37,018 nucleotides of DNA from Rikenella microfusus (GTDB lineage: Bacteria; Bacteroidota; Bacteroidia; Bacteroidales; DYQK01): NCBI GenBank assembly GCA_020719385.1, contig DYQK01000022.1:1-37018 (forward strand), read 5' to 3'. A program made the translations under genes and the position numbers. Shown here piece after piece: positions 1 through 37,018 of this stretch. Under the pieces are notes generated by a model. It was not told the DNA's origin and ran no database searches. It was given only the letters and a program-made list of their open reading frames with translations. Each line of letters starts with the position of its first letter. Within the stretch, counting starts at the first letter, position 1.

Positions 1-68
1 AAGGTAAACATTTTTTTCGAAAAAACAAATTTTTTCAATGTTTTTTCTTTTTTTTCAAAAAAATTTTT

Positions 69-95
69 ATCCCCTTTGCTAAAGACAAAGGGGAT
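69..95 (-). terminator. Rho-independent-like terminator of the broken T9SS gene
   Basis: Perfect 10-bp stem ATCCCCTTTG/CAAAGGGGAT with 7-nt loop, followed on the minus strand by a T-rich tract, just 3' of the stop at 121. Confidence 0.8.
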
Positions 96-120
96 TTAGA
101 ATTTAGTTAAAAACTCAATA

Positions 121-3100
121 TTATTTCACAACAAATTTGTGAATCTCAACTTTGTTGTTTTTTCTAATTTGCAAGAAATAAATTCCTTTCGCAAATTTCG
201 AAACATCAACATTCGTTTTTTCGCTTGTAATTGGTTGATTTACAAAGATTTTCCCATCAACATTTAAAATTGTAATGTACGAATTTCTCTCGGCTTCAAC
301 GGTTAATTGCGAGGAAACAGGATTCGGATAGATAGAAATTTTACTTTCAAAAGTATTTATTCCAAGAGCCGCAAGAATCAGGGTTTCAGTAATATCGGCG
401 TTTGTAACCGTTAAAGTTCCTCTTATTGTGTTGTAACCTGTTTTCCAAATTTGATACGGATAAGTACCTGCAGGAAGTAAATCTTCGATTTTTCCATTTG
501 CGTCAGTTAGAACAACGGTGTCAAGCATCGAAACAGAAGCATTTGCAATTGCTTTGTTTGCTTTATCTTTTACCACAAAAGTAACTTTGTAGATATTTTT
601 CAATGTTACCTGCAAAGAAGTATCATTTGAAAAATTTAACGTATCAACGAATGGAATATACAAATTTTCTTTCATCACAACGCAAGCATATTGCCCTTCA
701 TTTACATTATTGAGTGAAAGTTTGCCTTGTGCGTCTGTTGCTCCTGAATAAATTGTTGATGGATTTGCAATATTTTTTAAATAAATCGAAGCATTAGCGA
801 TAACATTTCCTTGTTCTTCTTTTACTGTGAAAGAAATTGTGCAAGTTTTTGTCGTAGGAACTAAAAGTACAGGCATTCCAACAGGAATATTAATTACTTT
901 CACTGTGCCGTTTGTTGTTGTGTAACCATCTTTCTCAACTTGATAAGTGTAATCTCCTGCTTTCGCTTCGAAAACTGCTTTCCCTTGAGCATCCGTAATC
1001 ATTGATTCGGAGTTAAAAGTAACAACTGCATCGGCGATAGGTTCGTTGTTGTTGATATTTAAAACGGAGAAAGTCACTGAATAAGTTGCTTCGCTGAGGA
1101 TAACATTGATAATTGTATCAGAATTTAATGTTAAACTTCCAGCAAAAGTGTTGAAACTTTCTTTTTCAACGGAGAAGGTATAAGTTTTTGGCAATAATTT
1201 CTCGACAATAACTTGTCCTTGTGCGTCAGTAGTGAAATTTTCCTCATTAATTTTCAAAATAGCACCTTCGAGAGTTGTTCCTAACGCATTTTTCACAATA
1301 AATGTTGCGTTGTAAGTAATTTTTTCCAAACTTATCTCGATAGTTGTATCAGAATTTAACGTTAAATTACCGTTAACTGCTTGATACGAGGTTTTTGTTA
1401 CGGAATAAGTGTACGAATTTTCTAAAACATTATTGAAAACTGCGATTCCTGATGCATTTGTGAGTTTTGTTACCGTGCCAAGAGTGATAACTGCTTCAGC
1501 AACAGGAGTAGTTCCTTCAATTACATTAAACGTAACATCATAAGTTCCTTGAGGATTTATTTCAATGAAATATATTTTTGTAGTGTAACCGTCTTCAGCA
1601 ACACTATGAAGTTGATAACCACTTTGCAAATCATTTGCAACGGTGATTCCGTCATTTTCATATATTTCATAACTTCCGTTTAAAGGTTCATCAACGTTCA
1701 ATTCAAATTCTGACAAAGTTGTTCCGAAAGGAATATTCGAGATAATTTCTGCACTGTCATCAACATTATAGATAGTCGAAGTAACGCAAGGATTATGGTT
1801 GACATTGTCTTCTTCTATCATTACGTCATCAACGTATAAAAGCCATTGTAACGCATCGCTAAATCCGTGGAATCCGAAGTAATAAACACCGTTGCTGTCG
1901 GGCGTGAACGGAGCAATATGTTCTATCCATTCCTCGTTGTTCATTTCTGTGTCATAAAACAAAGGTGAGGTAGTGTTCATTGCTGTTGAGTCGTTGTCTG
2001 TTCCGATGTAGACGCCCATTTTTTCTGTTGTTGAATTTTGATAAATTGCCACTTTGAACCAGAAACGGAGTGCGTAACTTTTTCCACCTTCGAGTTGCAT
2101 CGGCGGAGTAAATAACCAATCATTGTTGGGATGTAACATCGAAAAAGCAAGGTGCATTCCTTGATTTCCTGAATGTGCGTTGTTGGGATAAGTTGAGCTG
2201 TTGCGAATCATATCCCAAGATTGGAATTTTTCGTTTGCGTTTTGCAGCGACCAACCCATCGGATATTCGTAATGATATTGATAAGATTGATGCGAGACAA
2301 CATTCTCGAAACCTTCCATCCATGGAAAGTCGAAACTGTTGGGTCAGACATTGTTGAGAAATTCCATACAGGGCAGTTTAATGCATCGCCAACTGCGTTG
2401 TAAGGGACAATTTTCCAAAAATATGTTGTTGAATATTGAATGTCGAAGTTGCAAGCCCATGTTGTTGTGTCTTGTAAATCGATTCCGTTAGCGATACCGC
2501 GTCAAAGGCTTCGAACAAAGTTGGGTTATTTGCGAGAATAGTTGCGTTGAGAAGTAAATGATTATCTCCGTTGAAAGCACCGTTGATGTTAAACGTAACG
2601 GTTTGCGAGGGTGTTCCTGTTTCTGTTGCGTTCAAGCGAATCTCGATGGTGTCGCTTGCGTTTGGCTGAATAATGCTTCCTGTGTATGTTGTTGAAAATG
2701 GCGGATTTATACTTAATCCCGAAATATTTAACGCACCGTTTCCCCAATTTGAAACAACAACTTTTGTTGTTGTCGTTCCGTTCACAAATAATTCTCTAAA
2801 ATTATACAACGATGGAGAAATATGAATTTCAGGCGTGTTGTCAAGGTTTGAAACGGTAATATCGTCCAAGAAAAATTTATTGGTGTTTATCATTCCTTGA
2901 ATGTGAGCGAGATAATATCTCCAACGAAAATAAACATTATTTCCTGAATTTATTATGTAAATTTCGCGAACGTAATTTTGCATTGCAGCGGCAGTTGTCA
3001 ATGTGTCGAGAGTTTGCCAAGTGTTACCGCCGTCATAAGTTACTTCGAAAAATGTTGAATCTACGCTTCCTGAAACATACGATTTCCACCAGAAAGACAA

Positions 3101-4239
3101 AGACTTCGGTGCATCAATATTGAATTTTGGGGTCATCAAAGTGTAATAACCTGAATCCCAAGGAGTGCAATAAGCGCAGAAAGTGCTTTGATGAGCGTAA
3201 TTTGGTGTTGAATGATCGTTCATATGCCAAGAACCTGAACCCGTTGTCGGATAAGTCCAGCCAGAAAGTAACGGATAATTAATGTTTATTGTAAGCGAAT
3301 CTTCGCCTTCGAAACCCATTTCCCACGGAAAAGTTGAGATAACTGCTTGCGTTTTAAATTTCCAAAGCGGCGAGGTGCTGCTTGCTGAAGCGTTTTTCGC
3401 AACAACTTTCCAAAAATATCTCGTATTAGGTGTCAAAAGAGTCGTTGGGAACCGTAACGTCCGGGTGCAGTAACTGCTCCATTATCAACAACTTTCGCAG
3501 AAGCAGACAACAAGGCAACAGCAGCTGAATCTGTTGCAAAATACATATCATAAAAAGTTACTCCATCACCTAATTCGCAAGAAACTAAATCTGAAACAGA
3601 ATTCTTTACCGAATTGCTGACAGGAATTTCGCTTGTCGGAGTCGGAAGTCCTACGTAATACAAGCGAATGTCGGGCAAACCTGACGGATAAGGATTCAAA
3701 TATCCCGGCGTTGTTGGAAAACTAACATCATTTCCACTACTTTTATTGTCGTTAATTGTTGAAGTTGTTGCGTAAAAATTCGCATAAGACGCAGAACCAC
3801 TTCGATTTTCCCAATGTAAAATCAAATTATCGCTGCCGTTATAAGCGAAGGACGTAGATAACGCAATTTGATTCCAACCAGGGTTTAAAACTAAATTTCC
3901 TTCGAAAACTTTTGTGTAACCATTGCTTTCGGGATTTTCGTAACCCGCATCACCAAAAATGACTCGCGAATCATTTTTCAGATAAATTTTTTGATTATTG
4001 AACGTTTTTTGTGCATTTGTAGACATATTTATACTCAAATGCGTAATACTTTTTGCTGCACCGACAGCAGATTGCGGATAAATAGCCGAATACCACGCAT
4101 AATTCCACGAAGTATAAAATGGATAAGGATTATTCGTTTGATTTCCTACTCCAATTTCCACGTAACTTTGTGCCGACAAATTTAATATCGACAAGAAAAA
4201 CATCAACAAAATGCCAAGAGAAACTTTACAAAACTTCAT
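121..4239 (-). pseudogene. T9SS-secreted multidomain surface protein split by three frameshifts (ORFs 3433-4239, 2378-3436 and 121-2319)
   Basis: N-terminal signal peptide MKFCKVSLGILLMFFLSILNLSAQ; choice-of-anchor-like segments; about five repeated ~80-aa CarboxypepD_reg-like modules; C-terminal SKISIYPNPVSSQLTVEAE...KGIYFLQI sorting domain. Homologous text continues across the frames: '..TAPG-TLRFPTTLLTPNTRYFWKV', 'NGIDLQDTTTWACNFDIQYSTTYFWKIVPYNAVGDALNCPVWNFSTMSDPTVSTFPWMEGFEN'. Frames (mod 3) step 1>2>0>1, as expected for three -1 events. Confidence 0.8.
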
Positions 4240-4384
4240 AAACTGATTTTTTATTTGTTTTCTGAAAAATTTTAATGAGACAAAATTAAAAAAAAATGTT
4301 TAAAAAAAGAATAAAATGTAAATTATTTTTTTTAATTTAACTACAAAATAAAAACATTTTTCTATTCTGTGCAAGAGAAATATA

Positions 4385-4432
4385 GTTGAAGTTGCGAAAA
4401 TCGGGGTTGAAGTTGCAAAAATCGGGGTTGAA
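4385..4432. repeat. 21-bp tandem repeat, about 2.3 copies
   Basis: GTTGAAGTTGCGAAAATCGGG / GTTGAAGTTGCAAAAATCGGG / GTTGAA in the intergenic region between divergent genes. Confidence 0.8.
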
Positions 4433-4497
4433 ATAACATTTCGCAAATTTTTTTCATTTTATTTCTAATAAAATTCCCAATAAAAATTATTTATAAA

Positions 4498-4528
4498 TTT
4501 GTAAATTTTGAAAAATTTTGTATTTTTG
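4498..4528 (+). promoter_or_regulatory. Bacteroidetes primary-sigma promoter TTTG-N19-TATTTTTG
   Basis: TTTG at 4498-4501, 19-nt spacer, TATTTTTG at 4521-4528, 21 nt upstream of the ATG at 4550. Confidence 0.65.
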
Positions 4529-4549
4529 CGAAAAATTTTTAATGAAAAA

Positions 4550-5638
4550 ATGAAAAAATTATTTCAATTAGGTGCTTCGGTGCCGCAAAAAACTTTGCTC
4601 GCAATAGAAATTTTGGGATTAATATTTTTTCTCCTCGTTTGGTTTGTCATAACTTTTCCCGTTGAAAATACAGCAATTCAATTCTCCTCAAATAATGCGA
4701 AATTGCCTTCAACGTACAAATGGAAATTGCCCGATAACTCGCTGCAAAATTTCAACGGCGACAACGTTTTGATAAACGCAAAAACAGGAAATTACGAATT
4801 TACTTTTATTGACAGTTGCGGCTGCGAAATAAAAGCAACATTAAACGTTCCGAATAAAATTTCTGACAAAATCTCGAAAACTTTCGAAACGCAATGCAAA
4901 AAATCAAAGCAAAATATCACGCTTTCTGTCGATATTTTAACCAACAAAGACGGCTGGCTCGTCAGTAAAGGTACTTTGCCAACGCCGCAAAGCGTCATCA
5001 TTTCCTACGGCGACTTAATGAAGGATTTTGTCATTTGGGAAACAGGTTACTCATTGATATTAAACATCTTAGGTTATCTCGAAGCAATTTTATTCTCGAT
5101 AATATTAGGTTTTCTCATCGGATTAATACCGTTTTTCAGAGGACTTCTCAGCCGTTATGTGAACGCAATACGTTTTATTCCGCTAACCGCTGTAACAGGA
5201 ATTTTTATTGCATGGTTTAGTATTTATACAAATATGAAAGTGCAATTTCTTGCGTTTGGCATTTTTGTGTATCTTTTGCCTGTTGTTGTGCAACGCATTG
5301 ACGAAATTGAGAAAGTATATTTGCAAACGGCCTACACGCTTGGGGCGACAAAATGGCAAACTATCAAAGATATTTATTTCCCGTATGTTACCTCAAAAAT
5401 CATTGACGACATACGCGTCTTGACCGCAATCTCTTGGACTTACGTTATTATTGCAGAAATGTTAAACCAAACTGGCGGAATCGGAGCATTAATTTATTTG
5501 GCAGGAAGACAAAGCCGAATAGACAAAGTTTTTGCTTTGTTGTTGATAATCATAGTGATAGGAATTTTGCAAGACAAATTTTTCTCTTGGTTAGACAAAA
5601 TTTTATTTCCACACAAAACTCGAAAAACAGCAAAATAA
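4550..5638 (+). CDS. ABC transporter permease (SsuC/TauC-like BPD_transp_1) with an extracytoplasmic insert after TM1
   Basis: C-terminal permease core with the EAA-like loop 'AYTLGATKWQTIKDIYFPYVTSKIIDDIRV'. The start is moved from 4508 to 4550 because the -7 element (4521-4528) lies downstream of 4508. Confidence 0.8.
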   Translation: MKKLFQLGASVPQKTLLAIEILGLIFFLLVWFVITFPVENTAIQFSSNNAKLPSTYKWKLPDNSLQNFNGDNVLINAKTGNYEFTFIDSCGCEIKATLNVPNKISDKISKTFETQCKKSKQNITLSVDILTNKDGWLVSKGTLPTPQSVIISYGDLMKDFVIWETGYSLILNILGYLEAILFSIILGFLIGLIPFFRGLLSRYVNAIRFIPLTAVTGIFIAWFSIYTNMKVQFLAFGIFVYLLPVVVQRIDEIEKVYLQTAYTLGATKWQTIKDIYFPYVTSKIIDDIRVLTAISWTYVIIAEMLNQTGGIGALIYLAGRQSRIDKVFALLLIIIVIGILQDKFFSWLDKILFPHKTRKTAK

Positions 5639-5640
5639 AA

Positions 5641-6096
5641 ATGAAAAAACTTTTTTTCTTCCTAATTTTTTTGGGAATAATTGTTTCGAAAGCAAATTCT
5701 CAAACGAATAAAATTGATTTGAGTGAAATTATTTACTCTGTTTCGAATCCCGAATACGGGAAAATGCAGATTTCTCAAGATTCTCGTTTGCAAACAATAG
5801 TGAAAAAACACATTGAACGCAATGAAAAGCAAAATGGAATTTCAGGATGGAGAGTGCAGATTTTTTTGGGGTCAGGAAGCAACGCTCGCACACGCGCTCA
5901 AAAGGTAAAAACCGATTTTTTGGAAACTTATCTCGATTTAAAATGTTACATCGTTCACGAATCTCCGTATTTTAAAGTCCGAGTCGGCGATTTTCGTTCA
6001 CGCGTTGAAGCATTGAAATGTAAAAATCAACTTGAGAAACAATATCCGACTTGTTGGATAGTCAAAGACATCATTAATTTCCCAAAAATTGATTAA
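5641..6096 (+). CDS. SPOR-domain-like secreted protein
   Basis: Signal peptide MKKLFFFLIFLGIIVSKANSQ; 'GWRVQIFLGSGSNARTRAQKVKTDFLETYLDLKCYIVHESPYFKVRVGDFRSRVEALKCKNQLEKQYPTCWIVKD' fits SPOR. The ATG lies 2 nt after the permease stop. Confidence 0.8.
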   Translation: MKKLFFFLIFLGIIVSKANSQTNKIDLSEIIYSVSNPEYGKMQISQDSRLQTIVKKHIERNEKQNGISGWRVQIFLGSGSNARTRAQKVKTDFLETYLDLKCYIVHESPYFKVRVGDFRSRVEALKCKNQLEKQYPTCWIVKDIINFPKID

Positions 6097-6110
6097 TTTT
6101 TTTCCTAAAC

Positions 6111-6141
6111 TTCTGTCAGATTCTAAAAAAGTCTGACAGAA
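6111..6141. terminator. Hairpin terminator between convergent genes
   Basis: Perfect 10-bp stem TTCTGTCAGA/TCTGACAGAA with a T-rich 3' flank. Confidence 0.75.
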
Positions 6142-6170
6142 ATTGTTTTAATTTTTTTGAAAAAAAAATC

Positions 6171-6458
6171 TTAATTTTGTACAAATTCTCGAAATAAACC
6201 AAGTAAAAAATCTAATTTGGAGATATCGCCGCTTGCTTTAAAAACAGAATTTTTTATTTCTCTGCAAAACCAATCATTTTCTGATTTCTCAAAAAGTTGA
6301 AAAGGTAAATTTATTTGCTCAAATTCTGTTTCTCCCAAATCAATTTCAATATTCCATCCAGGATTATCAAGCGTTTCAATTCTTATTCCGTAAGAATGTT
6401 CTCTGTCGCCGTTGATTTGTGCAGCGAACCATTGTTGTAACCATTCAAAATTATTCAT
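6171..6458 (-). CDS. Imm53-family-like immunity protein
   Basis: 'MNNFEWLQQWFAAQINGDREHSYGIRIETLDNPGWNIEIDL' resembles the Imm53 signature (W-L-QW..Q..GDWEHSYGI.I.TLDNPGW...I.L). The ATG at 6458 overlaps the upstream stop at 6451. Confidence 0.75.
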   Translation of the reverse strand: MNNFEWLQQWFAAQINGDREHSYGIRIETLDNPGWNIEIDLGETEFEQINLPFQLFEKSENDWFCREIKNSVFKASGDISKLDFLLGLFREFVQN

Positions 6459-6768
6459 TGTCGTCAATTTTTTTATTGCATTCAGGAATTTCATCAGGAT
6501 TAGCAGGTCTCACTTCGCCCGGAATGTTTTTTTCGTGTACGTGAGGTGTTGGAATATTTTCTCCCGAAACTTTGTTAAAATGTTTATTTCCATACAAATC
6601 AACTCGTTTTACTTCATCAAATTTATTTGGATTCAAAACATTAACTACGTATGTTGCGTACCGCAAAATTATTCCCCATAAATCTTTGATAAAAGTTGTA
6701 TGGTCGCCATTTGCGTCTTTATTGGGTTCTAATTTTTGCCCTCTTGACATAATTTTTGTATTTTTCAA
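6451..6768 (-). CDS. Orphan polymorphic-toxin C-terminal domain protein (IPTPHVHE type)
   Basis: 'VKRVDLYGNKHFNKVSGENIPTPHVHEKNIPGEVRPANPDEIP' resembles polymorphic-toxin C-terminal domains; an Imm53-like gene overlaps its 3' end; no signal peptide or delivery domain. An alternative start is 6750. Confidence 0.55.
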   Translation of the reverse strand: MKNTKIMSRGQKLEPNKDANGDHTTFIKDLWGIILRYATYVVNVLNPNKFDEVKRVDLYGNKHFNKVSGENIPTPHVHEKNIPGEVRPANPDEIPECNKKIDDNE

Positions 6769-6782
6769 AAAATTTTTCGCGG

Positions 6783-6813
6783 CAAAATTAAGTTTTATTT
6801 TTTAATTTTCAAA
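6783..6813 (-). promoter_or_regulatory. Bacteroidetes promoter TTTG-N19-TAATTTTG for the toxin-immunity pair
   Basis: Reverse complement of 6783-6813: TTTG + 19 nt + TAATTTTG. Confidence 0.6.
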
Positions 6814-6860
6814 AAATTTTATTATCTTTGCAAAAATTTTCTTTTACTCAAAAAAGTTTT

Positions 6861-9800
6861 ATGAAAAAATTTTTGCTATTTTTTGTTTTTTTCGTTTTTT
6901 TAACAACATTTTTATTTTCACAAAACGAAAAACCTGAAATTTCTACGGCAAAATATTTCGATGTTTCAAAATCATTGCGAGAATATAAATCTGTGCCGAA
7001 AAAAAACCGTAAAGAAGTCGAAAATGAAAAATTTGTAAAAAAACCTCGCAAAAAAGATATTCCTGAGATTGATGCAGTGCGTCAAAATTCGATGGGAAAT
7101 CGAAAAATGCGTTCTCCGATGAGAAATTTCGATGGAATTGCGAATGCAAATAACTCAGGAGGCGGCGTTGTTCCTCCCGACACAAACGGCGATGTTGGTC
7201 CGAATCATTATGTTCAGTCTGTCAACGGAATGATTCAAGTCTTTGATAAACAAGGAAATACAATATTCGGTCCCGTTACTAACGCAACAATCTGGAGTGG
7301 TTTTTCAGGTCCTTGGAGTACGACCAATGACGGAGACCCAATTATTCTCTACGACGAAGAAGCAGATAGATGGCTCGTTTCGCAGTTTTCGGTCAACACT
7401 CCAAACGGAACGCAATGGGAATTAATGGCTATTTCTCAAACGCCCGACCCAACAGGTGCTTATTACCGCTACGCTTTTCAATTTCCTTATATGCCCGATT
7501 ATCCGAAATTTGGAATTTGGAGAGATGCGTTTTTTATGTCTTGCAATATGTTTCACAATAACGCTTTTGTCGGTGCAGGTGCCGCAGCAATGGAACGCGA
7601 ACAAATGATTCTCGGAAACCCTAACGCAAGAATGGTTTTTTTTCAAACACCTAATCTCCCTAATGGAAACGACTGCTACTCAATGTTACCCGCTGACTGC
7701 GATGGAATTTTTTCGCCCATCAACTCGCCAAATTTTTTCGTTTACTTTAACGATGACACTTACGGAAATAACGATGAATTAGTGATTTGGAATTTCTCTG
7801 TCAACTGGACTAACCCTTCACTTTCGACTTTCTCTAAAACAGCAAGACTTAATGTTGAAAGTTTCGACTCAAGATTTGGGAATTCAGGAGACGCAATATC
7901 GCAAAAAAATACAACAAAAAAACTTTGCTCGCTCTCCGACAGATTAATGCACCGCGTTCAATATCGAAATTTTGGGTCTTATCAAACCTTAGTTTTAAAT
8001 CATACCGTCGATGTAGGGACAAATCACGCAGGAATTCGGTGGTACGAACTTCGAAAAACCGATGCTGAATGGAGAATTTATCAGCAAGGAACATTTGCTC
8101 CCGACAATCTCAACCGTTGGATGGGAAGTATTGCGATGAACGGTGACGGTTCAATTGCTCTTGGTTACTCAGTTTCAGGTAACACTCTTTTCCCCTCGAT
8201 TCGTTACACAGGAAGAACAGAAAATGACTCGTTGGGACAAATGACTTTTGCGGAAGAAGTAATTTGTAACGGAAATGCTTCGCAAACCGCAGAAAGCCGA
8301 TGGGGCGATTATTCTATGATGAGTGTTGACCCAACCGATGACCGAACTTTTTGGTACACACAGGAATATGTGGATAATGTTACCTCGTGGTGTCCATGGA
8401 AAACAAAAATTGCTTCGTTTAATATCGGCGATGTGAACGCACCGTCAGGTTTCGCAGCAACAACATTGACTTTCAACTCTATAAAATTAAATTGGTTTAA
8501 CAATTCTTCGAGTGATTCGGTTTTAATTGCAACAAATTTCTCGAATGTTTTTGGAACTCCTGTGCGAAATTATCAAATTTCAGATACTTTGAACGGCGGC
8601 GGAACGGTAATATTTTTGGGCAAAGCAGATTCTTTTTTTCATACTTCGCTTTTGCCAAACACTCAATATTTCTATAAAATTTGGGCTAAAACAGGAAATT
8701 TAACGTATTCATCGGGAATAACAACTTCAGCAACAACATTTGAACTGCCGAAACCTTTGATTATCTCGCAAAATATTGGAGAAATTAATTACTCCTCAGC
8801 CGAGATAAATGCGGTGATTAACCCGAATAATTTGCCGACAACCTGCAAAATTGAGTACGGAATAATGTTGCCGTATAGTTTTTTGATTCCAATGTTACCC
8901 GACACTTTAACGGGAAATCAAAACATTTCTGTCTCTGCAAAAATTCCAAATTTAACCCCAAATACTGCGTATCATTGCAGAATTCTGGCGGCTAACGAGG
9001 CAGGGACAACAAATAGCAGCAATTTAACTTTTCGCACTTTGTCTTTGCCGCAAATTTCGTTTTTAGTAAAAAATACAGATTCTTTGCCCTTGAGAAATGT
9101 TAAAATTGTTTTGAAAAATGACACTTTATTCACCGATTCATTGGGCAAAGCAACTTTTCTCAATGTTTTTCCCGCCGACAGCGTTGATTTTTCGATTTCG
9201 AAAACACTTTTTAAAACGATTTTTGGAAAAATAAATATTCCCGATTCGAGTGTTACGTTCAATTTTGTTTTGCTGCCGCAAACTTTTCAAGTGACATTTT
9301 TAGTAAAAGATTCGTTAAATCAAGCAGTTTCTGATGCAAAAATTTCGTTTAATTATCAGATTTCTCACACAAATTTGAGTGGAATTTCGATTTTTGAAAA
9401 TATTTTACCGACTCAGAATTTAATATTTGAGATTTCGAAAATTGGTTTTATTTCACAAAAAGATTCGTTAAATCTTGATTCGACAAATATTTCGAAAGAA
9501 ATTGTTTTGCGAAAGGAAAAATATCGACTAACATTCGCAATTATCGATTCTTTGTCTCAAGTTATTGAAAATGCAAAAGTTACGTTGCAGAAATATGGCG
9601 AAAAATTGAGTGATTCTTTGGGAAAAGTAAATTTTGAGAATATTTTTTCGTTTGAAAAGTTAAATTTTCAAGTTTCAGCGACAGATTTTTCTACATTTAA
9701 CGATTCTATTTCGGTGACAAATACAAATATTTCTCGCAAAATTGTGTTAAAACGCAATTTTTTTCACGTTGATAGTGTGCGAATTTTTCCGCGGGACTCA

Positions 9801-10295
9801 AGTTTCGAAAATTCGATTACTCTTTTTGCCCGAATTTTTCCGCAAAATGCGACTAACAAACGAGTTTTTTGGAATATTTCAAATGATTTTGCAAGAATTT
9901 TAGAGCAAAATGATAGTTCGGCAAGAATTTCTGTTACTTCAATAAATTCGCATTCGAAAAATGTTTATGTTTCTGCAAAAACGGAGGACGGCAATAAAAC
10001 GGATTCGCTTTATTTGAGAATTTTTGTTTCAAATATCGAAAAATTGGAGAAATTTGGCATTTCTGTTCAGCCGAATCCTGCAAAAGAATCGTTTTTTGTG
10101 AAAAATATCTCAAATAAAAAGTTTAAAACTTTTGAGTTAACGATGTTTGACAATTTGGGCAAGGCAAAACTTCGCAAAACACTTTCAAATTCGGAGAGTA
10201 ATGAAATTCGCGTTTCAGGTTTTGCAAAAGGCGTTTATTTGTTGCAGTTTAATCTTGATAATCAAGTTGTTACGACCAAAATTGTTATTGAGTAA
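6861..10295 (+). CDS. T9SS-secreted surface protein with repeated CarboxypepD_reg-like and Ig-like modules
   Basis: Signal peptide MKKFLLFFVFFVFLTTFLFSQ; 'GGGVVPPDTNGDVGPNHYVQSVN' N-domain; Fn3-like segments; three repeated beta modules; C-terminal 'FGISVQPNPAKESFFVKN...KGVYLLQFN' sorting domain. The start is moved from 6828 because the -7-like TATCTTTG lies at 6823-6830. Confidence 0.85.
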   Translation: MKKFLLFFVFFVFLTTFLFSQNEKPEISTAKYFDVSKSLREYKSVPKKNRKEVENEKFVKKPRKKDIPEIDAVRQNSMGNRKMRSPMRNFDGIANANNSGGGVVPPDTNGDVGPNHYVQSVNGMIQVFDKQGNTIFGPVTNATIWSGFSGPWSTTNDGDPIILYDEEADRWLVSQFSVNTPNGTQWELMAISQTPDPTGAYYRYAFQFPYMPDYPKFGIWRDAFFMSCNMFHNNAFVGAGAAAMEREQMILGNPNARMVFFQTPNLPNGNDCYSMLPADCDGIFSPINSPNFFVYFNDDTYGNNDELVIWNFSVNWTNPSLSTFSKTARLNVESFDSRFGNSGDAISQKNTTKKLCSLSDRLMHRVQYRNFGSYQTLVLNHTVDVGTNHAGIRWYELRKTDAEWRIYQQGTFAPDNLNRWMGSIAMNGDGSIALGYSVSGNTLFPSIRYTGRTENDSLGQMTFAEEVICNGNASQTAESRWGDYSMMSVDPTDDRTFWYTQEYVDNVTSWCPWKTKIASFNIGDVNAPSGFAATTLTFNSIKLNWFNNSSSDSVLIATNFSNVFGTPVRNYQISDTLNGGGTVIFLGKADSFFHTSLLPNTQYFYKIWAKTGNLTYSSGITTSATTFELPKPLIISQNIGEINYSSAEINAVINPNNLPTTCKIEYGIMLPYSFLIPMLPDTLTGNQNISVSAKIPNLTPNTAYHCRILAANEAGTTNSSNLTFRTLSLPQISFLVKNTDSLPLRNVKIVLKNDTLFTDSLGKATFLNVFPADSVDFSISKTLFKTIFGKINIPDSSVTFNFVLLPQTFQVTFLVKDSLNQAVSDAKISFNYQISHTNLSGISIFENILPTQNLIFEISKIGFISQKDSLNLDSTNISKEIVLRKEKYRLTFAIIDSLSQVIENAKVTLQKYGEKLSDSLGKVNFENIFSFEKLNFQVSATDFSTFNDSISVTNTNISRKIVLKRNFFHVDSVRIFPRDSSFENSITLFARIFPQNATNKRVFWNISNDFARILEQNDSSARISVTSINSHSKNVYVSAKTEDGNKTDSLYLRIFVSNIEKLEKFGISVQPNPAKESFFVKNISNKKFKTFELTMFDNLGKAKLRKTLSNSESNEIRVSGFAKGVYLLQFNLDNQVVTTKIVIE

Positions 10296-10298
10296 ACT

Positions 10299-10331
10299 AA
10301 AAAGTCATCGCTTTTTTGCGATGACTTTTTT
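10299..10331. terminator. Bidirectional hairpin terminator
   Basis: AAAAAGTCATCGC tttttt GCGATGACTTTTTT between convergent genes. Confidence 0.85.
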
Positions 10332-10345
10332 TATAGAAAAAAATA

Positions 10346-10654
10346 TTACTCATTTAACTCATAATTATCTTCAAAAACTTCTTTTTGCGTTAATTCTTTA
10401 ACATCAGCGGATTTTCCCATTTCAATTTCTGCTTGTTTCTGTGCTTTTTTAAAACAATCTTCCCAATTTTCAATGATTTCTGAATTTGCAATTTTTTTAT
10501 TTTCAAAAGATTCTTTATTTATTTGATTTCTCGCATCATTTATGGAGTAAACCCAACTATGTGAACGTTTTTCTGGTTGCGATTTCCATTTTATTACGTG
10601 CAACATTAAACGTACTAACTGACTTAATAATTTTTTTATTGTAGTTTTATTCAT
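10346..10654 (-). CDS. DUF29-like protein (short form)
   Basis: 'LLSQLVRLMLHVIKWKSQPEKRSHSWVYSINDARNQI' matches the DUF29 helix pattern (LL.HLLKW..QPE.RS.SW...I...R..I). ATGA overlap with the upstream gene. Confidence 0.65.
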   Translation of the reverse strand: MNKTTIKKLLSQLVRLMLHVIKWKSQPEKRSHSWVYSINDARNQINKESFENKKIANSEIIENWEDCFKKAQKQAEIEMGKSADVKELTQKEVFEDNYELNE

Positions 10655-11160
10655 AACTGAAATTTTTCGACATAATTTTTTGTCATTTGAGAAATTGTTT
10701 TTGTTTTCTCAAAATTTTGTTTTCTCGCATATTCTGTAACATATTGATTTTCAAAAACTTCACTCCAAGAAAGTTCTGAAATTAAACATTTCTGATTCAA
10801 TTTTGCTTCAACAGCAATTTTGGCTGATTTAAAAATATCTGTCCATTTTGATTTTAAAAATTCAGCAGTGATACAAGGAATATAATTTAAACGCCACTCT
10901 AAATCTTCGAAAGTATTTTCTATTTCAACCATTATTTCGCCTGTCTGAAATTTTTTGTCTGTCTTCCACAATAAAATTAACTCCATTAATTTTTGCAAAA
11001 CATCAAGCGAATCGTTTTGCTCGGTAAGAGTGATATGCAAAAAATAAATTTCTAAACCTTCAGAAACATCTGCATATTTTTTCTCATCAAGCAAATTTTT
11101 TATTTTTCGAATAGTTAAATAATCCGAAAGCAAACACAATTTTTCCCAATTTGTCTTCAT
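10651..11160 (-). CDS. Diverged DUF29-like protein
   Basis: Internal similarity to the neighbouring ORF: 'FLKSKWTDIFKSAKIAVEAKLNQKCLISELSWSEVFENQYV' vs 'EIIENWEDCFKKAQKQAEIEMGKSADVKELTQKEVFEDNYEL'. Confidence 0.5.
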   Translation of the reverse strand: MKTNWEKLCLLSDYLTIRKIKNLLDEKKYADVSEGLEIYFLHITLTEQNDSLDVLQKLMELILLWKTDKKFQTGEIMVEIENTFEDLEWRLNYIPCITAEFLKSKWTDIFKSAKIAVEAKLNQKCLISELSWSEVFENQYVTEYARKQNFEKTKTISQMTKNYVEKFQL

Positions 11161-11167
11161 AAATTTA

Positions 11168-13315
11168 TCAATTTGTTACGTTGAACTTCAAAATTGTGGG
11201 TTCTAAACGCAGGTTGTTGTCTTCTAACTGAATACTTCGAATCACAACTTTTATATTTCCGCTGTTTCCTCTTTTTGTGATGCACTTGCAAAAATTGAAA
11301 ATATTTGTCTCCTCACAAACCACAAAATTGCTGCTTGTCGAGGCTTCGATGCGAAAAGATTTCACAACATTTTTTACATTCGCAAAAATTTCTCTGGGAT
11401 AATCCTTCGCAAATTCCAATTCTAATTTTGCTCTTTGCAAATTTGCGAGAGAAATAGTTTCTTGGTTGTAAAATTCTCCGTTGACAAACAATTTCGGTTT
11501 TACCGAGATTTTTTCTGCTTTAAAAACAATTGTTTTCGTATTTTTCGTTCCTGAATAAACGTTTAAAATTTCCATTTCTACTGGAAAATAACCTTCTTGC
11601 GTTGCAAGAATCTCAAATTCGCCGCGCAACAAACGAGCATCATTATCTGTTATCGCAACATTATTATTTTTTGTGATTCGCAAAATTCTCGCAGATTTGT
11701 CTTTATACAATTTTTTTATCCCGACAAATAACGTTAAACTCTCTTCGGAGGGCAATTTTATTGTTGACAAATTGCTAATCATTCTCTTATATTCCTTGCT
11801 TTTCTGATTTTCTTGTTCCAATTCTTTCAAAATCATTTCGATTTGATTTTTCGATTCCATCAAAAGCTGGTCTTTGATATACAAAGAATCGCGTTTTTCT
11901 CTCAAATTCCTTTCTCGAATATTTAACTCTTGCGTATGTTTTTCCAACTCGTTACTAAACTGAATTTGCAAAGTCCTTCGCTGAAACCATTGTTTGTAAC
12001 CGTAAAAAGTCGGAATACTAAACAGAATCAAAATAAAGACAGCGAGACAAATGATAAAAATTTTCTTATTTCTGATGTGTCTCTGACTTTTTTCGATAAA
12101 AAGTTTTTGCTCAACAGAGACTGACAAATCGGCAAGATGCGGAGTAATAAACAAAATTTCCTCTTTCGTCATGAAAGAGTTGGTCGTTCTGTGTGCTTTG
12201 TACGAACTTTGAATAACTAAAAATGCTTCGGCAGCGGCTTTTTCCTTCGCAGTACGATGTGCCGCAACTTTTGCCGCCAAACTGTCGTGTGTTAACTCAT
12301 AATTGTCATCGTTTAACTGAATAATTCGAAATTCCTCTAATAAATTTAAAATTTTCATTAACTGCATTCGCAAGAGATTGGTTTTTTCCCGCAATTCTTG
12401 GAGTGTTGCTGAAGCGCGCGTGCCTTCTGACGTAATTAAATTTTTTAAAACCGCCCAAACCGTGCCTTTCTCTCCGATATTTTTCTCAATAACTTTCACT
12501 TGCTCCTCTAAGAATCTGCCTAAAACGTCTTTTAATTCGCCGATTCGTTCTAACAATAAACCATCAAAAATACAAATTCCATCTTTTTTCGTGGCATTCG
12601 ACATTAAACGGTCTAAATAAACTTGTAAATATGGCAAATCTACATTCCCTTTCTCGTCAGAGAGATTGCTAATAATTTTGTTTACTATATATTCCTTCTT
12701 TTCAACATAAATATCGCCTTTTTCAATAATATTTGAGATAACATTGAACAAAACATTTTTTCGCATTCTTTCCAGCCGAATCCGATGGTCGTAAATATTG
12801 GGGACAACGGCTTCGAAATCATCAATACACGCAAGATATTCCTCGCGAAGAATCAAAATGATTTTAACATTTAACGTACTTTTCGATATTTCAGACAAAA
12901 AATTTATAAATTCATCATATTCTTCATCTTTCGAAGAGATAAATAATTCCTCGAATTGGTCGAAAATGATGGTTATGGGCAGAAAATAATCGATATACAA
13001 ACTATTTAACGCTTCGATAATCGGAGCATTTGTGCTTATCAAAGTGTCTGCTTTCGAGATAATTGCGTTTCGAAGTGATTTGATAAAATTGTTACCCCTT
13101 CGCACATAAAGCGGAAACCATTCGTCATCGGCATAACGGTTGGCGAGTCCGCACTGAACAATCGAAGTTTTGCCCGTTCCCGACAAACCATAAATTAATA
13201 ACAATTTTGCAGCGCGCGATTTTTCGTATATCTTCTCGGTTTCCTCGTTGCGACCAAAGAAAATATCTTTGTCCTCTTTTGTGTAAGGATTTAAGAATTT
13301 TATTGGGTTTTTCAT
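11168..13315 (-). CDS. STAND-type NTPase (nSTAND1-like) with TM helix, coiled coil and beta-rich C-terminal region
   Basis: Walker A 'GLSGTGKT' (aa 43-50); Walker B-like 'ITIIFDQFEELF' (about aa 114-125); 'FGRNEE' N-terminal motif; winged-helix-like segment 'LRMQLMKILNLLEEFRIIQLNDDNYELTHDSLAAKVAAHR'; hydrophobic helix 'KIFIICLAVFILILFSIPTFYGY'; heptad-rich segment after the TM. Confidence 0.85.
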   Translation of the reverse strand: MKNPIKFLNPYTKEDKDIFFGRNEETEKIYEKSRAAKLLLIYGLSGTGKTSIVQCGLANRYADDEWFPLYVRRGNNFIKSLRNAIISKADTLISTNAPIIEALNSLYIDYFLPITIIFDQFEELFISSKDEEYDEFINFLSEISKSTLNVKIILILREEYLACIDDFEAVVPNIYDHRIRLERMRKNVLFNVISNIIEKGDIYVEKKEYIVNKIISNLSDEKGNVDLPYLQVYLDRLMSNATKKDGICIFDGLLLERIGELKDVLGRFLEEQVKVIEKNIGEKGTVWAVLKNLITSEGTRASATLQELREKTNLLRMQLMKILNLLEEFRIIQLNDDNYELTHDSLAAKVAAHRTAKEKAAAEAFLVIQSSYKAHRTTNSFMTKEEILFITPHLADLSVSVEQKLFIEKSQRHIRNKKIFIICLAVFILILFSIPTFYGYKQWFQRRTLQIQFSNELEKHTQELNIRERNLREKRDSLYIKDQLLMESKNQIEMILKELEQENQKSKEYKRMISNLSTIKLPSEESLTLFVGIKKLYKDKSARILRITKNNNVAITDNDARLLRGEFEILATQEGYFPVEMEILNVYSGTKNTKTIVFKAEKISVKPKLFVNGEFYNQETISLANLQRAKLELEFAKDYPREIFANVKNVVKSFRIEASTSSNFVVCEETNIFNFCKCITKRGNSGNIKVVIRSIQLEDNNLRLEPTILKFNVTN

Positions 13316-15018
13316 AAAATTTGCTTTTCAAAAATTTCCATTCCTAAATCAAATGGATTTAATTCGTTGTACGGTTTCGAGTCATTTTTCTCAAAACTTG
13401 TCACATTTTGATATAAAAATTGGTCGTTTTCATTTTTCCCCGAATAAAAATAAATATCAGGAATCTCGGTTTTTTTATTCTTTTCTGTCATAATTGCTTG
13501 AGAATCAATGAATAACGGATGCAAATTTATATAATCAACAATAGAATTCTCCTGTTTATTATAATGAATAAACAAAATCGAGTTCGTATTGGTTGCCTCG
13601 CTTCGCATAGAAAATAACTTTTTAAAATCATTTCCCATTTTTTCCCAATTTTCATATTGAACAGGCTCGTCGCCCTGCAAAAGACTAATGCTGTGATTAT
13701 ATTTTATATCTTTGTATTTGGGAAAATTAACTCGCACTTCACGAATCGAAATTAATTTATAATTCACTAAAATACTGATAGATTCTATCAAAATTAAAAT
13801 TGCTTTTTTAATTATGTCTATTGAAACTGCGTTTGTTTTTGCCGTATGTAATTGATTTATCGCATTTTGCAATTTTGTATTTGAGAAATCAATTTTGTGA
13901 ATAAAAATATCTATATTATTTTTTTTCAACTCGGAAATCAAAACGGGCAACAACTCCATATAAAACACATCATCAGGCGAATCAATTCGCATCAATAAAA
14001 TTTTACACTCACTGCTGATAGCAAAATTATTTTTACTTCGACACTTCTCTAATTGTGCGAGATAAACGAAACTTAAAAATTGCAAAATTCTCTCAAAAAG
14101 ATGCAAATAAGCGTCTGTTGACGGTTCTTTGCCAAATAATTTACTCAACGGATGCGAAATCGGATAGGGAAAATGTTGCAAAAGTTTCTGTTTCAACTCG
14201 TTTATCATTTGCGGACTTTGAGAATCAATAATTAATTGCACTTCCTCTTGAAGCGAAGGATTTTCTTTGGAAATATTTTTTATAACATTAACCCATTGAT
14301 TATCAAAATTTTGCACAGGAGCAGCGAAATTATTCTTTGCAACAACAATTTCATCAACTTCGTTTTGCGAGGAAATTTTGGGAACAGGAAAACCTTTCTC
14401 GACAAGATTTTTTTTCAAATTTGAATAAACCTCGCGCCACGTAATCTCGTTTTTCCCGTTGTCTATTCCATTTTTTAAAATATTGAGAAGTTCGTTGGTG
14501 AAAGCAGAAAAATCCGAATCAACAGGATATTTCGAAGTACGATTTCGCGCAGAAGAAGCGATTAATAAATAATTTGACATTAAAAAATTATCAAACGCTT
14601 TTTCACTAAAACACGAATCCATCAATAAAATGACCGTTAAATTTTTATTCTTAGAAAGTGCTTTGTTTATTTCTGTAATTTCATAACCATCAATATCGAT
14701 ATTTTCAACGGTAGAATTCGTTAAAGTGAGATAATGACAACTATTTTCGTCTAAAATTCCGTGACCCGCATAATAAATAACGAGAGTTTTTATGCCATCT
14801 TTGGTGGCGATATTTCTCAATTCTGTTGTTAAACGCGTTTTATCTGTCGGATTTTCCATCACAACAATATGGTCGCGCGTCAGTCCGATGCTTTGACTTC
14901 GCAAAATTTTATCTAAACCCTGAACGTTAGTCCATGCTTGATTTAATGCGTGCAACGACTCATCTGCCGTATATTGACTAACAGCAACTAAAAATGCGTA
15001 TGTACTTTGTGAATCCAT
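13312..15018 (-). CDS. Caspase-like (peptidase C14) protease with large C-terminal region
   Basis: Caspase dyad motifs 'LVIYYAGHG' (His86) and 'VILLMDSCFS' (Cys136); 'LIASSARNRTSKYPVDSDFSAFTNELLNIL' is typical of bacterial caspase-like domains. 4-nt ATGA overlap with the STAND gene. Confidence 0.88.
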   Translation of the reverse strand: MDSQSTYAFLVAVSQYTADESLHALNQAWTNVQGLDKILRSQSIGLTRDHIVVMENPTDKTRLTTELRNIATKDGIKTLVIYYAGHGILDENSCHYLTLTNSTVENIDIDGYEITEINKALSKNKNLTVILLMDSCFSEKAFDNFLMSNYLLIASSARNRTSKYPVDSDFSAFTNELLNILKNGIDNGKNEITWREVYSNLKKNLVEKGFPVPKISSQNEVDEIVVAKNNFAAPVQNFDNQWVNVIKNISKENPSLQEEVQLIIDSQSPQMINELKQKLLQHFPYPISHPLSKLFGKEPSTDAYLHLFERILQFLSFVYLAQLEKCRSKNNFAISSECKILLMRIDSPDDVFYMELLPVLISELKKNNIDIFIHKIDFSNTKLQNAINQLHTAKTNAVSIDIIKKAILILIESISILVNYKLISIREVRVNFPKYKDIKYNHSISLLQGDEPVQYENWEKMGNDFKKLFSMRSEATNTNSILFIHYNKQENSIVDYINLHPLFIDSQAIMTEKNKKTEIPDIYFYSGKNENDQFLYQNVTSFEKNDSKPYNELNPFDLGMEIFEKQIL

Positions 15019-15141
15019 CGAAAAAAATTATAAATTTTTTAAAATATTAATTTACAAATTCTGTGCAAATTTAGATTTTTCCCTTAAATAAACTTTCAAC
15101 ATCAATAATAGAATTTATTTCTTTGTGAAAAATTTTTGCGA

Positions 15142-15172
15142 CAAATGTAAATTATATTTACCAATTTACAAA
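15142..15172 (-). promoter_or_regulatory. Bacteroidetes promoter TTTG-N19-TACATTTG driving the caspase operon
   Basis: Reverse complement: TTTG TAAATTGGTAAATATAATT TACATTTG, 19-nt spacer; about 120 nt upstream of the ATG at 15018. A second -7-like TAAATTTG lies at 15066-15073. Confidence 0.6.
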
Positions 15173-15196
15173 TTTTTGCGAGAAAATTTAAAAAAA

Positions 15197-15223
15197 TTCC
15201 ACTTTTTTTCGAGAAAAGTGGAA
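15197..15223 (-). terminator. Hairpin terminator 3' of the PorP/SprF gene
   Basis: TTCCACTTTT/AAAAGTGGAA stem followed by T-rich sequence on the minus strand. Confidence 0.65.
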
Positions 15224-15234
15224 AATAAAAATGT

Positions 15235-16176
15235 TTAATACGCAGGACAACTATATTTATCCCGCGAAGGACAAATGTTAAACCCAATCATAAACTCGTG
15301 AGAACCAAAATGATTCTGCCACAAAGGACTAATATTCAAATCGAAACAATAACCCAAAAATAATCCGCTTGGCAGTGAAAAACGACAAAGTGCTTGAATA
15401 TCCGTTGTCTCCATATCTAAACCTTTGCGAAAGGAAAAACCCAACCAATGCATTCGTTTATAATGAAGTTTAACATTCAAATCGGCTTGTTTATAGGTTT
15501 CTGTGTTCACTTTAAACGCAACGGAAGGTTCAAAATCCCACTTCTCGCCCATCGAAAAATAATATCCCGTGATAAAAAACAGATATTTCGGATGAGAAGG
15601 TTCTTTCTCGACTTGCGAAAGCGGAGAAATCGGAGCATCTATCAATTCTGCCAATGTTAAACCTGCATACATTTTATTGCTGTACAAATAAACGCCCACG
15701 CGAGCATTCGGAGAAAAAACATTTGCTGTCTCGCCTGTCAATGTTGGGTCAGGATTCACTGATTTTAAATTCGATTCATCTAAGGAAAAGCGAGAACCAC
15801 TCAACGAAGCACCAAAAGATAGAAAAGTGCGGTCATTACTGTTGGAATGTTTGTACCAAAGCATATGATAAGCATACGTCAACTGCAACGACAAGGCACT
15901 ATTCGGGCCATTTGCATCGTGCATAAAATGAACTCCTAAGCCATTGTTGCCCCAAAACCGAGTGTCAAAAGTGATAGTTTGAGTATTCGGTGCTTCCTTG
16001 ATTCCTATCCATTGATGTCTGTCGGTGATACGAATCGAAGGACATTTCTCATAACCCGTATAAGCAGGATTTATCAAATAACGATTCAATAAATATTGCT
16101 CGTAGACAGGAAGTTCTTGGGAACGAAGCAGAAATGAACAAATGATTCCTGCCAAAAGAAAAAAAACTTTTTTCAT
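15235..16176 (-). CDS. PorP/SprF family type IX secretion system membrane protein
   Basis: 'QELPVYEQYLLNRYLINPAYTGYEKCPSIRITDRHQWIGIKEAPNTQTITFDTRFWGNNGLGVHFMHDANGP' is a classic PorP/SprF N-terminus. Confidence 0.92.
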   Translation of the reverse strand: MKKVFFLLAGIICSFLLRSQELPVYEQYLLNRYLINPAYTGYEKCPSIRITDRHQWIGIKEAPNTQTITFDTRFWGNNGLGVHFMHDANGPNSALSLQLTYAYHMLWYKHSNSNDRTFLSFGASLSGSRFSLDESNLKSVNPDPTLTGETANVFSPNARVGVYLYSNKMYAGLTLAELIDAPISPLSQVEKEPSHPKYLFFITGYYFSMGEKWDFEPSVAFKVNTETYKQADLNVKLHYKRMHWLGFSFRKGLDMETTDIQALCRFSLPSGLFLGYCFDLNISPLWQNHFGSHEFMIGFNICPSRDKYSCPAY

Positions 16177-16194
16177 ATTGATAAAATTTTTTTG

Positions 16195-16866
16195 TTAACC
16201 TTGAATATCGTCAGCATTATATTGAAAACCAACACGTTTGCCAGTTTTGATGTTTAATTTTTCCTGCATCTCTTGAATTTGTGCGACAGAAAGAATTTTC
16301 ACAGCGTCATAGGGCGGAACTAACAAATCAAATTCTAAGGCATATTGCATTGCTGACTCAATAATTTTTTTTAAACCTGATTTGTCAATAATCGAAGTGC
16401 CGAAGTTGTTGTACAAAAAACTGAATTGTCTTTTTCCTTCAACGAAATAATGAAAATCTTTGTTTACAAAAATTCTCGCAATTAAGTACCCTAAATCCTC
16501 AAAACGCTCATATTTGAAAGAATCCGCAAGAAAATTGTAAATGTTGATGATGCCACAATACGAAACCTCGTGATTACTTTGCACATACGAATTTTTCCAA
16601 ATACTATGTCCGCGGTCAAACTCGAAGATGTCGGTGTGAAGACTGAAAATTAAAATATCACTGTCAATACGAATTTCACATTGAAAAGTGCCCCTGTCGC
16701 GGTAGGCAACTATTAAACGTTTATTTCCTTGCATTTGCATTGCGTATTCCTTTGCCATCTCCTGCAAAACATCTTTTAACGTCTTAAAAATTGATAAAGT
16801 GTTGTCAAAAACTTTATGTCGAATGGCAGATTTCTGCTGCAAAATGTCAATAATTGATTTTTCCAT
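16195..16866 (-). CDS. Conserved hypothetical protein
   Basis: Complete 223-aa ORF, tightly packed between two co-directional genes (3-nt gap to the upstream stop, 18-nt gap to PorP). Confidence 0.7.
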   Translation of the reverse strand: MEKSIIDILQQKSAIRHKVFDNTLSIFKTLKDVLQEMAKEYAMQMQGNKRLIVAYRDRGTFQCEIRIDSDILIFSLHTDIFEFDRGHSIWKNSYVQSNHEVSYCGIINIYNFLADSFKYERFEDLGYLIARIFVNKDFHYFVEGKRQFSFLYNNFGTSIIDKSGLKKIIESAMQYALEFDLLVPPYDAVKILSVAQIQEMQEKLNIKTGKRVGFQYNADDIQG

Positions 16867-16869
16867 TTT

Positions 16870-17757
16870 TTATTTACTTTTAGAAAGAATAAATTTAACA
16901 GGAATTAAAATAATTGCCCAAATAATTTGCGAAACCATAAAAAACAAATTAATCTTAGGTTCGAAATATAAAATTGTCAAGGTTAGTCCGAGTCCGATAT
17001 TATTTGCTCCTGATGAAAAAATATTCGCAATTTTATCATTCTTCGAGGAACTCAGAAAATATCCTAAAACGTACATTGTCGCATAACAAAGAACCGAAAT
17101 TAGCGCAAAAGTCGGCAAAATAGCAATTTGTTCAAAGAGATAATTTCGATACTTCGCAACTCCAATAATTGTCAACAGAGAAACGCAAAAAATAGAGACA
17201 AAAGTATTATTTTCTTTCATAAAATGTCGAAAATTTCCGATATTTCTCAACGGAAAATGCAAAACCGCAGGAAGAATAATTGTTAAAAGTATGGTTCGAA
17301 ACATTCCAAAACGGTTAATGTCTTCGTTGTGCAAAAAAATCGCACAAAAAATCGGAATAATTAACGGAGCAAGTCCGTTGGTCCAAAACATATGACTGAG
17401 TGCGAGTTCAAAATTTCCCTTGAAAATATTGGTAAATGTCGGCGAGGCGATGGCAACAGGTAACATTAAAAGCAAAAATAATACCGTTGCATAAAATTTC
17501 GAAAAAGAAAAAAATATTGCGTAAATAAGCAGCGGAATAACAATGAGTCTGATAAGGTAGAAAAACAAGGTTTTGCGGGCATTGTGCAAAATAATTTCTT
17601 TTGAAAATTCTGCCTGAAAAAACGCAGAGAAAACCATTATTCCGAGCAAAACAGGAATAACAATTGAAGCATTTTCTTTTAAATCGGGAAAAATAAACCC
17701 AATTCCGCAAGCACACAAAAGAATGACCGAGAAATAATCGCTGATAAATTTTTTCAT
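16870..17757 (-). CDS. Bile acid:sodium symporter (BASS) / ACR3-like transporter
   Basis: 295-aa multi-TM protein 'MKKFISDYFSVILLCACGIGFIFPDLKENASIVIPVLLGIMVFSAFFQAEF' with 'SSGANNIGLGLTLTILYF'. The start is moved to 17757 because the -7-like TATCTTTG lies at 17783-17790. Confidence 0.7.
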   Translation of the reverse strand: MKKFISDYFSVILLCACGIGFIFPDLKENASIVIPVLLGIMVFSAFFQAEFSKEIILHNARKTLFFYLIRLIVIPLLIYAIFFSFSKFYATVLFLLLMLPVAIASPTFTNIFKGNFELALSHMFWTNGLAPLIIPIFCAIFLHNEDINRFGMFRTILLTIILPAVLHFPLRNIGNFRHFMKENNTFVSIFCVSLLTIIGVAKYRNYLFEQIAILPTFALISVLCYATMYVLGYFLSSSKNDKIANIFSSGANNIGLGLTLTILYFEPKINLFFMVSQIIWAIILIPVKFILSKSK

Positions 17758-17838
17758 AAAAATTTTTTCTAAAATAATTTTGCAAAGATAAATCTTTTTT
17801 CTCAATTTTTTACGTTGAGAAAAAATTTCTCGTTTAAA

Positions 17839-17880
17839 AAAAAATATAGAGACAATTTGCGAATTATCTCTATATTTTTT
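17839..17880 (-). terminator. Hairpin terminator for the DPP4-like gene
   Basis: AAAAAATATAGAGA/TCTCTATATTTTTT inverted repeat immediately 3' of the stop at 17891. Confidence 0.65.
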
Positions 17881-17890
17881 AAAAAATTTT

Positions 17891-20035
17891 TTACAAATGT
17901 TCGTCAAAATATTGAGTAACAAGTTTCATTAGGTGCAGTCTGTCTTGCCCGCGAACATTGTGTTCGTGCCGCGGATACGCAAAATAATCTATCAAAACTC
18001 CTTTCTCGATACATTTTTGCATAAATTCTAAACTGTGTTTCCACAAAACCGTGTTGTCAAGTCCGCCGTGAACGATTAATAATTTTCCTTTGAGATTCGA
18101 AACTTTGTTTAATAACGAAGTTTTCTCGTACCCTTCGGGATTTTCTTGCGGCGAATCCATATATCTCTCGCCATACATTACCTCGTAAAATTTCCAGTCA
18201 ATAACGGGACCGCCCGAAACGCCGACTTTAAAAATATCAGGATAAGTTGTCAACAACGAAATAGTCATAAAACCGCCGTAACTCCAGCCGTGAACGCCAA
18301 TTCGATTCATATCAACGTAACTTAAATTTTTCAGAAATTCAACACCTTTTAACTGGTCTTTCATCTCTGTTACCCCGCATTGACGGTGAATACAACTTTC
18401 AAACTCAAAACCGCGACGTTCAGAACCTCGATTATCAACAACTAAAACGACATAATTTTTTTGAGCCATATAAAATTCCCACATTCTCGCATCGGCGAGC
18501 CAAGATTCGTTTATCATTTGTGCGTGAGGACCACCGTAAACGTAAATTATCGCAGGATATTTTTTCCCCTCGACAAAATTTAACGGTTTATACAAACGGT
18601 AATACAAATCGGTTTTATTGTCATCTGCTTTTATTGTCCCGACGGTCATCTCGGCGAGTTTATAATTTTTCAACGGATTCGCTGCGGTAAGTAAATTTCG
18701 TTTAGTTTTTCCCTCTTTATCGAGAAGTAAAATTTGATTTGGCACTTTTTGATTCGAGAAAACATCAATAAAATGATTTTTATCGCTTGAAACAGCAACA
18801 TTATGCGTTCCTTTTTCCTGCGAAAGACGTTTTATCTCGGAAGTTTTTAGATTCACGCGAAACAAATTTGTCTCTAAAGGATTCTCTGCGGTGGAATAAT
18901 AAAATAAATTTTCCTCCTTCTCATCAAAACCCAATATTTCTGTAACGACAAAATTGCCTTTTGTGAGTTGTTTAACTAATTTTCCATCGGTTTGATAGAG
19001 ATAAATATGCGTAAAACCATCTCTTTGACTCAACCAAATAAATTGTTCTTGCGTTTTTAAACAAATCGCAGACTTGAGAGGCTCGACATAACGTTCATTT
19101 TTCTCTTCGAAAAGCGTTTTTACCAATTTTCCTGTTGAAATTTCATACTGATTAAACTGCAAATGATTTTGTTGACGATTCAAAACTGCAATAAAAAGAT
19201 ATTTCTCCGAAGGATGCCACGAAATATTTGTTAAATATTTCTCGGAAGTAGAATCTTTCTCAATATAAATCACTTTTTTTGTCTGAACATTATAAATTCC
19301 GACAGCCAAATGTTCACTTTTCTCACCTGCCATCGGATAACGAAGTTTATTTTCGAAAGCCATCGGAGCTTGTGTTGCATCAACCAAAGGATATTCAGCA
19401 ACATTGCGTTCATCTTTGTAATAAAACGCAAGAAAATTTCCATTCGGAGACCAAAAAGTTCCCTTCACACAACCAAATTCATTGCGACTAACATATTTTC
19501 CACAGACAATTCCTTTATCTGTGAAATTTGTTATCGCAATTTTGTCAAAATTTTTATTTCCAATATAAATATTGTTGTCAATAGTGTATGCGACAGCGAA
19601 AGTTTTGGGTTCGACATCTAAATTTTCTGCTTCTTTTGGCAGCGAAACAAAATTTTCGATTTTTTTTGTGTTCACATTCAACGAAAATAACGTATTATTT
19701 TCACAAAAACGCAAAATATCAGAATTTTGCCAAGAATGTTCAGGAAAATAAGTTACGTTTTCGAGATTTTGAGAGGTTAAAGCAAGATTTAACTCCTCAA
19801 GTTTGAGCAATTCTGTTTTTTTATCTTTGGAAACAGAATTTTCGTACAAAACGGAAGCACCTTTTTCGCAGAAAGTAAAACGGTCATTATCGCGAAACTG
19901 CAAATAAAACAAAGTTTCGGGATAAAACTTGCGAAATTGTTGTAAAACAGCCTCTTCAAGAGTCAATTCTTGATTTTGTGCAAACAAACGAGAGGCAAAA
20001 AGAAAAAATGTTAAGAGAAAAGTGATTTTTTTCAT
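17891..20035 (-). CDS. S9 family prolyl oligopeptidase / dipeptidyl peptidase IV-like
   Basis: Signal peptide; DPPIV N-terminal beta-propeller; catalytic 'GVHGWSYGGFMTISLL', 'HGGLDNTVLWKHS' (Asp), 'YPRHEHNVRG' (His). Confidence 0.93.
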   Translation of the reverse strand: MKKITFLLTFFLFASRLFAQNQELTLEEAVLQQFRKFYPETLFYLQFRDNDRFTFCEKGASVLYENSVSKDKKTELLKLEELNLALTSQNLENVTYFPEHSWQNSDILRFCENNTLFSLNVNTKKIENFVSLPKEAENLDVEPKTFAVAYTIDNNIYIGNKNFDKIAITNFTDKGIVCGKYVSRNEFGCVKGTFWSPNGNFLAFYYKDERNVAEYPLVDATQAPMAFENKLRYPMAGEKSEHLAVGIYNVQTKKVIYIEKDSTSEKYLTNISWHPSEKYLFIAVLNRQQNHLQFNQYEISTGKLVKTLFEEKNERYVEPLKSAICLKTQEQFIWLSQRDGFTHIYLYQTDGKLVKQLTKGNFVVTEILGFDEKEENLFYYSTAENPLETNLFRVNLKTSEIKRLSQEKGTHNVAVSSDKNHFIDVFSNQKVPNQILLLDKEGKTKRNLLTAANPLKNYKLAEMTVGTIKADDNKTDLYYRLYKPLNFVEGKKYPAIIYVYGGPHAQMINESWLADARMWEFYMAQKNYVVLVVDNRGSERRGFEFESCIHRQCGVTEMKDQLKGVEFLKNLSYVDMNRIGVHGWSYGGFMTISLLTTYPDIFKVGVSGGPVIDWKFYEVMYGERYMDSPQENPEGYEKTSLLNKVSNLKGKLLIVHGGLDNTVLWKHSLEFMQKCIEKGVLIDYFAYPRHEHNVRGQDRLHLMKLVTQYFDEHL

Positions 20036-20042
20036 ATCAAAA

Positions 20043-20101
20043 AATTTTTTTTTGTAAAAACCCTCAAGTTTTTCTTGAGAAAATCTTGAGGGGAAATGAT
20101 T
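20043..20101 (-). repeat. Terminator-type direct repeat, copy A
   Basis: AATTTTTTTTTGTAAAAACCCTCAAGTTTTTCTTGAGAAAATCTTGAGGGGAAATGATT; by-eye alignment shows about 3 mismatches over ~59 nt to 23052-23110; contains CCCTCAAG...CTTGAGGG hairpin. Confidence 0.88.
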
Positions 20102-20112
20102 TCTGAATAAAA

Positions 20113-21813
20113 TTATTCTATTTTAAATAATTTATCTTTTTGCGATAATTTTAAAATAAAATATTCTTTTTTGTTTAATTCTTGTGGTAATTTATCTTTT
20201 AAAATTGCGACAACAAACTGTATTTGATTATTATTCACAAATTCAGCAATTTTAATTAGCTGTTTGTCATCCATTAATTCTTTTCTGTCATTCAAAACAA
20301 AGTGCAAACAAGGAATATTTTCGTTTTCTGCAAATAAAATATAAGCAATATCAAAACAAGAAATTTCTCCTTGTTTTTTTCCCGACCCAATATTCAAATT
20401 AAATGTGGTAAAATCGTAAAATTTTATTCCTTTGTTATTCCTCTTTATTTCACAATTCAACGCATAAGATTCCTCATACAATTCTTTTGAAATTGCAGCG
20501 AAAAATTTGTTAAATTTATCTTTTTGATTTTTTACAATTTGTTCTGTATCTTTTGAAAAAAGTTTTTCGTCAACGTTTATTAGTTGTTCGCTCAACTTTT
20601 CCAATTCTTGTTCAATTTCACTTAACTGATTAATCATTGTCTCATATTCTCCTTTTAACCGAAATTTGTCGTGTAATTCTATGTCCAATTTTCGCATTTC
20701 TTCCATAGTATCTGTTTGTTGAGTCAAAGATATTAATTCATCCTTCACTTTTTTTAATTTCTCTAAATCCTGATTTTTTAATTCTAATTTTTTTTCGAGA
20801 TTTGGTAAATCTTGGGTTATAAATTTCACTTTTTCCTTAATCATTAAATTGTGATATTTCACTAAATCTTCGAATGTTTTTTGAATTCCATCGATTAACT
20901 TAGTCGCTTGTTGATATATAATATAAAGTTGTTCAGAGTCAATGTTTGCAAAATCTGATTCTAAACTTTGTTTTGCCTCAAGAATTGTGCGTCTGCGAAT
21001 GTTTAGAGTGCTAATTTCTGCACTCACTTTATTTATTTTATATTTGACGTTGTCTAATTTCTCAAAATCTTCCATTAAATTTTCATTAGAATTTAATTTC
21101 TCTTTTTTTTGTTTGAGAATTAAAATTTCATCTTCCAAAACTTTCAATGCAGTTTCATAAAAAGATTTTGTTTGTTGTTTTTCAATACGTTTTTTAAATG
21201 TTTCTTCTTGTTTTATTTTTGCTAAGATTTCTTCTCTATCGCTATTTTCGACATTACATCCAAATAAAAACAAAAACAGAGTTTCATATTCTGCATCTGT
21301 GGTATATTTGTTCAAAGTTTTCAATGTATGTTCATTTTTGTCTTCGCAACGAATATGATGAGAAATAATTTGGCGAAATGTAGGTTTTTCTACATTATGA
21401 TGAGAATAAATTAATTGTAATAATTTTTGTTCAAATTCTTTTTCAGAAAAATTTTCTCCATTTATTTTTCGAATACACTCTTTGCGAGAAAGAAAATTCC
21501 GTTCAATAACAACTTCCTCTGAATCAAAAATATCTAAATTTTGTTTCAAAATTAAGGTGATTAAAACTTTTTTCCCAATTAAAAAATTTTTAACCAAGGT
21601 ATGTTCGTTTTTTCTCGAATCAGGGTCGAGATATATCTCTTTAGATTCTCCACCTAAACAAAAATCAATTAATTTCAATGTTGTTGTTTTACCAATATTG
21701 TTGCCTGTAATTTGGTTTTCACTCTCGTCAACAATGAAATTAATACCTCTTCGGAAATTGATTTCCCGAATGATTTTATTTCCCGCAGATATAATTAACG
21801 ATTTTATGAACAT
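20113..21813 (-). CDS. ABC-3C system SMC-like ATPase (DUF2326-type)
   Basis: 'INFIVDESENQITGNNIGKTTTLKLIDFCLGG' Walker A; long coiled coil; C-terminal 'ISCFDIAYILFAENENIPCLHFVLNDRKELMDDKQL' typical of DUF2326. Confidence 0.82.
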   Translation of the reverse strand: MFIKSLIISAGNKIIREINFRRGINFIVDESENQITGNNIGKTTTLKLIDFCLGGESKEIYLDPDSRKNEHTLVKNFLIGKKVLITLILKQNLDIFDSEEVVIERNFLSRKECIRKINGENFSEKEFEQKLLQLIYSHHNVEKPTFRQIISHHIRCEDKNEHTLKTLNKYTTDAEYETLFLFLFGCNVENSDREEILAKIKQEETFKKRIEKQQTKSFYETALKVLEDEILILKQKKEKLNSNENLMEDFEKLDNVKYKINKVSAEISTLNIRRRTILEAKQSLESDFANIDSEQLYIIYQQATKLIDGIQKTFEDLVKYHNLMIKEKVKFITQDLPNLEKKLELKNQDLEKLKKVKDELISLTQQTDTMEEMRKLDIELHDKFRLKGEYETMINQLSEIEQELEKLSEQLINVDEKLFSKDTEQIVKNQKDKFNKFFAAISKELYEESYALNCEIKRNNKGIKFYDFTTFNLNIGSGKKQGEISCFDIAYILFAENENIPCLHFVLNDRKELMDDKQLIKIAEFVNNNQIQFVVAILKDKLPQELNKKEYFILKLSQKDKLFKIE

Positions 21814-22031
21814 AATTTTATTTCTCCTTTCTCATTAGAAATTGCAACATTTATCAAATACAACCAATCTAAACATAAAACAAAAATGGGAAAAGTCATA
21901 TTTGATTCTAATTTTACTTTTTGAAATAACTACAACAAGTTTTGTTTTTTGTATTTCTGCAAAATTTTCAAAACAATTGCACCATTGTAATAAATACAAT
22001 TTTCTGGATGAACACTTTCAGGAATTAACAT
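21804..22031 (-). pseudogene. ABC-3C middle component (MC6-like), absent from the ORF track, with an internal amber codon
   Basis: Hand translation of the minus strand: MLIPESVHPENCIYYNGAIVLKILQKYKKQNLL*LFQKVKLESNMTFPIFVLCLDWLYLINVAISNEKGEIKLCS*. Its ATG overlaps the 3' end of the SMEK gene and its stop overlaps the ATPase start. In-frame TAG at 21930-21932. Confidence 0.7.
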
Positions 22032-22987
22032 TTTTGGGAGGATTTTTAAAAATTTTACATTTCATAAACGCACTAACAACTATAATACTTGCACAAATAT
22101 CCAATTCTTCATTGGGAATTGGGACAAAATTTGAACTTTGAATCACAAATTCAATAACTTTACCAATAACATCAAAAAATATATCATCTGATTTTTTTGT
22201 TTCATCAATTGCACTGATATAAAATCTCTGTAACACACAACAAAACAGAAATACTTTTATTTACACCTTGCAAATCAAATTCTTTATATTTTTTATCTAA
22301 CAAAGTACAATAAATTGAAAAATCCTCAATAATCATTCTTGCTTTTTCCAATTCATTATAATCTATTTTTCTATCAATCTCAAAATCTTTCGTGTTTATT
22401 GCTGTTTCAAAATTACTCAAATCAGTTTTTGCTAAAATATTCACAATTTCAGCCAAATTTGAATTTAATTTGCTCTCGTCAATATTACCTAATTCTTTTT
22501 TTATAAACTCGTAAATCTCTCGATATTTATCAATATCAAGAGATTTTATTGATTTTAAAATAAAAGTAACATCAATAATATCATCTTTGGGATTAAATTT
22601 TATATTATGGGAATTTGAAAAAGTTTTTCCTCGTAAATCACCTGCATCAGAAACTATTGGAACAAATTTAAAATGATAATTATCTACAGAATAAGTTTTT
22701 ATTTTATTTTTTCCTAAACTTTCCTCAATTTTCTTTTTTGTACCTGTTGCAGAAACTTGAATAACCAATTTATTTGTACGGTCAACTAAATCAATTGCCT
22801 CTACATTTTGTTTTTGTTGATTTTCATTTACTAAACTCCAACCAAATAATTTATTGAGAAAATGTTGATAAAAATCCTCTGAAAAAATATTTTCATCCAA
22901 AAGATTTAATTTTCCTCTTGATTTTATATGTGAAATATGTAAATTTAATTTTTCTTCAATATAATTGAAATAATAAGAATGCATCAT
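22018..22987 (-). pseudogene. SMEK-domain ABC-3C component split by a frameshift near 22231-22240
   Basis: 'FLNKLFGWSLVNENQQKQNVEAIDLVDRTNKLVIQVSATGTKKKIEESL' matches SMEK domains. The expected C-terminus 'LQRFYISAIDETKKSDDIFFDVIGKVIEFVIQSSNFVPIPNEELDICASIIVVSAFMKCKIFKNPPKNVNS' is in a different frame (net +1 nt). The start is placed at 22987 because a TATCTTTG -7-like element overlaps 23014. Confidence 0.75.
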
Positions 22988-23051
22988 AAAAATAAAAGTT
23001 AAATTTTTTGGCAAAGATAAATAATTTTTCTCAGAAAAAACAATTTTTCAT

Positions 23052-23110
23052 AATTTTTTTTTGTAAAAACCCTCAAGTTTTTTTTGAGAAAATCTTGAGG
23101 GAAGATGATT
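23052..23110 (-). repeat. Terminator-type direct repeat, copy B
   Basis: AATTTTTTTTTGTAAAAACCCTCAAGTTTTTTTTGAGAAAATCTTGAGGGAAGATGATT, same orientation as copy A, immediately 3' of the stop at 23121. Confidence 0.88.
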
Positions 23111-23120
23111 TAAAAAAAGT

Positions 23121-26100
23121 TTATTTAAACGCTTTTTCTAAAAGTCCGTCTCCTTTGAGAGATAAACGTTCAAAGTATTCAGGTACTTTTTTTCCTGTAA
23201 TTTTATCAACGTACAATTTTGCGAGATATTGTCCCAACATAAAACCTTGTCCGCGGAGTCCGAGAAATAATCCGTTTTCGGTGTCGATGAACATTCTTGG
23301 TTCGGTGTAATATCCCGACCAGACCGCCTGAAAACCAACAGACGCAAGTTCAGGAATCCAGTCAACAAAAATTTCAGAAGCAATTTCTAAGAAGTCTTTA
23401 GTGTTGATTTTCAAATTCTTACCTGTTTCCAAATGTTCAACAGCAGGCGAGGCACAACCAATGATTTGTCCCGTATCGGCGAGTTGTTGACCGTAAACGG
23501 CAGAAAAACCTTTGTAAACCCTTCGGTCAATTAACATATTTAACGAGGAATTTTTTACCCCCAACATCGGCAAGCGGCGTGTGATGAAAGCCTGATGCTT
23601 GACGGGAAAAAGTCCGAGTTCGAGTCCGAGTTTTTGAGCGAATTTATTCCCCTCGGCGCCGAGTGCGTTGATGAAAATCGGCGTTTGATACTCAATAAAT
23701 TTCTTTTCGTGAGTTTTCACTAACACAAAAAAGTCGTTGCCTTCCTTACGTACATCGATAAGTTTGCAATCTTCGAGAACATTTCCTCCTTTTTTAGTTC
23801 CGATTCTACGAATCAAATCGAGTACTCTTCCTGGAGTTGCCTGCCAACAATTTCGCGTTATCAAAGCAGAAATGTACGTTTTGAGATTTGGATTAATATA
23901 CGGAGAAATTTTATTTCGAAAATCTTTGGGTTCAATCATTGTTGCGTCAGACCATTGCATCGAAAGTTCGAGTGCTTTGTACATATTTTCGTCATGGGCA
24001 AAAGTTACGTACTCGATTGGGTGATAATGCACGTCCCAAATATTTTGTAACTCTTTGAAAATCGCAAGATTATGTTCTGCAATGTCTGATAGTTCGGGCA
24101 AACTGAAGTTCGGTCTTCCACCTGCAATATTTCTCCAAGACGCACCGCGGTCAAAATTTATCAAAACAGGATTCAAATTTTCCTCCGACAAATATCGAAA
24201 TAAAGCACTTCCTCCGATTCCGCCACCTGCGACTAACGCTGAAACCTTGATTTGCGTGGGTTTTTCATTATTTGTGTTGACAGAGAAATTCTCAATTTTG
24301 GTGTGCGGATACAATTCACCCATCGCAAGTTGGTTCGAAAGTGGTCCGCGAGGTGTTGCAACTCCGACAATAGAAATTCCGCGAGAACGAAGCATTTGTT
24401 TGAGCCGTGGAATACAACGTTTACCGCGACAAGGTCCCATTCCGAGATGCGTTGTGTGTTTAATTTCATCGACAGAAACAAATTTTCTGTCTCCAATAAT
24501 TTCAAGAACATCGTCTAAGATGACGTCATCGCAATGACAGAGGAATTGTTGACTTTCAATGGTTTTTTCTAATTTTTCGAAATTAGCCGTTTCGGGATAA
24601 CGATTTTTTGGGATAAAACCGCGAACATTCGCAAGCGATTCTCCGTGTAAATTCAAGGATTTCACTCTCGCAATATTCGTTTTATTCGGTTTTTTCAAAA
24701 TTTTCTCAATTATTCCTTCACCTAATTTTTTCCCAAAATTGTCAACTAAAAAAACTTCGGTTTTTTCGTCTGCAAAATGTTCAATAGGTAAAAATAACCA
24801 ATCTTTCTGCAAATTATACCCAAAAATGGCAAGTCCTGGGCATTGATAAACGCAGTCGAAGCACCCAATACACTTTTCAAAATCAATTTGCGGCACCGTT
24901 GAAGTCGAAGTTTTTGTTATTGCCCCATGCGGACACGCAAATTCGCAAGGATTACACGCAAAACCGTACAGACAATCAATAATGACAAACGGTTTCGCAA
25001 GCATTCTTTCAGATGTTGGTAAAAACGGATTTTCAATAACTTTCGTTGGATGTTGTTGAGAATCAATGTATTCCTTCGAGATTTCGAGATAAGAATCATA
25101 ATTAAAACGTTCACCTAAGTCGGCAATTATCTCGAAAGCAACTTGTTTTCCTCTCAAAACGGCACTTGTTCCTTCGCCGATTCTGATGGCGTCACCTGCA
25201 CCGAAACAATTTCTGCCGAAAACTTCGTTTCCTTTTAACAAAAGTTGGTCGTCAGGAATTAAACCTGTGCAAATATTTATCGCATCAATTCCTGTAATAA
25301 TTTGTTCCGTTCCTGGAATTGGTTTAAAATTTTGGCAATCTGCAATAACTGCGCCAATTATTCCTGTGTGATTTTCGTTAGGAATGGCTTTGATTAACAA
25401 TTTTGAGGTAAAAATTGGGATTCCGAGTCTGCGAACGCGATTCGCTTGCACAGGAAAACCGCCTTCGTAAGGCATTGCTTCGAGAATCATTTTCACATTT
25501 GCTCCTGCTTGCGTGAGTTGATACGAAGTCAGGTAACCAATGTTTCCTGCTCCGACGGTCAAAATATTTTTTCCCAAAAGAGTAAATTGCATATTCATCA
25601 TCTTCTGCACAACTGCCGCTGAGTAAACACCTGGCAAATCGTCATTTTCGAAAGCAGGCATAAACGGCACCGCACCTGTTGCAACGACTAAATAATCGGT
25701 TTCGACATAATAAATTTCTTCGGTTTTGATATTTTTTATCGCCAAACGTTTTCCTTCGAGAATGTCCCAAACCGTAGAATTGAGAAATACGTTTTCGAGA
25801 GATTCACCTGCAAGCATATTTGCGATTTCGAAACCTCGCATTCCGCCGAAACGTTTAACTTTTTCGAAAAAGAAAAATTGATGTGTTTGCATCAAAAATT
25901 GTCCACCGATTTTCTCGTTGTTGTCAATAACGATGTTCGGAATGTTGTGTTTGTTCAATTCCTCGCGCACTGCAAGCCCCGCGGGACCAGCACCGATGAT
26001 GGTTACGGTAGTTTGATAAACATTTCTGCCGTTTTCTTTTTTGTAAGATTCGAAATTGGGCAGATAATCTTTGGGTAATTCCTTGACTTCCTTGACATTA

Positions 26101-26354
26101 TCAACAGGAGTAATACAAATTCTGCGGATTTTTCCATCAACAAGCATCTCGCAAGCACCGCATTTGCCGATTCCGCATTCGAGACTTCGCTCGCGGTTTC
26201 TTAAACTGTGGCTGTGTACGGGAAAACCTGCCTGATGAAGTGCAGCAGCAATAGAGAAACCCTTCTCGCCGACCACTTCTTTGCCCTCAAAAGTAAATGT
26301 TACTCGTTGATTTTCAGGAACATTTAAGATTGGGTGAGTGAAGATTTTATACAT
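23121..26354 (-). CDS. Fused flavin/iron-sulfur oxidoreductase: Fer2_4 + pyridine nucleotide-disulfide oxidoreductase + 2x[4Fe-4S] + BFD-like [2Fe-2S] + DAO
   Basis: 'CGIGKCGACEMLVDGKIRRIC' (Fer2_4); 'TIIGAGPAGLAVREEL' and 'LTVGAGNIGYLTSYQLTQAG' (dinucleotide folds); 'CNPCEFACPHGAI' and 'CIGCFDCVYQCPG' (4Fe-4S); 'CHCDDVILDDVLEII...MGPCRGKRC' (BFD-like); 'ALVAGGGIGGSALFRYLSEENL' (DAO FAD site). Confidence 0.88.
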   Translation of the reverse strand: MYKIFTHPILNVPENQRVTFTFEGKEVVGEKGFSIAAALHQAGFPVHSHSLRNRERSLECGIGKCGACEMLVDGKIRRICITPVDNVKEVKELPKDYLPNFESYKKENGRNVYQTTVTIIGAGPAGLAVREELNKHNIPNIVIDNNEKIGGQFLMQTHQFFFFEKVKRFGGMRGFEIANMLAGESLENVFLNSTVWDILEGKRLAIKNIKTEEIYYVETDYLVVATGAVPFMPAFENDDLPGVYSAAVVQKMMNMQFTLLGKNILTVGAGNIGYLTSYQLTQAGANVKMILEAMPYEGGFPVQANRVRRLGIPIFTSKLLIKAIPNENHTGIIGAVIADCQNFKPIPGTEQIITGIDAINICTGLIPDDQLLLKGNEVFGRNCFGAGDAIRIGEGTSAVLRGKQVAFEIIADLGERFNYDSYLEISKEYIDSQQHPTKVIENPFLPTSERMLAKPFVIIDCLYGFACNPCEFACPHGAITKTSTSTVPQIDFEKCIGCFDCVYQCPGLAIFGYNLQKDWLFLPIEHFADEKTEVFLVDNFGKKLGEGIIEKILKKPNKTNIARVKSLNLHGESLANVRGFIPKNRYPETANFEKLEKTIESQQFLCHCDDVILDDVLEIIGDRKFVSVDEIKHTTHLGMGPCRGKRCIPRLKQMLRSRGISIVGVATPRGPLSNQLAMGELYPHTKIENFSVNTNNEKPTQIKVSALVAGGGIGGSALFRYLSEENLNPVLINFDRGASWRNIAGGRPNFSLPELSDIAEHNLAIFKELQNIWDVHYHPIEYVTFAHDENMYKALELSMQWSDATMIEPKDFRNKISPYINPNLKTYISALITRNCWQATPGRVLDLIRRIGTKKGGNVLEDCKLIDVRKEGNDFFVLVKTHEKKFIEYQTPIFINALGAEGNKFAQKLGLELGLFPVKHQAFITRRLPMLGVKNSSLNMLIDRRVYKGFSAVYGQQLADTGQIIGCASPAVEHLETGKNLKINTKDFLEIASEIFVDWIPELASVGFQAVWSGYYTEPRMFIDTENGLFLGLRGQGFMLGQYLAKLYVDKITGKKVPEYFERLSLKGDGLLEKAFK

Positions 26355-26384
26355 AACAAATAATTTTTTCGAGTTTTTAATTTA

Positions 26385-26415
26385 CAAAAGTAATTTTTTA
26401 TTCTCATTTTGCAAA
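26385..26415 (-). promoter_or_regulatory. Bacteroidetes promoter TTTG-N19-TACTTTTG
   Basis: Reverse complement of CAAAAGTA (26385-26392) + 19 nt + CAAA (26412-26415), upstream of the ATG at 26354. Confidence 0.65.
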
Positions 26416-26592
26416 ATTTTTCACAAAATAATTTTCGAAAAATATTAGAGAAATATGAAATGATTGATAAAAATCAGTTTTCGAAAATTTATAATTAAAA
26501 AAAGTTTAATTATTTTTTAGAAAATATTTTTTTCTTATAAAAAAAATATTATTTTTGCAAAACGAAAATTAGGTATAAATATTGTTATTTTT

Positions 26593-27162
26593 ATGGAAGT
26601 AATTTCTTTAAATCCTATGGAGGTGAATTTATTTGAGTACCACAAATTATTTATCAAAGATATTTTAATTTCGTACAAAGGTCCATTTGACCAGTTTATT
26701 GTTGCGAAGTTTAGTAACCGTGTTCGAGAATTGACGGCGAATAATCCGATTTCGAGCAAAAAAATTCACAATGTTTTTATGGAATTAGCTCAAAATGTTG
26801 CGTATTATTCCAAAGAAAGACGTATGCCCGAAGACATTGGAATCGGAACTGTCGTTTTAGGCGAATCGGATCAATTTTATATTTTTGGAACAGGAAATAT
26901 CGTTTGCAACGAGGAAATGATGATTTTGAAGCAGAAATGCGAAATTATTAATTCTCTCGACCACGAAAATTTGCGAGAATATAAACGTCAACAGCGAAAT
27001 TTAATTCCTGGCACAAAAGGAAACGCACATATTGGGTTAATTATGTCGGCTCTTGTTGCAAGAACACCGTTGAACGCAATTTTCACTCCGATAGATAGCA
27101 AAAGTTCGTATTTCTCAATAATGGTAAAAGTTGATAAATCTCTTGATAAGGAAATTGATTAA
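26593..27162 (+). CDS. SiaB-family protein kinase-like protein (DUF6272-like)
   Basis: '[22 protein letters not shown]...[22 protein letters not shown]...[19 protein letters not shown]' fits SiaB-like GHKL-fold proteins. TAATG overlap with glpK. Confidence 0.7.
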
Positions 27163-28652
27163 TGAAAAAATATATTTGGGCATTCGACCAAGGAACAAGC
27201 AGTTCGCGGGCAATTTTATTTGATTTTCAAGGAAAAGTTGTTGCCTCTGAACAGAAAGAGTTTTCTCAATATTACCCCGAACCAGGATTTGTTGAACAAG
27301 AACCCAACGAAATTTGGGATTCACAAATCACCGTAGCAAAACGACTTTTAGAAAAAACAGGAATTAAACCAACAGAGATTGCTGCTCTCGGAATAACAAA
27401 TCAACGCGAAACAACCGTCATTTGGGACAAAAACACAGGAAAACCAATTCACAAAGCAATTGTTTGGCAAGACAGACGCACCGCTGAACGTTGCAACGAG
27501 TTAAAACATTCAGAAATCGCAAATTACATTCAGCAAAAAACAGGTTTAATTGTTGACGCATATTTTTCTGCTACCAAAATCGAGTGGATATTGCGAAATG
27601 TCGAAAACGCAAGAAAAAAAGCACAAAACGGAGAATTGTTATTCGGAACTATTGACTCTTGGCTGATTTGGAAACTTACAAACGGCAAATCCCACATAAC
27701 AGATTTTTCTAATGCCTCAAGAACAATGTTATTCGACATTGACAAATTAGAATGGGACGAAAATTTATTACAACTTTTCGAAATACCAAAATCCATATTG
27801 CCCAATGTTCAAGAATCGAGTAAAGTTCATTGTTACACCGACAAATCCATTTTTGGCGAGGAAATTCTCATCGGCGGAATCGCAGGCGACCAACAAGCAG
27901 CACTCTTCGGACAAACTTGCTTCGAAACAGGAACAGCCAAAAACACCTACGGAACAGGCTGTTTTATGCTTATGCATACAGGAAACCAACATTTCGTCTC
28001 AAAAAGCGGACTTTTAACAACTATTGCTTGCGGAATCGACAAAAAAATCGAATATGCCTTAGAAGGAAGCGTTTTTATTGCTGGAGCAGCGATAAAATGG
28101 CTCCGAGATGGATTAAAAATTATACGTTCTGCCTCCGAAACTGAAAAAATTGCGACAGAAATTCCGTCATCGGAAGGAGTTTATGTTGTGCCTGCCTTTG
28201 CAGGACTCGGTGCGCCGCATTGGGATATGTACGCAAGAGGAACAATTATGGGACTCACTCAAGGAATTACTCATCAACATATTGTGCGGGCAACGCTTGA
28301 ATCGATTGCTTATCAAACAAAAGACGTACTTGACGCAATGTTTCTCGATTCAGGAATAAAATTAAAAATGTTAAACGTTGACGGCGGGGCGTGCGTCAAT
28401 AATTTTTTAATGCAATTTCAGGCAGATATTTTGAATACCAACGTAATGCGACCCTCAATTATTGAAACGACAGCCCTAGGCGTTGCTTATTTGGCAGGCA
28501 TTGCGGCTAACATTTGGAATAAACAGGAAATTATTGAGAAACATCAAATTGAGAAAACATTTTCTCCCAAAATGTCCGAAATTGAACGAAATAATTTGTA
28601 CGCAAAATGGCATAAAACCGTCGAAAGAGTAAAACTTTGGGAAAAAATTTGA
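27162..28652 (+). CDS. glpK: Glycerol kinase
   Basis: '[15 protein letters not shown]', '[34 protein letters not shown]', '[33 protein letters not shown]', '[19 protein letters not shown]'. Confidence 0.97.
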
Positions 28653-28718
28653 ACTTTTATAAAAGAATATCAATTTTTCGATTTTTCAGAAAAATTTCTC
28701 AAAAATTTTGCGAAAAAA

Positions 28719-28749
28719 TTTGATTTCTCGAAAAAAATTGTTACTTTTG
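28719..28749 (+). promoter_or_regulatory. Bacteroidetes promoter TTTG-N19-TACTTTTG
   Basis: TTTG at 28719-28722, 19-nt spacer, TACTTTTG at 28742-28749, 24 nt upstream of the ATG at 28774. Confidence 0.65.
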
Positions 28750-28773
28750 TAAATTGTAAAAAATTAAATTTCT

Positions 28774-29352
28774 ATGAACACCTTAGACTTGTCATTACGT
28801 TATACTTATGCCGATTATCTCACTTGGCCGGATGATATTCGCAGAGAATTGATAAACGGTTTTGTTTTCAAAATGGCTGCACCTGCGGCAACTCATCAAA
28901 AAATTTTAGGGGATTTTTATTTTGCTCTAAGATGCTTTTTGCATGAAAAAACTTGTCAAATTTTTGTTGCACCTTTTGATGTGCGTTTTCCCAAAAATGG
29001 CGAAAAAGAAGACGAGAAAGTTTTCACTGTTGTTCAACCCGATATTTGTATTATTTGCGATTCGTCAAAAATTGAAGAACGCGGTTGTCTCGGAAGTCCC
29101 GATTTTATTATAGAAATTGTTTCTCCAAACAATTCTAAACGAGATATCAAAGATAAATTTAAAATTTATGAGGAAAATGCTGTGCGAGAATACTGGATTG
29201 TGCGACCTGACGAGAAAAGTGTGCAAGTTTTTCTGCTCAACGAATCAGGAAAATATTTTTTAGACGGAACTTATACCGATGAAGATTCTGTTCCTGTAAC
29301 CATTTTTAACGGAGAATTAATTATTCAACTTGAAAAAATTTTTAAAAAATAA
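28774..29352 (+). CDS. Uma2 family (DUF820) PD-(D/E)XK-like protein
   Basis: 'ELINGFVFKMAAPAATHQKILGDFYFALRCFL...VQPDICIICDSSKIEERGCLGSPDFIIEIVSPNNSKRDIKDKFKIYEENAVREYWIVRPDEKSVQVF'. Confidence 0.9.
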   Translation: MNTLDLSLRYTYADYLTWPDDIRRELINGFVFKMAAPAATHQKILGDFYFALRCFLHEKTCQIFVAPFDVRFPKNGEKEDEKVFTVVQPDICIICDSSKIEERGCLGSPDFIIEIVSPNNSKRDIKDKFKIYEENAVREYWIVRPDEKSVQVFLLNESGKYFLDGTYTDEDSVPVTIFNGELIIQLEKIFKK

Positions 29353-29356
29353 TCTT

Positions 29357-30747
<1,391 letters not shown>

Positions 30748-30781
30748 AAAAAATTTTCTGAATAAGTAACAAAAAAAAATT

Positions 30782-30824
30782 CCTCTCTTCAATTCGAGAT
30801 TTGTCGAAAAAGAGAGGTTTTTTA
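30782..30824 (+). terminator. Hairpin terminator after atpE
   Basis: CCTCTCTT (30782-30789) pairs with AAGAGAGG (30810-30817), followed by TTTTTT. Confidence 0.75.
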
Positions 30825-30859
30825 TGTTAGACTACTTTTCAATTAAAAGGTTGCCGTTT

Positions 30860-32788
30860 TTACATTTCATAAAAATTTGCAGACATTTTTTTGTCAAAAT
30901 CAGAAACAGAATGCGTAACATCAGAAATTTCAGAAAAATTGACATACAATAAATTTTTATCTAAAACTTCGATTAAAAAACGCTGCTGCTCCGCAAATTC
31001 TAAATTTTCAAATTCTTTTATTTCGGAATTTATCATTTCGGGCAAAATTTTATAACTCAAAAACGCAGTTTTTTGCATTTCAGCCCAAATTTCCAATAAT
31101 TCAGCAGAATTTTCTGCATTTTGAATCGAATCGACAAAATATTGGTTGCTTTTTTGTAATTCGCAAAAAATAAAACTGTCTTCTTGAAGTTTTTCGATGA
31201 CTTTTTGCACTCTCGCAACGGTAACGGTTTCGATATAATCCATTTGTTCGCACAAAATAAAACGTCTGTTTCCGCCATCTTCTCTGTTTAATTCCAAAAC
31301 TGCGTGGGCTGTTGTCCCGCTGCCTGCAAAAAAATCAAGAATTATATCGTTGTTGTTTGGTTCTGTAATTATTTTTAAAACATCTCTTATTATGTAAGGA
31401 GATTTCGGGTAAGTGAAAATTTTTTCACCGAATAATGCTTTTAAAGAATGTGTGCCTGTTTGTCCTGTATATTTATTATTTAACCAAATTGTTTTCGCTT
31501 TTTCACCAACATAATCACATTCTCTTTCTTTTACATAAAAATTATATTCGTTATTCACTCGTTTAACTTCTATATATTTCCCCATTTTATTTAAAAAAGT
31601 TTCTTTACTCCATCTCCAACATCTGTAAACACCTTTTTCGTCAATTGGTAAAATTTCGATAAAACCATCAGATTTTTCAAGTGAAATTTGGTCATTTTGT
31701 GGATTATAATAAATGGGATAATATAAACCAGGACCATCTTCTCGTCTCGAATTATTCCCATTTCGTCTGTAACCTCTTAATTTATAACGACCAAATTTAT
31801 CTCTCAATTTGAATTGTTTAAGTTTTTCATCAGAGACTCCGAGTGAATGAATTTTCACTAAATCTTTGTTTTTTGCATAAAAAATCATATTTTCGTGTGC
31901 TGTTGGGAAAAATTTATCATCTTGTCTACCGCCAGGATTATGAACAGCAGCAATAACACCGATTCTGTTTTCTCTACCAAAAATTTCGTCAGCCAAAACT
32001 CCCAAATAAAATAATTCATAATGGTCAATTGCTGTAACGAAAATTCCGTCTTCTCGCAAAAGTTCTTTTGCCACTTCTAAACGATTTTTCATAAACGTCA
32101 GCCAAGTCGAATGGTTAAAAGTGTTGTTGTACGAAAAAGTATTTGCCGAAGTTGCTGTGTTGTAAGGTGGGTCGATGTAAATAAGTTTAATTTGTCCTTT
32201 GTATGTTGCTTTTAGCGAGCAAAGTGCGAGCAAATTATTTCCCTTTATCACAAAATTATCTTTTTTTGCGATATTTTCAGGTTTTGTTTGTCCGTTTTTG
32301 TCAAATTTTTTCCAATTAGTCAACACTTTTGGGGCAGTAAGCACATCAATGTCGTCGGGCGCGAGTGTTGTGTTATAAAAAATTTCGTTTCGTTTAGTTT
32401 CCTCTTTTGTTTGTCCTCCTTCGAGAACGCAATCTTTGTGTGGCCAGACGAGCACCATTTCTCTACTTTCTGCGATGAATTTAAAATCTTCGTTTGCGAT
32501 TCCGATTTTATTGGCAAATTTTGTATAATTATCTGCCAAGAACTTTTTAGTGTTGACGAATCGTTGAAATGCCACTTTGTCAAAAATGGTAATTCCTTCG
32601 ATTTCTGTGAAGAAATGTTTTTTAATATTCTGATGTTTTAACAGAATTTTGATTAATTCGGTGTCTAGTCGAAGTGCTTTGTCGATGATAAGTGGTTTAT
32701 TGAGTGCTGGTTTGCCGTATTTGTCGGGCAACAGCAGTCCTGGCATTGCGTTCAGATGTTGAATTAATTCGTTATAGAGATTTTGCAT
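30860..32788 (-). CDS. Site-specific DNA-methyltransferase, type III Mod-like (adenine)
   Basis: Beta-class arrangement: 'LIYIDPPYNTATSANTFSYNN' (DPPY) followed by 'NNDIILDFFAGSGTTAHAVLELNREDGGNRRFILCE' (SAM site). Confidence 0.9.
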   Translation of the reverse strand: MQNLYNELIQHLNAMPGLLLPDKYGKPALNKPLIIDKALRLDTELIKILLKHQNIKKHFFTEIEGITIFDKVAFQRFVNTKKFLADNYTKFANKIGIANEDFKFIAESREMVLVWPHKDCVLEGGQTKEETKRNEIFYNTTLAPDDIDVLTAPKVLTNWKKFDKNGQTKPENIAKKDNFVIKGNNLLALCSLKATYKGQIKLIYIDPPYNTATSANTFSYNNTFNHSTWLTFMKNRLEVAKELLREDGIFVTAIDHYELFYLGVLADEIFGRENRIGVIAAVHNPGGRQDDKFFPTAHENMIFYAKNKDLVKIHSLGVSDEKLKQFKLRDKFGRYKLRGYRRNGNNSRREDGPGLYYPIYYNPQNDQISLEKSDGFIEILPIDEKGVYRCWRWSKETFLNKMGKYIEVKRVNNEYNFYVKERECDYVGEKAKTIWLNNKYTGQTGTHSLKALFGEKIFTYPKSPYIIRDVLKIITEPNNNDIILDFFAGSGTTAHAVLELNREDGGNRRFILCEQMDYIETVTVARVQKVIEKLQEDSFIFCELQKSNQYFVDSIQNAENSAELLEIWAEMQKTAFLSYKILPEMINSEIKEFENLEFAEQQRFLIEVLDKNLLYVNFSEISDVTHSVSDFDKKMSANFYEM

Positions 32789-32891
32789 CGGTTGAAAAAT
32801 TTTTAACGGGCAAAAGTAAACATTTTTTTCGAAAAATAAAACAAATCATTTTTGCAGCACAAAAACAAAACTTTGATTTCGTTTAAAAAAC

Positions 32892-32919
32892 CTAACAGGG
32901 TTTCGAAAAAACCTGTTAG
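32892..32919 (-). terminator. Hairpin terminator for kdsC
   Basis: CTAACAGG/CCTGTTAG stem followed on the minus strand by TTTTTT. Confidence 0.65.
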
Positions 32920-32939
32920 CGTTTAAAAAGATTTTTTTG

Positions 32940-33440
32940 TTAGAAATTCCATTTTTCTTGTGAACGCAACACTTGCACTATTACGTCACGCACGCAACCT
33001 TCGCCGCCTTTTTTGTCGGAGACATACAACGAAATGGCTTTTATCTCGTCTGCTGCGTCGGCAGGGCAGGTCGGAATTCCAACTTTTTGCATAATGAAGT
33101 AATCAGGTATGTCGTCTCCCATGTATAAAATTTCTTGCGGCGCAATCTCGTATTTCGCACAGAAATCAAGCAAATCAACAACTTTGTCTTTGCTGCTGAT
33201 GTACACTTCTTTCGCACCCAACATTTGAAACCGCTCTCGTATTCCTGTCTGCACGCCGCCCGTAATTATTGCAATGGGAAAACCAAGTTTTGACGCATAA
33301 CTCAGAATAAATCCGTCTTTTGTGTTCATTGTTCGCATCAACTCTGAATCTAACATTACAATTACGTTGCTTGCAAAAACGCCGTCAATGTCAAAGACAA
33401 AACCTTTAACATTTTTTAACAAATCTTTAAAATTGTTCAT
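32940..33440 (-). CDS. kdsC: KdsC-like HAD phosphatase (3-deoxy-D-manno-octulosonate 8-phosphate phosphatase)
   Basis: 'VKGFVFDIDGVFASNVIVM...MNTKDGFILSYASKLGFPIAIITGG...ILYMGDDIPDYFIMQKVGIPTCPADAADEIKAISLYVSDKKGGEGCVRDVIVQVL'. Start ATG at 33440, downstream of the TACTTTTG element at 33471-33478. Confidence 0.9.
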   Translation of the reverse strand: MNNFKDLLKNVKGFVFDIDGVFASNVIVMLDSELMRTMNTKDGFILSYASKLGFPIAIITGGVQTGIRERFQMLGAKEVYISSKDKVVDLLDFCAKYEIAPQEILYMGDDIPDYFIMQKVGIPTCPADAADEIKAISLYVSDKKGGEGCVRDVIVQVLRSQEKWNF

Positions 33441-33503
33441 TTTTTTTTGAGGAGGGTATAAATTTAACTGCAAAAGTAAACTATTTTTAACAAAAACAAA
33501 AAA

Positions 33504-33535
33504 ATTCTGTCAATTTTCGAAAAAAATGACAGAAT
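33504..33535 (-). terminator. Hairpin terminator for the decarboxylase gene
   Basis: ATTCTGTCA/TGACAGAAT stem 3' of the stop at 33561. Confidence 0.6.
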
Positions 33536-33560
33536 TAAAATGAAATAAAAGTTAAAAAAC

Positions 33561-34913
33561 TTAAATTTTTGTTAAATGTTCAGGTACTTTCTCGTTACTC
33601 ACAATTGTTTCGAGAGTTTCTTTTTCGCGAATTAAGTGTATTTTTTCTTTCTCATCAATTAAAACTATTGCGGGTCGCATTTTGATAAATTGCAACCATT
33701 GAGTCATATTATACGCTCCAATTCGACTAATCACGACATTATCGCCTTTTTTGAGAATCGGGAATTTTACACTTTCGCGAATCACATCAATATTCATACA
33801 CAAAGGTCCATAAATTGTTGTCTCTTCTGTTTGCTGCGAGAAGGGTTGTGCGGGTTCGATTTTGTGGTCGTACCAAAGCGATGTGAACAAAAGATTCAGC
33901 CCGATGTCAATAATCATTGCTTTTCTGCCGTCTGCGAGACGTTTATTCGCAAGCACCGTTCCTAAAAGATACCCCGAATCATCAATTAATGCTCTTCCTG
34001 ATTCGAGAATTAACATCGGCAAATGTTCAACATTGAGTCCCGCATTGATTAAGGCGTCAGTTGTTGCCTGTGCGTACTCGTCAAAAGACGGGCAAGTGTC
34101 TGTTCCTTGCAAATATGCACCTTTGAGAGTATTTTTCGAAGCGAAACCGCCGCCGAGGTCGATGTATTTTATATAATGTTTGAATTTTTGCTCTAAGCCC
34201 AGAGCCAAATCGGCGAGTTTCGCAACCGCAACTGCGTAGGCAGAGGAAACCATTATATAAGTTCCAATATGCGTGTGAAGTCCGACAAGTTCGATTTTAT
34301 TGTTCAACATGATGCGATTTATCGCATTCCAAGCTTCTCCGTTTTCGTAATTAAACCCAAATCTGTCCCACATCGGATAAATTCCTGTGTTCATATTTAC
34401 TCGAATGGCGATTTTCGGTTTATTTTCCGACTTTTCGGCTAACTCGAAGATTGTATAAAGTTCATCAAAATGGTCAACGTGAATCAAAGAATCATTTTTG
34501 ATGGCTTTTTCCAAATCTTCGACAGACTTTGAGGGACCATTGAAAATAATTTGTTTGCCGTCAACGCCGTTTCGAAGTGCTTTTTCGTACTCGAAACCCG
34601 AAACAACTTCTGCCCACGAACCTTCTTGATGAAAAATTTTACAAACTGCATCGAGATAATTCGTTTTATACGACCAAGCAAATTGAACTTTGGGATAACG
34701 CGTTTGAAAAGCACGCTTTGCCTCGGAAAAAGTCTCGCGAATGGTACGTTCCGAGATAACATACAACGGAGAACCATAAGTTTCGAGTAAATATTTCACA
34801 GAAATATTTTCGATATGCGTAAAAGCATCAGTTTTTACTCGAACACCAAATTTGTTTGACATTCCTGTGTTGATTTTTGTAATGACAGGACGTTCATATT
34901 GTGTTTTTGTCAT
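33561..34913 (-). CDS. Diaminopimelate decarboxylase-like PLP enzyme (fold type III)
   Basis: 'VQFAWSYKTNYLDAVCKIFHQEGSWAEVVSGFEYEKAL', 'GLHTHIGTYI', 'YIDLGGGF', 'LESGRALIDDSGYLLGTVLANK'. Confidence 0.85.
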   Translation of the reverse strand: MTKTQYERPVITKINTGMSNKFGVRVKTDAFTHIENISVKYLLETYGSPLYVISERTIRETFSEAKRAFQTRYPKVQFAWSYKTNYLDAVCKIFHQEGSWAEVVSGFEYEKALRNGVDGKQIIFNGPSKSVEDLEKAIKNDSLIHVDHFDELYTIFELAEKSENKPKIAIRVNMNTGIYPMWDRFGFNYENGEAWNAINRIMLNNKIELVGLHTHIGTYIMVSSAYAVAVAKLADLALGLEQKFKHYIKYIDLGGGFASKNTLKGAYLQGTDTCPSFDEYAQATTDALINAGLNVEHLPMLILESGRALIDDSGYLLGTVLANKRLADGRKAMIIDIGLNLLFTSLWYDHKIEPAQPFSQQTEETTIYGPLCMNIDVIRESVKFPILKKGDNVVISRIGAYNMTQWLQFIKMRPAIVLIDEKEKIHLIREKETLETIVSNEKVPEHLTKI

Positions 34914-34932
34914 TGAAAAAAATTAAAAAAGT

Positions 34933-36468
34933 TTATTTTTTCTTTTGTAAAAAAATATTCAGATTTCGATTTCGCGATTCTAAAACTTCTTCGTTCACTT
35001 CGATAAGTTTTTTATACGAAACATAATTTTCACCTTCAATAACTAACTCATATTTTCCTGGAGCAAGCGAAATAACATAAGCACCTGTCGATTTATTGAA
35101 AGTATATGTTCCATAAACTTCGTTTTTCTCATTGTAAACGGTAATTTTTATGTCTGTGCTGACATTTTTCAACGGAATAGAACTTGCAGTATCACCAATA
35201 GCAATTATTCCTTTGAGAATTAATAAATCTGGCTCGATATTATTGAAGACAATTTTATAAATATCCAAGTCGCCGAATCCTGAAGGTTTTAGTGCCGCAA
35301 TATATCCATAACGTTGATTTCTCACCATCGAAATAATTGTATTGTCGTAAGTGTCGTTGATGGGAAACCCAAAACTGACGGGCGTTTTCCAATTTCCACC
35401 TATGGAATCGCGTTTTGCGATAAAAATGTCATAACCGCCCATCGAATTATGTCCTTTTGAGGCAAAATAGAGTGTTAGTCCATCGGGTGAAAGATTGGGA
35501 TAATTTTCATCGAAAGGAGTATTTATTGTTTCTCCGAGATTAGTCGGAATGCTCCAGTCGCCTGTCGGCAGACGCACAGAGAAATATAAATCTAAACCGC
35601 CTTTTCCTTTTGGTCGGCTGCTTGTGAAGAAAAGTGTGTCTCCTGATGGGGAAAAACATGCACCTTCTTCTTTTGCGGTCGTGTTCACACTTTTTCCCAA
35701 ATCTGAAAGTTCGGAATATCTTCCCTTTTTGCCGAGAGAAATGTTGATGTCTTCGACGGCACTGAACTCGTTGTAATGAACCATCAATGCGTCACCGTCT
35801 TTTGACATTCCTGAAACAAATTCGTCATCGTTAGTGTTTACCTCGGCACTGAGGGATTTTGCTTTTCCCCAATTTTCGCTTCCTTTTTTCTGTTTTGCGA
35901 GAAATACGTCATAACTGCCGTCTCTGTCGGAGGAGAAAAGTAGCATTGTTTCGTCTGCCGTGACAAAAGGGTTGCAGTCCATTCCGCTGCTGTTGATTTT
36001 TCTGCCCAAATTGATAAATTTTACGTTCAACTCGGTTTTCATCAATGCTTGTGCGTTGAGACAAACTTCGATTTGTCGTTCTGCCTTGTCCTTGAGGTCG
36101 TTGTTTTTTGCTTTTCGCAAACATTCGTTGAGGTAAAGAATAGCCATTTCGAAGTGATGTGCGTGAGAATGTGCGAGAGCCAAATCGAAAAATGCTTCTG
36201 CCGTTGCATCTTTTTGCTTGGTAACAAATTCCATATATGGAATTGCTTGAGAACGGTCAACAAACATCCGCAGATAACATCTCGCAATTTGATGATTAAA
36301 AGTGATGTTAGCCGTATCTTGACGGTATAATTCGAGATATTGTTTCAAAGCTTCGTGATATTTTCCTGCTTTGAAGTTGGTTTTTGCCATTTCTTCAGTG
36401 ACTTGCGACCAAGCGGCAGAAGAAAATATTAAAAAAATTCCGAAAATCAATAATGTTATTTTTTTCAT
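34933..36468 (-). CDS. TPR + PD40 (WD40-like beta-propeller) protein with C-terminal carboxypeptidase-regulatory-like domain
   Basis: Signal peptide MKKITLLIFGIFLIFSSAAWSQ; TPR-like segment; repeated 'FSSDRDGSYDVFLAK', 'FFTSSRPKGKGGLDLYFS', 'YFASKGHNSMGGYDIFIAK'. The start is moved to 36468 because the TACCTTTG element lies at 36541-36548. Confidence 0.85.
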   Translation of the reverse strand: MKKITLLIFGIFLIFSSAAWSQVTEEMAKTNFKAGKYHEALKQYLELYRQDTANITFNHQIARCYLRMFVDRSQAIPYMEFVTKQKDATAEAFFDLALAHSHAHHFEMAILYLNECLRKAKNNDLKDKAERQIEVCLNAQALMKTELNVKFINLGRKINSSGMDCNPFVTADETMLLFSSDRDGSYDVFLAKQKKGSENWGKAKSLSAEVNTNDDEFVSGMSKDGDALMVHYNEFSAVEDINISLGKKGRYSELSDLGKSVNTTAKEEGACFSPSGDTLFFTSSRPKGKGGLDLYFSVRLPTGDWSIPTNLGETINTPFDENYPNLSPDGLTLYFASKGHNSMGGYDIFIAKRDSIGGNWKTPVSFGFPINDTYDNTIISMVRNQRYGYIAALKPSGFGDLDIYKIVFNNIEPDLLILKGIIAIGDTASSIPLKNVSTDIKITVYNEKNEVYGTYTFNKSTGAYVISLAPGKYELVIEGENYVSYKKLIEVNEEVLESRNRNLNIFLQKKK

Positions 36469-36552
36469 ATCAAAAAAGAGTTTAATTTTCGACATTTTCA
36501 TATCGAATATTGTACCGAAATATAACTTTTTTTCGCAGCACAAAGGTAAATT

Positions 36553-36921
36553 TTATTTTCCAAAAAAAATTTTCAAAGAAGTGAGAAATAACATTATCGC
36601 AAAAATTTTTTTCACAATTTTTTCGGGCAGGAAAATCGCCACTTTCGAACCAAAATATGCCCCGATGATAAACGCAATCATTAAAATGAGTGCTGCTTTT
36701 ACATCAACAAGTCCTTTTTGATAATAATTGTACACTGCCAAAATGCCGATAGGGGGCAACATCATAAAAACGTTAGTCCCTTGTGCGGTGTGTTGCGAGA
36801 AACCAAGAAAAAAAACGAGTGCAGGAATCACAATAATTCCGCCGCCGACGCCGAGTCCACCACCAATAATGCCTGCTGCGAGTCCAATGCTGAGCAGTAA
36901 TAAAATTTGAGAGAGAGTCAT
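36553..36921 (-). CDS. Half-size TSUP (TauE/SafE) family permease
   Basis: 'GLAAGIIGGGLGVGGGIIVIPALVFFLGFSQHTAQGTNVFMMLPPIGILAVYNYYQKGLVDVKAAL...GAYFGSKVA'. Confidence 0.85.
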   Translation of the reverse strand: MTLSQILLLLSIGLAAGIIGGGLGVGGGIIVIPALVFFLGFSQHTAQGTNVFMMLPPIGILAVYNYYQKGLVDVKAALILMIAFIIGAYFGSKVAIFLPEKIVKKIFAIMLFLTSLKIFFGK

Positions 36922-37018
36922 AATGATTAAAATTTTTTTCAAAAATAAGAAAAATATCTCAATTTTTATAAAAATTAAGATATTTTTAGTAAAAAAAATT
37001 TATTTCGAAAAAATATTT

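Follow-up and report, generated by a model that had tools for sequence, protein, structure and literature searches.

The window that we analysed, a 37,018-nt stretch of Rikenella microfusus contig DYQK01000022.1 (assembly GCA_020719385.1), belongs to a genome of 3.66 Mb in 288 contigs and includes genes of type IX secretion (PorP/SprF and Por secretion tails). Four genes lie together on its minus strand: gene 1 (13312-15018), which encodes 568 aa; gene 2 (11168-13315), which encodes an nSTAND1 NTPase of 715 aa; gene 3 (10651-11160), which encodes the first of two DUF29-like twins (169 aa); and gene 4 (10346-10654), which encodes the second, a DUF29 protein of 102 aa. As the first-pass annotation described, the genes are joined by an ATGA overlap, a 7-nt gap and a second ATGA overlap, and a terminator lies downstream, a minus-strand hairpin between convergent genes (10299-10330) with a stem that folds at -18.3 kcal/mol (z -5.9). 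Another terminator-like hairpin (15197-15223) parts the unit from the upstream PorP/SprF gene. The same annotation had placed a consensus promoter upstream, of which the site holds (15142-15171, minus strand) but the sigma-70 type does not, the better fit being the Bacteroidota pattern TTG-N17-24-TAnnTTTG. This candidate reads TTG-N-TACATTTG, and a second match to the pattern, TTG-N-TAAATTTG, lies closer to the start of gene 1 (15066-15099, minus strand). The two sites upstream of gene 1 compare with 0.06 expected in 216 nt from the pattern frequency of the window itself, and a sigma-70 scan found promoters not in excess (28 versus 24.2 expected). When the four-gene unit was compared with PADLOC, no whole-system model matched, the hits being confined to a generic caspase model (4.4e-5) and some weak ones to ATPases.

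Elsewhere in the window, we observed further candidate defence genes, which encode a DUF2326 protein (20116-21813) that matches PADLOC model PDC-M68B (1.2e-35), a nearby protein (22205-23014) that matches the first part of an Aga_REase model (4.7e-22), a protein that matches PADLOC candidate PDC-S03 (28774-29352; 6.5e-50) and a type III restriction-modification methyltransferase (30860-32788).

Caspase and domain X of gene 1

In gene 1, residues 1-228 (14335-15018, minus strand) match Pfam Peptidase_C14 with 32.8 bits against a gathering score of 21.4 (7.2e-8) and keep the catalytic pair named in the first-pass annotation, with H86 in YYAGHG and C136 in MDSCFSE. By its profile and His/Cys dyad, we assign this N-terminal domain to the C14 caspases, which predicts proteolysis. 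The whole genome contains 16 C14 caspase matches. The remainder of the protein, residues ~229-568 (13312-14334, minus strand), forms a second conserved domain of ~340 aa that had been overlooked and that we call X. When gene 1 was searched against 295 genomes of the order, one orthologue (51%) matched over its full length and one paralogue turned up in the genome of the window itself; further matches covered either the caspase alone (several) or residues 245-549 alone, the latter in ORFs of ~350 aa. Several contigs that gave X ORFs were also matched in an nSTAND1 search of the order. Alignment placed X in the C-terminal 340 residues of gene 1, which are matched by a profile of the stand-alone X proteins at E 7e-25. 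Among the loci fetched, only two caspases of the genome bear X. An HSDR_N match in gene 1 (19.4 bits) fell below its cut-off and within X, and was taken as a chance match. Searches of PDB sequences with gene 1, gene 2 and X profiles gave no significant match, and AlphaFold models of gene 1 and of X alone, built from an alignment with one relative only, had pLDDT values of 49 and 55. We found no description of X in the literature searched.

The pair of caspase-X and nSTAND1 genes recurs as a paralogue in the same genome (L071) and as an orthologue in another family of the order, with identities of 51% and 58% for the orthologous pair. The paralogous caspase-X gene (L071:272-1997, on contig C165) is interrupted within the caspase domain by a frameshift, for which an assembly error and a pseudogene both fit and cannot be told apart. 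We also scanned 85,462 species genomes for gene 1 by means of two short peptide patterns taken from close relatives, a method that is blind to distant ones; it recovered a single locus, on the orthologue's contig that was already known.

Domain X also occurs on its own. Stand-alone X proteins of ~350 aa are encoded upstream of nSTAND1 genes, mostly directly (L077, L081, L082, L088 and L200), and the spacing is often a 4-nt overlap or a gap of less than 150 nt. A DUF4143 ATPase gene lies between the two in L074 and two small genes in L075, and X and nSTAND1 are about 5 kb apart in L073. The stand-alone-X profile also finds X as the C-terminal half of the gene preceding nSTAND1 in further genomes, fused behind TIR (L083), behind CHAT (L155, L201 and L202) and, in L156, behind a region that matches PADLOC model PDC-S60 and that we call DUF4062-like from its appearance, Pfam giving no match to it. 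The eight effector-fused X domains thus comprise three with a caspase, three with CHAT, one with TIR and one with the DUF4062-like region, and the caspase of the window is one of several effectors that occupy the same position.

Another possibility is that gene 1 belongs to an EACC1-type two-gene system (PMC7159879), in which a membrane EACC1 partner would activate the caspase. The caspase domain scores 131.9 bits against the NCBIfam model caspase_w_EACC1, and combinations of caspase with a domain that we read as EACC1-like occur in the order (L116 and L029). However, this score is below the curated cut-off of 140, two local EACC1-like queries found no EACC1-like ORF in the window, the partner of gene 1 is an nSTAND1 protein, and the domain fused to its caspase is X; we consider this explanation very unlikely. 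The locus may share its caspase subfamily with EACC1-caspase systems (the profile score falls just below cut-off), and it resembles them in having a caspase with an exchangeable partner domain and in its membrane association, but it lacks EACC1, its exchangeable part is the X-fused caspase, and its second gene encodes a STAND NTPase. The L029 gene (2642-4957), in the window's own genome, encodes a single chain that runs from the EACC1-like N-terminus through the caspase to a WD40-like end.

We also compared the X sequences with one another. In the alignment, all 12 stand-alone X proteins carry RNxxxH at one aligned position, and none of the eight effector-fused X domains does, including that of the window. 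The motif is also missing in L063/L084, where X is broken, and in L203, which has a dead X; neither has a recognised effector. The active site of HEPN RNases is R-x4-6-H. The stand-alone X of L081 matches HEPN_RiboL-PSP (20.3 bits) and HEPN_Apea (19.5 bits) below the Pfam curated cut-offs, and it weakly matches the PADLOC Cas13a model (9.6e-5) over residues 117-163, which span RNxxxH. The AlphaFold model of X is mostly helical at low confidence, and Foldseek of X against the PDB returned nothing significant, the weak matches including the HEPN chain 8xeh_D (target TM-score 0.54). We infer that X is HEPN-like and may adopt the fold of the HEPN superfamily, an analysis of which has been published (PMC3710099). 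At L204 (6351-14526), related HEPN-like domains with RNxxxxH are fused to an Avs2-like NTPase (NCBIfam 7e-10), and three ORFs with near-identical start sequences follow this fusion.

In a tree of nSTAND1 NTPase domains, which leaves X out, the partners of dead X cluster in a single clade (98/98) amid those of live X, and the fused forms also group in an earlier tree with fewer rows (93/99). Because the dead-X partners fall in one nSTAND1 clade, the eight fused cases are not independent, and the loss of RNxxxH in them may be a single event. The simplest reading of these sequences would be one loss of the motif, followed by exchange of the N-terminal effector.

Gene 2 and the ends of nSTAND1 proteins

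Gene 2 matches nSTAND1 (PF20703) with 135.2 bits against a gathering score of 27.1 (6e-39, residues 8-347), and the Walker A (GLSGTGKTS) and Walker B (IIFDQFEE) motifs reported for it are intact. A single transmembrane helix is predicted at residues 419-437 (12005-12061, minus strand; hydropathy peak 2.89), and a helix at this position was found in 15 of the 16 nSTAND1 proteins examined, mostly with basic residues before it, which by the positive-inside rule suggests that the C-terminal part lies outside. This part, which in the window extends over 11168-12004 (minus strand) and is the proposed sensor, is variable among relatives. The nSTAND1 protein of L073 (8142-10217) ends in the third and fourth domains of GldM (Pfam 3.3e-17 and 3.8e-18), and a local profile detected GldM-like ends in L074 (2564-4966) and L075 (5376-6317, a C-terminal fragment), so that nSTAND1, membrane helix and GldM domains are combined in these proteins. 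By sequence, the ends in L075 and L088 look like FGE-sulfatase domains, and others are TPR-like (L081), LRR (L156) or WD40-like (L155). For gene 2 itself, a GldM-like end was not borne out (E 0.02 with the local GldM profile and a probability of 1% in hhalign), and its C-terminal end gave no significant match to the sensor types of its relatives.

A speculative reading, to which we give little weight, is that nSTAND1 proteins watch the periplasm and that some carry copies of GldM as decoys of the gliding/type IX motor, the end of the window protein having diverged. If so, an attack on the motor would free the effector via the HEPN-like adaptor, namely the caspase here and an RNase, TIR or CHAT in relatives. 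The GldM-like domains that terminate three related nSTAND1 proteins, together with the numerous caspases of the genome, would also suit a housekeeping role in signalling or stress regulation, such as surveillance of the envelope or type IX secretion, in place of phage defence. We regard such a role as quite unlikely, as nSTAND1 relatives are patchily spread (at E<=1e-10 in 30 of the 295 genomes of the order, with close relatives in fewer), effectors are swapped with TIR, CHAT and HEPN-like forms, and candidate defence genes lie nearby.

DUF29 genes in and beyond the locus

The first-pass annotation had joined all four genes into one system with twin DUF29-like proteins. Gene 4 is a member of DUF29 (PF01724), with 53.0 bits against a cut-off of 22.5 (5.3e-14). 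Gene 3 has no Pfam match above threshold, scoring 16.1 bits for DUF29 against the same cut-off; its description as a divergent twin is based on this sub-threshold match and on homologues that match both genes, which show its kinship to gene 4. Homologues of gene 3 also adjoin those of gene 4 elsewhere. DUF29 occurs in only five of the 295 genomes of the order, and genes of the gene-3 and gene-4 kinds mostly form pairs or tandem arrays where it does. Across 17 other DUF29 loci (eleven from the order, six from elsewhere in the phylum), a survey in which several contigs are short and some loci end at contig edges, neither a caspase nor an nSTAND1 gene lies beside DUF29. Two of these loci, L143 and L016, the latter adjacent to polA, come from the genome of the window itself. 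Conversely, DUF29 is absent behind the paralogous pair at L071, and the other X/nSTAND1 loci that we read are likewise free of it; for the orthologue, the contig stops within gene 2, which cuts off its downstream side. On this neighbourhood survey we reject DUF29 as a conserved part of the system, and with it the conserved partnership that had been proposed; this is the outcome that the first-pass annotation had itself named as a refutation. The conserved unit is two genes, not four, and the DUF29 twin looks like an optional cassette of its own, an accessory or passenger of the window copy.

The four genes could still act together in this lineage, with the DUF29 twins sensing, inhibiting or serving as substrates of the caspase or STAND protein. 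The genes are co-directional, overlapping or nearly so, and share one terminator, and accessory genes vary among related loci: the paralogous and orthologous loci (L071 and L072) have an LRR gene upstream of their caspase gene, which the copy in the window lacks, and in L156 the nSTAND1 protein itself carries fused LRRs. Because the accessory genes of the unit vary, DUF29 could matter in the window copy, perhaps by supplying in trans the sensor role of the LRR gene. In L108, another DUF29 pair follows an AAA_35 ATPase gene at a distance of 58 nt. Nevertheless, the 17 loci devoid of caspase and nSTAND1 genes, including two in the same genome, and the paralogous pair devoid of DUF29 argue against a single four-gene system, and we consider it unlikely. 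The L108 ATPase gene is the second of two tandem AAA_35-type genes with the same start sequence (639-4932). Our literature searches found no paper that links the DUF29 family to caspases, STANDs or conflict systems. Among plasmid relatives, DUF29 was found in only three cyanobacterial plasmids (30-40% identity), nSTAND1 in one and X in none, so that nothing points to a unit carried on plasmids. As a conserved trait, the tie to DUF29 was a false lead, which is now removed.

Genes 1 and 2 as a candidate conflict system

Our preferred explanation, which we consider probable, is that genes 1 and 2 are one member of a modular STAND conflict system that comprises two genes in Bacteroidota, here with a caspase carried on a dead-HEPN adaptor. 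The earlier proposal of a conflict-type unit of caspase and membrane STAND protein is supported in outline by the paralogue, the orthologue and the effector swapping in relatives. Adjacency of X and nSTAND1 is conserved, effectors are exchanged on X, and RNxxxH is absent from all fused X domains. The nearby candidate defence genes back a conflict role by association only. We infer contact between X and the STAND protein, sensing, protease activity, killing and a role in phage defence. Gene 2 would be a membrane-anchored nSTAND1 switch with an exchangeable part past the membrane helix that probably senses the threat, and gene 1 would be the effector, a caspase carried by the HEPN-like adaptor X. 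X may be a former HEPN RNase that lost its active site and couples the effector to the STAND protein; the effector would be exchangeable on X, and the caspase in the window apparently took the place of an RNA-cutting enzyme. Upon sensing, the NTPase would oligomerise and X would cluster, which would activate the caspase by proximity; the caspase would then cut host or self proteins, with arrest or death of the cell as the outcome.

Bacterial conflict systems centred on nSTAND1 have been described (PMC8195603), including hypermutated examples (PMC10907252). These share with the locus an nSTAND1 NTPase, a neighbouring or fused effector and variable sensor ends, but they are tied together by EADs, death-like domains or diversity-generating retroelements, whereas the constant link here appears to be the dead HEPN-like X. 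CARD-NLR systems such as LypABC (PMC13236601) likewise combine a protease with an NLR-like ATPase and lyse the cell through the protease, an outcome that we propose here; they differ in using trypsin-like peptidases and a CARD adaptor, in contrast to a caspase, X and an NTPase that another family model matches. The antiviral STAND NTPases, Avs among them, follow the same effector-NTPase-sensor logic, and the Avs2-like NTPase of L204 bears a HEPN-like domain, but here a gene of its own encodes the effector and a membrane helix is part of the NTPase.

The main finding is X and the exchange of effectors on it, and the caspase/STAND conflict unit, a variant of known systems, is supported in outline. 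If our preferred explanation is right, effectors are exchanged on a dead enzyme, a HEPN RNase turned docking domain for caspase, CHAT and TIR, and the STAND partner stays constant while the effectors on X change. It would furthermore provide a simple rule, X beside nSTAND1 with the motif kept or lost, by which more such systems could be found and sorted and which predicts for each how the cell is stopped.
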